Numbered from the stretch's first letter, positions 1 through 64,000 are shown. The stretch is DNA of 64,000 bases from Robinsoniella peoriensis (GCF_000797495.1 NZ_JTGN01000001.1:317501-381500), one strand, 5' to 3'. Made by a program: numbers and translations. Notes: a model not told the origin generated them from the letters alone.

Positions 1-76
1 CGCATCCTGCCATACTAAAAGCCAGAATTCCTCCTCCCAGTACAACACATCCCCGTTTCCACAATTTCTTCTTCAT
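1..76 (-). CDS. Lipoprotein, N-terminal fragment (runs off window)
   Basis: Only the first 25 codons lie in the window. They form a classic lipoprotein signal peptide: a basic start (MKKKLWKR), a hydrophobic core, and the lipobox FSMAGC with its Cys at residue 25, the likely lipidation site. A strong ribosome binding site (AAAGGAGG) lies about 7 bases before the ATG at 76-74. The mature protein is outside the window, so its function cannot be told; many such proteins are ABC solute-binding proteins, but that is inference. The gene lies downstream of the AICAR formyltransferase terminator on the same strand, so it is probably a separate transcription unit. Confidence 0.7.
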   Translation of the reverse strand, partial: MKKKLWKRGCVVLGGGILAFSMAGC

Positions 77-215
77 ACTTTTGCCTCCTTTTCAACAACG
101 ATTTTGACTTGCTCCCTCATGTATCCATACATACTTCAACGCTTAACGTATATAGATTATATTAATGGAATAACGAAAAAATCGCAATACTTTTTTATAA
201 ATCAACATAAAACGC

Positions 216-261
216 AAAAAAACCGCTGCTCCGGCATGTACTAATCTGCCAAAGCAACGGT
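216..261 (-). terminator. Intrinsic terminator after AICAR formyltransferase gene
   Basis: On the minus strand a 15-bp stem (arms at 247-261 and 222-236, a few G-T pairs) closes a 10-base loop and is followed by seven T. It lies 13 bases past the stop codon of the gene at 274-1446. Confidence 0.9.
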
Positions 262-273
262 AAATTTATTATC

Positions 274-1446
274 TTAGTGATGGAAGAAACGAATACCTGT
301 CATTGCCATCGCAATGCCATATTTATCACAGGTGTCAATTACATTGTCATCTCTTACAGAACCACCGGCCTGCGCTACAAACTTAACACCGCTCTTATGT
401 GCTCTCTCAATATTATCACCAAATGGGAAAAATGCATCAGACCCCAGTGCTACATTGTCCATTGTCTTCAGCCATTCCACTTTTTCTTCTTTTGTCAAAG
501 GTTCCGGTTTCACAGAAAATACTGCTTCCCACATGCCATCACGCAATACATCATCGTAATCGTCTGATACATAAACATCAATAGCGTTGTCTCTGTCAGC
601 TCTTCTTACACCTTCTTTAAATGGAAGGTTCAGTACTTTTGCGTGCTGTCTTAAATACCATACATCTGCTTTATTGCCTGCTAGTCTGGTACAGTGTACT
701 CTGGACTGCTGTCCGGCACCTACGCCAATTGCCTGTCCGTCTTTTACATAGCAAACAGAATTGGACTGTGTATATTTTAAAGTAATCAGTGATATCAATA
801 AATCTCTTTTTGCTGCTGCCGGCATATCTTTTACCTGAGTCGGAATGTTCTGAAGCATTTCTTCATTCAACGCAATATTATTTCTTCCCTGCTCAAATGT
901 GATTCCAAAAATATCTTTTGTTTCCTGTACAGCCGGTACGTAGTTAGGATCCATCTGGATAACTACATAATTTCCGCCCTTTTTCGCTTTCAGGATTTCT
1001 AAAGCTTTTTCAGAGTAAGAAGGTGCAATAATACCATCGGATACTTCTCGTTTAATATATAATGCGGTTGCTTCATCACATTCATCTGACAGTGCTGCAA
1101 AATCTCCATAAGAAGACATTCTGTCTGCGCCTCTTGCACGGATATATGCAGTAGAAGCTTCTGTTAACGGACAGCCTTCCACAAAATAGATTTTTTTCAT
1201 CGTTTCATCAAGGGGTTCTGCAACGGCTGCTCCTGCCGGGCTGACATGCTTGAAAGAAGCTGCTGCTACCATTCCTGTTGCAGCTTTTAATTCCTTTACT
1301 AACTGCCAGCTGTTAAAAGCATCCATAAGATTTATGTACCCTGGTCTGCCGTTTAAAATCTTGATCGGGAGTTCTCCCTCTTTCATAAAAATCTTAGCTG
1401 GTTTCTGATTTGGGTTACAACCGTACTTTAATTCGAATTCTTTCAT
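274..1446 (-). CDS. purH: AICAR formyltransferase, stand-alone (PurH transformylase domain only)
   Basis: This protein transfers a formyl group from 10-formyl-tetrahydrofolate to AICAR, the penultimate step of purine synthesis. The 390-residue product covers only the AICAR transformylase part of PurH; the roughly 200-residue N-terminal IMP cyclohydrolase domain is absent, so IMP cyclohydrolase must be encoded elsewhere. The catalytic Lys-His pair is visible at residues 66-67 (FKHVSPAG), and the C-terminus ends in RFFHH, typical of the family. The second ATG (1446) is chosen because AAAGGAGT lies 8-9 bases before it; the upstream start at 1467 lacks a site. A ZTP riboswitch with terminator precedes the gene, and its ligand is the phosphorylated form of this enzyme's substrate, which strongly supports the call. 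Confidence 0.93.
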   Translation of the reverse strand: MKEFELKYGCNPNQKPAKIFMKEGELPIKILNGRPGYINLMDAFNSWQLVKELKAATGMVAAASFKHVSPAGAAVAEPLDETMKKIYFVEGCPLTEASTAYIRARGADRMSSYGDFAALSDECDEATALYIKREVSDGIIAPSYSEKALEILKAKKGGNYVVIQMDPNYVPAVQETKDIFGITFEQGRNNIALNEEMLQNIPTQVKDMPAAAKRDLLISLITLKYTQSNSVCYVKDGQAIGVGAGQQSRVHCTRLAGNKADVWYLRQHAKVLNLPFKEGVRRADRDNAIDVYVSDDYDDVLRDGMWEAVFSVKPEPLTKEEKVEWLKTMDNVALGSDAFFPFGDNIERAHKSGVKFVAQAGGSVRDDNVIDTCDKYGIAMAMTGIRFFHH

Positions 1447-1469
1447 CACTGTTACACTCCTTTTCATGC

Positions 1470-1494
1470 TAGAGCGTGCTTATAAATTGCTCTA
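1470..1494 (-). repeat. Short palindrome in AICARFT leader
   Basis: TAGAGC and GCTCTA arms enclose 13 bases, between the riboswitch terminator and the ribosome binding site. The arm begins AGAGCGTG like the longer palindrome family seen upstream of eutC, eutA, eutH and the beta-lactamase-like gene, so it may be a shortened member. Confidence 0.4.
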
Positions 1495-1508
1495 TGGTTA
1501 ATATTTGA

Positions 1509-1535
1509 TAAAAAAGAGCCTACTACCCGGGCTCT
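1509..1535 (-). terminator. Riboswitch expression platform: intrinsic terminator
   Basis: On the minus strand AGAGCC and GGCTCT arms (with a GC-rich 9-base loop) are followed by a T tract. It starts directly after the conserved 3' part of the ZTP aptamer, so ligand binding can decide between termination and read-through into the formyltransferase gene. Confidence 0.85.
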
Positions 1536-1536
1536 C

Positions 1537-1600
1537 TGCCCAGACGGTCGGCTCATTATCATTATACTTCATGTGGTTAATTCCACTTCCGTCAGTCGTA
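1537..1600 (-). promoter_or_regulatory. ZTP/ZMP riboswitch (pfl motif)
   Basis: The minus-strand RNA carries the pfl signature: a 5' segment CGACTGACGGAAGTGG, a GTGG/CCAC stem (AGTGGAATTAACCACATG), then the 3' signature CCGACCGTCTGGGCA, with a terminator right after it. The class is known to bind ZTP/ZMP (AICAR ribotide) and to switch on folate and purine genes. Here it controls the enzyme that consumes ZMP. Promoter, aptamer, terminator and gene are in the expected order. Confidence 0.9.
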
Positions 1601-1611
1601 TAACTAAAATC

Positions 1612-1640
1612 AACATAACATTTTTTACTGTAGATGTCAA
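1612..1640 (-). promoter_or_regulatory. Promoter of the ZTP riboswitch - AICARFT unit
   Basis: TTGACA at 1640-1635 and TATGTT at 1617-1612 with a 17-base spacer; the start site would fall just before the riboswitch aptamer. Confidence 0.75.
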
Positions 1641-1692
1641 GAGCTTTTTCGGTATTTTCAGGTTCTTTCCCACTGTTGCAGATCTATGAATA

Positions 1693-2724
1693 TTATTTCC
1701 CCTGGATTAATGCCTCTAGCTGTTCATCAGACAGACCCGTCTCTTTCAGAATATATTCTCTTGGTTTTTGTTCCAGCAACATTCGCATGGCTTTTAAATC
1801 CTTGTTTTTTTGTTCGGTAATTTTGTCTATTTCCAACTCTTTCTCTTTAATTTCCGTTTCCAGTTCTTTCCTTAAACTCTCCATCTTTTTTTCATGTTCA
1901 TATTCAATAATATCAATATCTAATACCAGTGCCTCTTCTACCATCTCTGACACACCCCTTTCCTCCAGTTCTTCATATCGGTCGTAGATATGATGGTATA
2001 ACTGTAGTGTAAGACGTTTTAATCGTCTTGCATCATCTTTGGTTATATTACCCAACTTTTCATTCTCTATGATACTTTCGATTATATCAGTTTTTATTAA
2101 CTTTTTCAACGCTTCAATATTTTCATCGCTACGCTCTTTTTTTAATGCTTTTCGAAGTCTCAGCAGTTGAAAGGGGATTAAGATTATCATTTTATTGCGA
2201 TTGATCTCTTCTATTTGTTCCGATAAATATTTAATAGTGGGAACCTTGTACGAAAAGCTCCCCTGGCCTTTAAATTCTATATTCAGAAGATAATAGTCCG
2301 GAATTTTATCATAATTATCCGCCAGGTATATTATTACGGGCTCTGGAAATATAATCGTATCCTGAAATTGCCTGGTCTTCATGGAATGGTGGTAACCATA
2401 TTCGAACATTCGCAGGACAATCTGTTCATCCTGATACATTTGGGCTTCCAGATGATAACTGTCTGTATGATTAATAGTAATAATTGTATCTGCGATCGTT
2501 TTTCTTAAGTCTTTGTCCACATGTTCCGTCCAATTATATTCTACTTCACTGTCTTGAGGATAACTCTGTTGAAATAAACCATTAATCAAATGAATGACTG
2601 CTTTCTTGGACAAGGTTAATATTCTTTTAAATATCTTATCATAAATATGATACGTATTGTTTTCTCCCCGGATTTTTTCAGCTTCAGAATTAGAATCTGA
2701 AAATGTATTTTCTCCATTTATCAT
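1693..2724 (-). CDS. Rpn-family PD-(D/E)XK nuclease (annotated often as putative transposase)
   Basis: The 343-residue protein resembles the Rpn/YhgA-like recombination-promoting nucleases. Visible landmarks are an N-terminal DKIFKRIL, a central acidic strand followed by HLEAQMYQDE and a R-x-x-x-Y-x-Y stretch, and LLNIEFKGQG, which together fit the PD-(D/E)XK nuclease core (roughly residues 30-180). Residues 265-320 are rich in E, K, R and L and probably form a coiled coil; the C-terminus is a short helical tail. Such genes are highly multiplied in Lachnospiraceae. The gene stands alone between AT-rich flanks. Start codon choice is uncertain because the nearest purine-rich site (AAAGG) is about 15 bases upstream. 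Confidence 0.8.
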   Translation of the reverse strand: MINGENTFSDSNSEAEKIRGENNTYHIYDKIFKRILTLSKKAVIHLINGLFQQSYPQDSEVEYNWTEHVDKDLRKTIADTIITINHTDSYHLEAQMYQDEQIVLRMFEYGYHHSMKTRQFQDTIIFPEPVIIYLADNYDKIPDYYLLNIEFKGQGSFSYKVPTIKYLSEQIEEINRNKMIILIPFQLLRLRKALKKERSDENIEALKKLIKTDIIESIIENEKLGNITKDDARRLKRLTLQLYHHIYDRYEELEERGVSEMVEEALVLDIDIIEYEHEKKMESLRKELETEIKEKELEIDKITEQKNKDLKAMRMLLEQKPREYILKETGLSDEQLEALIQGK

Positions 2725-2924
2725 CGTTTTCTTTATTTACCTTTCTTCAATTTTATATTTGTTTTGGGAATTTTTTTATATTAGATTGAAAAGAATTGTT
2801 TTTATAGAGATCCCATTTGATGTATATATAGTATCATATTAGTTATTAAGTTTCAATTGTTTTTTATTAAATATCTTATTGTATTTAATATATAATAAAA
2901 TTGTTTATTATTCTTATTTTACAC

Positions 2925-2976
2925 AAAAAAAACCTTGAATCCAACACGCACTAATACGTATCTATCGATTCAAGGT
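2925..2976 (-). terminator. Terminator at end of the aminoethylphosphonate operon
   Basis: Minus-strand arms ACCTTGAATC and GATTCAAGGT around a 30-base loop, followed by eight T. It lies 25 bases past the phnX stop. The rest of 2725-3000 is very AT-rich and I see no gene in it. Confidence 0.85.
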
Positions 2977-3000
2977 CTTTCTCAATCTGTACCTCATTAA

Positions 3001-3768
3001 TTATATTAATTCTAAGATCCCACGGATATCCTTAATCACACAGTCTGCACCGGCTTCTTTATAGATTTTACTCACTCTGTCCAGTTCTGCCTGTTTTTCT
3101 TCTTTGGAAAGAGCCTCATATTCCTCCTGGGTAAGTGCCATCTCGGAACTGCCTTCCAGTATGCCAACGGTATATACACCGGCATTTTTTCCTTCTTTTA
3201 TATCAGATACGGTATCTCCCACCTTTATGACGCTTTGTACGGAAGATATTTTAAGGGTCTCCATGTTCTTGAAAATCATGAAAGGATATGGGCGTCCCAT
3301 GCTGCCCACAGCATCCGGACTAAACCATGCATCCGGCTCATATCCGGCTTCTTTTGCCTTCTGCGTTACGATATCCATCATAATATCTGTATAACCGGTT
3401 GTTGACCCGATTTTTATGCCTTTTTCTCTCAACTGTTCAACTGTTTCCAGCACATAAGGCTTTGGCTGTGCAAATTCGTCCAGTATACTCAATAATTTGC
3501 TTTCGAATAACTCATAGAGCTTTTCCACATCGCTTTCCTGCGATGGACCCTGATATTTTTCAACCCATAATTTCTGTATGCGGGGCATTGCAAGCATGGT
3601 ACGGATATGATCTCTTTTCAGCATACCCATTGGTTTTCTGACTTCTTCCATAGTGGGCTCGATTCCAAAGTGTTTAAACACTTCGACAAATGCCTGTACC
3701 GGCGCAAAACATCCGTAGTCTACGGCGGTTCCTGCCCAATCTAAAATAATTGCTTCTATATTATTCAT
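3001..3768 (-). CDS. phnX: Phosphonoacetaldehyde hydrolase
   Basis: PhnX cleaves the C-P bond of phosphonoacetaldehyde to acetaldehyde and phosphate, the last step of 2-aminoethylphosphonate degradation. The 255-residue protein is a HAD-superfamily enzyme: the nucleophile motif DWAGT is at residues 10-14, the Schiff-base lysine follows in MGMLKRDH (K51), and the acidic metal motif is GDTVSD near residue 186. The internal ATG at 3768 is used because AAGGAGA lies 6 bases upstream. It follows phnW with a 122-base gap containing a degenerate inverted repeat and no obvious promoter, and is last in the operon before the terminator. Confidence 0.95.
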   Translation of the reverse strand: MNNIEAIILDWAGTAVDYGCFAPVQAFVEVFKHFGIEPTMEEVRKPMGMLKRDHIRTMLAMPRIQKLWVEKYQGPSQESDVEKLYELFESKLLSILDEFAQPKPYVLETVEQLREKGIKIGSTTGYTDIMMDIVTQKAKEAGYEPDAWFSPDAVGSMGRPYPFMIFKNMETLKISSVQSVIKVGDTVSDIKEGKNAGVYTVGILEGSSEMALTQEEYEALSKEEKQAELDRVSKIYKEAGADCVIKDIRGILELI

Positions 3769-3890
3769 GTTCTGTCTCCTTATCTTTTCACGTTTGCTCA
3801 TTACGTATGACGAAATATATACATTTGAATTTTCTACTAAATGGGGCGTACCGTTTTAGAAACTTTCAGAAAGTAACTTTAAAACAGGTT

Positions 3891-4982
3891 CTAATGCTGG
3901 CGAAAAAACGCTTCCATGATTTCACATAACTTTTCAATATCTTCTCTATAGATCTCACCGATATTGCCGATACGGAAGGTGTCTGCCTCTGTAACTTTTC
4001 CAGGATAGATTGCATAACCTCTCTCCTTGATGTAACGGTACATTTCATCGAAGGAAAAGTGATGGTTATCCGGATAGAAAAAGGTTGTAATAATCGGTCC
4101 CTGCAGAGCACCTCCGATATATGGACGAACTCCCATTTTTTCTAACTTCTCTATTAATAGCCTGTTATTGTCATAATAGCGTTTGCTTCTGGCTTCTATA
4201 CCGCCTTCTGTTTGAAGTTCGTCTAATGCTTTTGAAAATGCCAGAACTACATGGGTGGGGGATGTAAATCTCCATTTTCCATCCTTGTTCATGGTTTCCC
4301 ACTGGTCATATAAATCTAATGACAGGCTTCTTGCTTTCCCTTTGCTTTCCATCAGTTTCTCTTTATTAGCTATGATAAAGGAGAATCCCGGAACTCCTTG
4401 GATGCATTTATTGGCACTGCTCACGATGAAATCAATTCCCCATTCCCCAACTGGAATTTCTACACCGCCAAAGCTGCTCATTGCATCTACGATAAAGGTG
4501 CGTCCTCTTTCTTTTACAACCTTTGCAACAGCCTGAATATCGTTTAAGATCCCGGAAGTAGTTTCGCTGTGTACCATAGACACATGGGTAATCTGAGGAT
4601 CTGCATCCAAAAGTTCCGCTATTTTTTCGGCATCCGGAACCTTGTCATAATCCTGCTGGTATAAAGTATAAGGAATTTTCCCATGCTTTGCAATATCTCC
4701 CATACGTTCCCCATATGCTCCATTCGATGCAATTAATAGCTTTTCTCCATCACCGATTACACTGGTAATGACAGATTCAACCCCAAAGGTTCCGCTTCCC
4801 TGCATCAGAACTACCGTGTAGTCTTCTTCGGCAACATGTGCCAGCTCAAGAAGCTGTTTTCTGATCTTCATCGTAATCTGTTTGTAATCGTCATCCCATG
4901 TACAATGATCAAACATCATCTCCTTTTTAACAGTATCTGTCGTAGTTAATGGTCCAGGGGTTAATAATTTATAGTTATTCAT
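3891..4982 (-). CDS. phnW: 2-aminoethylphosphonate:pyruvate aminotransferase
   Basis: PhnW moves the amino group of 2-aminoethylphosphonate to pyruvate, giving phosphonoacetaldehyde for PhnX. The 363-residue protein is a fold-type I PLP enzyme of the class V family. The start LLTPGPLTTT is the family hallmark, D166 (FIVDAMSSFGG) should contact the PLP pyridine, and K192 in SSANKCIQG is the PLP lysine. An AAGGAG site precedes the ATG. It lies between the transporter genes and phnX, so uptake and degradation of the phosphonate are encoded together. Confidence 0.95.
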   Translation of the reverse strand: MNNYKLLTPGPLTTTDTVKKEMMFDHCTWDDDYKQITMKIRKQLLELAHVAEEDYTVVLMQGSGTFGVESVITSVIGDGEKLLIASNGAYGERMGDIAKHGKIPYTLYQQDYDKVPDAEKIAELLDADPQITHVSMVHSETTSGILNDIQAVAKVVKERGRTFIVDAMSSFGGVEIPVGEWGIDFIVSSANKCIQGVPGFSFIIANKEKLMESKGKARSLSLDLYDQWETMNKDGKWRFTSPTHVVLAFSKALDELQTEGGIEARSKRYYDNNRLLIEKLEKMGVRPYIGGALQGPIITTFFYPDNHHFSFDEMYRYIKERGYAIYPGKVTEADTFRIGNIGEIYREDIEKLCEIMEAFFRQH

Positions 4983-5000
4983 TTGTGTATATCTCCTTAA

Positions 5001-5046
5001 TTTGATTATTTTTATTTGATTATTTTTATTTGATTATTTTGATTAA
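5001..5046. repeat. Three tandem copies of a 14-bp AT-rich unit
   Basis: TTTGATTATTTTTA occurs twice in full and a third time truncated, between the binding-protein gene and phnW. It is a simple direct repeat of no clear function. Confidence 0.8.
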
Positions 5047-5076
5047 TTGAATTCATCTGTTTTTATACTTTTTGTA

Positions 5077-6069
5077 TTATTTTGCTTTACTGCCTTCTGA
5101 TAATTCCTGATGTCTCTTTAAAACATCCACCGTCAAAGCTTCTTCAAATATTTTTGGATTTGCAGACATATTTTCGCTGTCAGCTGTTTCACCTTCATAA
5201 ATTGGAATTGGATAAGTCTTGATTAATTCTGCTCTGCCCTTATTGATAATACAGTCTGCCATCTCCATTGCCATTTCATTTGTTTTATCACCCTTATCAA
5301 TTACTGCAGCTGATTCGGTGAGTGAAAAATTACCTTCTTCAGGATCTACGAAGTCGATGGGCAGACCACTCTTCTTATCTGCCGCTGCCTGATGCCTTAA
5401 TCCGAATCCAATAGCAACTTCACCAGCACGCACTTTTTTGATTGGTCCTGAGCCGGAGTCCTCAATATGCGGTCCTGCATTTTCATAAATCTTAGTCAGC
5501 ACATCTTTTGCTCCATCTTCCCCATAAGCCGATACAAGTGCCTGAATCAGAAGCCATGCTGTAGAGGATGACATGATATCCGTTACGGAAACCATATCTT
5601 TGTACTGTGGATCCGCAAGGTCTTTTAATGATTTTGGCATGGGAAGGTTCTTTTCTTTCATAAGTTCGGTATTTACAATAATTGCGCCTTCCTGAGCGGT
5701 AATCGGTGTATAATAGGATGGGTACTCCGTTAAGGTTTTATGGTCAAATGTCAAATCTTTGAACATGCTGTTTTGCTGCTGCGCACTATCAATATAGAAG
5801 GAACTCATCGTTACTAAATCAGCCTCTATATTCGTCCCTTCTGCCAGGAGCTTCCCGCCAAGTTCGGATGTTCCAAATGACTGCAGTATGTATTTGTCCT
5901 TAAATCCATTATTGTCCAGCGCATTTTTCATGGCTGTCATAGCCTCGTCATCCGCATTGGAATAAATAATTACCTGATCATTTTTTTTACCGCAGCCTGC
6001 CATTAAAGTTCCCGATGCCAGAATCACTCCTGCCATAAGCGCTGCTGTTGCTCTTTTCCATCTTTTCAT
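5077..6069 (-). CDS. ABC transporter substrate-binding lipoprotein, likely for 2-aminoethylphosphonate
   Basis: A 330-residue extracellular solute-binding lipoprotein. The signal peptide ends in the lipobox LMAGC (Cys 26) followed by GKKND. The mature part (VIIYSNADDEAM...) resembles the iron/AEP-type family of binding proteins that start with an open Rossmann-like strand. The ATG at 6069 is chosen over the longer reading because AAAGGAGAG stands 9 bases before it and the signal peptide then starts correctly. It begins 4 bases after the permease stop. Ligand is inferred from the adjoining phnW and phnX. Confidence 0.85.
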   Translation of the reverse strand: MKRWKRATAALMAGVILASGTLMAGCGKKNDQVIIYSNADDEAMTAMKNALDNNGFKDKYILQSFGTSELGGKLLAEGTNIEADLVTMSSFYIDSAQQQNSMFKDLTFDHKTLTEYPSYYTPITAQEGAIIVNTELMKEKNLPMPKSLKDLADPQYKDMVSVTDIMSSSTAWLLIQALVSAYGEDGAKDVLTKIYENAGPHIEDSGSGPIKKVRAGEVAIGFGLRHQAAADKKSGLPIDFVDPEEGNFSLTESAAVIDKGDKTNEMAMEMADCIINKGRAELIKTYPIPIYEGETADSENMSANPKIFEEALTVDVLKRHQELSEGSKAK

Positions 6070-6073
6070 AATA

Positions 6074-7705
6074 TTACTCTCCTTTTGAATTTCTCTGTTT
6101 GCGATTAGCCAGCCATTGGAATATAATTTTCCCAAGGATATTGGTAAATAAAATTAACAGCGATAACACAAATATCTCATTAAATTTTGCATAGTGCTGT
6201 AATTCTTTGATTTTGGTGGTGATAACCATCGTTCTGGCTCCTGCAATGAAGATTACAGCACTGATTGTCACCATAGCATTAATAAAATAGTAACTGAAGA
6301 CTTCCAGTATTGTGGAAACTGCATTGGGCGTTACAATCCGAATGACTGTTTTAATCCAATTATCACCCATCAGTTTCGCCGTTGTTTCCCAGGATGCATT
6401 CATTTTTGTCAGAGAATTTTTCATCATTAAATAGGGTGTAGAGAAGAAATGAACGATGTTGCAGATAATAATGATAAAAAATGTGTTCTGCAGGCTGCTT
6501 CCTGAAAATGCAAACAGGAATGCAAGACCTAAAACCATCCCGGGAATGGTATTTGTAATAAGAGCAATGCTCTCGATTACGCTTTTTAACTTGCTGTTAA
6601 TGGTACTTCTGGCTGTAACCAGTGCAGCTCCGTAGGCGGTCAGCGTTCCGCAGACTGCTGTAATCACAGCTACAAATAAAGAATTCGTATATACATTGGA
6701 CAGATTGGGATCTGACAGAACATTCTGAATGTTTTTCAGCGTAAAACGAATATTGTATGGCCATTCTTCCACAAATGGAACAATGAAGATCACCAGGAAT
6801 ATGGATACGATACAGAGCATAAATATTCCGCTGATAATCGCACATGATGTATCCCGTTTTTTGTTTTTCTTAATTTCAATTGCCGATATTTTATTGTACC
6901 GGACATTATATTTTTCCAGATAATGCAGTACCAGGATGCTTACAATGGAAGGTACCAGCATTACGACTGCCACGACTGCCCCTTTGTTGAAATCCGGAAT
7001 GCTTCCAAGCATCTGATTATACAGCACACTTGCAATTACATCGAATTCCCCTCCTACCGATGCCGGGATACCGAAATCCGTAAAACAGAGGAAAAACGAC
7101 TGGATAAAGGATGCCGCCAAAGTTCCCAGAAGGGGCCTCACAACCGTAATCCAAAAAGTTGAAAATCCATTGTCTCCCATGATCCTGGATACGATCATAT
7201 ATTTTTTATCAATAAACCGCATGGTGTTGTCAATCAGCATGAAGGAAATGGGAAGGGTATAAATCACATAACCTAGCAGCAGTCCATTAAATCCATATAT
7301 TTCAAACAGCTGTGTTCCAAATAATTTTGTGAGAAGCCCCTGTTTTCCAAATGAATAGATAATTGCAAATCCATATGTAATTGTAGGCAGCAGCATGGGA
7401 AGAACTGCAATGGCTCTTATGATTTTTTTATAAAACTGTGCAATGTTAGTATAATGAATCGTATATGCCATAAAAAATGCCAGCAGAGTCGTTACAAATG
7501 CACTGACTCCCGCTATCAAAAAGCTGTTTCCTACGGCTTTCCCAAACCCTCTGCCGGTAAATACTGATTTATAGTATTCCAGGCTGATGCCGGAACCGCC
7601 CACAATAGACTTTAATAAAAGCTGTACTACCGGCACTGCCAGAAATATAAGAAAGAGCAGTGCCAGCAAAATAAATACAACTTTGACCTCTTTATTTTTC
7701 TTCAT
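6074..7705 (-). CDS. ABC transporter permease, two fused 6-helix domains (AEP type)
   Basis: The 543-residue membrane protein has about twelve hydrophobic segments arranged as two MetI-like halves (about 1-280 and 281-543), the layout of the iron/thiamine/AEP class of permeases, where both channel halves sit on one chain. Each half carries an EAA-type loop (for example SRIMGDNGFSTFWITVVRPLL and TAKLMGDNWIKTVIRIVTP) that meets the ATPase. It starts 4 bases after the ATPase stop and ends 4 bases before the binding-protein start, so the three genes are translated from one message. Confidence 0.88.
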   Translation of the reverse strand: MKKNKEVKVVFILLALLFLIFLAVPVVQLLLKSIVGGSGISLEYYKSVFTGRGFGKAVGNSFLIAGVSAFVTTLLAFFMAYTIHYTNIAQFYKKIIRAIAVLPMLLPTITYGFAIIYSFGKQGLLTKLFGTQLFEIYGFNGLLLGYVIYTLPISFMLIDNTMRFIDKKYMIVSRIMGDNGFSTFWITVVRPLLGTLAASFIQSFFLCFTDFGIPASVGGEFDVIASVLYNQMLGSIPDFNKGAVVAVVMLVPSIVSILVLHYLEKYNVRYNKISAIEIKKNKKRDTSCAIISGIFMLCIVSIFLVIFIVPFVEEWPYNIRFTLKNIQNVLSDPNLSNVYTNSLFVAVITAVCGTLTAYGAALVTARSTINSKLKSVIESIALITNTIPGMVLGLAFLFAFSGSSLQNTFFIIIICNIVHFFSTPYLMMKNSLTKMNASWETTAKLMGDNWIKTVIRIVTPNAVSTILEVFSYYFINAMVTISAVIFIAGARTMVITTKIKELQHYAKFNEIFVLSLLILFTNILGKIIFQWLANRKQRNSKGE

Positions 7706-7709
7706 AACC

Positions 7710-8486
7710 CTATACCGCCTGTGAAACGAAATTGGTTTTTCCCGGCATTTGGAATAAAGTAAAAATATTGTTTCTCTTAATTTCTAATTGGTTTAATATG
7801 AAGTTCTTCACAAAATCATTTTCCGGCTTCTGTATAATATCTTCCGGTTTCCCATACTGGGAAATGCCGCCCTCATTTACGATCAATACCCGGTCAGACA
7901 ATGTCAGCGCTTCTTCGGGATCATGTGTTACAATAATTGTTGTGAGATGATATTCTTTTGCAATAGTTTTGATCCGCTCCTTGATTGACTCTTTAATAAC
8001 CCCGTCTAAGGCACTCAGCGGCTCATCCAGCAAAAGGATCTTAGGTTTCATTACCATAGTCCTTGCCAGCGCTACCCGCTGCTTCTGACCTCCTGAGAGC
8101 TGGTCAATCTTCTTTGACAGATGTTCCCGCAGCCCCAGCAGATCAATTAATTCTTCTACTTCATTTTTAGAAGCGATCAGCGGTTTATTCTTTAATCCGT
8201 ATGTAATGTTCTTATATACATTCAGGTTTGGGAACAAGGCATAATCCTGAAATACAATATTGAATCCACGCTCTTCCATAGGTACATAAGTAATATCTAC
8301 ATCATTAAAAATAATTCTTCCATTATCTACATCGGTAATTCCCAGAATCAAATTCAAAAGCGTCGTTTTTCCGCATCCGGAAGGTCCCAGGATCGAAACA
8401 ATCTGACCATCCTCTATTTCTAAACTAATATCATTTAAAATACTGACTCCATCATAGGACTTATTCACCTGATCTAATTTTAACAT
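7710..8486 (-). CDS. ABC transporter ATP-binding protein (AEP transporter)
   Basis: A 258-residue ABC ATPase. Walker A GPSGCGKTT is near residue 36, the signature LSGGQKQR near 132, Walker B ILLLDEP near 152 and the switch histidine in VTHDPEEA. It is first in the operon, followed at 4-base spacing by the double permease. The ATG at 8486 is preferred to the GTG directly before it because AAAGGAGT lies 7 bases upstream. A promoter at 8534-8562 and an RpiR-type palindrome further upstream precede it. Confidence 0.9.
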   Translation of the reverse strand: MLKLDQVNKSYDGVSILNDISLEIEDGQIVSILGPSGCGKTTLLNLILGITDVDNGRIIFNDVDITYVPMEERGFNIVFQDYALFPNLNVYKNITYGLKNKPLIASKNEVEELIDLLGLREHLSKKIDQLSGGQKQRVALARTMVMKPKILLLDEPLSALDGVIKESIKERIKTIAKEYHLTTIIVTHDPEEALTLSDRVLIVNEGGISQYGKPEDIIQKPENDFVKNFILNQLEIKRNNIFTLFQMPGKTNFVSQAV

Positions 8487-8533
8487 CACAATACTCCTTT
8501 ACTTTTCAACACTGTTTTCCTTTGAACACCGCC

Positions 8534-8562
8534 ATTATAGCAATGCCCTCTCCAAATAACAA
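8534..8562 (-). promoter_or_regulatory. Promoter of the aminoethylphosphonate operon
   Basis: TTGTTA at 8562-8557, 17-base spacer, TATAAT at 8539-8534 with a TGC extension before the -10. Confidence 0.7.
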
Positions 8563-8607
8563 TAAAATCCAGTTCAATTCTTTGTAAAGTTATTGTAAAA
8601 TAGGCAC

Positions 8608-8657
8608 AAAAAAGGAACTGTATCTTTGTAGTTTTTCTACAAAAATTACAGTTCCTT
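8608..8657 (-). terminator. Terminator of rpiR gene, enclosing an operator palindrome
   Basis: Arms AAGGAACTGTA and TACAGTTCCTT with a T tract on the minus strand. The palindrome at 8625-8643 forms the upper stem. Confidence 0.75.
8625..8643. promoter_or_regulatory. Candidate RpiR operator, site 1
   Basis: Perfect dyad TTTGTAG-TTTTT-CTACAAA. The same core (TTGTAG, 5 bases, CTACAA) occurs at 9620-9636 upstream of the rpiR gene. It lies about 63 bp upstream of the operon -35 box, a position that suits activation rather than roadblock, though it also sits inside the rpiR terminator stem. Confidence 0.65.
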
Positions 8658-8703
8658 CTTCGATTCCTTTTAGAAAATATTTTGCTGTCTGCTATTATCG
8701 CAC

Positions 8704-9582
8704 TTATGCATCATATGCTTTGTCCCTTATAATGCGTCCGCTCTTATCTAAACGCCTGGCATATTTATCGTAATCACTTAAGATAATCCCCAGGTAAATC
8801 ATATCCACCAGGGCAAGCTGGGATGCCCTGGAAAAGATAGCATCACCATAAAGCAGCTGTTCATGAGTGGTGCACAGTGTAATATCCGCATATTTGCTGA
8901 TCAGTGCATTTTCAAAATTTGTAATTACGATGGTTTTTGCCCCGCTTTTTTTGGCTATCCGCATTACATCTACCGTATCCTTAGAACAGCCCGAATAAGA
9001 GATACCGATTGCCACGTCTTTTTCTGTTAAGTTGCTGGCACAGATTCTCTGCAGGTAATAGTCATTAAAGCTACGGCATTTCAGCCCCAGATAAAGCAGC
9101 TTCGTATACAGGTCACTGACCGTAGTGCCTGAATTTTCCACACCATAGACATCAATTAAATCGGCATTGGCTATGAGTTCTACCACCTGGCTGTACTTAG
9201 TGGCAGATATGCATTTCAGTGTATTTTCCATCACCTTGATTGTGGTAGCAATTGTTTTGGCCGGCACCTTATCTACAGAATCAGAAGCATTCAGCCGGTA
9301 TCCGTACATCGCAGAGATCCCATCCGGCTGTGTTTTCACATCCTGTGCCATCTCTTCCACAACAGCATATTTAAATTCCCGGAATCCCTTAAATCCCAAA
9401 GCCTTTACAAAACGCAGAATCGTAGGCTGGCTTACCCCTGCCTTTTTTGACAAATCCGTAAGTGACATTTTCCCAACCTGTGCTAAAGACCCTAACACAT
9501 AATCCGCTGTCCGCTTTTCTGATGTCCGCAAAGATGCATAAACTTCTTCGATACGAAAACTAATTGTTTCTTCTAAACGCAT
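8704..9582 (-). CDS. RpiR-family regulator (HTH + SIS domain)
   Basis: A 292-residue MurR/RpiR-type transcription factor: an N-terminal helix-turn-helix (about 1-77, with MSLTDLSKKAGVSQPTILRF) and a C-terminal SIS sugar-phosphate-binding-type domain (about 130-260, with VGIGYSG-like IGISYSGCSKDT). It is encoded just upstream of the aminoethylphosphonate operon on the same strand and has identical palindromes in front of itself and in front of the operon, so it probably controls both. Its ligand is unknown; RpiR proteins usually sense phosphosugars, so phosphonate control would be unusual. AAGAAGGAA precedes the ATG. Confidence 0.88.
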   Translation of the reverse strand: MRLEETISFRIEEVYASLRTSEKRTADYVLGSLAQVGKMSLTDLSKKAGVSQPTILRFVKALGFKGFREFKYAVVEEMAQDVKTQPDGISAMYGYRLNASDSVDKVPAKTIATTIKVMENTLKCISATKYSQVVELIANADLIDVYGVENSGTTVSDLYTKLLYLGLKCRSFNDYYLQRICASNLTEKDVAIGISYSGCSKDTVDVMRIAKKSGAKTIVITNFENALISKYADITLCTTHEQLLYGDAIFSRASQLALVDMIYLGIILSDYDKYARRLDKSGRIIRDKAYDA

Positions 9583-9619
9583 ACTGATTCCTTCTTCCTG
9601 GAAAATGAAATCACCATTC

Positions 9620-9636
9620 TTGTAGAAAAACTACAA
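9620..9636. promoter_or_regulatory. Candidate RpiR operator, site 2
   Basis: Perfect dyad TTGTAG-AAAAA-CTACAA, 38 bp upstream of the rpiR start codon; the reverse-complement match of site 1. Confidence 0.65.
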
Positions 9637-9812
9637 TATTCCATGGTGTCACAAGCTTACATATATTTTCCTGCCTGTTTTTATTTTACATGAATCCGTG
9701 AAAATGTAGTGTAAAATCTTTGTAAAATCTGCCGCACGTCTTACTTTTCCTCTATAAATCAAGATGTTTTATTCTTATGTATCCGGTTTTCCACTCAAAG
9801 TCACCTGAATTT

Positions 9813-9841
9813 TTATCAAATGCTTTTTTTCTTCATATAAT
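9813..9841 (+). promoter_or_regulatory. Putative promoter for the DUF3298-like gene
   Basis: TTATCA, 17 bases, TATAAT; about 25 bases before the start codon. The leader would be very short and has no clear ribosome binding site. Confidence 0.5.
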
Positions 9842-9865
9842 AGAAAAAACGAATGAGTTGGAAAA

Positions 9866-10537
9866 ATGGTTACTGTGGAAGATTTTTTACTGGAAGATAC
9901 CCTGTATTTCGAAAATACCCCTGTTCTTTCTTATACGATTAATTACCCGCAGCTCAAAGACGGCTGTGACGAAGACGCTTTGGAAAAAGTTAATAAATTT
10001 TATGTAACAAGAGCTAAAGTCTACGAAAATGAATGCCGGACCAACCTGTTTCATGATGCTTCTATGCAGCTGCAGTATACTAAGACACACGGATATCCTT
10101 TTCTCCCGGACGAGGTAGATATCCGGTATAAAGTAACTTTCAATGAAAGCTGTATTCTAAGTCTGTATTTTGACCACTATTTATTTACCGGCGGAGCTCA
10201 TGGTTCTACTCTCCGCTATTCAAACACCTGGAACTTAAATAATGGCCATATGATCCGCCTCAAGGATTTCTTTGAACCCGGCAGCGACTATAAAAGCTAT
10301 ATTCGTAACAAGATCAATGAAATGATAAGCAAGCAATTGGAAAGTTCTGTTTCCCATCCGGATTATTTTAAAAATCCTGAGCAAAATGTCTCTGTATCCT
10401 TTTCCCCGGATAACTTTTATTTAACACCGGAAGGAATTGTAATCTATTTCCAGCAATATGATATTGCACCCTATTCCAATGGTATTATTGAATTTACGAT
10501 ACCTTATGAAGAAGGGATGAAGTTTTGGGAAAAATGA
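9866..10537 (+). CDS. DUF3298/RsiV-like domain protein, no signal peptide
   Basis: A 223-residue protein with the DUF4163/DUF3298 layout known from RsiV and PdaC: an N-terminal beta region ending in LYFDHYLFTGGAHGST and a C-terminal region with RLKDFFEPGSDY, FYLTPEGIVIYFQQYDIAPYSNG and the closing FTIPYEE. These family motifs are clear. Unlike RsiV it has no membrane segment and no leader peptide, so it would be cytoplasmic unless the start is misplaced; no good ribosome binding site is visible at this ATG. It is one of the few plus-strand genes and ends at a hairpin shared with the convergent ASST gene. Function unknown. Confidence 0.75.
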   Translation: MVTVEDFLLEDTLYFENTPVLSYTINYPQLKDGCDEDALEKVNKFYVTRAKVYENECRTNLFHDASMQLQYTKTHGYPFLPDEVDIRYKVTFNESCILSLYFDHYLFTGGAHGSTLRYSNTWNLNNGHMIRLKDFFEPGSDYKSYIRNKINEMISKQLESSVSHPDYFKNPEQNVSVSFSPDNFYLTPEGIVIYFQQYDIAPYSNGIIEFTIPYEEGMKFWEK

Positions 10538-10541
10538 TAAA

Positions 10542-10571
10542 AACTGCCGTATCATAATGAATACGGCAGTT
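10542..10571. terminator. Hairpin terminator between convergent genes
   Basis: Arms AACTGCCGTAT and ATACGGCAGTT with an 8-base loop. On the minus strand it is followed by TTTT and serves the ASST gene; on the plus strand it directly follows the DUF3298-like stop. Confidence 0.8.
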
Positions 10572-10650
10572 AATAACTCAACACTTTTATCCCCCCATAA
10601 ATAGCGCAAGATAGCTTGTGCTACTCCTAAATCAACCGTGAGAAAGCATA

Positions 10651-12690
10651 CTAAGAAATGGTTATGGACTGATTTAAATTAAAATACTCATCCTGGCACA
10701 TAATATATATATTGTATGTATCACTTGCAAATTCTGTTAACGGGATGGGTATAGCATAAACAAAGGAATACTCAATTCTTACCTTTATATCTGAAATATC
10801 ATATATATATGTGTTATCTTGACCTGAAAAAATAACTTGTGTGAAGCAATGATTTTTAGCTGTAAATAGCAATATATCTTTTAACATAGCCATACTGATC
10901 TGTGCTTTTGAATCAGCCTTTAAATTTCTAATAGGTTTATTTACTTTCGCATCTACTTTAACCGGAAATCGTATCTGGCCTTTTAAGTATGTATCCTCAA
11001 CATTCACTTTTTGCAAACAACTGCTAAAATCCAACTCTATGTTATATGCCCGATAATAATTATGATTAATTTTATATTGATTTAATACTTCTTCAGTATC
11101 AAAATCATACTCTGTAACAGTGCCATAAAGTCCGGACTTTTTACTTCCTGAATATGCAGATGCTGCAAACACCCTTTTATTTTCATAATCTAACAGGTAA
11201 TTTGAAGTAACCGGTGAATATTCACATTCGTAAATATGATCTTGTCTTACTGTCATTTTTTCAGGATCTATAGTGTATAATTTTACATATGAATAGCCTG
11301 TATTTTCAAAGCCTTCCACTTTACGGTTCTTATCATTGTGATTATCAAACAGCATTACATGTATCGTATTCGGATCATTGTCCAAGTCTTCCTCCAGCTG
11401 ATACACTGTATGCGGCTGATAATGCCAGTAAATATCTCCTTCAGGCTGCAGAACCTTCTCTTCTAATCCCGTACCTTCCCAGAACTTCGGATCACCCAGT
11501 ATCCATTCTATTTCCTCTGTACTCCAGTTAATTTTAACTGCAGAGTGCAGATTTCTTGGATTTACTATAATTGAATCTGTTTCTTTATCATAGGAAAGAG
11601 TATTTGTATGTGCCCAGTCTGCTTTGTTAACGTAGCCGGTTTTTTCGAATAATGGACGCAAGTTTAATTCCTTCACAATTTCCCCTGTCTCACGATCATA
11701 TTCTTGCAAAAGATCTTTTAAGTATCCATTTCCTGAATCGGATAAGACAAGCAGATTACCATCTGGTTCTTTTTCCTTTATTTCATGGTGTGCCCCTGAA
11801 GTAAAGAAGTAATCCTGATATACTCTTCCTAAATAGTCTACCTCGTGATATTGGGCAGATCTGGGTTCTCCGGCATTTGCCATCAATGTATTTTCTGATT
11901 CAATAAGAAAATGTCCATTTGTTAATGGATATCCTCCAAAGTTAGCTCCCTTGGTATACAAGAGTGCCCATCTAATGTCACCGCTGGAATCAAATCCATA
12001 TAAGTAGGGATTTGAACCTCCTGTAATTACCATCAGTTTAACAGACGATTCGGTGGTCTTCTTTTTCATTTTCACTGCATCTATGAATACATCCGGTAAA
12101 GAATCTGTAAGAATCTTCAGAGTAGTGGAGCGAGTCATTTTCCCATCCTTATCCAGTTCCTCCAGTACAACATTGTTTTCCGTCTCAGCATATAAACCAA
12201 TTATTGGTATAATATGCTGTCTTGTAGCACCTATGGTATCCGTGATATCATTTTCTTGTGTTCTTCCCTTCACAGTTACCTTAATCTGACTCTCTTCTTT
12301 TGTAGAAAAAACTGCAACTGCTGTAAGCGGAGAATTTTGATACGGATTTAGTATTACCAATGGTTCTTCAAAGCTATATTCTCCCTTATCTAATTCAGCC
12401 TGAATCATCTCATCAATTTCAACTGTTTGTTCTTCTAATGACTGTGTCAGCTTAATCCCCTCAGATGCAGATATATTCTTGCCAGATTCATCATTACTCT
12501 CAATGATTTTTGTTTCACTGCCATCCACTTTTACTTTCACGTATTGTGGGCCCTTGTCCTTCTTGCTTATTCTGGTATCAATAAAACGAAAATCAGGCTG
12601 AGTTATATAATAGATTGCAGCACCGGCTAATAATAACAGGAGCACGGCTGCAATACTACCTATCGCTATATACTTTTTTTTCTTACTCAT
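10651..12690 (-). CDS. Arylsulfotransferase-family protein 1 (ASST), membrane-anchored
   Basis: A 679-residue member of the arylsulfate sulfotransferase family, which moves sulfate from one phenolic ester to another phenol without PAPS. An uncleaved N-terminal helix (about 7-30) anchors it outside the cell. Candidate active-site positions match the family: His 301/302 in SGAHHEIKEKE, His 361 in DWAHTN, Arg 379 in NPRNLHS and His 427 in HYQPHTVYQ, the last being the likely sulfated histidine. The N-terminal beta domain has NPYQNSPLTAVAVF. GGGGAG precedes the ATG at 12690. It is closest to copies 2 and 4. A remnant of a lipoprotein gene lies directly upstream. Substrate unknown. Confidence 0.88.
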   Translation of the reverse strand: MSKKKKYIAIGSIAAVLLLLLAGAAIYYITQPDFRFIDTRISKKDKGPQYVKVKVDGSETKIIESNDESGKNISASEGIKLTQSLEEQTVEIDEMIQAELDKGEYSFEEPLVILNPYQNSPLTAVAVFSTKEESQIKVTVKGRTQENDITDTIGATRQHIIPIIGLYAETENNVVLEELDKDGKMTRSTTLKILTDSLPDVFIDAVKMKKKTTESSVKLMVITGGSNPYLYGFDSSGDIRWALLYTKGANFGGYPLTNGHFLIESENTLMANAGEPRSAQYHEVDYLGRVYQDYFFTSGAHHEIKEKEPDGNLLVLSDSGNGYLKDLLQEYDRETGEIVKELNLRPLFEKTGYVNKADWAHTNTLSYDKETDSIIVNPRNLHSAVKINWSTEEIEWILGDPKFWEGTGLEEKVLQPEGDIYWHYQPHTVYQLEEDLDNDPNTIHVMLFDNHNDKNRKVEGFENTGYSYVKLYTIDPEKMTVRQDHIYECEYSPVTSNYLLDYENKRVFAASAYSGSKKSGLYGTVTEYDFDTEEVLNQYKINHNYYRAYNIELDFSSCLQKVNVEDTYLKGQIRFPVKVDAKVNKPIRNLKADSKAQISMAMLKDILLFTAKNHCFTQVIFSGQDNTYIYDISDIKVRIEYSFVYAIPIPLTEFASDTYNIYIMCQDEYFNLNQSITIS

Positions 12691-12707
12691 TATTTCTCCC
12701 CTCAAAA

Positions 12708-12758
12708 TCACTGAACTGTTATACTTAATTTTTCTCCTTCAAATGGATATTCCATCAT
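12708..12758 (-). pseudogene. C-terminal remnant of a lipoprotein gene (16 codons)
   Basis: This short open frame (with its own GGAGGAG site) encodes MMEYPFEGEKLSITVQ. The lipoprotein gene at 19301-19939 ends in LEYPFEAGTLSIQVL and stands in the same place, directly upstream of an ASST gene with a similar GAGGGGA ribosome binding site. The match at protein level and in the flanking spacer shows this is what remains of a second lipoprotein-ASST unit. It might still be translated. Confidence 0.75.
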
Positions 12759-12896
12759 TGATTTTCTCCTCCAACTTTATTCTAAAACATTTTAGTTAGA
12801 ATTTTAGCATAAAAATACGAAAAAAATATGATAAACTCAGTTTCAATTGTAAAAATACTCCATTTTATAATTTCGGCTCCGATTGGTACTGACAGC

Positions 12897-12938
12897 AAAA
12901 AAGCCAATAACCCCATTTATAGGGGTCACCGGCTTTTT
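12897..12938 (-). terminator. Terminator after ASST copy 2
   Basis: Nested stems (AAAGCC/GGCTTT outside, ACCCC/GGGGT inside), followed by six T on the minus strand. Confidence 0.85.
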
Positions 12939-12980
12939 AGGAGCACTCAGTTATGGAATCTTTATTTTTGTATCGTTCGT

Positions 12981-15086
12981 TTATTTTATGGTAAAGGATT
13001 GATCTATTGATACATACCGATCCTGCCACATAACATAAATCTCATATTCATCAGGTGAAAGCTTACCCAGCGGAATCGGAACGGAGTACACAAATTTTGT
13101 CTCTGACTTAGTTTTCAAATCGGAAATATCGTAAACGTATGTATGATCTTTTCCTGCCAGAATAACCTGGGTAAATGCATGATTCTGAGCTCTGAACAGC
13201 AAAATATCTTTATAAAGGGATACGCTCATCTCTTTCATTTCATCAGATGAAAGGGTGTCCGTGGGTGCTTCTGCCTTCTCGTTCACTTCTACCGGAATTC
13301 GAAGGGTTCCTTTCAAATAAGAATCCGATACATTTACGTCATCTATACAGCTGTTTAAATCAACCTTGATAGAATAGCCACGATAGAAATTATGGTCAAT
13401 GTAGTACTGATTTAGTTTTTCACCACTTTCGTAATCATATTCAATCACTCTTCCATATAAGCCACTGTCCGAGTCACCTGCATAGGCACATACGGCAAAC
13501 ACACGGCTCATCGCTCCGTCAAACAGGAAATTAGAGGTTACCTGTGAGCGGTCACATTCATATACGTGATCCTGAACTACTGTCATTTTTTGAGGATCAA
13601 TTGTATAGGATTTTACATAAGAATAACCGGTATCATCAAAATAGTCCACTTTTCGGTTAGCCGCATAATGATTATCAAACATCATAACGTGAATTGTATC
13701 CGGATTTCCATCCAGATCTTCATCCAACTGGTAAACGGTATGAGGCTGATAGTGCCACTGAACCTCCCCTTCCGGCTGCAGTACTTTATCTTCCAGCCCG
13801 GTTCCCTCCCAGAATTGGGGGTTTCCAAGGATCCATTCTATTTCATTTGTACTCCAATTAATCTTTACTGCAGAATGCAGATTCCTGGGATTTACCAGCA
13901 CGGATTCTGTTTTAGCATCGTATGAAAACGTATTGGTATGGGCCCAGTCAGATTTACTGACATATCCACTGTCTTTAAAAAGTTCTTTTAAATCCAGTTC
14001 TTTTACGATTTCTCCGGTTTTTCTGTCGTATTCCTGTAATAAATCCTGCACATAGCCTGATCCGGAATCTGATAATACAAGAAGATTGCCATTCGGTTCT
14101 TTTTCTTTAATCTCATGATGTGATCCCGAATTAAAGAAGTAATCCTGATATACTCTTCCCATCAAATCTATTTCATGGAACTGTGCCGCTCTTGGCTTAC
14201 CGCAAGTAGGCATTAAAGTATCTTCTGCTTCGATCAGAAAATGTCCGTTGGTTAGGGGATAGCCTCCAAAAGAGGCCCCGGGTTTGTTCAGAAGATACCA
14301 CCTGATATCCCCGTTGGAATCAAAACCATAGAGGTAAGGTGCTCCTCCTCCGGTTACTATCATTAATCCCATGGCAGATACCGTTGTCTTTTCTTCTAAT
14401 TTTACGACATCTTTAAGCTCATCCGGTAGAGATTCTGTTTCTATGTTTATTGTGCTTGACTTTATTACCTTGCCGTCAGCATCAAGTTCTTCCAGCAGTA
14501 CCTCATTATCCGTATCTGCGTATAAGCCGACAATGGGCACTTTATGCTGAGTAGCTGCGTCTAAAGTATCAACAATATTATGTTCTTCGTCTTTTCCTTT
14601 CACCGTAACCCTTACCGAGGCCTCCTGGTCTCCGGTGTAAACTACAAAAGCAGTGAGCGGCGCATTCTGATAAGGATTTTGGATAACGAAAGGTTCTTCA
14701 AATGTATAGTTACCGGACTCCAGCTCATCCTGAATCATTTGATCAACCTGATATGTATTTTCTTCCAGACTCTCAACCTGCGGAATATCTGTTGTTATGT
14801 TTTCCCCTGTTTTATCGTTCCCCTGAATAAGCGTGGTTTCCTGTTTATCAATCTTATACTTTACCAGCTGGGGGCCTTTTTCTTTTTTATTGGTTCTCGT
14901 GTCAATGAACTGCTCTTTTTGCTCATCTGTATATTCCGCTTCCGTGGAAGCAGTCTGGCTGTTTTTCTGCTGTTGTGCCTTATCTGATGCTTTACTGTCC
15001 GTTTTAGCAGTGGAGCAGCCGGAAATGCCTAGTGCAGCCGCTACGGTAATGACACACAGCATACTTCTGATAAATTTATGCTTCAT
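12981..15086 (-). CDS. Arylsulfotransferase-family protein 2, lipoprotein
   Basis: A 701-residue ASST paralogue. The start is a lipoprotein signal peptide with lipobox GISGC (Cys 24), followed by a Ser/Thr/Gln-rich linker to about residue 60, so this copy is held to the membrane by a lipid rather than a helix. The family positions are all kept: SGSHHEIKEKE, DWAHTN, NPRNLHS, HYQPHTVYQ. It is very similar to copies 1 and 4 after residue 60 (for example FIDTRTNKKEKGPQLVKYK compared with FRFIDTRISKKDKGPQYVK). GGAGGG precedes the ATG. It follows copy 3 after a 72-base spacer that can form a terminator-like hairpin. Confidence 0.88.
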   Translation of the reverse strand: MKHKFIRSMLCVITVAAALGISGCSTAKTDSKASDKAQQQKNSQTASTEAEYTDEQKEQFIDTRTNKKEKGPQLVKYKIDKQETTLIQGNDKTGENITTDIPQVESLEENTYQVDQMIQDELESGNYTFEEPFVIQNPYQNAPLTAFVVYTGDQEASVRVTVKGKDEEHNIVDTLDAATQHKVPIVGLYADTDNEVLLEELDADGKVIKSSTINIETESLPDELKDVVKLEEKTTVSAMGLMIVTGGGAPYLYGFDSNGDIRWYLLNKPGASFGGYPLTNGHFLIEAEDTLMPTCGKPRAAQFHEIDLMGRVYQDYFFNSGSHHEIKEKEPNGNLLVLSDSGSGYVQDLLQEYDRKTGEIVKELDLKELFKDSGYVSKSDWAHTNTFSYDAKTESVLVNPRNLHSAVKINWSTNEIEWILGNPQFWEGTGLEDKVLQPEGEVQWHYQPHTVYQLDEDLDGNPDTIHVMMFDNHYAANRKVDYFDDTGYSYVKSYTIDPQKMTVVQDHVYECDRSQVTSNFLFDGAMSRVFAVCAYAGDSDSGLYGRVIEYDYESGEKLNQYYIDHNFYRGYSIKVDLNSCIDDVNVSDSYLKGTLRIPVEVNEKAEAPTDTLSSDEMKEMSVSLYKDILLFRAQNHAFTQVILAGKDHTYVYDISDLKTKSETKFVYSVPIPLGKLSPDEYEIYVMWQDRYVSIDQSFTIK

Positions 15087-15107
15087 CGTTTTCCCTCCAT
15101 ATAAATA

Positions 15108-15147
15108 ACAAAGAGTATATTACCTAAAGTAGGCATATACTCTTTGT
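15108..15147 (-). terminator. Terminator-like hairpin between ASST copies 3 and 2
   Basis: Arms ACAAAGAGTATAT and ATATACTCTTTGT around 14 bases. The downstream T tract is weak, so partial read-through into copy 2 is possible. Confidence 0.65.
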
Positions 15148-15157
15148 CTGCTTCATA

Positions 15158-17245
15158 CTAAAATTTCACCTGATATCCAGTATCGTATACATTGCCATCC
15201 GTCTGAATATAGACATGATACGTCTTGCCTTCCAGTCCTTTCCCGGAAACTGTTGCAGACATATTCAAAAGCGTAGAACCATCATCCTGCTTTACAGGCA
15301 TCTGTCCTAAAGTATATACCTTCTGATTTCCTTCTTCGTCTTTCAATACCACGAAACCAGGTTGAACTTCTTCATTTTTACTGGTTAGAATACCGCTGAA
15401 CATCATACCAAATGGTTTCTGCACAATGCTCCAGGATGCATCACCTGCCACTGCATTTTCGCAGTTTACTTCCTGCTCTGCAGTCTGGGTAACTCCAAGA
15501 TCTCCAAGCCACTGTCCCTTAGCAGTCAGATCCAGGTATGGGTTGCTTTCCTGGTACATGGAAACTCTGATACTACGGTAAACAAGACCTGGGATCACCA
15601 TTTCGAATACCAGCTTGTCATCCTTTACCTCATTGATGTATGCCTGCTTTGTTACATTCCCGGAGAGCTGATTCATAGGAGATACATCATAAGTATTATT
15701 TTCTGTATCAAACATATTTCCGCCGGATGTTATCCAGTAATCGTTCTCTCCGATATAGTCAGCACCGCTGATAAAGGAAGAAAACCATTCGGCACCTCTT
15801 TCTTTTCCATATTCCCATACCTGTTCAATGGTCATATCTGCCGTATTCAATTGATACACAACAGCTCTGGAATATACCTGGTCACCGGTTACAGCAGCAT
15901 CCGGATTCGTTGCTTTGGCTCTGGAAGCACCATTGTCAAATACCATTACATTTCCGTTAGGTAGCATGGTGACATTATGCTGTGCATACTGCCATTCAAA
16001 GTTTTCCCCAACTGGTGTAAAGAAGTATTTGGAGTCAACCGTGGTCCACCCATCAGGATTACCCATAATCCAGCTTAAGGATTTATCGGTTTTATTTACT
16101 CCGATTACCGCATCTACATGACGTCCGGAAAGTAAAATGGTATCGGTTGCCTCGTCATACCACAGCGCATTATTATGGAACCAGTCTTCATCTGTCCTGT
16201 TTAAAGAACCGCCGTCTTCCGGATTCAGAATATCTTCCAGCTGAAGTTCCCATACTACTTCTCCAGTGGTTCTGTCTAACTCTACAATCCGGTCTTCCAC
16301 TTTGGAAAAATCCGTACTGCAGCTTCCAACCAGCAGATTGCCGTTTGGCATTTCAAACATTGCATGATGGGATCCACCCGGGATACTATATTCATTATAG
16401 ATTTTTCCTGACAAATCAAATTCTGTGAGTCCGGACATATAGTATAAGGGATGAATCAGGGTGTCCGTCAGAGCCATAAAATGTCCATTGGACAACTGCT
16501 TAAACGGCATACCTGCAATCTTACAATACCATCTGATGTCTCCATTACTGTCATAAGCTGCTATTTCATTCTCTCCGCCGCAGGATGCAAATGTAAGCTT
16601 AGAAAAATCATATGCAGTATCATCAAGGGTTTTTACTTCTGCTTTATTTCCGATAGATGTTTCTAAAGCTTCCGTTGTAACGGTCACTGTCTTCTCTGTT
16701 CCGTCATCCAGCGTAAACGTAACTTCATTGTCCCTTCCCGCATACAGACCATAGATTGGAATAATATGAGTTGTCTCTTTCGCAAATGTTCCTTCTATAT
16801 TATCCTGCTCCTGATCTCCTTTAACCAGAAGATTTACTCCGGTAGCATCTTCCGTATTAAAGATTGCCACAGCTGTTAACGGGGAGTTTCCATAAGGATT
16901 TACCACGACAAAGGGATTCTCAATGGTGTAGCCGTTCTGTGCTTCTGCCATAAGCTGCTCATCTACTTTTGCCTGTTCAGCCAGGTTGTCCGATACCGTA
17001 ACTGTCTTTACAGCTACTGGCTCTTTCGCCTCAGACTCCTCTTCACCTGGCTTTTCACTGTCTGATTCCATTGCTGCTTTCGTTTCTTTTTGAGCTGTTT
17101 CCGTCTGTGCTGCTTCTGTCGCTTTTGACTCCTGTGTTTCCAGGGCCGCCTGTGTATCCTGCGTAGGCGTGCTTTTGCCGCTGCAGGCAGTTGTAAGGCA
17201 TAAAACCCCTGTTAAAATCCCCAACATTACTAATTTTCTTTTCAT
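15158..17245 (-). CDS. Arylsulfotransferase-family protein 3, lipoprotein, divergent
   Basis: A 695-residue ASST family lipoprotein (lipobox LTTAC, Cys 21) with an acidic, Ala/Glu/Thr-rich linker to about residue 80. The N-terminal domain keeps NPYGNSPLTAVAIF, but the catalytic propeller is clearly different from the other three: PGGSHHAMFEMPNG, DWFHNNALWYD, SGRHVDAVIG and QYAQHNVTMLPNGN. These read more like classic ASST enzymes (the final site is Q-H rather than P-H). The C-terminal domain is also different and longer. It starts 12 bases after copy 4 stops, with AGGAGGAG before the ATG. It may use another acceptor or donor. Confidence 0.87.
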   Translation of the reverse strand: MKRKLVMLGILTGVLCLTTACSGKSTPTQDTQAALETQESKATEAAQTETAQKETKAAMESDSEKPGEEESEAKEPVAVKTVTVSDNLAEQAKVDEQLMAEAQNGYTIENPFVVVNPYGNSPLTAVAIFNTEDATGVNLLVKGDQEQDNIEGTFAKETTHIIPIYGLYAGRDNEVTFTLDDGTEKTVTVTTEALETSIGNKAEVKTLDDTAYDFSKLTFASCGGENEIAAYDSNGDIRWYCKIAGMPFKQLSNGHFMALTDTLIHPLYYMSGLTEFDLSGKIYNEYSIPGGSHHAMFEMPNGNLLVGSCSTDFSKVEDRIVELDRTTGEVVWELQLEDILNPEDGGSLNRTDEDWFHNNALWYDEATDTILLSGRHVDAVIGVNKTDKSLSWIMGNPDGWTTVDSKYFFTPVGENFEWQYAQHNVTMLPNGNVMVFDNGASRAKATNPDAAVTGDQVYSRAVVYQLNTADMTIEQVWEYGKERGAEWFSSFISGADYIGENDYWITSGGNMFDTENNTYDVSPMNQLSGNVTKQAYINEVKDDKLVFEMVIPGLVYRSIRVSMYQESNPYLDLTAKGQWLGDLGVTQTAEQEVNCENAVAGDASWSIVQKPFGMMFSGILTSKNEEVQPGFVVLKDEEGNQKVYTLGQMPVKQDDGSTLLNMSATVSGKGLEGKTYHVYIQTDGNVYDTGYQVKF

Positions 17246-17257
17246 TTTCTCCTCCTG

Positions 17258-19285
17258 CTAAGAAATAGTGATTGTTTGATTCAGATTGAAATAATCATCC
17301 TGACACATTGCGTAAATCTGGTATGTATCCGCTGTCATCTCACTTAATGGGATCGGTACTGCATAAACAAAGGAAACCTTTGACCTCATTTTAATATCAG
17401 ATATATCATATACATAGGTGTGCTTTTCACCAGAAAAAATCACCTGGGTATAAGTATGGTTCTGTGCTGTGAATAAAAGAATATCCTTTAATAATGACAT
17501 GCTTATCTGCGCTTTGGAATCTTCTTTTAAGTTTCGGATCGGCTTATTCACTTTTTTATCTACTTGTACCGGTACGCGCAATTCACCTTTTAAGTAGGTA
17601 TCACTAATATTTACTTCTTTCAGGCAGCTGTTTAGATCCACCTGTACGGAATAGCTCCTGTAAAAATTGTGATTAATATAATATTGATTTAATTTCTCTT
17701 CCGAATCAAAATCAAATTCTATAATTTTTCCGTATAGACCGGTCTCTGATTCACCAGAATATGCGCTGACAGCGAATACTCTCTTTTTTGCATAATCCAG
17801 CAGATAGTTCGATGTAACAGATGAATATTCACACGGATACATATGATCCTGTGTCACGGTCATCTTTGCAGGATCTATGGTATACAGTTTTACATAAGAA
17901 CTGCCGGTAGCTTTAAAATAATCTACCTTTCTGTCAGAATCATTATGGTTATCAAAAACCATGACATGGATTGTCTCAGGATTATTGTCTATATCCTCTG
18001 CCAGCTGATAGAGAGTATGAGGTTGATAATGCCATTGTATATCCCCCTCCGGTTTCAATACTTTGTCTTCTAATCCGGTTCCTTCCCAGAATCTGGGATC
18101 TCCAAGTATCCACTCTATTTCATTCGTTTTCCAGTTGATTTTAACACCGGAATGCAGATTTCTTGGATTTACAATAATAGAGTCCGTATCAGGATCGTAA
18201 GAAAAGGTATTTGTATGTGCCCAGTCAGATTTGCTGACGTAACCACTGTCCTTAAAGACCTCTTTTAAATCCAGTTCTTTTACCAGTGCTCCTGTTGAAC
18301 GGTCATATTCCTGAAGGAGATCCTGTACATAACCTTCTCCGGAATCTGAGAGCACAAGAAGATTCCCATCTGCTTCCTTTTCCTTTACTTCATGGTGTGT
18401 GCCGGAAGCAAAGAAAAAGTCCTGATAAACTCTGCCTGTTAAATCAATTTCGTGAAACTGTGCTGATCTGGGTTTTCCGGCTGTAGGCATCAGTGTATTT
18501 TCCGATTCAATCAGAAAATGCCCATTTGCCAGCGGATAACCGCCAAAAGTAGCACCTGGTTTATTTAACAGATACCATCGGATATCACCGTTTGAATCAA
18601 ATCCATAGAGATAAGGTGTACCTCCGCCGGTAACAATCATTAGCCCCATTGCAGATTCTGCCGTCTTTTCTTCTACCTTTACTGCCTCTCTCAATGCATC
18701 CGGCAGATCTTCCGTCTGAATCTTCAATGTGTTAGATTTTACCACTTTACCATCAGCGTCCAGTTCCTCCAACAGTACTTCATTTTCGGTATTTGGATAA
18801 AGACCGACAATTGGAATAAGGTGATCGCTTGCCGCATCTATTGTGTCTACAATATCATTTTCTTCTTTTCTGCCTTTTACCGTAACTCTGACAGATGTAC
18901 TGTCCTCCCCGGAGTATACGGCAACTGCAGTTAACGGTGAATTCTGGTATGGATCCTGTATAACCAGCGGCTCTTCAAAGGTATAATCTCCATTTTGAAG
19001 TTCCTGGTTTATCATCTGATCAACCTGATATGTAGTCTCCTCAAGGCTTTCTGCCTTTGGAATGTCTGTAGTTATATTTTTCCCTGACTCTTCATTTGCA
19101 GAAATTGGCATGGTCTTTTTGCCATCCACTTTCACCTTTACATATTGCGGCCCTTTATCTTTATCGCTCATTCGGGTATTTGTAAACCTTAAATTAGGCC
19201 TGGTCATATAAAAATATCCAAATCCTCCCAGACAAACAACTATAGCTATAGCTGCTGCACCTACTATTAATGATTTTTTCTTCAT
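17258..19285 (-). CDS. Arylsulfotransferase-family protein 4, membrane-anchored
   Basis: A 675-residue ASST paralogue with an N-terminal membrane helix (about 5-27) and no lipobox, like copy 1. Active-site positions are SGTHHEVKEKE, DWAHTN, NPRNLHS and HYQPHTLYQ. The C-terminal beta domain (KVNKPIRNLKEDSKAQISM) is nearly the same as in copy 1, suggesting that copies 1 and 4 are the most recent duplicates. It follows the lipoprotein gene by 15 bases and precedes copy 3 by 12 bases, so these three form one operon. Confidence 0.88.
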   Translation of the reverse strand: MKKKSLIVGAAAIAIVVCLGGFGYFYMTRPNLRFTNTRMSDKDKGPQYVKVKVDGKKTMPISANEESGKNITTDIPKAESLEETTYQVDQMINQELQNGDYTFEEPLVIQDPYQNSPLTAVAVYSGEDSTSVRVTVKGRKEENDIVDTIDAASDHLIPIVGLYPNTENEVLLEELDADGKVVKSNTLKIQTEDLPDALREAVKVEEKTAESAMGLMIVTGGGTPYLYGFDSNGDIRWYLLNKPGATFGGYPLANGHFLIESENTLMPTAGKPRSAQFHEIDLTGRVYQDFFFASGTHHEVKEKEADGNLLVLSDSGEGYVQDLLQEYDRSTGALVKELDLKEVFKDSGYVSKSDWAHTNTFSYDPDTDSIIVNPRNLHSGVKINWKTNEIEWILGDPRFWEGTGLEDKVLKPEGDIQWHYQPHTLYQLAEDIDNNPETIHVMVFDNHNDSDRKVDYFKATGSSYVKLYTIDPAKMTVTQDHMYPCEYSSVTSNYLLDYAKKRVFAVSAYSGESETGLYGKIIEFDFDSEEKLNQYYINHNFYRSYSVQVDLNSCLKEVNISDTYLKGELRVPVQVDKKVNKPIRNLKEDSKAQISMSLLKDILLFTAQNHTYTQVIFSGEKHTYVYDISDIKMRSKVSFVYAVPIPLSEMTADTYQIYAMCQDDYFNLNQTITIS

Positions 19286-19300
19286 TCTAGTTAATCCCCT

Positions 19301-19939
19301 CTAAAGTACCTGAATACTCAGTGTACCTGCTTCAAAAGGATATTCTAATGTAAGCTGAGTGGCTGATTCATCCACTTCAAAGCAGATCCAGCCTTCATTT
19401 GTACCAAAATTAAGCTTTGTTCCCTGCAGTCGTTTCATTCCCAGATCACTGATGAATGTATCGTCCATACGGCTATATTCTTTTCCATTTTCATCAACTA
19501 ACTTTAATTTCGTAAAATCAATTTCTTCTTTACTATCTACTTTTTCAAAAATTAACTTAATCATGCAGAATTTCATCCCATCGGAAGCCTGCTTATGATA
19601 TTCGCTGGTGCTGACGTCTGTATATCCCAATTGTGTAGATACATTTTCCAGTTTTGTATCTGACATTACATCTTCATAGGTAATCTTCCAGCCGCCTTCC
19701 TCATATTCAGAGTTCTTTTCAGCTGCTCCGCTTCCTGCATCTGTCACTGCCTTTTCTGAACCTGCTTCTGTATCCTCTGCTTTGGCAGCCTCTGTTTTTG
19801 CTTCTGTTTTCGCCTCTGATACAGCTTCTGTCTGAACGCTGCCCGGCTGTGTCTCCTTTGCAGAATCATTTCCCTGACATCCGGTCAGTGCAAGAACCGC
19901 TAGTCCCATCGCAACAATATATGGTGCTCTTTTCTTCAT
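19301..19939 (-). CDS. Lipoprotein with DUF4352-like C-terminal domain
   Basis: A 212-residue lipoprotein: signal peptide with lipobox ALTGC (Cys 21), an Ala/Glu/Thr-rich linker to about residue 85, then a beta-sandwich-like domain (GWKITYEDV ... MKFCMIKLIFEKVDSKEEIDF ... WICFEVDESATQ) of the DUF4352/immunoglobulin-like type that often decorates Firmicute lipoproteins. The ATG at 19939 is used because AGGAGGAG stands 7 bases before it. It heads the ASST operon and the pairing lipoprotein-ASST existed at least twice (see the remnant at 12708-12758), so it may be a partner or chaperone of the sulfotransferases; that is inference. Confidence 0.75.
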   Translation of the reverse strand: MKKRAPYIVAMGLAVLALTGCQGNDSAKETQPGSVQTEAVSEAKTEAKTEAAKAEDTEAGSEKAVTDAGSGAAEKNSEYEEGGWKITYEDVMSDTKLENVSTQLGYTDVSTSEYHKQASDGMKFCMIKLIFEKVDSKEEIDFTKLKLVDENGKEYSRMDDTFISDLGMKRLQGTKLNFGTNEGWICFEVDESATQLTLEYPFEAGTLSIQVL

Positions 19940-19991
19940 TAAATTGCTCCTCCTATATGTATTATTATGATTTATAATAACCCACCAGTTT

Positions 19992-20019
19992 ATTATATTA
20001 ACAAAGAAATGTGAGTAAA
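19992..20019 (-). promoter_or_regulatory. Putative promoter of the lipoprotein-ASST operon
   Basis: TTTACT, 16 bases, TATAAT, about 50 bases before the lipoprotein start. Confidence 0.55.
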
Positions 20020-20063
20020 ATATGTATTTCATTTTATTTAATTATTCTTTACAATTCTATTGC

Positions 20064-20130
20064 AAAAAAAACTGGAGTGCTGTTAAAAAAGCCTTGCTGC
20101 TATCCAAAACAGCAAACTCCAACACTCCAG
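20064..20130 (-). terminator. Terminator after mgtA
   Basis: Arms CTGGAGTG and CACTCCAG around a loop with a smaller GCTGTTTTGGATAGCAGC-type hairpin, followed by eight T on the minus strand. Confidence 0.85.
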
Positions 20131-20173
20131 ATTACAGTTTCTAAACATAGAAAAATCAAGCTGTGTCAACAAA

Positions 20174-22870
20174 CTACAACAATTCCCCATACCGCCGCAC
20201 ATACATCTTCTTCATAAAAGTTGCCACCCCCATATAACAAACAATCACTGCTGCCAAAATGGCAAAATATACTGCCGGCAGTGCTGCAAGACCTATCGCA
20301 CTGCCTAATCCCGTAAATGGAATTATGGTAGCGGTCAGGATTCCACCCAGTGTCAGTATTGTTACCGGGGCTGCTGCATGACTCTGAATGAACGGAACTT
20401 TTGCTGTCCGGATCATATGAATAACTAACGTCTGGCTCCACATGGATTCTATAAACCAGCCTGCCTGAAATACAGCAACAAATGCATCCTGCATCTGAGG
20501 ATCCGAAATCTGATGATACAGTAATCCGCCGCTCATCAACGGACAAATTACGAAATACATCACAAGATATGTTGCAATATCAAATATGGAACTGGTAGGC
20601 CCTATCCACAACATGAATTTACTGACAGAAGATGCATCCCACTTTTTGGGCACAGCCAGAAACTCAATATCTACATTGTCCCATGGTATCGCCGTACAGG
20701 ATATATCATAAATCAGGTTCAGCAAGATTAAGTGGATTGCTGTCATCGGTAAAAACGGCAGAAATGCACTGGCGGCAAGCACTGAAAACATATTTCCAAA
20801 ATTAGAGGACGCTGTCATTTTTATATACTTTATCATATTCGCATAGGTTTTTCGTCCTTCCAGAATTCCCTTTTCCAATACCATTAGATCTTTTTCCAGA
20901 AGAATTGTATCTGCCGATTCCTTTGCAATATCCACCGCCGTATCTACGGAGATTCCCACATCTGATGCTTTCATCGCAGCTGCGTCATTAATTCCATCTC
21001 CCATATATCCCACCACATGCCCGTTCTTTTGGAGGATCTTTACTACTCTTGCCTTTTGAGCCGGAGAAAGCTTTGCAAATACGGTTGTCTTCTCAGCTTC
21101 TTTTGCCAGCTGGTCATCATCCATAGCATCCACCTGTGTTCCCAGAAGCAAATATTTCGTAGATAAGCCTACCTGTTTGCAAATACAGCAGGTAACCTTT
21201 TCATTATCTCCGGTCAGGACTTTTACATTTACTCCGTAACCGTGCAGTGCTTTGATTGCGGCTGCTGCTGTTTCCTTCGGCGGATCCAGAAATGCCAGAT
21301 AGCCAATCAAAACCATATCCGCCTCATCTGCAACAGAAAACGCTCCTTCCGGTGATGGATTTGTCTTTTGTGCCACTGCTATCACACGCATTCCGCTCTC
21401 GTTTAATTCTTCTACCTTTGTAAGGATTTTATTGCGCATCTGATCCGTCAGCGGTTCTACTTTTCCTTCGTATTCTGCGAATGCACAAACCCGCAGCATC
21501 TCCTCCACTGCACCTTTTGTTATCATCTGTGTCTTTCCATTTTTATCGGCTACTACTACACTCATCCTGCGTCTTTCGAAATCAAATGGTATTTCATCTA
21601 CTTTTTCGTAGTTGGACTGTATACCCTGAAGCTGTACCTCCTGCTCCTGCAGTTCGTTCGTCCTGTCTATAATCGCAATATCCATTAGGTTTTTAAGCCC
21701 TGTCTGATAATAGCTGTTTAAAAATCCATGACGCAATACTCTTGGATCTTCATTTCCTTCAATATCCAGATGATATTCCAATACTACCTTATCTCTGGTC
21801 AGGGTACCTGTCTTGTCGGTACACAGGATGTCAATTGATCCCAGATTCTGGATCGCATTCAGATTCTTAATAATTACTTTCTGCCTGGACATGGATACTG
21901 CACCTTTTGCCAGGCAGGTGGTTACGATCATTGGCAGCATTTCCGGCGTCAGACCTACCGCAACGGAAATGGCAAATAATGCTGCGTCCATCCAGTCATT
22001 TTTCGTATAGCCATTGATAAAAAATACAACTGGAACCATAATCAGCATAAAACGGATCAATACCCAGGATACCGAATTCACCCCTTTTTCAAAGGATGCC
22101 TGATCCGGTTTTTCAGATAGAGACTTCGCCATTTCACCAAGCATCGTATTGTTACCAACTGCAATTACAACTCCTGCCGCACTGCCGCTGATTACGTTAC
22201 TGCCCATAAATGCCAGATTGGAATAATCGGTTACCGCATCTTTGCTGCCAATTAAAGCGCTGCACTTCTCAACCGGTTCACTTTCTCCGGTAAGTGCTGA
22301 CTGGCTGATGAATAGATCCTTTGCCGAAATAATACGGATATCAGCAGGTATCATGTCTCCTGCCGAAAGCAGCACAACATCCCCAACTGCCACATCTTCC
22401 AGTAGAATTTCCCTTGTTCCTTCTTCCATTCTCTTAACACAGGTAGTGGTCCGGATCATTGCTGACAATCTGGCAGCCGCATTACCACTTCTCGTTTCCT
22501 GTATGAACCGCAGCATACCGGATATCATTACCATAGTTGTGATAATAATAACCGTAACGGGATTTTGCTCGCCTGGATCCGCAAAAATAATATCTGTAAA
22601 TACGGAAACTGCTGCCAAAACAAACAAAATTGCTGTAAATGGATTAATAAAAGCACCGCAGATTCTCTTGACTAGGGATTCCTTCTGTCCGTGAGTCACA
22701 ATATTCTTTCCATATTCTTGTTCAGAAACTTCTAACTGTGCATTTGTCATTCCCTCTGATGATGTCTGAAATTCCTCATAAAATTTATTCCATTCAACAG
22801 TTGCTGCATATTTTAATTTTTCGTTCACCGTTTCACGGCGTACCATATTTCTCATTCTGTTTTTTTTCAT
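20174..22870 (-). CDS. mgtA: Mg2+-importing P-type ATPase MgtA
   Basis: An 898-residue P3B-type ATPase that brings Mg2+ into the cell. Visible motifs: actuator TGESEPVEK, phosphorylation DKTGTL, nucleotide-binding KGAVEEM, hinge [11 protein letters not shown], and about ten membrane segments including the C-terminal six (PLMSGG..., [12 protein letters not shown]). The sequence around [10 protein letters not shown] matches the MgtA/MgtB group. AAAGGAGGT precedes the ATG. Upstream are an M-box Mg2+ riboswitch with terminator and a small protein gene, so the pump is induced when Mg2+ is low. Confidence 0.95.
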
Positions 22871-22912
22871 TGTCTTATACCTCCTTTATTCATGTTCACA
22901 GTAACATTTCTT

Positions 22913-22971
22913 AAAAAAGGGCATAAAAATCCACCGCTATTGTTTTCATTTACATAGCAGGCATAAATGCC
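22913..22971 (-). promoter_or_regulatory. Possible second attenuator between small ORF and mgtA
   Basis: On the minus strand GGCAT ... ATGCC encloses GCTAT ... ATAGC and is followed by CTTTTTT. A short alternative hairpin (GGCATTTATGCC) would compete with the long one. This could be a terminator whose formation depends on translation of the upstream small ORF. Confidence 0.4.
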
Positions 22972-23102
22972 GGGAACACTTTATTCTCAGCAGATATATC
23001 AAATGTGTATAAAAACAGCAGCGATGGCATCCGATGAAATATTCCAGTACATCTGTCACAAAGCAATTTTAAAACATGCTCTAGAACCTGGAAATGGCAT
23101 TA

Positions 23103-23240
23103 TTATCGAAAAAGACCGATCACAAAAACCACCCCGGGAAGTCCAAGAATGGATAAATGATCCACTCCCGGCAAATCCGGAACTTCATCTATACCCTCTA
23201 CGCTGATGTCATATCGCTCATGACTGCCTCCACTATCCAT
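23103..23240 (-). CDS. Small protein (45 aa) between Mg2+ riboswitch and mgtA
   Basis: An ORF of 45 codons with an excellent ribosome binding site (AAAGGAGGTGG, 8 bases before the ATG). It starts directly after the M-box terminator and before mgtA. The N-terminal half is acidic and polar (MDSGGSHERYDISVEG), then comes a Pro-rich link (EVPDLPGVDH) and a hydrophobic tail, LSILGLPGVVFVIGLF, that could just insert into or bind the membrane. I do not recognise a family. By position it recalls the small proteins and leader peptides encoded with mgtA in enterics (MgtS, MgtL, MgtR), but there is no sequence likeness that I can see. Coding is supported by the strong site and the position. Confidence 0.65.
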   Translation of the reverse strand: MDSGGSHERYDISVEGIDEVPDLPGVDHLSILGLPGVVFVIGLFR

Positions 23241-23265
23241 TCTTACCACCTCCTTTTCTTTTCAC

Positions 23266-23307
23266 AAAAAAAATCCCGCACCAAAGGACAAACTATGGTA
23301 TGGGAAT
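23266..23307 (-). terminator. M-box expression platform: intrinsic terminator
   Basis: Arms TCCCATACC and GGTGCGGGA followed by eight T, placed between the aptamer and the small ORF. A strong AT-rich hairpin at 23326-23346 (CCATATTAT/ATAATATGG) stands between it and the aptamer. Confidence 0.8.
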
Positions 23308-23353
23308 TAAACATTCTACATTCAGCCATATTATAAAATAATATGGAACTGCC

Positions 23354-23506
23354 ACCGTTTGAGCTTTAGTATCACAGGGCGATGAAATTGTATTATGCTG
23401 CACCTTGTTTTTCGATGCGGCCTGTTCAAACCAACTGATGATGTCTCCATCATTTCGCGGCAACAATCCGTATCCCTGTGGTAACCTTACCTACCGGAAC
23501 TATTTA
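23354..23506 (-). promoter_or_regulatory. M-box (ykoK-type) Mg2+ riboswitch
   Basis: The minus-strand RNA shows the M-box core: GTAGGTAAGGTTACC, GGGATACGGATTG, TGCCGCGAAATGATGG with the paired ATCATC, AACAGGC, and the 3' end ATACTAAAGCTC. Promoter upstream and terminator downstream are in the expected places, and the operon ends in an Mg2+ pump, which fits the known role of this class (transcription stops when Mg2+ is high). Confidence 0.88.
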
Positions 23507-23515
23507 GTTTTCTTA

Positions 23516-23544
23516 AGTGTACACTCCCGCGGGTGGTTTGTCAA
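23516..23544 (-). promoter_or_regulatory. Promoter of M-box - mgtA unit
   Basis: TTGACA at 23544-23539, 17 bases, TACACT at 23521-23516. Confidence 0.75.
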
Positions 23545-23611
23545 GGCTAACTTTAAATTAATCATGATAAACTTATCGGTAACTCCCAGCTTTATTCCAT
23601 CTCCATGACAT

Positions 23612-23657
23612 AAAAATGCAGATGAATACGAAATAACTTTTCGCATTCTCTGCATTT
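23612..23657 (-). terminator. Terminator of the GH1 operon
   Basis: Arms AAATGCAGA and TCTGCATTTTT with an inner AATGCGAAA/TTTCGTATT stem; it lies just past the GH1 stop. Confidence 0.8.
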
Positions 23658-23678
23658 CCCATACGTTTTGTATATTTA

Positions 23679-25094
<1,416 letters not shown>

Positions 25095-26021
25095 TTATAC
25101 TGCCCCTCCTTCTTTTTGTAAGAAATGATATAATGCTCCGATTAAATTCGCATCATTATAGAATTCACAATTTGTAACAACCGGCTTTGGTATATAAGGA
25201 CTTAAAAACCTCATCGGATGATTCTCTAAATATTCATCAATACTTTTTTGCAGAAATTCATGCAGCAGCGGCTGCCGGCTGATACCACCGCCTACGGCTA
25301 CCACATCCAGATCCAGCAGCATATTCAGATTACATACCTGCAAAGCAAGGGTGTCCGTAAAATCTTTCAGCCCTTTTAATACCATATCATCGCCTGCTGC
25401 AGCGCGTTCAAATAATTTCAGCCCGTCATAGCTTTCCCAGTCTTCCCTGGTGTAAAATGCCGTTCTTTTAGCTAGTCCCTGGAAGCCGCTCTTCATTCCC
25501 CAGTAACTGTCCAATTCATATTTCTGGTTTTCATCAACCATTACATAACTGAATTCTCCTGCTGTCTGCCGTCTGCCTTTATACAGCTTTTTATCAATAA
25601 TAAGTCCGCCGCCTACTCCGGAACCGAGAATTAAAACCGCACCATTGGTACAGCCTTTCAGACTTCCTTTCCAGAATTCTGCCAGAGCAGCACATTTTCC
25701 GTCATTTTCTATTGTGACAGGAATTTTATGTTTCTCCGATAAAATTTGTGCCAGTGGGGTACCGCACAAATATGCCAGATATCCGGCAGTTACACAGTAA
25801 CCGGCATCACTGTCCAGCATGCCCGGCATGCTGAAAGCAATCCCCTCACTTCTGTCCTTATAACGCTCAATCACCTCGCTGATCATGCTAATAAACTCTT
25901 CTTTTGTTCCTGATGTATAATCCGGTGTATTAAATTTCCCACGCTCCAGAATATCTGTTTTTTCATTCATCAATGCAAACTTCGTAAATGTTCCGCCTGC
26001 ATCAAATACCAGATATGCCAT
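25095..26021 (-). CDS. ROK-family sugar kinase
   Basis: A 308-residue ROK kinase. ATP-binding strand YLVFDAGGTFTKFAL at the N-terminus, catalytic Asp in TIENDGKCAALAE, and the Gly-rich LILGSGVGGGLII are visible. The CxCGxxGC zinc motif of glucokinases is absent (here AGEFSYVMVDE), which fits the beta-glucoside kinase or N-acylhexosamine branch. Its gene is fused end to start with the GH1 gene, so it may phosphorylate a disaccharide or glucoside for the phospho-glucosidase, as BglK does. Substrate is inferred from context only. Confidence 0.85.
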   Translation of the reverse strand: MAYLVFDAGGTFTKFALMNEKTDILERGKFNTPDYTSGTKEEFISMISEVIERYKDRSEGIAFSMPGMLDSDAGYCVTAGYLAYLCGTPLAQILSEKHKIPVTIENDGKCAALAEFWKGSLKGCTNGAVLILGSGVGGGLIIDKKLYKGRRQTAGEFSYVMVDENQKYELDSYWGMKSGFQGLAKRTAFYTREDWESYDGLKLFERAAAGDDMVLKGLKDFTDTLALQVCNLNMLLDLDVVAVGGGISRQPLLHEFLQKSIDEYLENHPMRFLSPYIPKPVVTNCEFYNDANLIGALYHFLQKEGGAV

Positions 26022-26103
26022 GTATCACTCCTCCATTCCCTTATCTGACGATAAAACGTGTTTTAAAATGCCTGTGCATGGCTGATTGCTCTACTTAGTT
26101 GAC

Positions 26104-27030
26104 TCAGACAGTCCGGCTGCCAAAATTAATTGCCAGTTTTGCATAGAAATCCTCCATTGTCATTCTTGCATCTAATGTATGGTAGACACGGATATCACGG
26201 TTATTTTGCTCATGAATATATGTCATGTCATCCGCAATTGCCGGAGCTGGTTTTAAATCATAATTCATTTTCTCCAATTCATCTAAAAGCAGAGTAACCG
26301 TAGCCTGATCTCCCAGTCCCCATGTCTCCCCATGAGGCCATGGCGCAAAATCTGCAAGCTTGTTGTTGAATTCCACCATTTGATCGAACAGGTATCTCCC
26401 AATTTCACCGCATGGTTTTACTCTGTATTGTAATTCAGCCAGTGATACCGCTATTTGCTTATACACATCCATGGGAACCTGCCATAATGGAACCTTAGAG
26501 CAAAATACCAGGTTTGCTGCTTTGACATCCATCATCAGATTGAATTCAAATCCACCTTTTGGCCATACACCGCCGCCAATCCAGATGACCGTCATACGCT
26601 CTGCAATTTCCGGTTTCAAAAGCAAAGCACTTGCCAGATCTGTAATTGCGCCCTGACAAACTACGAACAGAGGGCGCGGGTCTTCCTTTAATGCTTCATC
26701 GATGATGAATCTGGCTCCCTCTGATTCTATGGGAGTCTCCCCATCTTCTAAGGAATGGGGTGCACCAAGCAAAACAGGATATTCATCTTCCACTCCCATT
26801 AGCCCAAGTACTTTTTTTACCTCATCGAAGCTGGCTTTTGCCGTATTTTCCTCCCCATATTCCTGAGGATTTTTGCAGAAATGACCTGCAATAATCCCCA
26901 CTACATCGAATTTAGGCGTCATAAGATGGTGCGCAACGGCAAATTGGTCATCGGCTTCATTTTTACAGTCTGTGTGAACAATGACCCGATACTTTTTCTG
27001 ATCCGGAACTTTAAAATCATACTTCCACAT
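26104..27030 (-). CDS. Nucleoside hydrolase-like protein
   Basis: A 308-residue protein with the nucleoside-hydrolase fold signature: an N-terminal strand with HTDCKNEADDQFA (acidic cluster that would bind Ca2+ and ribose), QGAITDLASAL, and VIWIGGGVWPKGGFEFNLMMD, then a C-terminal GDQATVTLL. The NEADDQ form is nearer to the DUF1593/Sde182-like branch than to the DxDxxxDD of classic inosine-uridine hydrolases. It overlaps the transporter gene by 14 bases; the ATG at 27030 has GAGGAG upstream. The operon context (GPH transporter, ROK kinase, GH1) suggests it acts on a glycoside rather than a nucleoside, but that is inference. Confidence 0.75.
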   Translation of the reverse strand: MWKYDFKVPDQKKYRVIVHTDCKNEADDQFAVAHHLMTPKFDVVGIIAGHFCKNPQEYGEENTAKASFDEVKKVLGLMGVEDEYPVLLGAPHSLEDGETPIESEGARFIIDEALKEDPRPLFVVCQGAITDLASALLLKPEIAERMTVIWIGGGVWPKGGFEFNLMMDVKAANLVFCSKVPLWQVPMDVYKQIAVSLAELQYRVKPCGEIGRYLFDQMVEFNNKLADFAPWPHGETWGLGDQATVTLLLDELEKMNYDLKPAPAIADDMTYIHEQNNRDIRVYHTLDARMTMEDFYAKLAINFGSRTV

Positions 27031-28420
27031 ACGCATTCTCCTCATTCTCGTTTAATGCTCTTCTCTCATCCATTTCCCTCTTGATCTTTGGATATACTTT
27101 ATCTAAATCATAGAAAAACAAGATAATAATACATGCTACATTACAAACAATCGGTATACCGATAAAAGCAATGGTAATCGCCGTATTGGCGCTGGCGCTC
27201 TGTACGGCAGCTGCCCCGTCATATGCTCCCCATGCAAGAAGTCCTGCCGCTATTGCACTGGCGGAAGCGCTTGCTACTTTATTAATAAATCCGGATACAG
27301 CCGTCTGGGTACCTGCCAGATTCTTACCGTTTTTCCATTCTCCGTAATCCACTGTATCTGCAAGCATAGAGAAGAACATTGTCTGGCGGAATCCCATTCC
27401 AAAACCAATGACTCCAATACTGAGATAGATGATGGAGATGGATTCTTTTGCTATAAACAGCAATGCGAATCCTAAAATCTGAATTGCAGTACCAAGAATG
27501 GAAATATTTTTCTTGGATACTTTCTGGTTCATTACACCTGACATAAGCATGGAGACAATCGGCACAATCGTTAACAGTGATACTGCAACAGAGGTAAGCA
27601 TTTCATCTCCCACAATATATTTAAAATAATAAGCGATCGTTGCGAACATTCCCAGATAACCTACAAATAAGAAGAAAGTCTGAGCCAGCATTAACATATA
27701 AGGCTTGTTCTTAACAAGACTTCCAAGGTCATTAACGATGCTTGTTTTCTTTACAACCTTCGGTGCAGGGTTTATTTCTTTAATATTAAAAACACAAATA
27801 AATAAAATTATAACTACAATGATTCCAAAAATAATATTCGTATTACGATAACCGGTAGCTACATCTCCTCCGCCCAGTCTGGAAATTAAAAACAGTGCCA
27901 TTGATGCAGATGTTAAGGAACCAAGATTGGAAAAAATCGTTCTTGAAGTAACAATTTTTGTACGTTCCGTTGGATCTGAACTTAAGGTTGGAAGAATGGA
28001 TCCCATCGGAATATTTACCAGTGTATAACCAAATGAAAAGATAATGTAAGTTGCATAAGCCCAGATCATTTTACCTGACTGTGAAAAATCAGGACTGGTG
28101 AACACAAGCACCATACCAATTGCCAGAACAGGAGCACCTGCCAGCATCCATGGGCGGTTTCTTCCCATCTTGGTATTTGTTTTATCAATTAGAGTACCTA
28201 CTACATAATCTGTAAAAGCATCAAAAAATTTCGTTACTAAAAACATAAACCCCACGGCTGCTGCATTCAGGCCTGCTACATCCGTATAATAAATCAAAAG
28301 ATACGTATTTACCATCAGATATGCCAAATTACAAGCATAATCAGAGATTCCAAATCCAATTCTCTGCCGCCATAAAAATTTCTTGCTGTAAGTCTTCGTT
28401 ATTCCAGTTTTCTGTTCCAT
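27017..28420 (-). CDS. GPH-family sugar:cation symporter
   Basis: A 467-residue membrane protein with about twelve helices. Family motifs include GFGISDYACNLAYL at the start, DAFTDYVVGTLIDKTNTKMGRNRPWML in loop 2-3, and GFGMGFRQTMFFSMLADTVDYGEWKNGKNLAG, all typical of the MelB-type glycoside-pentoside-hexuronide symporters. It would take up a glycoside for the ROK kinase and GH1 enzyme downstream. The ATG at 28420 is used because AAAGGAG stands upstream; the longer frame to 28477 has no site. A 20-bp perfect palindrome lies about 80 bases upstream. Confidence 0.88.
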   Translation of the reverse strand: MEQKTGITKTYSKKFLWRQRIGFGISDYACNLAYLMVNTYLLIYYTDVAGLNAAAVGFMFLVTKFFDAFTDYVVGTLIDKTNTKMGRNRPWMLAGAPVLAIGMVLVFTSPDFSQSGKMIWAYATYIIFSFGYTLVNIPMGSILPTLSSDPTERTKIVTSRTIFSNLGSLTSASMALFLISRLGGGDVATGYRNTNIIFGIIVVIILFICVFNIKEINPAPKVVKKTSIVNDLGSLVKNKPYMLMLAQTFFLFVGYLGMFATIAYYFKYIVGDEMLTSVAVSLLTIVPIVSMLMSGVMNQKVSKKNISILGTAIQILGFALLFIAKESISIIYLSIGVIGFGMGFRQTMFFSMLADTVDYGEWKNGKNLAGTQTAVSGFINKVASASASAIAAGLLAWGAYDGAAAVQSASANTAITIAFIGIPIVCNVACIIILFFYDLDKVYPKIKREMDERRALNENEENAYVEV

Positions 28421-28498
28421 TTTCAATTTCTCCTTTTGTAAAATCAAATTCTTTTGATCTGTTATTATGCTTATCATAACTTGTATTGCACAATTCTT

Positions 28499-28518
28499 AT
28501 ATCAAAATATTTTGATAT
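28499..28518. promoter_or_regulatory. Perfect 20-bp palindrome, candidate operator of the glycoside operon
   Basis: ATATCAAAATATTTTGATAT lies between the divergent GPH transporter gene and a small plus-strand ORF. The size and symmetry suit a dimeric repressor; no regulator gene is next to the operon. Confidence 0.5.
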
Positions 28519-28555
28519 TTATCATAATATTCAGGAAAAGATTATTAAATAAAGA

Positions 28556-28750
28556 ATGTCTAAATATAAAGAGGTAGGTGTTCGATTTATGAAGGCAATA
28601 GAATATGAAGATATGATTCGTGAAGAAGGGGAAGACCGATTTGGAAAACTGACATTAAAACTTTTAGAATCAGGCAGAATAAATGAGATTGAAAAATCGC
28701 TTAAGAACAAGAAACTTAGAGTTCATATATACAGAGAGTCTGCATTTTAA
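28556..28750 (+). CDS. Small hypothetical protein (64 aa or, from an inner start, 53 aa)
   Basis: A short, charged, helix-rich protein (DMIREEGEDRFGKLTLKLLESG then RINEIEKSLKNKKLR). The composition and the EEG-x-x-R pattern recall the C-terminal tails of Rpn-type nucleases and related small ORFs common in Lachnospiraceae, so it may be a gene remnant, but I cannot assign it. The inner ATG at 28589 has AAAGAGGTAGG upstream; the first ATG has no site. It is divergent from the GPH operon and ends at a strong hairpin. Confidence 0.45.
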   Translation: MSKYKEVGVRFMKAIEYEDMIREEGEDRFGKLTLKLLESGRINEIEKSLKNKKLRVHIYRESAF

Positions 28751-28767
28751 TAAGATCCACTAATCCT

Positions 28768-28816
28768 AAAAGGAACCTATACATTATCTGATTAAGACAG
28801 TGCATCGGTTCCTTTT
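28768..28816. terminator. Bidirectional terminator between small ORF and eutQ
   Basis: Arms AAAAGGAACC and GGTTCCTTTT around a 29-base loop, with T-rich ends on both strands. It closes the eut operon. Confidence 0.8.
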
Positions 28817-28853
28817 CTATCATTGACTGCATGATATTTTATTAAAATATGAT

Positions 28854-29291
28854 TTAGCTTTGCCAGTCTGCCGGATAAACGAAATATGCAAATCTTGCTT
28901 TATCCGGACTTTGGAAGTGAATATGGCTGTTTTTTGGAATAAAAATGATATCACCGGCATGTCCGGTTACGACACGTCCATCAATTTCTATTTCCAGAGT
29001 TCCTTCTATTATGTAATCAAATTCATCATATGTCAGGGTCCACTCAAAACTGGTATGATCTACTTCCATGATTCCTGCTCCCATTCTCGGGCTTTCTTCC
29101 AGTGAAACGATATCCTTTAATGATACACCCTGGGCGCCTTTGAATGGTTCTGTCTGAACGGTATCGCAGGAGACAGACAGTATCCCGCTTGGATCTTTTA
29201 CTTTTTTAAAGTCTGCTTTTTCCCTGGTAATCAAAGACTGCTTTACCACTTTTTCTACGATCTCACGGATGGTTGCTTCGCTGATACTCAT
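28854..29291 (-). CDS. eutQ: Ethanolamine utilisation protein EutQ (cupin)
   Basis: A 145-residue cupin protein. The C-terminal half has the EutQ barrel (MEVDHTSFEWTLTYDEFDYIIEGTLEIEIDGR, then AGDIIFIPKNSHIHF). The first 20 residues (SISEATIREIVEKVVKQSL) form an amphipathic helix like the encapsulation peptides that bring cargo to the shell. EutQ has been reported as an acetate kinase in Salmonella; here it would convert acetyl phosphate, although no phosphotransacetylase gene is in the locus. Last gene of the eut cluster, 92 bases after eutH. Confidence 0.92.
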   Translation of the reverse strand: MSISEATIREIVEKVVKQSLITREKADFKKVKDPSGILSVSCDTVQTEPFKGAQGVSLKDIVSLEESPRMGAGIMEVDHTSFEWTLTYDEFDYIIEGTLEIEIDGRVVTGHAGDIIFIPKNSHIHFQSPDKARFAYFVYPADWQS

Positions 29292-29383
29292 TATATAACC
29301 TTCTTTCTGAAACTAATCTTTATTCGCTGCCTTTAACAGCATTTGGTCTGGCTGCTGTCTTTCCCGGCTATTTATCTGATATA

Positions 29384-30637
29384 TTAATCTGTTTTTTCTT
29401 CTATCTCCTCTTTGCCTCCGCTTGCCTTAATTTTTGCCAGCAATTTTGGTGCCAGCGCATTTGCGAGGATTAAAGCTGTAATTCCGGCTATCAGTTTACC
29501 CACTACAACCGGGAAGATCATATCCGGATTTGCACCTGCGGTGAATCCGAGGTGATCTCCAAATACAAATGCTGCTGAAACGGCAAATGCTACATTTAAC
29601 AGTTTACCCTTAGCATTCATATTTTCCATAATATTGAACATTGCGATATTATTTGCAAGAGAAGCTACTAAACCGGCTGAGCCGTCTGCATTCATTTTCA
29701 GCTTTTCTCCCACTTTCATCAATGGTTTCTTAAATGTCTTGGTGATCCATTTTACCATTGGGAAAGCACCGATTAATACGCATGCAATCGTTCCTACAAC
29801 CTTAATACCTTCTTCCAGAGGAATGGTACCGCCGTTTTTGTTCGGGTCAACCATAATATCAAATAATGGAAGACGAATGCCGGTCTCATACTGGAAAACA
29901 GCTATTGCGGTAAAAATAGTAATTAATATGGTAACTCCATTTCCAAAATGATTAAATCCTTTCATCATCTGGGTTGGTTTAAACCAAAGTCCAATGGCGA
30001 TCAATCCTGCTACAATAATAACCGGAATTAAATTCTGTAAAATTGTAATCATATCAATCTTATTTGGTGTCATATTCATTACCAGACCACCTGCGATACA
30101 ACCGATTGGAATGGTAATTAAACCAGCCAGTACTCCTGCTGCAAGAAACGGTCTGTCTTTTGGTTTAATAATGGACAGCGCAACCGGAATGGTAAATACA
30201 ATGGTTGGTCCCATCATGGAACCCAGGATTAATCCTGCAAAATTACCAATGGCAGTATTGTCTCCTGCCAGCTGCATTGCCAGGGGATATCCTCCCATGT
30301 CATTTGCCAGAAGTGTGGTTGCGAACATCGCCGGAGATGCTCCGAATAATTCATAGACCGGTGCAATAATCGGCTGCAGAATTACCCGGAGTACCGGAGC
30401 TGCTGCAACCACGCCCATCATGGCAATTGCCAGGGGGCCCATTGCATTAAAACCGGCTTCAAATTCTTCTCCGTACCCCAGTTTATTTCCCCGGATACGG
30501 TCAATAGCTCCAATGACCATGAAGATCATCATAATTGTAATAATTACGGAATTGATTGACAATCCGCTGATGTACTGTTTAATACTCTCTGTAAATACAT
30601 CTAAGTTTGTTATGTTTTCAATTAATTCACTGAACAT
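29384..30637 (-). CDS. eutH: Ethanolamine transporter EutH
   Basis: A 417-residue membrane protein with about eleven helices. The sequence (YGEEFEAGFNAMGPLAIAMMGVVAAAPVL, FATTLLANDMGGYPLAMQLA) is that of EutH, which brings ethanolamine into the cell. The ATG at 30637 has GAGGAGG about 11 bases upstream; the longer frame has none. A palindrome of the dispersed family and an AT hairpin lie in the gap to eutT. Confidence 0.93.
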   Translation of the reverse strand: MFSELIENITNLDVFTESIKQYISGLSINSVIITIMMIFMVIGAIDRIRGNKLGYGEEFEAGFNAMGPLAIAMMGVVAAAPVLRVILQPIIAPVYELFGASPAMFATTLLANDMGGYPLAMQLAGDNTAIGNFAGLILGSMMGPTIVFTIPVALSIIKPKDRPFLAAGVLAGLITIPIGCIAGGLVMNMTPNKIDMITILQNLIPVIIVAGLIAIGLWFKPTQMMKGFNHFGNGVTILITIFTAIAVFQYETGIRLPLFDIMVDPNKNGGTIPLEEGIKVVGTIACVLIGAFPMVKWITKTFKKPLMKVGEKLKMNADGSAGLVASLANNIAMFNIMENMNAKGKLLNVAFAVSAAFVFGDHLGFTAGANPDMIFPVVVGKLIAGITALILANALAPKLLAKIKASGGKEEIEEKTD

Positions 30638-30663
30638 GTACTCTTTCCCTCCTCTTTCCTCTA

Positions 30664-30705
30664 TAGCCTGTTTCAAAATCATGCTAAGTATTTTTTAACA
30701 CGCTC
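30664..30705 (-). repeat. Dispersed palindrome, copy upstream of eutH
   Basis: Arms AGCCTGTTTCAAAAT and ATTTTTTAACACGCT, 27 bases before the eutH start. A degenerate member of the family seen at 35460, 38419 and 51815. Confidence 0.55.
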
Positions 30706-30734
30706 CGGACCACAATTGGATTATTGTGACCGCA

Positions 30735-31496
30735 CTAATTGTATTCTCCCGCAAGATATTTGCACATCATTATATGCAGCGCGCTGGAAAGCCTGTTGAA
30801 TTCTTCCAGTATATCCTGGTGTGTGTAATCATTTCCTACCTGATATGCATTGACCGCACTGATCTCGCATTCCCGGATCGCTGTACGGATTTGATTCAGT
30901 ATAGCATATTCCTCCCCCATGGTGTAGTGGGGCAGGATCATTTGCCGGATATTGTAAAATTTCACTGGATTGTGCGAGTGTTCCCGCAGCTCTGCGTGAG
31001 TCAGTCCGATAATGCGCTCTATGGTAAATGGCTCATCCAGCACATCACACCGCATAATATTCTGTAAGATCTTCATGATATCTTCCAGATCCTCCAGCAG
31101 CTTTGAGCGCCTGGGATTCTTTGCAATTGCAGTCTGGTTACGTATAATCAGTGACTGAAGTGAATCCAGTTTACCACGAAATATGATACGCAGATGATTC
31201 TTTGGAACCAGCTTATTACCGGTTAGCTGCGTCATATGCTCCGGTTTGGATGTAAAAAATGCTCCGGTGGCATAATCCACATATGCAGCTTTCATATCAT
31301 CAGGACTTTCTGCCGCCGGTTTCTCTGCATTTTCTTTTTCTAAAGTGCCCGGTTCCTGCTTTTCTATCTTTATTTTATATTGATTCAAATAATCACGGGC
31401 AGAAGGGGATAATAAACTTCCCTCCGGCACATAAAAGACCTCCGGGCGATTCTCTTTCATGATATCCCGTAAATACGCTTCTGTTATAACATTCAA
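30735..31496 (-). CDS. eutT: EutT-type corrinoid adenosyltransferase
   Basis: A 253-residue protein like EutT, which makes adenosylcobalamin for ethanolamine ammonia-lyase. Shared landmarks are the N-terminal ITEAYLRDIM ... LSPSARDYL, LTGNKLVPKNHLRIIFRGKLDSLQ, IMRCDVLDEP, IIGLTHAELREHSHNP and FNRLSSALHIMMCKYL. The cysteine-rich metal site of Salmonella EutT (after about residue 65) is missing: that stretch here reads DMKAAYVDYATGAFF without a cysteine. It may therefore use no iron-sulphur or Zn site. It lies between the BMC-H genes and eutH. Confidence 0.88.
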   Translation of the reverse strand: MNVITEAYLRDIMKENRPEVFYVPEGSLLSPSARDYLNQYKIKIEKQEPGTLEKENAEKPAAESPDDMKAAYVDYATGAFFTSKPEHMTQLTGNKLVPKNHLRIIFRGKLDSLQSLIIRNQTAIAKNPRRSKLLEDLEDIMKILQNIMRCDVLDEPFTIERIIGLTHAELREHSHNPVKFYNIRQMILPHYTMGEEYAILNQIRTAIRECEISAVNAYQVGNDYTHQDILEEFNRLSSALHIMMCKYLAGEYN

Positions 31497-31557
31497 ATGA
31501 TTGCCCCCTTAAGCCTGTCCCTGTATTGTTCCAAAGTATATGATTTTGGGACTCTCT

Positions 31558-31836
31558 CTATAAATGTGGCAGTATGGTTTCTACATCTCCGTGAGGTCTT
31601 GGTATTACATGCATGGAAATCAGCTCTCCAACCCGTTCTGCTGCTGCCGCACCTGCATCTGTAGCTGCTTTTACTGCACCTACGTCACCTCTGACTAAAA
31701 CAGTAACCAGCCCGCTTCCGATACGTTCTTTTCCAATTAATTTCACATCTGCCGCTTTTGTCATTGCATCTGCTGCTTCGATTGCACCAATTAAACCTTT
31801 TGTCTCTATCATTCCTAATGCCTGCATAACCGCCAT
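31558..31836 (-). CDS. BMC-H microcompartment shell protein (EutM-like, copy 2)
   Basis: A 92-residue single BMC domain that forms flat hexagonal tiles of the shell. It has the typical [17 protein letters not shown], a lysine-rich strand ([21 protein letters not shown]) and the closing [11 protein letters not shown]. It is about 75% alike to the next gene, 95 bases upstream, so they arose by tandem duplication. Lack of any extension rules out EutK-type fusions. Confidence 0.93.
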
Positions 31837-31882
31837 TTTATTGTCCTCCTGATTCTAATCTTATCTCAATTTCATCTTATCA

Positions 31883-31905
31883 AATTTAAACTTTAAGTTT
31901 AAATT
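31883..31905. repeat. Perfect AT-rich palindrome between the BMC-H genes
   Basis: AATTTAAACTT and AAGTTTAAATT with one central base. It could be an mRNA processing or stability hairpin that sets the ratio of the two shell proteins. Confidence 0.55.
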
Positions 31906-31931
31906 CTATTATGAACTACCTGTTTTTTTAC

Positions 31932-32225
31932 TTACTCTGCTGCTTCAGCAATTACCGGAAGAATGCTCTCCACATCCTTATGCGGTCTTGGTATTACATG
32001 TACGGAAACCACTTCACCCACAGCAGCTCCTGCTGCCGCTCCTGATTCTGTTGCAGCCTTTACCGCTCCAACATCGCCTCTTACCATAATGGTAACAAGT
32101 CCGCTTCCAATATATTCTTTTCCTATTAAAGATACGTCAGCAGATTTCACCATTGCATCTGCTGCTTCGATTGCTGCGATCAACCCTCTTGTTTCGATCA
32201 ATCCCAATGCCTGTAAATTAGCCAT
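31932..32225 (-). CDS. eutM: BMC-H microcompartment shell protein EutM
   Basis: A 97-residue BMC-domain protein, the major hexameric shell tile of the ethanolamine compartment. [28 protein letters not shown] and [15 protein letters not shown] are textbook EutM. It follows eutE by 47 bases with its own AGGAGG site. Confidence 0.95.
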
Positions 32226-32272
32226 TGTAATTCCTCCTGCCTGTTATTTTATTTTTACCAGAGCTATAATTT

Positions 32273-33736
32273 TCAGATACGCTCTAATTCCTTCAAAATC
32301 TTCTCAACAATATAATCTACATTTATATGGCAGGGCTCAGCTGCCGGTATTGCCAGATCTGCCTCTTTCCGGATTTCATCCAGTTCCTTTGTACCATAAG
32401 CTGCCTTGCGAATATTCAGCAGGTTCATAGGACCAATATTATCTGAGGTTGCACTTCCGCCTACCGCTCCGCATCCCAATGTAAATGCAGGCATTAAAGA
32501 GGTTGCGGCACCTACACCACCCAGGGCTCCCGGTGCATTCACCAGAAAACGGGAAACCGGTATTCTCTTTGCAAAATAATTGATGATTTCCTGATTTTCA
32601 GAATGAATGATAAAGGTATGACCTGCTCCTTCATAATGAAGAATCTGCTGACATCTTTCACAAATCTTCTGATAATTATCTTCCACATAAAATCCCAGAA
32701 TCGGCGCCAGTTTTTCATTGGAATAGGGATGCCCGTTTCCAACACCGTCTTCTTTTGCTACCAGAACCCTGGCATCTGCCGGAACCTTAAGACCAGCCAG
32801 ATCTGCAATATGCTGAACATTTTTTCCAACAATCATCGGGTTCATAGTTCCATTGGCGCGAAGAATGAATTTTCCCAGCTTTTCCGATTCTTCGTTACTT
32901 AAGAAATATGCTCCCTGTGCCTGCATTTCGGCTTTAACGGCTTCTTCCCGGTCACTCTCTGTAATGACGGACTGCTCAGATGCACAGATCGTGCCATTGT
33001 CAAATGTCTTACTGTCCATTATGCGTTTTACGGCTTTTTTAAGATCTGCAGACCGCTCAATATAAGCCGGTCCGTTTCCGGGTCCCACACCAATTGCAGG
33101 TGTTCCGGAAGAGTAAGCCGCACGTACCATGGCACTTCCTCCTGTTGCAAGGATCAGAGATATATCCGGATGGCGCATCAGAGTATCCGTAGACTGAATC
33201 GTCGGGATGGTGATTACCGATACCAGATCCTCCGGTCCTTCCGCTTCTGCAATTGCCTGTCGGATTACTTTGACTGTTTCCAGAATCGCTTCTTTTGCAT
33301 TTGGATGCGGGGAAAAGATAATGGAATTTCCGGCCTTTATTGCAATTTCCGATTTATATAAGACTGTTGATGTAGGGTTCGTCGAAGGAATCAGCCCGGC
33401 AATTACACCTACCGGAACGGCAATATCTTTTGTTCCTGCTTTTTCATCTTCCGAAATTACTCCAATCGTCTTCATATCTTTGATGTATTCAAATACGCTC
33501 TTGCTTGCAAAGATATTTTTAATCACCTTATCTTCCATGATTCCGAATCCCGTCTCATCATGAGCCATCTGTGCAAGCCTTTTTGCATTTCTCACACCTG
33601 CATTAGCGATACTCTCCACAATTCTGTTAACCTGGCACTGGGACATCTCCAGTAATTTTTCCTGCGCTGCCTTTGAGCGCTCTACCAATTCTCTTACTTC
33701 CTGTACTGATAACAGGTCTTTATCATAAAGCTGCAT
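32273..33736 (-). CDS. eutE: Acylating acetaldehyde dehydrogenase EutE
   Basis: A 487-residue CoA-dependent aldehyde dehydrogenase that turns acetaldehyde into acetyl-CoA. The catalytic Cys is in NGTICASEQ, the NAD-binding loop in ILATGGSAMVRAAYSSG, and STNPTSTVLYKSEIA matches EutE/PduP. The N-terminus (LSVQEVRELVERSKAAQEKL) is an amphipathic helix of the kind that targets the enzyme to the compartment. It lies between eutL and eutM. Confidence 0.95.
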   Translation of the reverse strand: MQLYDKDLLSVQEVRELVERSKAAQEKLLEMSQCQVNRIVESIANAGVRNAKRLAQMAHDETGFGIMEDKVIKNIFASKSVFEYIKDMKTIGVISEDEKAGTKDIAVPVGVIAGLIPSTNPTSTVLYKSEIAIKAGNSIIFSPHPNAKEAILETVKVIRQAIAEAEGPEDLVSVITIPTIQSTDTLMRHPDISLILATGGSAMVRAAYSSGTPAIGVGPGNGPAYIERSADLKKAVKRIMDSKTFDNGTICASEQSVITESDREEAVKAEMQAQGAYFLSNEESEKLGKFILRANGTMNPMIVGKNVQHIADLAGLKVPADARVLVAKEDGVGNGHPYSNEKLAPILGFYVEDNYQKICERCQQILHYEGAGHTFIIHSENQEIINYFAKRIPVSRFLVNAPGALGGVGAATSLMPAFTLGCGAVGGSATSDNIGPMNLLNIRKAAYGTKELDEIRKEADLAIPAAEPCHINVDYIVEKILKELERI

Positions 33737-33769
33737 AATTACCTCCCGTTTTGCATTTTCTGCGTATCA

Positions 33770-34423
33770 TTATAATGCCAGCGGATTATCCGCTACAAAC
33801 TCAACTGCAGCGGCAAATGCTTCACACGCTGCTTTGCATGCTGACTGGCTCCCGGTGAGCAGGGCCCCGCCAAAGTTTGTCTCAGAGGGCGGTGCATACA
33901 GTTCACACATGGTTACGTCTGCTGCTTTTAATGCGGCATCCAACGCATAAAGTGCTTCCAGAGGCGGTGCAATCAGATATGCCAGCGCCTGTCCTTCTTT
34001 AATTCCTGCTGATTTTGATAAATAGCTTCCTGTCCTTGCTATACAATGGGCATAGTAAGGTATGGAATCATCTTCGTTGGCGCTTACAAACCATGCACCA
34101 TTTTCAATTGTACCGATGACAGCGTCCAGACCGCTTTTCACTTCTGCCGGATTGGTTCCTGCGATAATACCGATAACTTCACCAGCCAGCTTTGTACTTG
34201 CATTGCCTGCTCCGCCGTAAAAACTCTTCGCATAAACCACCTGCACATCAGCCGCTTTGGTCGCTTCATCCAGTGCCGTATACGTTACATCATCGCAGTC
34301 CGCCGTTACCATTCCGATGGATTTTTGTCTCGGCGATAATCCCAGGCTTTTTGCCAGATCCGGCGATACATTGGGAATCATTTTTGTACTGAGTACCTTT
34401 GCTTTTAATGGATCTCTTTTCAT
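33770..34423 (-). CDS. eutL: Trimeric shell protein EutL
   Basis: A 217-residue tandem (circularly permuted) BMC-domain protein that forms trimers with a gated pore. Start KRDPLKAKVLSTKMIPNVSPDLAK and the two repeats with TADCDDVTYTALDEATKAADV and YAPPSETNFGGALLTGSQSAC are characteristic. Length is as usual. It follows eutC by 23 bases. Confidence 0.95.
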   Translation of the reverse strand: MKRDPLKAKVLSTKMIPNVSPDLAKSLGLSPRQKSIGMVTADCDDVTYTALDEATKAADVQVVYAKSFYGGAGNASTKLAGEVIGIIAGTNPAEVKSGLDAVIGTIENGAWFVSANEDDSIPYYAHCIARTGSYLSKSAGIKEGQALAYLIAPPLEALYALDAALKAADVTMCELYAPPSETNFGGALLTGSQSACKAACEAFAAAVEFVADNPLAL

Positions 34424-34446
34424 GTTTCATTACACCTCTCTCTCAA

Positions 34447-35439
34447 TTAGAGTTTCAAATCCGTTCCGCTTGCTTTTTTCTCTAACATAATCTTAATGAT
34501 TTCTGCAATATGGGCACCTGCTTCTACCGGCACTGTTCCAGCTTTATGTATATTGGATAATACGGTTCTTCTGGCTTCCGGCATGTCCATCGTTGCTTTA
34601 TAAGCGATATATGCACTCATAGATTCTGCTGTAATAAGTCCCGGGCGCTCTCCGATCAATACACAGGTTACATCTGCCCCGGTAATTTCTGATACCTGGT
34701 CCATAACTCCCACTCTGCCGTATTTTACGAAAAACGGCGTTCCCACATCGATCTGATAGCTTTCCAGCCCCTGCAGAATAGCCGGCAGCAAATCACCCAC
34801 ATTTGCAGCAACTGCAGCGGAACTCAGCCCATCCGATACATAAACCTGAACAGTAGGATGCTTTTTGCATTTTTCCTGAACTGCTTTGACTCCTTCTTCA
34901 TTCAGTCTTCTTCCAAGATCCGGACGGGTCAGATAAATGTCTTTATTGTCGCACTTGGTCTGAATGCTGAATAAGTTCATCTTTTCTACAAAAGCTTCAT
35001 CCACATTAGAGAATACTGCATCCTGCGCTGCAGAATGGTCTGCCCGGAAACGCAGCCAGGTAGAAGTCATGTATCTTGCTCCGGCTTTCCAGATACCCAG
35101 GCGGCAGGGTGCATACTGCTTTAATTCATAATATGCCTCCCCGTTTACCGGATTTGGTACCAGGTACTGCTTTTTAATGTCTATCTCTGTAATATCTTCC
35201 AGACATCCGTCTTCAATTACCGGCGGTTCTTTAACATTTTCAGAGTATTCTGCCTGCTGAAATGTATTTACGGTCTTTGCCTCTGCCTTTGGTACTGTCT
35301 GGGCATCAGCTGCAGATATTGCCGGTGAAGTGCCCTGGCTTTCTAACGCTGCACCATTTGTACCTGATGTACTTTTTGTCACCTGCATTTCTACTAATAC
35401 CTGCTCTATTATTCGTTTTAAATCCTTCTGGTCAATCAT
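34447..35439 (-). CDS. eutC: Ethanolamine ammonia-lyase small subunit EutC
   Basis: A 330-residue small subunit; it pairs with EutB to bind adenosylcobalamin and split ethanolamine into acetaldehyde and ammonia. The core ([70 protein letters not shown]) is clear. It has an N-terminal helix [17 protein letters not shown] of the encapsulation-peptide kind and then a low-complexity, Ala/Thr-rich linker to about residue 90. A palindrome of the dispersed family stands 21 bases before the start. Confidence 0.95.
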
Positions 35440-35459
35440 ATATATCTCCTTTCTCTCTT

Positions 35460-35525
35460 AGAGCGTGTCTGAAAATTCATTTCATCAGGCTGTATGCCGA
35501 TAGAAATATTTTTAGACAGGCTCTG
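35460..35525 (-). repeat. Dispersed palindrome, copy upstream of eutC
   Basis: Arms AGAGCGTGTCTGAAAAT and ATATTTTTAGACAGGCTCT; fills most of the 110-base eutB-eutC gap and ends 21 bases before the eutC start. No T tract follows, so it is not a terminator. Confidence 0.7.
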
Positions 35526-35549
35526 GCAGCTTCCTGCATTCTTCACTTC

Positions 35550-36917
35550 TTATTTCATAAATACGGATGCATCACCTGCAAGAGAGGTCAGTTTTCCGTC
35601 TTTTGAAAATCCCATTTTTTCCAGCCACATATCAAACTCTTTAATCGGACGCAGTCCCAGAATCTCACGGAATGCCGCTGCATCATGATATCCGGTACAC
35701 TGGTACATCAGCATACAGTCATCCCCGTGAGGAACTCCCATGATGTAATTACATCCCGCCGCTGATAAGAGCATACCCAGATTCTCAACGTCATTCTGAT
35801 CCGTTTTCATATGGTTGGTGTAACAACAGTCACATCCCATCGGAATTCCCGTAAGTTTTCCCATGAAATGGTCTTCTAACCCGGCACGGATAACCTGTTT
35901 GCTGTCATAGAGATATTCCGGTCCGATAAATCCTACCACGGTATTAACAAGGAATGGATTATATTTCTTGGCAAGTCCGTAGCAGCGTGCTTCCATTACC
36001 ACCTGATCACATCCATAATGTGCATCTGACGACAACTCGGAACCCTGACCGGTCTCGAAATACATGTAATTCGGTCCGGTGGAAGTTCCATGCTGAACCA
36101 TCATCTGATGGCCTTCATCTAACATTGCCCCATTTAATCCAAAAGCTTCATTTCCCTTCTGAGAACCTGCGATGGACTGGAACATCAGATCAATCGGTGC
36201 ATTGTGTTTGGTAATGGCCTCCATCTGGGTGCTGACATGGGCAAGTACGCAGATCTGTGTAGGGATATCCCATTTATTTTTAAACTCATCAAAACTTTTT
36301 AAGATTCTGGCAACACTTTCAGCCGTATCATCTACCGGATTTAATCCCAATACTGCATCACCGCAGCCTAAGCTGAATCCTTCCATTGCAGATGCGATGA
36401 TTCCCTTGGGGTTATCGGTGGTATGGTTTGGCTGTAATCTGGATGAAAATGTGCCCGGAAGTCCGATTGTAGTATTACAATGTGCCGTAACTACAATTTT
36501 TTTTGCTGCATAAATCAAATCCAGATTTCCCATTAATTTCGTAACTGCCGCAACAATTTCACTTGTGATTCCACGGCTGGCACGACGGATCATATCTCCT
36601 GTTGTGCTGGTATCCAAAAGCCATTCACGAAATTGGGCAACTGTCATATTCTTAAATTCATTGTAAATAGGTTCATTTACCGCATCCTGGATGATTCTAG
36701 TAACTTCATCGATTTCATAAGGAACTGCCGGTGAATTTCTTAATTCCCCCAGGGTTATCTGTGATAATACTACCTTTGCCGCAACTCGCTCTTCCGCTGA
36801 TTCTGCCGCAATTCCGGCTAATTTATCACCGGACTTTTCTTCATTCGCCTTTGCCATAACCTCCTTCAATGATTTAAACTCATAAGTATGGCCGAATAAT
36901 TTTGTTTTTAATATCAT
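35550..36917 (-). CDS. eutB: Ethanolamine ammonia-lyase large subunit EutB
   Basis: The 455-residue TIM-barrel subunit that holds the active site. Strongly conserved stretches include RLQPNHTTDNPKGIIASAMEGFSLGCGDAVLGLNPV, NEAFGLNGAMLDEG, EARCYGLAKKYNPFLVNTVVGFIGPEYLYD and CCYTNHMKTDQND. The ATG at 36917 is favoured because ACGAGGTG precedes it. It starts 23 bases after eutA. Confidence 0.97.
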   Translation of the reverse strand: MILKTKLFGHTYEFKSLKEVMAKANEEKSGDKLAGIAAESAEERVAAKVVLSQITLGELRNSPAVPYEIDEVTRIIQDAVNEPIYNEFKNMTVAQFREWLLDTSTTGDMIRRASRGITSEIVAAVTKLMGNLDLIYAAKKIVVTAHCNTTIGLPGTFSSRLQPNHTTDNPKGIIASAMEGFSLGCGDAVLGLNPVDDTAESVARILKSFDEFKNKWDIPTQICVLAHVSTQMEAITKHNAPIDLMFQSIAGSQKGNEAFGLNGAMLDEGHQMMVQHGTSTGPNYMYFETGQGSELSSDAHYGCDQVVMEARCYGLAKKYNPFLVNTVVGFIGPEYLYDSKQVIRAGLEDHFMGKLTGIPMGCDCCYTNHMKTDQNDVENLGMLLSAAGCNYIMGVPHGDDCMLMYQCTGYHDAAAFREILGLRPIKEFDMWLEKMGFSKDGKLTSLAGDASVFMK

Positions 36918-36940
36918 GACTTTCACCTCGTATCTTTTCT

Positions 36941-38377
36941 TTAAGAATTAAAAATTAGTGTCTTGATGACGACAGGAACTACCCGCCCTTCACCGATTGG
37001 TTCTCCGATATCAATGTAATCACCGCTTTGTGTCCTGATACCGTCGATGCAGATGACCTCCTTACTGTGCTTTAATTTTACATTCAGAGCATGTCCCAGT
37101 GCTTTTGCGATATCGTGTTCTGCCACGATCAGTAACGGATATCTGATTGATATCAGTTCCTTCGCCCCATTGATAATAGCCTGGGCCAGTTCCTGGATAC
37201 CGGCAAAACCCGAATATCCTGTTCCCGCAAATGAAATAGCGATTTGTTCGGCTTCCCCCTCGGAAATATACAAAGGTATCTGCCGCCTGATGGATTCTTC
37301 GATTCCCTGACAGGTTTTTTCTTCCTCTTCGCTGATTTTCAGGATTGGTATATTTTTCATCGGAAGCTGATTTTTTTCATAGGAAATCGTACTTCCGCTG
37401 ATTTCTGTGGTATGAGTCCCGGCACCGACTACGGTAGCCCGGATCGTCTCTACTGCCTGATACAGTTCTAAATTCTGTAAAAACCGGTTTCTTCTGATTT
37501 CCTGTCCCAGTATGATTCCTACATCTCCATACTGAAACAGATCGTTACCGGCTTCCTGATATATGTAATCAGCAACGCCTCCGGAAAAGGTAACGGCTTT
37601 TGGTATTACTTCCTCCTTCAGCCCATTGCCACCATTCGTAAATATTTCATTATAATAGTCTGACTTTGGCAGTGTATGAAGAGACTGACCAATCAGATCC
37701 GCCATTAAGGTACAGATACTTCTTATTTTAGCTGCATCTGCAATCTCTCCTACGGAGATCGGGATGCCCAGACGTTCTGCCAGCTTTTGTATTTTGGAAT
37801 AAATGTAAGTAATACGCTTTGTTCCCCGGTCTACTTTAATCAGCCTTCCGCCAATATCCAGACAGGTGGTTCCAATTAGATTTCCGTGGTCAAAAACCGC
37901 TATATTACTGGTCCCACCGCCTACGTCAACATTTGCAACCACAGTTCTTTTTTCTTTTGAAAAATTATCTGCCCCTGCACCTCTGCCGGATAGTACGGAT
38001 TCCAGGTCCGGACCGGCCGTCGCAACTACAAAGTCTCCCGCCAGACCACTTAATCTATCCAGCACTACATTTGCATTTTCTTTTCTGGCTGTTTCTCCCG
38101 TTATAATAACTGCACCGGTTTTTATCTCCTCCGGTTTGATTCCCGCCTTATGGTACTGGCTCTCTAAGATCTGTTTTACCGCTTCCCCATCAATCTCCGT
38201 CTGGGACAATAAAGGAGTAAAAAAGATTTCACTGCGGAAAATAACTTTCTTATCTACAATGCTGATTCTGGGAACCGTATAGCTGGTTGCCTGGTTTTCA
38301 ATGGTCAATTCACTGAATACCAACTGTGTGGTGGAGGTTCCAATATCAATTCCCACACTTAAAATGACTTCATGCAT
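36941..38377 (-). CDS. eutA: Ethanolamine ammonia-lyase reactivase EutA
   Basis: A 478-residue ASKHA-fold ATPase that frees inactive cobalamin from the lyase. SVGIDIGTSTTQLVF is the phosphate-binding start, VANVDVGGGTSNIAVFD the second phosphate loop, and KAVTFSGGVADYIY a later motif. It follows eutW after an attenuated leader (see 38456-38530), so eutA and the genes after it have an extra control point. Confidence 0.94.
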   Translation of the reverse strand: MHEVILSVGIDIGTSTTQLVFSELTIENQATSYTVPRISIVDKKVIFRSEIFFTPLLSQTEIDGEAVKQILESQYHKAGIKPEEIKTGAVIITGETARKENANVVLDRLSGLAGDFVVATAGPDLESVLSGRGAGADNFSKEKRTVVANVDVGGGTSNIAVFDHGNLIGTTCLDIGGRLIKVDRGTKRITYIYSKIQKLAERLGIPISVGEIADAAKIRSICTLMADLIGQSLHTLPKSDYYNEIFTNGGNGLKEEVIPKAVTFSGGVADYIYQEAGNDLFQYGDVGIILGQEIRRNRFLQNLELYQAVETIRATVVGAGTHTTEISGSTISYEKNQLPMKNIPILKISEEEEKTCQGIEESIRRQIPLYISEGEAEQIAISFAGTGYSGFAGIQELAQAIINGAKELISIRYPLLIVAEHDIAKALGHALNVKLKHSKEVICIDGIRTQSGDYIDIGEPIGEGRVVPVVIKTLIFNS

Positions 38378-38418
38378 GTTCTGCCTCCCTTATATTTGAT
38401 AACCCGATAGGATGAATC

Positions 38419-38513
38419 GTGTCTGAAAAATGCTCTGGAGCACCCTCCAAACAAGAAAAAAAGCCCAGGTGCAGAATTTTCTGCTCCTAAGCTTCACCGC
38501 TTTTTTCAGACAC
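38419..38513 (-). repeat. Dispersed palindrome, copy in the eutA leader
   Basis: Arms GTGTCTGAAAAATGC and GCTTTTTTCAGACAC, 66 bases apart, enclosing the terminator and second antiterminator hairpin of the eutA leader. Its upstream arm overlaps the first antiterminator hairpin. Confidence 0.65.
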
Positions 38514-38530
38514 CCCTGCATCGGACTGTC
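38456..38530 (-). promoter_or_regulatory. ANTAR (EutV) antiterminator plus terminator before eutA
   Basis: First hairpin at 38509-38530: 8-bp stem (one G-G mismatch) with hexaloop GATGCA. Second at 38489-38502: AAGC/GCTT stem with hexaloop GGTGAA. The 3' arm of the second is the 5' arm of a terminator (38463-38492, followed by seven T), so the two cannot form together. This is the arrangement bound by ANTAR proteins such as EutV. It starts just after the eutW stop codon. Confidence 0.75.
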
Positions 38531-38534
38531 TTAT

Positions 38535-39929
38535 TCAATTGTACATTTTAAAATCAAAACTTGCTCTGGTACCTTCCGGCCCTGATTTTATCTTAAACTT
38601 GCCGTGCAGTTTTTCTCTTACCACACTATCTACGATATATAATCCCAGGCTCTTTCTTTTTACTGCATCAACTGCAAACCCTTTTCCGTTATCTGTTATA
38701 CTCACCTGGGAATACATCTTCCCATGGGTAATCTCGATAATAATATGCCCGGACGTTACATCCGTAAACGCATACTTAAATGAGTTTTGCAGTAATTCAT
38801 TAATTACAAGGGTAACTGATGATGCCACTTCTGCATTCAGCTTAAATTCATCTCCAATGACATCAATTTTAACTTCCAGATCCGGATAGATATATGATCT
38901 TAACAGATCCCGTTTTATACTTTCCACAACTTCATAGATATTAACATTATCATCCTCACCCTGCAGGATCAATTCATGGGTTATGGAAATTGATAGAAGG
39001 CGGTTAATCGTATCCTCCAGCACTTCTTTTACCTCGTCGTTTTCACTTCTTCTGCTCTGCATACGCAGAATACTGGCAATCATCTGAAAATTATTTTTGA
39101 TCCGATGATGCATTTCTTTTAAAGCAACTGATTTATTCACCAATTCCTTTTCTTTTTCTCTAAGGTGCGTAATATCACTTAAAACAATTGCGAACTGAAT
39201 TCCGTTTTTCCCAAGGGGAATCTGCTTTACCCTCAGAAAATATTTTCCAACAGTGACTTCAACTCCGGTTTTTTCAAGTTCCCCGGGCTGATACTCACGC
39301 TCCGGCTGATATAAAAGAATATTATCATAAGGCATGTCCAGAATATCACCGCCATATCCAAGCTTGGCATACAGTTCCTTTGCCATCATATTGCGGAAAC
39401 ATACTTTTCCTTTATCATCCACCATCATTAATGCTTCATCTATATACTGCATCAGCCAGTCATATTCGTGTATTAAATTATCAAATACATTTACTTGTCT
39501 TGGCTTTTCATCTTCTATGGCCTCAATTTCTTCTACCGCACGTTTTTCCGTTATTAACACACCGATAATGCGGTTATCATTAAAAATAGGTTCTACATTC
39601 TGCATTACTTCTGTTCTCTCCTGGGTTACTGCCTTTACATATTTCGTCCCGATTCCCAGTCGGATCGTACGCTCTACTGCCGGTTCATCTTCTTTTCTGG
39701 CAAGCATTCCCACTACGCTTTTGGCATAAGCAGAGGGTACATTTTCCGGATTCGCCTCACAGATTACAATCGCGGTGGATTTATCTTCTGTAATGCAGTC
39801 AATAAACACATCACATCCTACCATGTTCGCAATGAGCTGAAGACTAGGCTGCATAGCTTCAATCACTTGAATATCCGAATCGGTAAGCGGAGTGCATTCT
39901 TTGCATAAATCATATACTTTAGAACTCAC
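38535..39929 (-). CDS. eutW: Ethanolamine-sensing histidine kinase EutW
   Basis: A 464-residue soluble sensor kinase. Residues 1-135 form the H_kinase_N sensor domain, 150-245 look like a PAS domain, and 260-460 are a HisKA_2/HATPase pair with the phosphorylated His in LKEMHHRIKNNFQMIASILRM and the ATP lid SLGLYIVDSVV. Such kinases sense ethanolamine and phosphorylate EutV. The GTG start overlaps the eutV stop by 4 bases (GTGA), so the pair is translationally coupled. Confidence 0.92.
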   Translation of the reverse strand: MSSKVYDLCKECTPLTDSDIQVIEAMQPSLQLIANMVGCDVFIDCITEDKSTAIVICEANPENVPSAYAKSVVGMLARKEDEPAVERTIRLGIGTKYVKAVTQERTEVMQNVEPIFNDNRIIGVLITEKRAVEEIEAIEDEKPRQVNVFDNLIHEYDWLMQYIDEALMMVDDKGKVCFRNMMAKELYAKLGYGGDILDMPYDNILLYQPEREYQPGELEKTGVEVTVGKYFLRVKQIPLGKNGIQFAIVLSDITHLREKEKELVNKSVALKEMHHRIKNNFQMIASILRMQSRRSENDEVKEVLEDTINRLLSISITHELILQGEDDNVNIYEVVESIKRDLLRSYIYPDLEVKIDVIGDEFKLNAEVASSVTLVINELLQNSFKYAFTDVTSGHIIIEITHGKMYSQVSITDNGKGFAVDAVKRKSLGLYIVDSVVREKLHGKFKIKSGPEGTRASFDFKMYN

Positions 39930-40516
39930 ACATGCCCACCTGCTTTCAATAATATCATTTCTGCCACACGTTTCATAGACAGCTTTTTTGCCTGACTTAA
40001 ACTTCTGATATAATCATAAGCCTCCTGCTCAGAGATTTTTTTCTCCTGCATGATAAAGCCTTTTGCTTTTTCTATAATTTTCCTGCTTTCCAGCTGTTTC
40101 TTTGCCTGTGTTCCTTCCTGCTTTAACTGCTTCATCTGAGCACTCTGCGCAAGCGCCACCTCAATAGCCGGAATCATCGTCCTTACCGCTACCGGTTTGA
40201 CTATGTAACCGGAAACGCCGATCTCTTTTGCCTTACGGATACAGTCTTTATCACTATAAGCTGTCAGCATCATAACCGTATCCACAATATCCTCTTCTTT
40301 TAATACTTTTGCCGCACAAAACCCATCTAAAAGCGGCATTTCAATGTCCATTAATACAAGATCCGGTCTTACCGCCTTACAAACTTCAATTGCATCGAAA
40401 CCATCGGATGCTTCTCCGACAACTTCGTAATTCTGATCCTCCAGCAATTCTTTCAGGTCCATTCTGGTAATCGGCTCATCATCCGCAATTACCACCCTTA
40501 CTTTTGATTCTTCCAT
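39926..40516 (-). CDS. eutV: ANTAR response regulator EutV
   Basis: A 196-residue response regulator: receiver domain (1-120) with the phosphorylated Asp in LVLMDIEMPLLDG and K in VKPVAV, a short coiled-coil (125-150), and the C-terminal ANTAR RNA-binding domain (about 140-194, with KAKGFIMQEKKISEQEAYDYIRS and KLSMKRVAEMIL). Once phosphorylated it binds paired hexaloop hairpins and stops terminators forming. Three such leaders are in this window. The ATG at 40516 has GCGGAGGT upstream. Confidence 0.95.
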   Translation of the reverse strand: MEESKVRVVIADDEPITRMDLKELLEDQNYEVVGEASDGFDAIEVCKAVRPDLVLMDIEMPLLDGFCAAKVLKEEDIVDTVMMLTAYSDKDCIRKAKEIGVSGYIVKPVAVRTMIPAIEVALAQSAQMKQLKQEGTQAKKQLESRKIIEKAKGFIMQEKKISEQEAYDYIRSLSQAKKLSMKRVAEMILLKAGGHV

Positions 40517-40586
40517 TTGTACCTCCGCATTATACCTCACATTACTTCTGTCGATTATGCTTTATATCCGGATCACTTATGATCTG

Positions 40587-41021
40587 CTAGTGATCCTCCA
40601 GGTATTGAATAACGTCTTCCATACCTTTTCCCGCAACTGCACTTGTTAAAAAAATCTTTTTTGCTCCTGCATTTTCCAGATACTTTACTGCCAGAGCGGT
40701 CTGCTCCCGGGAAGCAGCATCGCATTTTGTTACAATTCCAATGACCGGCTTCGTAAACATCGATGTGAACATTGGCGCAAACATACTGCCGTCTGCAGTA
40801 GCATCCTGCACAAAGATGATCACATCCGCCTCAGCTGAAGTTACCTGCAGTGCACGGTATAACCCCCGTCTCTCCAGATATTCTCCCGGTGTATCGATCA
40901 GCTCTTTCCCCAGGATTTCAATCGCCTGGGTCTTCTTATATTTTATTGATTCACCCATAAGATACTGGCATAGCGTAGTCTTACCTGCGTATGTCCTGCC
41001 TACAAACATTACTTTCTTCAT
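40587..41021 (-). CDS. eutP: EutP/PduV-type GTPase
   Basis: A 144-residue small GTP-binding protein. P-loop GRTYAGKTTL, switch DTPGEYLE and TKCD are visible. Its role in ethanolamine metabolism is unsettled; acetate kinase activity and roles in compartment dynamics have been proposed for the family. It lies between eutS and eutV with a 21-base gap to eutS. Confidence 0.92.
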   Translation of the reverse strand: MKKVMFVGRTYAGKTTLCQYLMGESIKYKKTQAIEILGKELIDTPGEYLERRGLYRALQVTSAEADVIIFVQDATADGSMFAPMFTSMFTKPVIGIVTKCDAASREQTALAVKYLENAGAKKIFLTSAVAGKGMEDVIQYLEDH

Positions 41022-41042
41022 GGTATGTCCACTCCCTTATAG

Positions 41043-41393
41043 TCAGGTTCTAGTGATTTTAGAAGGAGTGAAATCTAACATGTCGCCTAACACATTCATA
41101 ATTTCATGCAAAGAAGCATCCACAGCAGCAATATCACCGGTAATAACCAACGACCCGCTGAAACGATCAACAAAACCAATCTTCACATCTGCCGCTTTCG
41201 TTGCTACATCTGCGCCTATAATGGCACCTTCACTGGGTGTTATAGTTAAAATACCAATTGCTCCGCGCCCATCAACCAGGCCCAGCTTAGTATACAGGTC
41301 TTCATCCGGGTTGGCAATCAAATGTGCCAAAGTAACCTGCTTCCCCGGAACAAACTCCTGAATAATTCTTTTTTTCTCATCTAATTCTATCAT
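41043..41393 (-). CDS. eutS: Shell protein EutS
   Basis: A 116-residue circularly permuted BMC-domain protein; bent EutS hexamers make shell edges. [21 protein letters not shown] and [27 protein letters not shown] are typical. AAGGAGTG precedes the ATG at 41393. First gene of the main eut operon, behind a long leader with an antiterminator. Confidence 0.95.
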
Positions 41394-41433
41394 ATTTTCA
41401 CTCCTTATGCAGTAAAATATCCTGTAAAAGCGC

Positions 41434-41510
41434 AAAAAACCCCCAGAAATAAATTTCCGGAAGTTCCATCACTTCGTAAAAACACTGCAGGTCATTACGT
41501 CACAACCCGC
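41434..41510 (-). promoter_or_regulatory. ANTAR (EutV) antiterminator plus terminator before eutS
   Basis: First hairpin 41487-41510: 9-bp stem (with G-T pairs), hexaloop GACGTA. Second hairpin 41460-41475: GAAGT/ACTTC stem, hexaloop GATGGA. Its 3' arm overlaps the 5' arm of a terminator at 41440-41463 (10 bp, followed by six T). The loops share G at positions 1 and 4 and A at 2 and 6. Classic EutV target layout. Confidence 0.8.
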
Positions 41511-41592
41511 TTATTCAATTGAAAAGATCTCTCTTTTGTTATACTTTAATGCATACTTCATAGTTGGTAATATGTATACGTACTTTCAAACT

Positions 41593-41614
41593 TATCGTAA
41601 TCCCGCTTACGATA
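41593..41614 (-). other. Extra hexaloop hairpin in the eutS leader
   Basis: Perfect 8-bp stem TATCGTAA/TTACGATA with hexaloop GCGGGA, about 80 bases upstream of the antiterminator pair. The loop has G at 1 and 4 and A at 6, like the EutV targets, but no terminator follows. Confidence 0.5.
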
Positions 41615-41676
41615 CTGCCTGATATGCAGTGCGACTGCGAACTGCATTCACATTTTCGCACTTACTTCTATAGCGA

Positions 41677-41706
41677 CTATACACTATTTTATACAGTTTT
41701 GTCAAC
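41677..41706 (-). promoter_or_regulatory. Promoter of the main eut operon
   Basis: TTGACA at 41706-41701, 18 bases, TATAGT at 41682-41677. This gives a leader of about 275 bases before eutS. Confidence 0.75.
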
Positions 41707-41767
41707 ACTTTTCGTCAATTATATGTTATTTTTTACCATTGTTATCTCTGTTTTTCACCATTTGTTC

Positions 41768-42928
41768 CTACATCTTTAAATATTTACTTTTCCCATAATA
41801 AGCTTCCCGGAAAACAGTTTCGATTTCTTCCGGAAGACACTTTCTCGGATTTGTAGCCGTACACCTGTCCTCACAGGCAATTCGTGACATCTCTGATACC
41901 GATGCTTCAAATGCACTCTGATCCTCCCAGGCATCTTTGATTTGCAGCGGCATTTTAAACTCCCTGCACAGTTTTTCCATTCCATGAATCAGGTTTACCA
42001 CACCGGAACGGACACTGTAGGATTCATAACCTGCCAGTTTCGCCAGTCTTGCATATTTTTTTGCTGCCCCTGTTTCTTTTTCACCGCCAACATCCTGAAT
42101 TCCGGCATTGTAAGCAATTACGTAGGGAAGCAGCACTGCATTTGCACGTCCGTGGGGCAAAGAAGCACGAATACCCAGAATATGCGCCATTCCATGATTT
42201 ACCCCAAGGGAAACACTGTCAAATGCCATTCCTGCCAGACAGGACGCATGATGCATATTTTCTCTCGCTTCCAAATCATCACCCTGATGATATGCCCTTC
42301 GCAGACTGTCAAACGCCATTTTAAATGCCTTTTCCGCCAGTGCATCTGAAAAATCAGTTGCATTTGCAGAAACATAAGCCTCCATGGCATGGGTTAATAC
42401 ATCCATTCCGGTATCAGCCGTAATAGCCGGTGGTACGCTTACCGTAAGGTGTGCGTCTAACACTGCTATGTCCGGAAGCAGGCTGTCATCCACAAGCGGA
42501 TATTTTATATTTTTCTCATGATCTGATATTATGGAAAATCTCGTAACTTCAGATCCTGTACCGCTGGTGGTTGGAATCGCTATAGATAGACACCGGGGCA
42601 GTCCTGCCGTTCTGACTGCAAAGTACATAATTCCTTTCGCTGTATCAATTGCGGAACCGCCTCCAAAAGAAATCACCGTATCCGGTTTAAACTCATCAAT
42701 GATAGAAATTCCTTTCATAACCAACTCAATATCGGGATTGGGCACCACATCGGAAAATACATAATATGGAATTCCTGCTGCCTCCAGTTTCTCTGTCACA
42801 TAAGTAATCCTGCCGCTTTCCACCAAAAATTTGTCAGTTACAATAAACACACTCTTCGTGTCAGGACAAACACTGGAAATGTCCAGTTCACCCATAAAAA
42901 TTTCTGTACCCAGTTGAAATGTTTTCAT
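41768..42928 (-). CDS. eutG: Iron-dependent alcohol dehydrogenase EutG
   Basis: A 386-residue group III alcohol dehydrogenase that reduces acetaldehyde to ethanol and regenerates NAD+ inside the compartment. NAD-binding ISFGGGSAIDTAKG, IPTTSGTGSEVTRFSI, and metal ligands in ADTGMDVLTHAMEAY and GVNHGMAHILG / LPHGRANAVLLPY are visible. The ATG at 42928 is chosen because AAGGA lies 7 bases before it. It has its own promoter and an attenuated leader, separate from the eutS operon. Confidence 0.9.
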   Translation of the reverse strand: MKTFQLGTEIFMGELDISSVCPDTKSVFIVTDKFLVESGRITYVTEKLEAAGIPYYVFSDVVPNPDIELVMKGISIIDEFKPDTVISFGGGSAIDTAKGIMYFAVRTAGLPRCLSIAIPTTSGTGSEVTRFSIISDHEKNIKYPLVDDSLLPDIAVLDAHLTVSVPPAITADTGMDVLTHAMEAYVSANATDFSDALAEKAFKMAFDSLRRAYHQGDDLEARENMHHASCLAGMAFDSVSLGVNHGMAHILGIRASLPHGRANAVLLPYVIAYNAGIQDVGGEKETGAAKKYARLAKLAGYESYSVRSGVVNLIHGMEKLCREFKMPLQIKDAWEDQSAFEASVSEMSRIACEDRCTATNPRKCLPEEIETVFREAYYGKSKYLKM

Positions 42929-43044
42929 CTTCAATTCCTTATCCTCCATATTCTTCATACCCGCATATTGAATGCTCTCTTTGCTGCACCGCCTATCAAG
43001 AAACAATTCAAACCCGGCAATCAAACAAAACGCCTAAACAACAT

Positions 43045-43117
43045 AAAAAGTGCCTCGGATAAAATTCATCCAAGACACTTCAACGTACCTTTAAGCTCCA
43101 TGTACTGCGCCGCACAT
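43045..43117 (-). promoter_or_regulatory. Probable ANTAR (EutV) antiterminator plus terminator before eutG
   Basis: First hairpin 43100-43117: ATGTGC/GTACAT stem, hexaloop GGCGCA. Second 43078-43095: stem with one A-G mismatch and hexaloop GGTACG, whose 3' arm overlaps a 13-bp terminator stem (43048-43080) followed by TTTTT. The second loop lacks the G4 and A6 of the others, so this target is less certain. Confidence 0.6.
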
Positions 43118-43134
43118 AGAATATTCTGAAATCA

Positions 43135-43163
43135 ATTATACGCACCTGCTCTGGAAAAGTCAA
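43135..43163 (-). promoter_or_regulatory. Promoter of eutG
   Basis: TTGACT at 43163-43158, 17 bases, TATAAT at 43140-43135. The start site would be about 10 bases before the first antiterminator hairpin. Confidence 0.8.
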
Positions 43164-43181
43164 GAAATTTATAGTCATCTC

Positions 43182-44399
43182 CTATTTTTTCAAAAACTCT
43201 CTGGATCTGTACCGATCCCGGTACTGCTGGGGAGTTACCCCATTACATTTCTTAAACACGCTGCCAAAATGGCTCTGGGAATTAAAGCAGACATAACTGC
43301 TGATTTCCGTCAGGGTTGCATCGGAATATTTCAGCAGGTTCTCCGCCCTTTTTACACGAACGCGGTTAATGTATTCATTCATGGATATTCCTTCTTCTTT
43401 TTTAAATAGATGGGACAGGTAATTTTTATTGATCCCAATTGCATCTGCCGCTTCCTCCAGCCGGATTTTATATTGATAATGATTTATAATATAGTCCTTA
43501 CACTGTTCAATATAATTAGACCGGACTTTTTCTTTTCTGGCTTCCATCACCTGTCTTGTAAATTCCATAGTGCTGAGCCTTCGCAATTCAATCAGCTGCC
43601 CCACATCACTGCATTTATCAATCTTATCAATATAAACATCGCTTAATATATAAGCCTCCGCCGGAGTAACTCCGCTCTCAATTGCGGCTCTGGTTGCTAG
43701 CGTAACCGCACAGATCGCCAGATTTCTCTGGTGGTTCATTTCCTTTCTTGACAGTTTACCTGCATTTTCAGCCAAAGAATCGCTCATTTCTTTTGCTTTT
43801 ACTTCATCGCCATTCTTTATGCAGTTAATCCATTGGAGTTCTTCCATGTAGGTATGGTGATAAGCTTCTTCCTCAACCTTGCCAATGCGAAAGGTTGCTT
43901 TATCCCGTTCCAGCTCTTCCGGGTCTACATAGGCCAGATTATTTTCCTTAAGCAGCATTTCTTCGTTACATATTTCACCGGTTATGGTGGTATATATCAT
44001 ACTGATCAGCGAGATCATCTGCAAAAACCCCAGTCTGGCAGGTGCTTTTTGCTCGATCTTCTCCATGTTATGCAGCTTATAAAAACGGTGTACTTCCACA
44101 TTTGAAAGAAATTCCGAACACATCGGTCCCGCCAGGACATATTGATTTTCATCAGCCTTTATTGCACTGAAATAAATTGCTTTATTTTCCACTATCACTG
44201 CCGGACAAGCAATGCCGTTGCACCTCTCAATCAGCTTGTTGGTAAAGTGGGAATCAGCCCCAAGGGGGTTTTCCTCTTTCTCAAAATTACCATAGCATTC
44301 CGTGATCCCGGCTCCTGATTCATATAAAAACAGGGCAATATTTGATAGCAGGCACAGCTTTTGCATACTGTACTTTTTCTTCTTATCTATGACAAACAC
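43182..44399 (-). CDS. AraC-family regulator
   Basis: A 405-residue regulator (or 394 from an inner ATG at 44366). The last 100 residues are two AraC helix-turn-helices (RLEEAADAIGINKNYLSHLFKKEEG and LTEISSYVCFNSQSHFGSVFKKCNGVTPQQYRDRYR). The N-terminal 290 residues resemble the YesN/YesS-type sensor part (long helical region with AIESGVTPAEAYILSDVYIDKID) without membrane segments; I cannot name a ligand. It overlaps the end of the MerR gene by 13 bases. Being next to eutG it could act on ethanolamine genes, but it also goes with the MerR gene. Confidence 0.82.
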   Translation of the reverse strand: MFVIDKKKKYSMQKLCLLSNIALFLYESGAGITECYGNFEKEENPLGADSHFTNKLIERCNGIACPAVIVENKAIYFSAIKADENQYVLAGPMCSEFLSNVEVHRFYKLHNMEKIEQKAPARLGFLQMISLISMIYTTITGEICNEEMLLKENNLAYVDPEELERDKATFRIGKVEEEAYHHTYMEELQWINCIKNGDEVKAKEMSDSLAENAGKLSRKEMNHQRNLAICAVTLATRAAIESGVTPAEAYILSDVYIDKIDKCSDVGQLIELRRLSTMEFTRQVMEARKEKVRSNYIEQCKDYIINHYQYKIRLEEAADAIGINKNYLSHLFKKEEGISMNEYINRVRVKRAENLLKYSDATLTEISSYVCFNSQSHFGSVFKKCNGVTPQQYRDRYRSREFLKK

Positions 44400-45214
44400 C
44401 CCTTTTTATCTTTTATAACCGGTAACTGCAATTCGGTCAGCCACTCCCCGGGATCTTCTGCATTCCAGATGCCATCTATATAACTCTCCCTTGGATTCCC
44501 GGCTGCAATATATCCATTTTCCTCCACCCACTTAAATAAATAGGCATAAGCATTTGGAAGCTTTTCATAAGATCCTTTATGCATGACAGAGGCAACCACC
44601 ACAGGTTCCATTTTCTTAAAAACAACTCCTTCAACTTCATTGCCAAAACGGGTGACCGCTTCGCAGAACTCTATATTTATATCTTTCTCCCGGTATTCAC
44701 CATCCAGATATACACAAAAGCAGTATTCCGGTATGGCACATTTCAAATCGGGATTCGCTTCCTGCACCGCAGCACCGATCCCCGGAATGATTTGAAAATA
44801 AGAACTGTAACCCGGAATAGTAAGCCGTTTGGAATAAACTATGCATTCCGGTATTTCTTTAATTATACCCTGGTACTGTCTCATGCTTTCCGCTTCGCTG
44901 CCGGACAGCATAAAATTAATCCTGGAGATCTGATCCCTGCCCTCTCTTAATTCTTCCTCAAGCTCTCTTTTTCGATTATGAAGTATCTCCTCCATATTAT
45001 GTCCATCCTGAATCAATTTGATTTCCATAATAGACAGTCCAATTTGACGCAACGCCTGAATGTGGTGCAGTTCCAGAATCTGCCGGGTTGAATAAAAGCG
45101 GTAGTTTGTTTCATCATCAATATACTCCGGTTTCAGAAGTCCCACCTCATTATAATAGCGCAGTGTTTTAATGGTTGTCTTGCAAAGCTTGGAAAATTCT
45201 CCAATCCGGAACAT
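44387..45214 (-). CDS. MerR-family regulator with GyrI-like effector domain
   Basis: A 275-residue MerR protein: HTH (1-70, FRIGEFSKLCKTTIKTLRYYNEVGLLKPEYID), a coiled-coil linker (75-115) and a C-terminal GyrI-like small-molecule domain (about 120-270, ending in a YIDGIWNAEDPGEWLTELQLPV-type strand). Proteins of this build (BltR/BmrR-like) usually sense drugs. A textbook MerR promoter with 19-base spacer and dyad lies before it, so it likely controls its own operon. It shares an end overlap with the AraC gene. Confidence 0.87.
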   Translation of the reverse strand: MFRIGEFSKLCKTTIKTLRYYNEVGLLKPEYIDDETNYRFYSTRQILELHHIQALRQIGLSIMEIKLIQDGHNMEEILHNRKRELEEELREGRDQISRINFMLSGSEAESMRQYQGIIKEIPECIVYSKRLTIPGYSSYFQIIPGIGAAVQEANPDLKCAIPEYCFCVYLDGEYREKDINIEFCEAVTRFGNEVEGVVFKKMEPVVVASVMHKGSYEKLPNAYAYLFKWVEENGYIAAGNPRESYIDGIWNAEDPGEWLTELQLPVIKDKKGCLS

Positions 45215-45253
45215 ATCTTTTCCTCCTCGTATTTGTCAGATGTATTTGCATTT

Positions 45254-45284
45254 ATTATACATCCTCCCTTAAGGGGAGAGTCAA
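45254..45284 (-). promoter_or_regulatory. MerR-type promoter/operator
   Basis: TTGACT and TATAAT are 19 bases apart (a long spacer, as MerR activators need) and the spacer holds the dyad CTCCC-CTTAA-GGGAG. Confidence 0.8.
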
Positions 45285-45344
45285 GTATTTTTCCAAAAAG
45301 AATGATCCGCTGCTTTATTCCTTTTTTTCATCGCAATCTCTCCT

Positions 45345-47603
45345 CTACTCTGCGCCTTTTAACGCACTTACCATGTCAATATCTTTTACTTTCCTGGAAA
45401 ATAATATATTCACTCCCACGGAAACAATCATCGTTATGGCAACACTGATTCCTATACTGAGCATACTAATCTTCGTCATCATATCAAAATTGTCTCCCAG
45501 CATCCCGCACATCAAATCAATAATCCATTTTCCCAATAAATATCCCGGGACTAATCCCAATGCACTAAGCCATATATTCTGACGCAGCATTAGTAGACGT
45601 ATTTTCTCAGATTTAAATCCAAGTACCCGCAAGGTCGCAAATTCCCTCAGCTTCTCCGTAAAGGAAAGTACTCCCAGATTGTAAAGTACTACAACCGCCA
45701 TTAAAACTGCCGCCGCAACCATAATGTAGATAATCGAATACATGGTATCCATCATTTCTGTAACAGAGGACTTCAGCCTTTCAATATTCCAGACCGTGTA
45801 AGAAACAGCATCCGGATCTATATTAGCTTTTGTTAAAAATGAAGTGGGCTGGTAATTGCCGCCCTGTTCTTCGAAGTAATCCCGGTATAACGTAATTCCC
45901 TGCGCCACCGGATCCCGGTATATTGCTTTGATTTTCGATTCCACCCATTTGCTTTCCCCATAGAGATGCCATGAGACCTCATCTCCCACATCCACATTTA
46001 AGATATCCGCCATATGGAAGCTGATAGAAACTCCATTAACCGGAAGCTTTTGTTCATTCCTTCTGCTGTCCGTAAAAACAGTAAGACTGGATTCCGGTTC
46101 TAAAACCGTAATTCCCGTTGTTTTTTTAATTCCATTAGCGCGCAGTTCAATACTGCCCTCCTGGATAGTCTCTCCCGGATAGGGGATATCCGAAGCCGTC
46201 AAATCTTCTGTCAGTAAAACCTTGTTCCGGTACTGGGTGAGCTGCCCATACTTCCAATCATTAATATTGTTCAGCGAATCAACCATTCCTAGTGCACAGG
46301 TAAGCAGGCTCATACATCCTGTAATACCCACAATTGCCATAATACTTCTCACCTTACTCCTCAGCGTATCCCGTAAATTCCACTGGAAGTCAAATCCGGT
46401 CCGCTTCCACCACGCGGTTTGTTCAAACCACATATGCTTCGAAATCTTCGGCGGCTTCGTCCGCAGTGCATCCGCCGGCTTTTCCTTTAAGATTTTATTA
46501 CAGGCAAGCCAGGTTACGAGGGAACACGCAGCCACTGCTGCTGCCGCCATAAGAACTGCCTGGGGCAGTAAGATAACCGTAAGCGGAGGAAGGGAATACA
46601 TGCCAGACTGCATTTGAAAAAACAAAGGTGTCAGGGTAACCGGTCCCAGAATTAAGCCGAGCAAAGCCCCCGCCAGTGAAGGAATTGTCCCGTAACAGAT
46701 AAAGTGCCTCATGATTTTCCTGTCTTTAAATCCCAGCGCTTTTAAAGTTCCAATCTGTGTTCTCTGATTATTAATCATTCTGCTCATAGTGGTAAGTATC
46801 GTAAGCAATGCCACTGCAATAAATACAAATGGAAACAAATCCCCCATTGCCTTATTCTGCAATATTTCTTCCCGGAACTGCTGATAGCTTCCCTGTCCAT
46901 CTCTGGATAAAAATACATTGTATGTACCATCCAGCTGCTTCTCAATCTGTTCTTCTGCTTTCTGATAGTCCGTTGTGCTAAGAAGAGCCGCAATCTGATT
47001 GTAAACTTTGGGAAATCCCTGAGGCAGTAAATCCATTCCGCCATACACAACCCCTATATTCTCCGGATTTGCCAGGCTGTCAAAAGACGCAGAAGCATAG
47101 ACATATTCCGGGCTTATCATAATTCCCAGGATTTTTTTACTGATCACAATACCTTCCACCTGCATATCCAGGGTATCGCCTGCCGCAAGTCCTCTTGTCT
47201 CTGCAAATTTATCACTCAGCCATATCCCGTCGGCGGCAGGATCAAAGCTTTCCCCGCGAATCACTTTACAGGAAGAAATCCTATCCTCATCCATAAGCAA
47301 AATCTCCAGCTCCGGTTCTCCGCTTAAATCAGCTGTACCTTTCAGATAAAGACGCTTTGAGGCATCTGTTACAACATCCGTTTTCCGCAAGTTGGAGACA
47401 TCACTTTCCGTAAATGACTTTCCGTAAAGCCAGATATCCGCCAGATGCGTTTCCGAATAGTAACTGTCCATTCCCTTTTGGAAAGTGTACCATTCGCTTC
47501 CAATTCCCGCATAAACAAAAATTGCCAAAAATGTCATTAACCCAATGGAAATAAACTGCATTTTATTATTTTTCATATCCCGCAGCATTTTTCGAAACAG
47601 CAT
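45345..47603 (-). CDS. ABC transporter permease, FtsX/MacB-like
   Basis: A 752-residue membrane protein with one N-terminal helix, a large outside domain (about 40-240), three helices (260-370), a second short FtsX-like half from 410 with outside domain (430-610) and three closing helices. The two FtsX cores contain INNQRTQIGTLKALGFKDRKIM and FTEKLREFATLRVLGFKSEKIR, the sites that contact the ATPase. The ATG at 47603 shares one base with the ATPase stop (TAATG). Such exporters often give peptide-antibiotic resistance or export lipids; substrate unknown here. Confidence 0.85.
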   Translation of the reverse strand: MLFRKMLRDMKNNKMQFISIGLMTFLAIFVYAGIGSEWYTFQKGMDSYYSETHLADIWLYGKSFTESDVSNLRKTDVVTDASKRLYLKGTADLSGEPELEILLMDEDRISSCKVIRGESFDPAADGIWLSDKFAETRGLAAGDTLDMQVEGIVISKKILGIMISPEYVYASASFDSLANPENIGVVYGGMDLLPQGFPKVYNQIAALLSTTDYQKAEEQIEKQLDGTYNVFLSRDGQGSYQQFREEILQNKAMGDLFPFVFIAVALLTILTTMSRMINNQRTQIGTLKALGFKDRKIMRHFICYGTIPSLAGALLGLILGPVTLTPLFFQMQSGMYSLPPLTVILLPQAVLMAAAAVAACSLVTWLACNKILKEKPADALRTKPPKISKHMWFEQTAWWKRTGFDFQWNLRDTLRSKVRSIMAIVGITGCMSLLTCALGMVDSLNNINDWKYGQLTQYRNKVLLTEDLTASDIPYPGETIQEGSIELRANGIKKTTGITVLEPESSLTVFTDSRRNEQKLPVNGVSISFHMADILNVDVGDEVSWHLYGESKWVESKIKAIYRDPVAQGITLYRDYFEEQGGNYQPTSFLTKANIDPDAVSYTVWNIERLKSSVTEMMDTMYSIIYIMVAAAVLMAVVVLYNLGVLSFTEKLREFATLRVLGFKSEKIRLLMLRQNIWLSALGLVPGYLLGKWIIDLMCGMLGDNFDMMTKISMLSIGISVAITMIVSVGVNILFSRKVKDIDMVSALKGAE

Positions 47604-48307
47604 TACCACTCCACCTCACTTACGGACTTTGGATTCTCATTGACCGTGACACTGCGGATCTTCCCATTTTTAATCCGAATCACTTTATCAGCCGCCTCAG
47701 CCAGGGCACTGTTATGGGTTACAATAATAACTGTTCTGTTATGTTCCCGGCTCATATTCTGGAGAAGGGACAAAATCAAAATGCCTGTTTCAGAATCCAA
47801 CGCTCCGGTAGGTTCATCACAGAGCAGCATCTTTGGATTTTTACACACTGCCCTGGCAATGGAAACCCTCTGCTGCTCTCCTCCTGACAGCTGTGCGGGA
47901 AACTTATCCTGATGTTCCAAAAGCCCCACCGACTGCAGCATCTCACCGGGATCCAGGCTTTCCTTTGCAATTTCTTTTACAAGGGCAACATTTTCATAAA
48001 CAGTCAATGCAGGAATTAAATTATAAAACTGAAATACAAATCCAACATCTTCTGCACGGTACTCCGATAATTCCTCTGCTTTCAGTTCTGATATTTCCCG
48101 CTCACCTACTACGATCTTTCCGCTGGTCACATGATCCATACCTCCCAGAAGGTTTAACAGGGTAGATTTTCCCGCCCCGCTGGGTCCCAGAATAATAACG
48201 AATTCACCTTCGTCAATGGTAAAATTCAAATGATTGGCAGCAAACAGCACTTTCTCTCCAATGGGATAACTTTTCACTACCTCTTCAAATGCAATTAACC
48301 GGCTCAT
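47603..48307 (-). CDS. ABC transporter ATP-binding protein (MacB/LolD type)
   Basis: A 234-residue ATPase: Walker A GPSGAGKST, Q-loop FQFYNLIP, signature LSGGEQQR, Walker B MLLCDEPTGALD, switch VTHNSALAE. The NLIPALTVYEN loop is that of the LolD/MacB group. It partners the following permease. Promoter, operator palindrome and divergent TetR gene lie upstream. Confidence 0.92.
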   Translation of the reverse strand: MSRLIAFEEVVKSYPIGEKVLFAANHLNFTIDEGEFVIILGPSGAGKSTLLNLLGGMDHVTSGKIVVGEREISELKAEELSEYRAEDVGFVFQFYNLIPALTVYENVALVKEIAKESLDPGEMLQSVGLLEHQDKFPAQLSGGEQQRVSIARAVCKNPKMLLCDEPTGALDSETGILILSLLQNMSREHNRTVIIVTHNSALAEAADKVIRIKNGKIRSVTVNENPKSVSEVEW

Positions 48308-48342
48308 AAATTCCTCCTCTCCATGGATTTTCCATATCCATA

Positions 48343-48374
48343 TTCAAAACCTGAAATATATTTCATGTTTTGAA
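48343..48374. promoter_or_regulatory. Probable TetR operator
   Basis: A 32-bp palindrome: outer arms TTCAAAAC and GTTTTGAA, inner core TGAAATATATTTCA, with one mismatched pair between. It begins at the -10 box of the exporter promoter, so a bound repressor would block the start site. A single half site (AAAACCTGAAA) recurs at 48405-48415 between the two promoters. Confidence 0.7.
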
Positions 48375-48402
48375 TTCTATCACTCCGGCAACCGTTTGTC
48401 AA
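48374..48402 (-). promoter_or_regulatory. Promoter of the ABC exporter operon
   Basis: TTGACA, 17 bases, TAGAAT. Confidence 0.8.
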
Positions 48403-48429
48403 TAAAACCTGAAACTTTTTTCACCTTAT

Positions 48430-48458
48430 TTGACAACCTGTTCTTAAGCGGTTATACT
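48430..48458 (+). promoter_or_regulatory. Promoter of the TetR gene
   Basis: TTGACA, 17 bases, TATACT on the plus strand, about 45 bases before the start codon. Confidence 0.8.
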
Positions 48459-48501
48459 ATACAGAAGTACCATATTATCTTGTAAAGAGAGGCTTTGTTA
48501 A

Positions 48502-49107
48502 ATGAGTGATGTAATTAAAACCCCTGTCCAGCAACGTTCTATTGATAAAAAAAATCGTTTAATGAAGGCCGGGCTGGATCTGATGCGTGAACGTGGATAC
48601 TATCATGTAAATGCTGTTGACATAGCCAAAGAGGCTGGCGTATCCACCGGCATCTTTTACCGTTATTTTGAAAATAAAATGGATCTTGTGTTGGAAATAA
48701 TGAACCAGATTGTAGATCAAAGCTTTAAACCGCTGGTTCGTGAATTTGTAGAAAAAAATATAGATCAGACAAACTTCATTTCTTTTCTCGATAAATTACT
48801 AGATGAACTCAGTGAAATTCATGAAGGTCTCGGTATTCTTCATAATGACCTGAATACGCTGCTTAGTTCTGATGAGGAAAAAGCCAGCCTTTGGATGTCA
48901 TTAGAGGATCAGATCATGCAGCTCTTTGTTGCCGCAGCGAAAAAAAGTAACCTGAATCTGAAAGATCCGGATGAAAAGATCCATATTGCCTATAACCTGG
49001 TAGAAGCATACTGCCATGAAAAAGCATTTCATAAGCATTCCTATATCGACTACGATGTATTGAAGCAGGAAATCATAAAAACACTGGTTTTTGTTATAAT
49101 AACTTAA
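48502..49107 (+). CDS. TetR-family repressor
   Basis: A 201-residue TetR protein: N-terminal HTH (KNRLMKAGLDLMRERGYYHVNAVDIAKEAGVSTGIFYRYFENKMDLV, residues 17-62) and an all-helical ligand domain with no recognised sub-family. It is divergent from the ABC exporter and the spacer holds both promoters and a palindrome, so it most likely represses the exporter. Confidence 0.9.
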   Translation: MSDVIKTPVQQRSIDKKNRLMKAGLDLMRERGYYHVNAVDIAKEAGVSTGIFYRYFENKMDLVLEIMNQIVDQSFKPLVREFVEKNIDQTNFISFLDKLLDELSEIHEGLGILHNDLNTLLSSDEEKASLWMSLEDQIMQLFVAAAKKSNLNLKDPDEKIHIAYNLVEAYCHEKAFHKHSYIDYDVLKQEIIKTLVFVIIT

Positions 49108-49214
49108 ATACTCTAAAAAACATTTATTGAGAACTAAAATATGAAAAACAGTATATCCTATACTAAAGATGTTAGAAAATTCATTCTACAATGGAAAGAG
49201 GAGGGATGACTGCT

Positions 49215-49829
49215 ATGAAAAAAGAACTGCCCTATTTTAATATTGGAGACTCTTTTGGCGGTAACCAGGACTGGTTCCACAATTTTCTCATGCACATGGG
49301 CGGATGTGCTGCTGCTACAGCCTGTGACAGCTGCATTTATTTCGCACTGCACCGGGATGTCAGGGATCTCTATCCCTTTGATGTGAGCCATATAACCAAA
49401 GAAGACTATGAAGCTTTTGCCATGAAGATGAAACCTTATCTTCGTCCAAGAGCCGGAGGTATAAAAAAACTGACAATTTATATGGACGGTCTTTGTAAAT
49501 ACCTGCAAAGTCTGGGAAAAGGAGATTTTATCTCCATGGAAGGATTTTCCGGAGATCATTCTTATGACGAAGCAGCTTCTTTTATTATTGCCCTTATAGA
49601 TCAGGGATACCCTATTCCCTATCTTATGCTGAAGCATACAGACTGTAAATTTAAAGATTTTTCCTGGCACTGGTTTTTGCTTGTTGGATATGAACAGTCG
49701 GAATCCGATGTACTGGTAACAGCTGCTTCCTATGGTAAAGCAACTGTTTTTTCCCTCCGTGAGTTATGGCATACCGGCTATGAAGAAAAGGGCGGAATGA
49801 TCCGGTACCAACTGAATAATCCGGTATAA
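49215..49829 (+). CDS. Putative papain-fold cysteine peptidase-like protein
   Basis: A 204-residue protein of unknown role. GNQDWFHNFLMHMGGCAAATACD at the N-terminus looks like a papain-type helix with a Cys after Gly-Gly, and WHWFLLVGYEQSESDVLVTAASYG at the C-terminus gives a matching His and strand pair, so a C39-like or transglutaminase-like fold is possible. No signal peptide. The third in-frame ATG (49215) is used since GAGGAGGG lies 10 bases upstream. Stands alone after the TetR gene. Confidence 0.65.
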   Translation: MKKELPYFNIGDSFGGNQDWFHNFLMHMGGCAAATACDSCIYFALHRDVRDLYPFDVSHITKEDYEAFAMKMKPYLRPRAGGIKKLTIYMDGLCKYLQSLGKGDFISMEGFSGDHSYDEAASFIIALIDQGYPIPYLMLKHTDCKFKDFSWHWFLLVGYEQSESDVLVTAASYGKATVFSLRELWHTGYEEKGGMIRYQLNNPV

Positions 49830-49872
49830 CTACTTTCCCTGATATCAAAATCGCAGCATCGTCACAGTTTGT

Positions 49873-49984
49873 GGGATATTTATCCCGGATGAAGGGCGCG
49901 TAGAGGGCTACGTAACCTGAATCCGGGGCAAATATGCCGTAAAGTGGTTCGTGCAGATGGCGGGAATGAACTTTCAGACACGCT
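49873..49984. repeat. Highly structured intergenic element
   Basis: Consecutive stems: GGGATA/TATCCC at 49873-49886; CCGGAT/ATCCGG (49885-49926) enclosing CGTAG/CTACG (49899-49912); GGCA/TGCC at 49927-49938. It ends in CTTTCAGACACGCT (49971-49984), the same arm sequence as the dispersed palindrome family, here without a partner. It lies between two convergent genes and has no T tract or ORF. Confidence 0.6.
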
Positions 49985-49990
49985 GTAGTG

Positions 49991-51796
49991 CTAGCATCCA
50001 GACTCCGTCTGTAACAAATGTCCTTTCACCACAGGCTGAATGGTCCGTCCGATCAGATAATAAAACAATTCCGGATTTACCATCCCTCTCAGATTATTAA
50101 TTATCAGATTATCTGCAGGCATAGCTGCAAATGAATCCAGGCCTTTTAAAATGACATCTTTACCCGGCGCTTCATCCCAGCGAATTTCCACTTCTTCGTC
50201 CTGAAAGTAAAATTTCACTTCCCGCCTTACTGCTTCTTCTAAAAAGGTAATCCAGATCCGCAATACCCTGCGGTTTTCTTCATCTGTTGTAAATCTGCCT
50301 TCTGCCCCAACCAGATACTCTTCTTCATGGAACTTTACCGCCGTGGTTCTGGCCCCATGAAACCCGATTTCAATCTTATGGCTGTCAGAACCCTCTTGTA
50401 TTTCCAAATAAAATTTCCCATTATCCAGGGAAAATCCCATCTGCGTAATGCCCTCAGAATAGTTATTATGCATCACCTGAATGATTAACGGCGCCAGTCC
50501 CACATGTTTTTGTTCCATCCCGTAAACTCTGCCGGCTGCCCATTGTCTGTCATCCTGTGCAAGCTTCTGCCTTGGCAGTCTTCTCTGCTTCTGTATACGG
50601 CGGTGTTTCCATCCACCTTTTTCAATCAGCGGAAGATCCGTTCCTGCTCCTCCCAGTGACTTGCGGATACTTAAAAGTCTGGAATAATTGGCATTTTCTT
50701 CTGCAGTGACGCTTACCTTATTCTCAGCCGGGGTAAAATCATTTTCAAAATACCTGCCAATCACATCCATTAGTGTAGATTTCTGGAAGAGTTCCCTGCT
50801 TCCCGCATGGACTACAATCACCATTTGAAGATCCGGATAAACTATCACATTCTGTCCCAGCATCCCATTAAAGAGAAAACTTCCCGGTCTCCCTCCCATC
50901 CATATCTGATAACCATATCCATAACCACCTTTTTCCGGCGGCGTATCTACCTGTTTCGTTGTAGATTCCTCCACCCAGGCAGCCGGAATTATCTGGCGGT
51001 CATTCCATTTGCCCTCCTGAAGGTACAACTGTCCAAGCTTGGCAGCATCCTCCGGCATGAGGAAAAGTCCCCAGCCCCCCTTCGTTATCCCTTTCGGACA
51101 GGTTTCCCAGAAAAACTTTGTAATTCCCAGTGGTTCAAAAAGTCGCGGCGTCAGATATTCCGTCAGTGTCTCCCCCGTTATTTCCGTCACAATGGCGGAC
51201 AGCATATAAGTATTCATACTGTTATAGTCAAACACTGTACCCGGTGTTCCTTTTACGGAAGACTCCAGAAAACTTTTCGCCCATTCATTTCCAGCCAGTG
51301 CCCCAGCCTCATTGTAGACAACACCGCTGGACATAGTGAGCAGATTGCGAACCGTAATATTTTTCTGACGGAATAATCCCAGTATATTTTTCTTCTCGAA
51401 AATATCGTGAACCCGGTCATCCAATTCCAGCCTGCCTTCTGCAATCAGCATTCCCACTGCCATTCCGGTAATGCTCTTGCACATGGAGTGAGTGATATGC
51501 CACATCCCCTGAATGTAGGGTGCAAAACTGGCCTCTCCTATGACATAACCATTTCGCAGTATCATAATATGATGCATATTGATCCCGTCATTTCCTGCCA
51601 GTTCCTCCAGCAGATCCCCAATCATTGCAGATGAAATTCCCTGTGTTTCCGGAATTGCCCTCTGAAATGCCTGTTCATAGGGTGCTTCCCCTGAAAAAGG
51701 TATCTTCTGCGGAGCAAATTCAACTTTACTACGATCAGTTTTTCCATTTATTAAATTCCAGATTAGTTCAAATACAGCCATCTGTTCTTTCGTCAT
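49991..51796 (-). CDS. Serine beta-lactamase-like hydrolase (class C / PBP4* family)
   Basis: A 601-residue protein. Residues about 40-350 are a class C beta-lactamase/DD-peptidase fold: the nucleophile motif SMCK (S-x-x-K) in WHITHSMCKSITG, YNS in FDYNSMNTYMLSAI as the Y-x-N site, and HAG late in the domain. Residues 380-600 are a separate beta-rich domain. There is no signal peptide, so it is probably cytoplasmic and may be an esterase or peptidase rather than an antibiotic-resistance enzyme. A copy of the dispersed palindrome lies 19 bases before the start. Confidence 0.85.
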   Translation of the reverse strand: MTKEQMAVFELIWNLINGKTDRSKVEFAPQKIPFSGEAPYEQAFQRAIPETQGISSAMIGDLLEELAGNDGINMHHIMILRNGYVIGEASFAPYIQGMWHITHSMCKSITGMAVGMLIAEGRLELDDRVHDIFEKKNILGLFRQKNITVRNLLTMSSGVVYNEAGALAGNEWAKSFLESSVKGTPGTVFDYNSMNTYMLSAIVTEITGETLTEYLTPRLFEPLGITKFFWETCPKGITKGGWGLFLMPEDAAKLGQLYLQEGKWNDRQIIPAAWVEESTTKQVDTPPEKGGYGYGYQIWMGGRPGSFLFNGMLGQNVIVYPDLQMVIVVHAGSRELFQKSTLMDVIGRYFENDFTPAENKVSVTAEENANYSRLLSIRKSLGGAGTDLPLIEKGGWKHRRIQKQRRLPRQKLAQDDRQWAAGRVYGMEQKHVGLAPLIIQVMHNNYSEGITQMGFSLDNGKFYLEIQEGSDSHKIEIGFHGARTTAVKFHEEEYLVGAEGRFTTDEENRRVLRIWITFLEEAVRREVKFYFQDEEVEIRWDEAPGKDVILKGLDSFAAMPADNLIINNLRGMVNPELFYYLIGRTIQPVVKGHLLQTESGC

Positions 51797-51814
51797 TATG
51801 TATCCCTCCGTTTC

Positions 51815-51881
51815 AGAGTGTGTCTGAAAATCCCGGTTATAAAATTCCGTTTCAATTCGGGCAATTTTTCAAACAGACTCT
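51815..51881 (-). repeat. Dispersed palindrome, copy upstream of the beta-lactamase-like gene
   Basis: Arms AGAGTGTGTCTGAAAAT and ATTTTTCAAACAGACTCT, with inner CCCGG/CCCG-type pairing. 19 bases before the start codon. Confidence 0.7.
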
Positions 51882-52102
51882 ATCTCTTAAATGCTGCTAA
51901 GTAAGCATTGCACAACAATTCACTAAGTTACCTACTCTATGATTATAGTATGGATAAACCTTATATACCACCTTCAAAAATAATATTTTCCAAAAGAAAC
52001 TATAAAATTTTTATATGCATATTCTAAAAAATATTTTCCAAACACCATAACTGATGTTATAATCTTCCTTATGACATTTATAGAAGCTGGAGGATTACTT
52101 TC

Positions 52103-52580
52103 ATGTTTGGTACCGGTACACTAATCAACACCATCGCCGTCATTGCCGGAAGCGGAATCGGCATTTTCCTGCACAAGGGTATAAAAAAAGAACTGCAGGC
52201 TTCTCTCATGTGTGCCTGCGGAGTTGCTACCATATTCATAGGTATCAGCGGCACATTACAGGGAATGCTGCAGTTTCAAAACGGCATGATCGAAACCAAA
52301 GGAAGCATGTTGCTGATCTTTTCCCTGGTTCTTGGCTGCCTGTTCGGGGAAATCATTAATTTGTTCTGCACTTGCCATTTTGGTATATGAAGGATGCATC
52401 ACACTGGTGGCGCACTTCGCGGGATATTTTGTAGCAGAAGAACTGATTGCCAATCTTTCGTATATTGGATCCGCACTGATATTCTGCGTAGGAATTAATA
52501 TTGCATTTGGCAAGAAATTCCGGGTGGGCAATATGCTGCCCGCCTTAATTATCCCAGTCCTTTATGCAGTCATTTCCTAA
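52103..52580 (+). pseudogene. DUF554 (YdfK-type) membrane protein, internal deletion with frameshift
   Basis: The first frame gives MFGTGTLINTIAVIAGSGIG through LVLGCLFGEIINL, the N-terminal third of DUF554 proteins. It then runs into a stop 9 codons on (52388-52390). A shifted frame from about 52369 continues CSALAILVYEGCITLVAHFA through GNMLPALIIPVLYAVIS, the C-terminal third. About 95 residues of the middle, present in the usual 230-residue family, are missing. A single deletion of a length not divisible by three at about 52365 explains both. A promoter-like TATAAT precedes it. The protein family is of unknown function. Confidence 0.85.
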
Positions 52581-52599
52581 TTCCAAACCCGAGAAAAAC

Positions 52600-53538
52600 T
52601 TATGCCATGATACCTAAAAGCGCAGCGGCATTCCGGTAAAAAACTTTATCCGCAGCATCTTCTTTACCGGAAAACGCTTCCTTGCAAAGTGCAATCGAGG
52701 ATTCTGCTTCACCAAACGGATAATCCGTCCCAAACAGAATCTTGTCCTCTCCCATCAATTCAACTAATTCTTTTATAACCTCAGTTCCCTTAAACGAGGT
52801 GTCGGTATATACATGCTTCCATTTATGTTTTCTAACTGCATCCGCCAGTTCCAGATACTCTTTTCCACATTCTCCACCCGCATGAGCCGGAATTAAAATA
52901 TACTGGGGATACCGTTCAATCAGCGCAAGCATATAATGAAGGGCTCCATACTCCTTTGGTGCAATATTCTGATAGGGACTGCCCGGTTTATAATAATCAT
53001 TTACCCCGCAATGTGCAGTTACCGGAAGCTTTAAATCTCCAAAAACCTCAACCGCAGCATAGGTCCGCTTATCCGTTAATTTTACGTTTTGCAGAATCGG
53101 ATGAAGTTTTAATCCCCTTGCTCCCATCCTGATATCCTCTCTTAGTTTTTCCTGCATTTCTTTCACTGGAAGAGAGAAATCCGGGCTGGTAAATGGAAGA
53201 ATTTTGGGCTCTAGTTTTGATGCTGCAAGCGTTTCTTCAAAACTGGTATTGGGAAGAACCGGCAGAGATACCATATAATCCATTCGATTACGTTCTATCT
53301 CCTCCCGGACAGACTGTAAACTCCCTTTTTCCCAGATACGGAATTGTCCTGCATCAATTAAAGTATTTAAGGCATCCGGATCATCTGCGATAAGCGGTGC
53401 CTGGTAACCTCCTTCTCCCAGTTCTTTGAAAGGGTCCTTATATTTTGGTAAATGCTGTGGTGCTTTAAAGCTTATATTCTTATTCTCATGAAAGATGTCA
53501 CCTAAATGTGTATGGAAATCTATAATTCTTGTTCTCAT
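52600..53538 (-). CDS. Amidohydrolase-2 family metal hydrolase
   Basis: A 312-residue TIM-barrel hydrolase: IIDFHTHLGD holds the HxH metal pair, GLKLHP, VTAHCG and AHAGG follow, and FGTDYPFG holds the last Asp. This pattern fits amidohydrolase-2 (ACMSD/uronate-type) enzymes. Substrate unknown. The ATG follows AGGATTG. No partner genes; the DUF554 pseudogene is convergent and ends 20 bases away. Confidence 0.85.
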   Translation of the reverse strand: MRTRIIDFHTHLGDIFHENKNISFKAPQHLPKYKDPFKELGEGGYQAPLIADDPDALNTLIDAGQFRIWEKGSLQSVREEIERNRMDYMVSLPVLPNTSFEETLAASKLEPKILPFTSPDFSLPVKEMQEKLREDIRMGARGLKLHPILQNVKLTDKRTYAAVEVFGDLKLPVTAHCGVNDYYKPGSPYQNIAPKEYGALHYMLALIERYPQYILIPAHAGGECGKEYLELADAVRKHKWKHVYTDTSFKGTEVIKELVELMGEDKILFGTDYPFGEAESSIALCKEAFSGKEDAADKVFYRNAAALLGIMA

Positions 53539-53675
53539 CAATCCTAAGGATACCGGCAGATAAATTTATCAGACAGTATCATCCTTTCATAATACATAAT
53601 ATACTTACTGTATATCTTGTACTGCCACCATCCGATTTATACATTTATGCTCTTCCCACTAACTTTTTTACATAC

Positions 53676-53728
53676 ATATTTTTCTTTCCATCAACTTTTT
53701 CATATATTTTTCTTTCCATCAACTTTTT
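53676..53728. repeat. Two direct copies of a 25-bp unit
   Basis: The unit starts ATATTTTTCTTTCCATCAAC and ends in TTTTT; copies begin at 53676 and 53704 (28-bp spacing). It lies upstream of the amidohydrolase gene in AT-rich DNA. Confidence 0.8.
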
Positions 53729-53791
53729 CGCTTAACAATCTTGCAAAAACAGAGACAGAAAAAACTGCTGCTTATCCTTATAACAACGCCC

Positions 53792-53835
53792 ATAACGAAC
53801 AGTGAGGCAGCTTCTGCCACCTCACTGTTCGTTAT
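53792..53835. terminator. Very strong hairpin after the toroid-like gene
   Basis: Perfect 16-bp outer arms (ATAACGAACAGTGAGG and its complement) with an inner GGCAG/CTGCC stem. No T tract on either side, but it lies 17 bases past the stop of the gene at 53852-54775, so it probably ends or protects that message. Confidence 0.55.
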
Positions 53836-53851
53836 ATTATGACCTTGTATT

Positions 53852-54775
53852 TTACTGATTCAATCTGCCGAATCTTTTCAGAAACATTGTTTTTTCTATA
53901 GCTTTATAAGCTTTTGCCCAATTTTCACTGACTGCAAATTCTTTTGGGTATTTTTCATAGTTTTCAAACCAGGACCAGGATATTGGCCATACATCATTCT
54001 GCGGCAGTGTATCTACCAGAAAATCCAGTTCTGTTTCCACAATATCCTTATTATCTAAATAAAATATACTATCTTTGGATTTTATATAATCTGATGGTCG
54101 ATAACCATAAGATGGCCACTGCGCAGGATCTCTCTGAATAGATTTATTCACTACTTCTTTCAGTCTGTTTTCTAATCTGTCATAATCATATCGATCTAAT
54201 TGCACATTTTTCATTGCACTTACTAAGGATATATATCCATTGGGGCCCATGTCTCCCAGATTTTCATCAGTCAATCCATCGATCAATCTTTTTGTCATTT
54301 CCAAAACCTGTGCATAAATGGACGATTCCGGATAGTGTTCAATGATAAATGCACAAAACCTTAAAGCAATCCCTCTGCTTTCTATTTTGTTATATGCATC
54401 ATCATAATTATAGAAACTGGCATGTGGATATTCCTCGTTGGAAGGAACTGTAAAAATCCATCCATCCGGAAAATTACTGTGGCATTCCAGATACTTTATA
54501 ATACCTGCATAAATTGGATGCTGGATATCATCAAACTCGATTTCCTTCAGTATCTCCAAAACATAATATGTCCCATAAGGTAAGGAGTTGGTATTCCAGT
54601 TGTCCGGGTCAATCCCATTCCCAAAACCACCATCCTCATTTTGAAAATACATAATTGCATTTACTATCTCTTCCTTACTACCGTTTGCAAAATAATAATT
54701 CCATCTTGTCATTTCCAGTTCCCTTGCATTTCTATGCATCCATACTTCTATGTGATTCTTATCTGCTTTCTTCAT
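53852..54775 (-). CDS. Prenyltransferase/squalene-oxidase-repeat-like protein (alpha/alpha toroid)
   Basis: A 307-residue protein with helical repeats and the stretch FQNEDGGFGNGIDPDNWN, like the QW/GGFG repeats of terpene cyclase and prenyltransferase-beta toroids. DMGPNGYISLVSA and DVWPISWSWF are also Trp/Gly-rich turns. No DxDD cyclase motif is seen, so it is unlikely to be a true cyclase; no signal peptide. Function unknown. AGGAGG lies before the ATG, and an AraC gene is next upstream. Confidence 0.65.
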   Translation of the reverse strand: MKKADKNHIEVWMHRNARELEMTRWNYYFANGSKEEIVNAIMYFQNEDGGFGNGIDPDNWNTNSLPYGTYYVLEILKEIEFDDIQHPIYAGIIKYLECHSNFPDGWIFTVPSNEEYPHASFYNYDDAYNKIESRGIALRFCAFIIEHYPESSIYAQVLEMTKRLIDGLTDENLGDMGPNGYISLVSAMKNVQLDRYDYDRLENRLKEVVNKSIQRDPAQWPSYGYRPSDYIKSKDSIFYLDNKDIVETELDFLVDTLPQNDVWPISWSWFENYEKYPKEFAVSENWAKAYKAIEKTMFLKRFGRLNQ

Positions 54776-54906
54776 ATTTATACCTCCTGCATATCACAGG
54801 CCTGCCTGCGGTGGTGCCTGTCCCAATTCAACCAGGGCTGTACATCTGTTGTATAGTTACAAAGTTACATCTGGTTCTCAGACATTTGCTGATGCGCCTC
54901 TTACCT

Positions 54907-55788
54907 CTATATATTATATTTTATTCCATTCTCATTTTCTTGTAAAAAAGCGACATCCTTTAATGCGAGATTTTTGGCCTCCTGAATTGACATAGAGTGA
55001 AAACGTTTAAAATCATGCAGTAAATGAGACTGATCCGTATAATGATATTTAGAAAGGGCATGTAATACATCAAATTTTCTGTATTTCACTATATCATTCC
55101 ACAAATATTGATACCGGATTATAGAAGATAATTGTTTTGGGGATATTCCGATATTCTCTTTGAATAACCGTTCTAACTGTCTGCTGCTGATATGAACTTC
55201 TCTGGCAAGCTGCAAGGTCTTTATATTTCCTTTATTCAGGAAAATTTCAAATAATGCATCTGTGACGATATGATTTATGCGTTCCGGATGGTAATTTTCC
55301 AGCAGATAATTTTCTGCAATCGCTTTGCGCTGCGTCAGGCTGTCTGTGTCAAACAATCTGTTTTCCAGTAATTTCTTTAATTTAGAAAAGTAGTATCCTA
55401 CATCACAAAACATATTTTTAGCATCAACCATAGACTCTTCGGAAAATAAAATTACTGCCCAGGCATAAAAACGAATTGCAAATTTAGATATTCGTTTTTC
55501 AGTACCAGGCTGTGAACATATTTGAAAAGAACTGTTATTTATCCCGGAAAAGTTATTTTTAAGTTTATTATCTGTATAATCTATGTCAAACATAATATCC
55601 ATACATGTATCGGGTGTCACGATGCTGCTGACAGCCATATCGCTTTTTGGCTGTATAATCGGTCTCTCTGTCCCCCAAAAGCACCTGATATAGGGTTTTA
55701 AAGCATCACAAGGCTCTATTTCAATATATGTTTCATCCTTTTTGAAAGGGGTGGCTGTTAATGGTTTATATATTTGATAAAATTCCAT
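54907..55788 (-). CDS. AraC-family regulator with DUF6597-like N-terminus
   Basis: A 293-residue regulator. The start (LKPYIRCFWGTERP and an acidic VTPDTCMDIMFDID) matches the DUF6597 ligand-like domain; the C-terminus is an AraC HTH pair (LQLAREVHISSRQLERLFKENIGISPKQLSSIIRYQ and ALSKYHYTDQSHLLHDFKRFHSMS). It lies 131 bases before the toroid-like gene on the same strand and may control it. Confidence 0.85.
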   Translation of the reverse strand: MEFYQIYKPLTATPFKKDETYIEIEPCDALKPYIRCFWGTERPIIQPKSDMAVSSIVTPDTCMDIMFDIDYTDNKLKNNFSGINNSSFQICSQPGTEKRISKFAIRFYAWAVILFSEESMVDAKNMFCDVGYYFSKLKKLLENRLFDTDSLTQRKAIAENYLLENYHPERINHIVTDALFEIFLNKGNIKTLQLAREVHISSRQLERLFKENIGISPKQLSSIIRYQYLWNDIVKYRKFDVLHALSKYHYTDQSHLLHDFKRFHSMSIQEAKNLALKDVAFLQENENGIKYNI

Positions 55789-55938
55789 TTTTCTCCTTGT
55801 CTCATACGCAAATATATTGGAACATGTTATGTCCAGAATTTTATGACGATAATGAACATACCTGGTATATATATTACCACATTAGCCACACCTGATAAAC
55901 TAAAAAGTGTTTTACTTGAAGGTAAATAAAAGAGCTGA

Positions 55939-56808
55939 TTACTGCTTATGAAGATGACTCTGCATTGCTTTAACAATAAAATCGGATGCACCTGCTCCAT
56001 ATTTATCATCTGTAATTTTTCTTATGGCATCCTGTGAATAACTTTCTATCACCATATCCCAATATCCTTCGCCCATATCTACCTCAAAACCAGTCACCTT
56101 GAACATATCCATGATTTCACAAAGTATGTCCTGTATTTCATCACAAGCCGGATCTTTGGTTAAGTCTGCGGTCAATTTTTCATATAAATCATTATTTGTT
56201 TTCAGAATGTCATCTTTCTTTTCCTCAAGTACTTTCATTTGCTCCATTATTTCTGAAAAATGCTCCAGGTTGTATTTCATCGCTTCCGTATATTTTTCAA
56301 CACTTCCAAATTGTTTAATTGCTATCGGGGCTAAGGTTGTCTGGTCGTCTTTCACTTTTTGAATGAACTCATTAAACTTTTCCAAACTGCCCCAATATTT
56401 AATAACCTCCTCTGTCTTTTCTTTTTTAAACTGCTCCAAGGCATCTATATATTCACTCAAATCAAATTCTTTAAAACTCATACACTGTTCCCCTTTCTCC
56501 AGTTTACCCAGAAGTTCTATCAGTTTGTCCAGCCGATTACGTTTTAAACTTAGTAATTTCTTTTGTTTTTTATACGCTTCGATTTTGTCAAACCCGGGAT
56601 CTTCTACAAATTCTTTGATTTCCCTTAACTTAAAATCCATTTCTTTAAAAAATAAAATTTGTTGTAATCGCTCTAAAGCATCATTATTATATAACCGATA
56701 ACCGGATGATGTTACTTCGCTTGGCTTTAAAAGTCCAATTTCATCATAGTACTGCAATGTGCGTATACTTACTCCTGTCAATTTAGCAATCTGGCTTATC
56801 GTTCTCAT
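55939..56808 (-). CDS. MerR-family regulator with TipAS-like domain
   Basis: A 289-residue MerR protein. HTH at 1-70 (MRTISQIAKLTGVSIRTLQYYDEIGLLKPSEVT), long coiled-coil (70-115), then a helical domain (about 150-285) with YWGSLEKFNEFIQ and FEVDMGEGYWDMVIESYSQDAI, like the TipAS thiopeptide-binding domain. TipA-type factors sense drugs covalently or tightly. Its own promoter has the MerR 19-base spacer and dyad, so autoregulation is likely. Confidence 0.82.
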   Translation of the reverse strand: MRTISQIAKLTGVSIRTLQYYDEIGLLKPSEVTSSGYRLYNNDALERLQQILFFKEMDFKLREIKEFVEDPGFDKIEAYKKQKKLLSLKRNRLDKLIELLGKLEKGEQCMSFKEFDLSEYIDALEQFKKEKTEEVIKYWGSLEKFNEFIQKVKDDQTTLAPIAIKQFGSVEKYTEAMKYNLEHFSEIMEQMKVLEEKKDDILKTNNDLYEKLTADLTKDPACDEIQDILCEIMDMFKVTGFEVDMGEGYWDMVIESYSQDAIRKITDDKYGAGASDFIVKAMQSHLHKQ

Positions 56809-56889
56809 AGTTATATCAACTCCTGGAAATAATTAAGAAATAGTATAGAAATAATTTGCCGGCGAATATTTCTCTCTATTCTTATCTTA

Positions 56890-56920
56890 ATATTACACTA
56901 TCACGTTGCGTGAAAGTCAA
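56890..56920 (-). promoter_or_regulatory. MerR-type promoter/operator
   Basis: TTGACT and TAATAT, 19 bases apart, with the dyad TCACG-CAA-CGTGA in the spacer. Confidence 0.8.
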
Positions 56921-56954
56921 CACTATTTTTGAATTAATCAGGATAACCGGACGC

Positions 56955-57143
56955 TTATCTTCCTCCTTCAGTAAAAGCAGAACCTTCCGCCTGACCCAAA
57001 TGGACAATGGTACTTGCATGCAGTGAGATGCCATGCTCCTCAATCAGCTTCTTAACTGTTTCCAGTATGAAATCCACTCCCAGTGAATCACTGAGCACAA
57101 AATCAAAAAGATGCCTTAGAAACGTCACAAAATACGCAGCGCC
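56955..57143 (-). pseudogene. IS3-type transposase fragment (DDE domain scar)
   Basis: The minus frame reads about 62 residues including RHLFDFVLSDSLGVDF then ILETVKKLIEEHGISLHAST and IVHLGQAEGSAF, ended by a stop. This aligns by eye with the middle of IS3/IS150-type OrfB, where the same place normally reads IHSDQG; here the D and Q of SDQG are altered. No start, no inverted repeats found. It lies directly next to the stop of the InlB-like gene. Confidence 0.6.
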
Positions 57144-57159
57144 TCAAAGACATCTCTGT

Positions 57160-58791
57160 TCAGTTCTTTGGTGTGCGGGGACCTCCCTTATAGGTAATGG
57201 TCACTGCAACATTTGCTATTTTAATATATCCGTTTTCATTGGGACTTCCTGAAGTTTCAAATTCCAGATTGCTGGGTGTGCCTACCAGTCTCAGATAACC
57301 GCTCACGGCAGGTGCCGGTTCCGACTCCGCCGGTACTCTGGATAGCAGCAGCGCCGTGGCCGGTGTACTTTGAACTGCATTTTCCCGGTTGAGCAGTATA
57401 TCAACCCCAGGTAACTCATAGGGCAGCGTCACTATATCAACCATAACATCCGCATTGGAATGATTGCAGACCGTAACTCTGTTATTACTGCCATCAAATC
57501 CGTGGGGCAGCCAGTCATACACAATGCTGGAATAGCGGTGTTCATCCGGATCCCACATCTTCCCGATCGAGTATTCAAATTCCATGCCGCCCCAGGTAAT
57601 ATCAACTTTATAAACGGCACCATCACCGCCTTCCAGTACTCTGGTCTGTACATCCAACTCGGCTGTTCCTCCCGATGTCAGCTGTGTGGTCTGATCCGGT
57701 AATATCTTACTGTTCCCCACAACGGCATAAGTAGACAGACGTCTCGTATGTATGGTAAGAATGGTTTCCCCGCTTTGACTGTCTTTTGCATACTCAAAGT
57801 ATTCGGTCTGGTCGGTAGGATCAGCCACCGGCCCGTCTGGAATCAACTCGGCTGCACCGTTGTGATAGCGGTATACTCTGTATCCGCTCCTTTGGCCAAT
57901 CTCCGGAGAAAGCGTAATCTGTACTTGCACGGTATTTGGTATCTGATTCAGCCCGGTTACGATTGCCTTACTGTCCGACTGTTTTTTTACCGATTTCGTC
58001 ACACTGAAATCATAAAACTTAATCACTTCTCCCTGAGCCAGTTGAATAATATCAGAAGCCCCCTCATCCAATTCTCCGGCATCACGGGCTGACATGGTCA
58101 GAATTATTTCATCACTATCCATATCGTCTGCCGTAACACCGTTTCTGGCATCCTCCACCTGCTGCTCATAGACCCTTCGCAAATCATTGCTGTCCATTAC
58201 AACCGTTTCTGTGGCATTATCCACAACCGTAACCTGTTTCGACCGGTTCCACGTAGCTGACAAAACGAGAGCTGTATCGTATGATACAGCACCTATAACC
58301 AGACCTTTTGATGCAGTCAGACTGTTGTTGATTCTCCATCCAAAGAACTCGTAACCTTCTCTGGCAGGATCTGATACTGCAGTGGTCTTTCCATAAGTAT
58401 GCGTAATAGGATTGTCTGTTCCAGAGGATGCCTGTTCCATATTTTCATATATTATCTTATAGGTTCTGACCTGCCACGCTGCATAGACAGCAGACGTCTC
58501 TAAAAAATCACAGGAATTTAGAGCCTTACCCGACTCATCATAATATCTTTTCCCCTGACCATTCGCCTTTTCATAATATCCCTGGAACGAATATCCTCGT
58601 CTGACCGGGATTTCTATTTGGGGCATGTTCTCTCCATATGGTACATAGATTTCTGATGTACCGGCTCCACCGCCCATAGGTCTTAGATAAATGTGCACAC
58701 GATTGTCACCTGCTGCCAATACAGTAACAGAGGTAAAAAAACACCCTGCTAAAATCAAAGCCAACGACAGCCGCCTGAAGTAGACTTTCAT
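57160..58791 (-). CDS. Secreted InlB-repeat protein with C-terminal WDP module
   Basis: A 543-residue exported protein. Signal peptide 1-26 (ends VTVLAAG). Residues about 32-185 have three Listeria-Bacteroides-type (InlB B) repeats, e.g. VRRGYSFQGYYEKANGQGKRYYD and AREGYEFFGW. A middle domain (about 190-370, VTVVDNATETVVMDSNDL..., RRLSTYAVVG) follows, then a C-terminal module (about 385-543) with YKVDITWGGMEFEY, MWDPDEHRYSS, VTVCNHSNADV and a closing SGSPNENGYIKIANVAVTITY. The latter two parts recur in the gene at 61953. No sortase signal. RBS AAAGGGG. Last gene of the surface cluster. Confidence 0.85.
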   Translation of the reverse strand: MKVYFRRLSLALILAGCFFTSVTVLAAGDNRVHIYLRPMGGGAGTSEIYVPYGENMPQIEIPVRRGYSFQGYYEKANGQGKRYYDESGKALNSCDFLETSAVYAAWQVRTYKIIYENMEQASSGTDNPITHTYGKTTAVSDPAREGYEFFGWRINNSLTASKGLVIGAVSYDTALVLSATWNRSKQVTVVDNATETVVMDSNDLRRVYEQQVEDARNGVTADDMDSDEIILTMSARDAGELDEGASDIIQLAQGEVIKFYDFSVTKSVKKQSDSKAIVTGLNQIPNTVQVQITLSPEIGQRSGYRVYRYHNGAAELIPDGPVADPTDQTEYFEYAKDSQSGETILTIHTRRLSTYAVVGNSKILPDQTTQLTSGGTAELDVQTRVLEGGDGAVYKVDITWGGMEFEYSIGKMWDPDEHRYSSIVYDWLPHGFDGSNNRVTVCNHSNADVMVDIVTLPYELPGVDILLNRENAVQSTPATALLLSRVPAESEPAPAVSGYLRLVGTPSNLEFETSGSPNENGYIKIANVAVTITYKGGPRTPKN

Positions 58792-58812
58792 AGGATTCCC
58801 CTTTCTTGCTGT

Positions 58813-59334
58813 TTACCATGGCTGCAGTGTATTACCCAGAGAAATCACTCCCTTACTATAATAAGTTTCTGGTTCATAAGCATATACTTTTACATCCACT
58901 TCAATCGCTTCATTTTTTATTTTCTTTATAGGATCCAGCCGTTCCAGATAATAGCCCGGCTGAATCAGTCCGCTTTTATAAAGCACCTCACCATTTTTAT
59001 CTACAATTTCACACAGCAGATTGACCCCGCTGTCTTCCGGATTGGTCAGATACTGCAGCACCGTTCCGTCTTCCTGCTGAAACAGGGTTCCCGATATATA
59101 AAATTTGAATGCCTGTGGAGCTTCGATTCCTCCGTAACTCATGTTGTTAGGAGGTGCCGGCACCCCTGCCTGAGCCGCCGGATCAAAATCCGGCGGAACA
59201 AAAACGGGCTTGTAGTTTCGGTTATAAACAACCACTCCTATGCATAAAAGAACCAGCACAATAAGGCTGATTTTAATTATTTTGTTTTGAATATGTCTTG
59301 TTTTTGGTCGTAAAGCCTGTTCACGCATTTTCAT
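58813..59334 (-). CDS. Single-pass membrane protein with a beta-rich ectodomain
   Basis: A 173-residue protein: basic start, one membrane helix (about 22-41, IKISLIVLVLLCIGVVVY), a Pro-rich stalk (45-70) and an outer domain. That domain has NPEDSGVNLLCEIVDKNGEVLY then KSGLIQPGYYLERLDPI, which matches the C-terminal part of the protein at 60439 (NPGNSNHNIVIQLQF, ESGAIQIGYQLENLRL). The shared NP-x-x-S, SG-x-I-x-x-GY-x-LE-x-L pattern suggests both bind the same partner. GAGGGGGG precedes the ATG. Function unknown; the neighbour genes suggest part of a surface structure. Confidence 0.75.
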   Translation of the reverse strand: MKMREQALRPKTRHIQNKIIKISLIVLVLLCIGVVVYNRNYKPVFVPPDFDPAAQAGVPAPPNNMSYGGIEAPQAFKFYISGTLFQQEDGTVLQYLTNPEDSGVNLLCEIVDKNGEVLYKSGLIQPGYYLERLDPIKKIKNEAIEVDVKVYAYEPETYYSKGVISLGNTLQPW

Positions 59335-59410
59335 CCCGTCCCCCCTCTCTTATGCTGCTTTGCTCTATTCGCTTTTATAAATGCACTGCTGCCACCGACA
59401 ATGCCCTTAT

Positions 59411-59439
59411 AAAAACGGGCCCCGACTCTTGCCGGAGCC
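59411..59439 (-). terminator. Terminator-like hairpin in a 280-base leader
   Basis: GGCTCCG/CGGGGCC stem with 8-base loop, followed by CGTTTTT. It lies between the secreted protein gene (59617) and the membrane protein gene (58813). The region upstream (59440-59560) has further stems, e.g. CCTG-TGA-CAGG and AGCG-GCATA-CGCT. Confidence 0.6.
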
Positions 59440-59616
59440 ATGCCCTTATTGCAGCTAATATCCCTATACTTTGTCACGCCTTCCCTGTCACAGGCAGCGT
59501 ATGCCGCTTTCGTTCTCACGCCGTCCAATACGCAAGAGGGAAAGCAGTGCTAAAGCACGTTTAAAATATGATCATATTAAAGGCAAACGTTCTTTTATAC
59601 ATACTATATCGTTTGT

Positions 59617-60411
59617 TTACGGAACCTGTGCTGGTGTGGGAGCGATGGTAACCGTGATCACGCCAACCTTCTTGAAATTATCAAGTTCTGCACCTTTGCC
59701 CTCATCCGGTGTTCCGCTGAATGCAAAATATGCTTCGGCCTTTGTCTCTGTACCTGCTGCAGCTGATCCACTGTTGTCAGCAGTTGGAAGCTGAACCTTA
59801 TCAATGCTGTTTGTTACTGCAGACACTGTTCCAGCACTATAGGTGCCAGTCAATTTTTGGGAAGCGGTAACTGCATTTGCATTTGTAGCAAAGAAATTAC
59901 CTACAACTGCATTGTCACTTATAGAGCTGGCATTAAATGGTGTTCCTGCAAGTGAAAAAGCAAGTCCTGCATCAATACCTCCATTAGAGTGATTGGTTAT
60001 ATCCAGTTTATTGTTCGTCCCATCAAGATATCCTGTCTCAGTCCACTCAGCCTGACCTGCCCCGCCGTTATATGTATGAGTGTCTGGATCCCAAACTCCG
60101 CTTCCGCTGGTGTACTCAAACTTCATAGCTCCCCAAGCCAAATCAACTTTGTAAACAATGGTCCCTTTATCCGTTACTTTAGCCCATACATTAATGTCGG
60201 TATTGTCAGCTGCTTCACCGTCAAAACCGTCATCCGTCGTAAAGTCAGCAGCACCTGATGCTTTAGAAATTGTGCCTGCACCTGTACTTGCCCCTGCCTC
60301 ACCAGAACCTGCCGGAGAGGTGGCCTCTGCTCCTGTAGCTGCAAATGCAGTAATGCTCATAGAAGCTGTTAAACATGTAATAATTGCAATTTTTGCTAAT
60401 TTTTTTAACAT
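59617..60411 (-). CDS. Secreted protein with WDP module, small
   Basis: A 264-residue exported protein. Signal peptide 1-25 (SMSITAFAA) then a Gly/Ala/Ser/Thr linker (26-70) and one copy of the module shared with the genes at 57160 and 61953: YKVDLAWGAMKFEYTS, WDPDTHTYN, LDITNHSNGGIDAG and the end SGTPDEG ... KVGVITVTI. With little else in it, it could be the structural subunit, with the InlB proteins as larger relatives. AGGAGGAA precedes the ATG. 27 bases after the gene at 60439. Confidence 0.8.
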   Translation of the reverse strand: MLKKLAKIAIITCLTASMSITAFAATGAEATSPAGSGEAGASTGAGTISKASGAADFTTDDGFDGEAADNTDINVWAKVTDKGTIVYKVDLAWGAMKFEYTSGSGVWDPDTHTYNGGAGQAEWTETGYLDGTNNKLDITNHSNGGIDAGLAFSLAGTPFNASSISDNAVVGNFFATNANAVTASQKLTGTYSAGTVSAVTNSIDKVQLPTADNSGSAAAGTETKAEAYFAFSGTPDEGKGAELDNFKKVGVITVTIAPTPAQVP

Positions 60412-60438
60412 AATGATTCCTCCTAAATAAATTTAATT

Positions 60439-61917
60439 TTAGTGGACGGATATGACAACTGGAAGCTGCGATTCCAGCATTGCCCGTTCGTTGGTTTCGA
60501 TGTCATAAAACATCAGATACACTATCGCGTTATATTCTCCTGGCGGGATAGCTGCGCCGTTTGGTTGTTCTACAAGCCTGAGGTTTTCAAGCTGATACCC
60601 GATCTGGATGGCACCCGATTCCGCAATAATCATGCGGTTAACTGCCGGGTCATAGTCAGGATTATCATCTAATTTCTTTTGGTCTTCCTCAGACCTGCCG
60701 GTACTGCCCATAATACGAATCGCCTGCTCATCGGTAAACTGCAGTTGGATCACAATATTGTGATTGGAGTTACCCGGATTCTTGAATCCGAATTTACATA
60801 GCCCCGTAGCAAGGTCTACATCTATATGTTCTTCAAACTGGAAAGACGCAAAATTTCCATCTGCATTAGGCTCAATGGTTTCTCCCGGTATGGGATCCTG
60901 GTCTGGATCATATGGTACCGGAGCAAAACTTGGTAAAATGATTGGATTCTTAATGAAGAATAACAGGAAAAGCAGAAGCAGTAAAACTGGCAATCCGAAA
61001 ATCCATGGAATCACAAGAAAGGTAATCTTTCCCGCTGCATAGCTGTGGAAAATTCTGCCGCTGTTTCTTCCTGCGAGACCACCGTAGCTTCCCTTTTTGC
61101 CGCTGAGCTCTATGATTGCGGCACAACAGCCGATAACAGCATCAGCCTCACATATTGCGGCGATACCGCCTGCCACATTCCCACCCTTGATATGGCAGTC
61201 CACTGTGAGGTTATACACCTCTCCATTTAGAAATCCAAAAAATCCTTTATTTTCTGTCTCTTTGCTTTTTATTACAAAGTTTTTGACGGTATATCCGGCA
61301 CCGTCAAACACCCCATGGAATGGTAAAGTTCGTTCTCTGCCTATGGGTGTCCATTCCCTGCCACCCAGATCAATATCGTTGATCAGTTGGATATAGGCCG
61401 AAGCCAGCGCTCTATCTCCCTCATTGATTTTTTTTGCCAAATCAAAAAGTTCTTCCGGTGTGGATATTTTTACAATATCTTCAGCCGTCGTTGTTGACTG
61501 GGCTACCTCATAGAACCAATGCTCTGCCTGGAAGCGAAGGAGCGGTTCCGCTCCTGTATACTCCCATACAACTTCGGTATCAAATCCAAGCTCCTGTGCT
61601 TCTTTTTCACTTTGTACGGTTTTCAGCCGCTGACCGTGGTGAGGATCACATAACTTTTGCAGCTTTTTGCTGCCCTCTTTTTCACTGTGAAAAAAATAGC
61701 AGGAATCCTCAGCATTGTTGTTGCCTGAAAAACCACCTGTCATGGTTTTATTGATTTTACACATAGCCAGGCTTTTTCGAATTATACCTGCATTTTCCCC
61801 TGCAAAACCTGCACTCATCTGCTTTTTTGCATTGAGTTTTATATAACTGTAAGAATTTTCAATCGTCCCGTTGTTAAACGCAGCAAACCCACCAACGTAA
61901 CCGGTGTTTTTTTGCAT
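60439..61917 (-). CDS. GLUG-repeat membrane protein with beta ectodomain
   Basis: A 492-residue protein. Residues 1-75 and about 225-300 have GLUG-type repeats (VGGFAAFNNGTIENSYSY, NVAGGIAAICEADAVIGC, YGGLAGRNSGRIFHSYA), as in bacterial adhesins. A membrane helix (about 303-325, FLVIPWIFGLPVLLLLLFLLFF) follows, then a Pro-rich stalk and a 140-residue ectodomain similar to that of the 58813 product. There is no signal peptide, so the GLUG part should be inside the cell if the helix is a plain signal anchor, which is odd for this repeat type. GAGAGGTG precedes the ATG. Confidence 0.75.
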   Translation of the reverse strand: MQKNTGYVGGFAAFNNGTIENSYSYIKLNAKKQMSAGFAGENAGIIRKSLAMCKINKTMTGGFSGNNNAEDSCYFFHSEKEGSKKLQKLCDPHHGQRLKTVQSEKEAQELGFDTEVVWEYTGAEPLLRFQAEHWFYEVAQSTTTAEDIVKISTPEELFDLAKKINEGDRALASAYIQLINDIDLGGREWTPIGRERTLPFHGVFDGAGYTVKNFVIKSKETENKGFFGFLNGEVYNLTVDCHIKGGNVAGGIAAICEADAVIGCCAAIIELSGKKGSYGGLAGRNSGRIFHSYAAGKITFLVIPWIFGLPVLLLLLFLLFFIKNPIILPSFAPVPYDPDQDPIPGETIEPNADGNFASFQFEEHIDVDLATGLCKFGFKNPGNSNHNIVIQLQFTDEQAIRIMGSTGRSEEDQKKLDDNPDYDPAVNRMIIAESGAIQIGYQLENLRLVEQPNGAAIPPGEYNAIVYLMFYDIETNERAMLESQLPVVISVH

Positions 61918-61952
61918 TTTTTCACCTCTCCATTATATTATAGTAAATCCTT

Positions 61953-64000
61953 TTAGCTCTTGGGAGTCAACCCGCCGCTTTCATCCGGTGTAACTGTCAT
62001 AGTGATTACACCCACTTTAGTAATCGTTGTTTCCTGCCCGGTTGCCGGTGTTCCTCCCGGAAGATTTTGTGGTGTACCTGACAACCAAAGATATGTATCA
62101 ACACTGGATGGCGTTGCATTTTCTGCTGCAACTTTGGGAATATAATACGGGTTTACTGCATCACTGGTGTCAGCATTAACAGCTTTAAACTTTACATCCA
62201 CTCCCTCCAGCTGCCCTGTCTCCTTCACTATGGTAAAGTTTGCAAAAACATCTGCGTTAGAGTGATTTGTGGTTGTGATTTTGTTGTTTCCATTCAGAAA
62301 ACTCTCATCCGACCATTTGTAGGAAGCTCCGGTATACATATGGTTATAAGGATCCCACTCTTTTGCTATGGTAAAATCAAACACCATACTTCCCCATGAA
62401 ATATCCATTTTGTAGACTGCCTCCAGACCTTTTTGTGAAATACGTCCCTGGACATCAATGTCAGAAGTGGCATCAGCCATATTACCGTTGTAGGAAGGAG
62501 ACGGAGTCATAACCTTTTCTCCTGCAGCAATGGCAAAGGTGGAAAACATCCGGGTATAAACAATGAGATTTCCATTTTCTATAGTATAGTACTCACTGTC
62601 TCTTGGATCACTGCTGATCTGATGAATCTCCTCAACCGGATTGTTTTTATCCATGAAAGTGTGATAACGGAAAACCGAATAACTGGCCTTATCTGCCAAC
62701 TCTCCGGTAAGCGGAATGGAAACTGCAATCCGCACCGGTATTTCTTTCAGGGTCGTTGTTGTCGGTGTCCCACTCAGAGATGTAATGGTTTTTTCCACTT
62801 TTGCATCGAAAAACTTCACGATCTCTCCCTGGGCTGCCTCTTTGATTTGTGTCTCTCCCGCAGGACTGCCAACGGTATTTGTTACCTTGAGGGTCAGTTT
62901 CACAGATGCATTGTTTGACATTTCATCTGAAGTCACTCCCGCAGCAGCATCGGTAACAGGATTTTCAAAGACTTTGTTTAGATCTGCTTTATTTTCCGAG
63001 GTATTGGCCTGCAAATCCACTGTATCCTCAATTGATACATCCGTTTGTTTTTTCCAGTTTGCTGTCAGTGTAATATTATTTGTGTAGGAAGTTGCACCCA
63101 ACACCAGATTTCGGTTCAGCGTATTTTGTCCGTTAACGGACCAGCCCATAAAGGTGTGCTCAGTTTTAGTTGGATCTGAAACAGTGGTTGCCTGCCCATA
63201 AGTATGCGTGCCAGGCTTACTGGAACCATAAGCCGCTCCACTCATTCCCTCATAAGTAATGTTGAACTGTTTTGGTATCCAGCGGGCATACAAGGTAAGA
63301 TTTCCTGACATGGCCGTGGCTGTGTTTCGTGCACCTGTGCTGGTATAATACTGGTTTCCCCCTGAGGACGCAGTGTAATATCCAGTAAAGTCATAACCGT
63401 CTCTTTTAGGCGGGGTAACTGAACCCGGAAGAGAAGCTCCGCTGGTTACCGTAGCCGTGGTATTTGCAACTCCCTGATTGTTAAAAGTAAGTGTATACAC
63501 ATTTTGCTGCCACTGGGCATACAAGGTTCCATTGTAATTGCCGCTTCGGATGTAGCCGTTGCTGTCAATCATCCGGGTTCCGCCAGATGTTTGATTATAA
63601 AATCCGGTAAAAGTGTAACCGGACCTGGTGGGCGGGGTAATATAATTGGTGGAAGATGAGGAATTTGTATACAGCCAGTATGCAACATTGTTGTAATAGT
63701 AGTTCGATCCTCCTGATCCTCCATTTTTATTTAATGTTACCGTATTATAACTAGGGCCATCAATAAGAAAATTGTATGTAGTTTGAGCGGAACTGTATTT
63801 TGATGCAAAGCAATAGTAAGTCTGTCCTGCATAACATAAATATGACAGACTAAAATCCCTTCCACCGCCACTGTCATCATTATATACGAGGCTGTTATCC
63901 CTGGCGGTATCATTCCTATACCCGGTACTCGCAAGAGCATTGTACACTGAATTGTAACCGCTGGAATTCGTCAGATAAAAATATGGATCACCTTCCGTAT
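61953..64000 (-). CDS. Large InlB-repeat surface protein with WDP module (5' end outside window)
   Basis: At least 682 residues, open to the window edge, so the signal peptide is missing. Several InlB-type repeats run from the start to about residue 300 (SGYTFTGFYNQTSGGTRMIDSNG, RDGYDFTGYYTASSGGNQYYTSTGA, TEHTFMGWSVNGQ). Then comes the same middle domain as in the 57160 product (DTVDLQANTSENKADLNKVFENPVTDAAAGVTSDEM; MFSTFAIAAGEKV) and the WDP module (YKMDISWGSMVFDFTIAKEWDPYNHMYTG, TTTNHSNADVFANF). Ends LTPKS, without sortase motif. First seen gene of the surface cluster. Confidence 0.85.
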   Translation of the reverse strand, partial: TEGDPYFYLTNSSGYNSVYNALASTGYRNDTARDNSLVYNDDSGGGRDFSLSYLCYAGQTYYCFASKYSSAQTTYNFLIDGPSYNTVTLNKNGGSGGSNYYYNNVAYWLYTNSSSSTNYITPPTRSGYTFTGFYNQTSGGTRMIDSNGYIRSGNYNGTLYAQWQQNVYTLTFNNQGVANTTATVTSGASLPGSVTPPKRDGYDFTGYYTASSGGNQYYTSTGARNTATAMSGNLTLYARWIPKQFNITYEGMSGAAYGSSKPGTHTYGQATTVSDPTKTEHTFMGWSVNGQNTLNRNLVLGATSYTNNITLTANWKKQTDVSIEDTVDLQANTSENKADLNKVFENPVTDAAAGVTSDEMSNNASVKLTLKVTNTVGSPAGETQIKEAAQGEIVKFFDAKVEKTITSLSGTPTTTTLKEIPVRIAVSIPLTGELADKASYSVFRYHTFMDKNNPVEEIHQISSDPRDSEYYTIENGNLIVYTRMFSTFAIAAGEKVMTPSPSYNGNMADATSDIDVQGRISQKGLEAVYKMDISWGSMVFDFTIAKEWDPYNHMYTGASYKWSDESFLNGNNKITTTNHSNADVFANFTIVKETGQLEGVDVKFKAVNADTSDAVNPYYIPKVAAENATPSSVDTYLWLSGTPQNLPGGTPATGQETTITKVGVITMTVTPDESGGLTPKS

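Follow-up and report, generated by a model that had tools for sequence, protein, structure and literature searches.

How might exported proteins that carry no wall anchor be held at the cell surface? The question is raised by a five-gene operon at the end of a 64,000-nucleotide stretch of DNA from Robinsoniella peoriensis (G000:C22:317501-381500), here termed the window, within a genome of 7.39 Mb (G000). Three of the encoded proteins are exported and share one module (WDP), and the remaining two are membrane proteins that share an ectodomain (ECTO). The gene set is undescribed: neither module is represented in Pfam or NCBIfam, and no description of such a set was found in the literature.

Gene content and shared modules

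The five genes all lie on the minus strand, exactly where the original prediction had placed them (Table 1). In the 5' to 3' order of the operon, they encode an InlB-repeat protein at either end (754 aa first, 543 aa last) and, between these, a secreted protein of 264 aa preceded by a membrane protein of 492 aa and followed by one of 173 aa. They are tightly spaced, with intergenic gaps of 22-35 nt, the exception being a gap of 282 nt after the 264-aa gene. Past the operon, a short open fragment (56955-57101, minus strand) resembles a transposase remnant by eye and has no Pfam match. A plasmid origin of the stretch was also considered and set aside, a nucleotide search among plasmids having given no match.

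Table 1. Features of the operon and its surroundings, numbered from the first nucleotide of the window.
Feature	Position	Strand	Remarks
754-aa exported protein: signal peptide, three InlB B-type repeats, middle domain, C-terminal WDP (~61956-62468)	61953..64000	(-)	gene start 217 bases past the window end; full gene L002:3454-5718
492-aa type-A membrane protein: GLUG-like N-terminal part, transmembrane helix (~residues 294-331), ectodomain (~60439-60885)	60439..61917	(-)	
GLUG-like region of the type-A protein	60885-61917	(-)	
264-aa small WDP protein: signal peptide, flexible N-terminal tail, WDP (~59632-60204)	59617..60411	(-)	
Strand motif DINVWAKV (family pattern D-V-x-A-x-Y), directly before WDP of the 264-aa protein	60175..60198	(-)	unstructured in monomer model
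97-nt structured RNA element in the gap 3' of the small WDP gene	59466..59562	(-)	conserved in G015, same place
Terminator-like hairpin, then CGTTTTTATA, between the small WDP and type-B genes	59418..59439	(-)	
173-aa type-B membrane protein: N-in signal anchor (helix 13-40), linker FVPPDFD, Ig-like ectodomain (~58813-59136)	58813..59334	(-)	
543-aa exported protein: signal peptide, InlB B-type repeats, C-terminal WDP (~57163-57666)	57160..58791	(-)	

The module predicted for the three exported proteins is indeed common to them, with 34 invariant columns and 29-35% identity to the copy in the 264-aa protein. Just these three copies match within the genome (E 1e-66 to 1e-88); the next match (E 0.1, contig C5) sits in a glycosidase-like protein and was dismissed as chance. 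The predicted lack of a wall anchor also stands, given that the exported proteins have no LPXTG-like tail and that no known wall-binding domain was found in the operon proteins. Searches with the three proteins and 22 aligned members gave no Pfam or NCBIfam family for WDP, nor was one obtained for ECTO, scattered single-member matches being at chance level or confined to transmembrane or signal segments; no sequence in the PDB is a convincing relative of either. In both the window and relatives, large WDP proteins carry varied passengers ahead of the module, including InlB repeats, BspA-type LRR and a metallophosphatase. Because a single C-terminal module bears different passengers in large proteins and stands alone in small ones, WDP appears to behave like a docking module. 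A structure model of the 264-aa protein is of moderate quality (mean pLDDT 60; core about 70-88) and depicts an Ig-like domain, matching CEP192, Major sperm protein, integrin and pilin domains with Z up to 6.4, values that may mean no more than a common arrangement by the tool's own calibration. TasA was also among the Foldseek matches (E 0.29, probability 0.06), at a level that is not usable.

The prediction that the two membrane proteins of the operon share an ectodomain (NPxxS...SGxIxxGYxLExL) likewise held: the similarity between the 492- and 173-aa proteins is weak in pairwise comparison (phmmer E 2.5e-4 in a tiny database) and solid after relatives are added. Sister ECTO copies exist elsewhere in the genome. 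The model of the 173-aa protein (type B) is confident (pLDDT 89.8) and comprises one membrane helix and an Ig-like sandwich; its best matches are GbpA domain 3 (Z 7.9, rmsd 2.9, 93 residues) and glycosidase Ig domains, with the PapD-like chaperones FimC and DraB slightly lower (Z 6.4-6.5) and tied with unrelated Ig folds. In the 492-aa protein (type A) and its counterparts in G015, G026 and G054, the N-terminus consists of GLUG-like repeats, lacks a signal peptide and ends at the membrane helix. This part is probably cytoplasmic, since other ECTO proteins have short basic N-in signal anchors; the charges flanking the type-A helix fit neither side decisively. A cytoplasmic location is unusual for GLUG repeats.

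Conservation among relatives

Co-occurrence of the two modules, which the original prediction had proposed to follow by profile search, proved to be one-sided. In a sample of 299 genomes of the same family (Lachnospiraceae), WDP is present in 10 and ECTO in 50. An ECTO gene lies within the WDP locus in eight of the 10 WDP genomes by a strict profile, and in all 10 by a refined profile built on the fetched loci; conversely, 42 of the 50 ECTO genomes lack WDP in the first strict scan. Thus, WDP is always accompanied by ECTO in this sample, whereas ECTO mostly occurs without WDP. An independent scan of eleven named contigs, at least two of them identical to contigs of sampled genomes, agrees with the family sample except for the near-identical contigs L019 and L021, on which a small WDP gene lacks a neighbouring ECTO gene. 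Outside Lachnospiraceae, WDP hardly occurs: among the matches listed, in which weak matches may be missed, it occurs in one extra genome of 291 class-wide and in none of 397 other genomes of a phylum sample (398 including that of R. peoriensis).

The order of the genes is also conserved. In about ten independent loci, each with one type-A and one type-B gene, a large WDP gene is usually followed by the type-A ECTO gene, one to four small WDP genes, the type-B ECTO gene and then a gene for a protein with an LPXTG-like tail or choline-binding repeats; such anchor-type proteins close the locus in several relatives. In G000 and G015, this last slot is taken by a second InlB-WDP protein instead. 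Maximum-likelihood analysis places WDP-linked type A in one clade (14 rows, 100/97) and type B in another (13 rows, 100/100). Conservation of the gene set supports the view that the two modules belong together and that types A and B of the membrane proteins make up an invariant pair. Independent adhesins and membrane proteins that share an operon by chance would accord with the genomic basis on which a WDP-ECTO interaction is proposed; they are nevertheless a very improbable explanation, considering that linkage and order are maintained across genera and that two ECTO clades are co-inherited. Individual loci vary. In L105 (G101:C8:41000-60999), a single type-A ECTO gene is surrounded by eight small WDP paralogues, of which several lack the DVxAxY motif described below. 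In G145, the WDP locus is adjoined by a gene (L110:6417-8585, minus strand) whose product combines a Mac-1 family domain (PF09028, E 7e-71) with an LPXTG-like tail.

Where WDP is absent, ECTO genes adjoin those of other small secreted proteins in 24 of 29 loci (by a loose heuristic), many of them with a VxVPT motif. In a sister locus of the R. peoriensis genome (L012, G000:C19:276000-295000), four ECTO genes are joined by genes for two small secreted proteins of VTVP type, a sortase (PF04203, E 2e-10), an IPKTG-tailed protein and, at the edge, a 2,173-aa protein; a lipoprotein resembling peptidyl-prolyl isomerases, a call made by eye, is also encoded there. At the third ECTO locus of this genome (L112, G000:C30:68000-87900), a pair of ECTO genes is accompanied by genes for a sortase (PF04203, E 6e-17), for two proteins of >1,100 aa with InlB repeats and for a small protein with a KTGD tail. 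Elsewhere, one small secreted ECTO neighbour (L098:9428-9922, minus strand), the only one of 31 partner proteins to do so, scores at the Pfam threshold for SCPU (E 1.4e-4), which is the pilin domain of archaic chaperone-usher pili. When the WDP profile was compared with those of the remaining small ECTO partners, a single weak match emerged (hhalign probability 34%; reversed control 2%), too weak to claim homology. Given that ECTO usually occurs without WDP, it seems to be a general partner for small secreted proteins of several kinds, with WDP as one of several client types, and it may serve a more general envelope role.

Proposed retention, relative abundance and assembly

Wall anchoring normally belongs to the gene set, as indicated by the sortase of the sister ECTO locus and by the LPXTG-like or choline-binding proteins that end several WDP loci. 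For the window operon, the original prediction had considered that a sortase or pilin operon just outside the window could explain anchoring; neither a sortase nor an LPXTG-like tail was found in the whole window and 14.4 kb beyond its end. Within the genome, sorting signals and sortase at ECTO loci are restricted to the sister loci on contigs C19 and C30. Hence, a sortase-assembled pilus with its sortase encoded elsewhere, for which the sortase and IPKTG protein among the ECTO genes of the same-genome sister locus could be cited, is barely plausible for the window operon and was rejected on the absence of both a nearby sortase and a sorting signal in the three WDP proteins. Because a second InlB-WDP protein fills the anchor slot, retention would instead depend on the two membrane proteins or on an anchor whose gene lies elsewhere.

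The 282 nt that separate the small WDP gene from the type-B gene fold much better than shuffled sequences do (z -4.9). Its 97-nt core has a counterpart in another genus (G015, L102:12076-12173), with an identity of 71%, comparable to that of coding genes. All 30 pairs of the core are kept between the two sequences, with three changed on both sides; this two-sequence covariation count is not significant by itself (69 of 500 shuffles reach it), and sliding the partners breaks the pairing. Terminator-like sites are no more numerous in this region than in shuffles, but the hairpin that follows the element in G000 has the most G-C pairs among them, and a stronger GC-rich hairpin follows the element in G015. 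Rfam contains no matching family at curated thresholds and nothing convincing at E up to 10, and no copies were found in 107 other genomes of the family. Attenuation favouring the small WDP gene would be the simplest reading, with the element and hairpin expected to raise its product above those of the downstream genes. Both are in keeping with the small protein as the most abundant component, and the 264-aa protein is the probable main subunit; small WDP genes are often multiplied in relatives.

Taken with some caution, the operon probably encodes a surface-display complex that works in the manner of csc/WxL clusters, without homology to WxL or WxLIP. In such a complex, WDP would serve as the docking or assembly domain. 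Small WDP proteins, mostly the bare module, would make up the bulk, and large WDP proteins would bear a passenger upstream of their C-terminal WDP, here InlB-type repeats with a probably adhesive role. The signal-anchored type-A and type-B proteins would expose Ig-like ectodomains on the outer side of the membrane, where they may receive secreted WDP proteins by direct binding, aid their folding or prevent their loss, and retain the complex at the cell. In most relatives, the final gene would provide the wall anchor. That the membrane pair may hold or assemble the secreted proteins is well supported by genomics. Several observations count against the complex as a whole, namely the small WDP genes of L019 and L021 without ECTO, the lack of a wall-anchor gene in the window operon, the prevalence of ECTO without WDP and the merely moderate WDP model.

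A motif ahead of the WDP module bears on how the proteins might assemble and is, together with weak fold matches, what speaks for the fibre or layer of the original prediction. DVxAxY is found before the module in 24 of the 33 small WDP proteins (vs 2.4 in shuffles), a count that measures conservation because the proteins are homologous and the occurrences not independent. The motif lies in the disordered tail of the 264-aa model (residues 72-79) and occurs in weaker form ahead of WDP in several large proteins. Similar starts (DVYAK or DVKGK) were noted after the fact in the LPXTG-like and choline-binding partners. By analogy with TasA (PMC9674648), DVxAxY possibly resembles a donor strand; equally, it may be the first strand of the domain, left unplaced by a shallow alignment. 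If it is a donor strand, small WDP proteins could be pilin-like Ig domains that lack one strand and polymerise by insertion of DVxAxY into the next subunit, with large WDP proteins as tip adhesins and ECTO proteins as PapD- or TapA-like chaperones and base. This fibre, a tentative and on balance unlikely alternative, would agree with the weaker form of the motif in several large proteins, the matches of WDP to pilin domains (PapG, CsuA/B and FimG; Z 4.8-6.0), those of ECTO to FimC and DraB, the SCPU match of one ECTO partner and the occurrence of such assembly in the Gram-positive TasA/TapA system (PMC9674648; PMC10151520). However, none of the fold matches is better than middling, unrelated Ig folds (Major sperm protein, integrin and glycosidases) occur among them, SCPU is matched by a single partner, and several small WDP proteins of G101 lack the motif. 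More doubtful still is a broader version, in which WDP and the other small ECTO partners would be incomplete Ig domains of a single-membrane chaperone-and-pilin-like system, forming donor-strand fibres without sortase, with paired, membrane-tethered, single-domain chaperones and exchangeable tips provided by large WDP proteins.

The ECTO proteins might alternatively serve as envelope sensors or as helpers of secretion, with a part in regulating or processing the locus instead of holding the surface complex; the cytoplasmic N-terminus of type A, whether GLUG or other, would then signal inward. Such a role, which is considered quite improbable, would suit the cytoplasmic-looking type-A N-termini without signal peptide (four with GLUG and two others) and the response regulator and histidine kinase genes that adjoin the operon upstream, beyond the window, relatives of the response regulator also adjoining the homologous loci of G015 and G026. 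Against this, the N-terminal tail of many type-A and almost all type-B proteins is too short to accommodate a signalling domain, and the two-component system is already present for sensing.

The surface-display complex remains the preferred reading, and its modules extend beyond this operon. ECTO is found in about one in six sampled genomes of the family, apparently as the constant partner of several unannotated small secreted families, which points to a class of surface structures of gut and soil bacteria now annotated as hypothetical. A defined WDP-ECTO pair allows adhesin retention without a sortase in the locus, as well as donor-strand assembly beyond TasA in Gram-positives, to be tested directly.

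Comparison with known systems

The InlB label of the original prediction is apt for the Listeria-Bacteroides B-type repeat and not for the rest of an internalin. The 754- and 543-aa proteins share PF09479 repeats with Listeria internalin B-type repeat proteins, but no leucine-rich repeat domain was found in the window proteins, which also differ in lacking GW domains and an LPXTG anchor and in using the repeats as one of several passengers. With chaperone-usher pili (PapD/FimC, Fim/Csu), there is a weak likeness of fold between ECTO and PapD-like chaperones and between WDP and pilin domains, and the layout of large WDP proteins recalls tip adhesins. Unlike these systems, neither an usher nor an outer membrane is expected here, the chaperones would be single-domain and membrane-tethered, and no WDP member matches the pilin domains of Pfam (Fimbrial, SCPU).

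The TasA/TapA fibres of Bacillus subtilis provide a Gram-positive precedent for a small beta-sandwich subunit whose N-terminal strand is detached and which assembles with the help of an Ig-fold partner (PMC9674648; PMC10151520). This plan of subunit, strand and Ig-like partner offers a possible analogy. The partner in the R. peoriensis system is, in contrast, membrane-anchored and paired, large passenger-bearing members are present, and neither the WDP proteins nor the 22 aligned members match the TasA family (camelysin) domain of Pfam.

The csc/WxL clusters combine a small module protein, large module proteins, a membrane Ig-like partner and an LPXTG protein (PMC1534035; PMC10599100), and a 2006 survey found no csc genes in clostridia (PMC1534035). 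WxL (PF13731) is absent from the R. peoriensis genome and from the 22 WDP members at E 0.5, while for WxLIP (DUF916-DUF3324) there is no PF06030 in the genome and no match to PF06030 or DUF3324 among 14 ECTO members; hhalign comparisons, made with shallow targets, were nil for both. Membership of a WxL cluster was rejected on these grounds. The partners differ as well, having an N-terminal signal anchor and two conserved types here, whereas WxLIP is C-terminally anchored and has two domains. The small LPXTG protein of csc type is absent from the window operon and has LPXTG-like or choline-binding counterparts in several relatives. In layout, the two systems nonetheless correspond, both having a small module-only protein, large proteins with a C-terminal module, a membrane-anchored Ig-like partner and, in relatives of the window operon, a small LPXTG-type protein. 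This analogy of layout (CscA-D), together with the lack of WxL and WxLIP, suggests that the operon works like a WxL cluster without being a member of that family.
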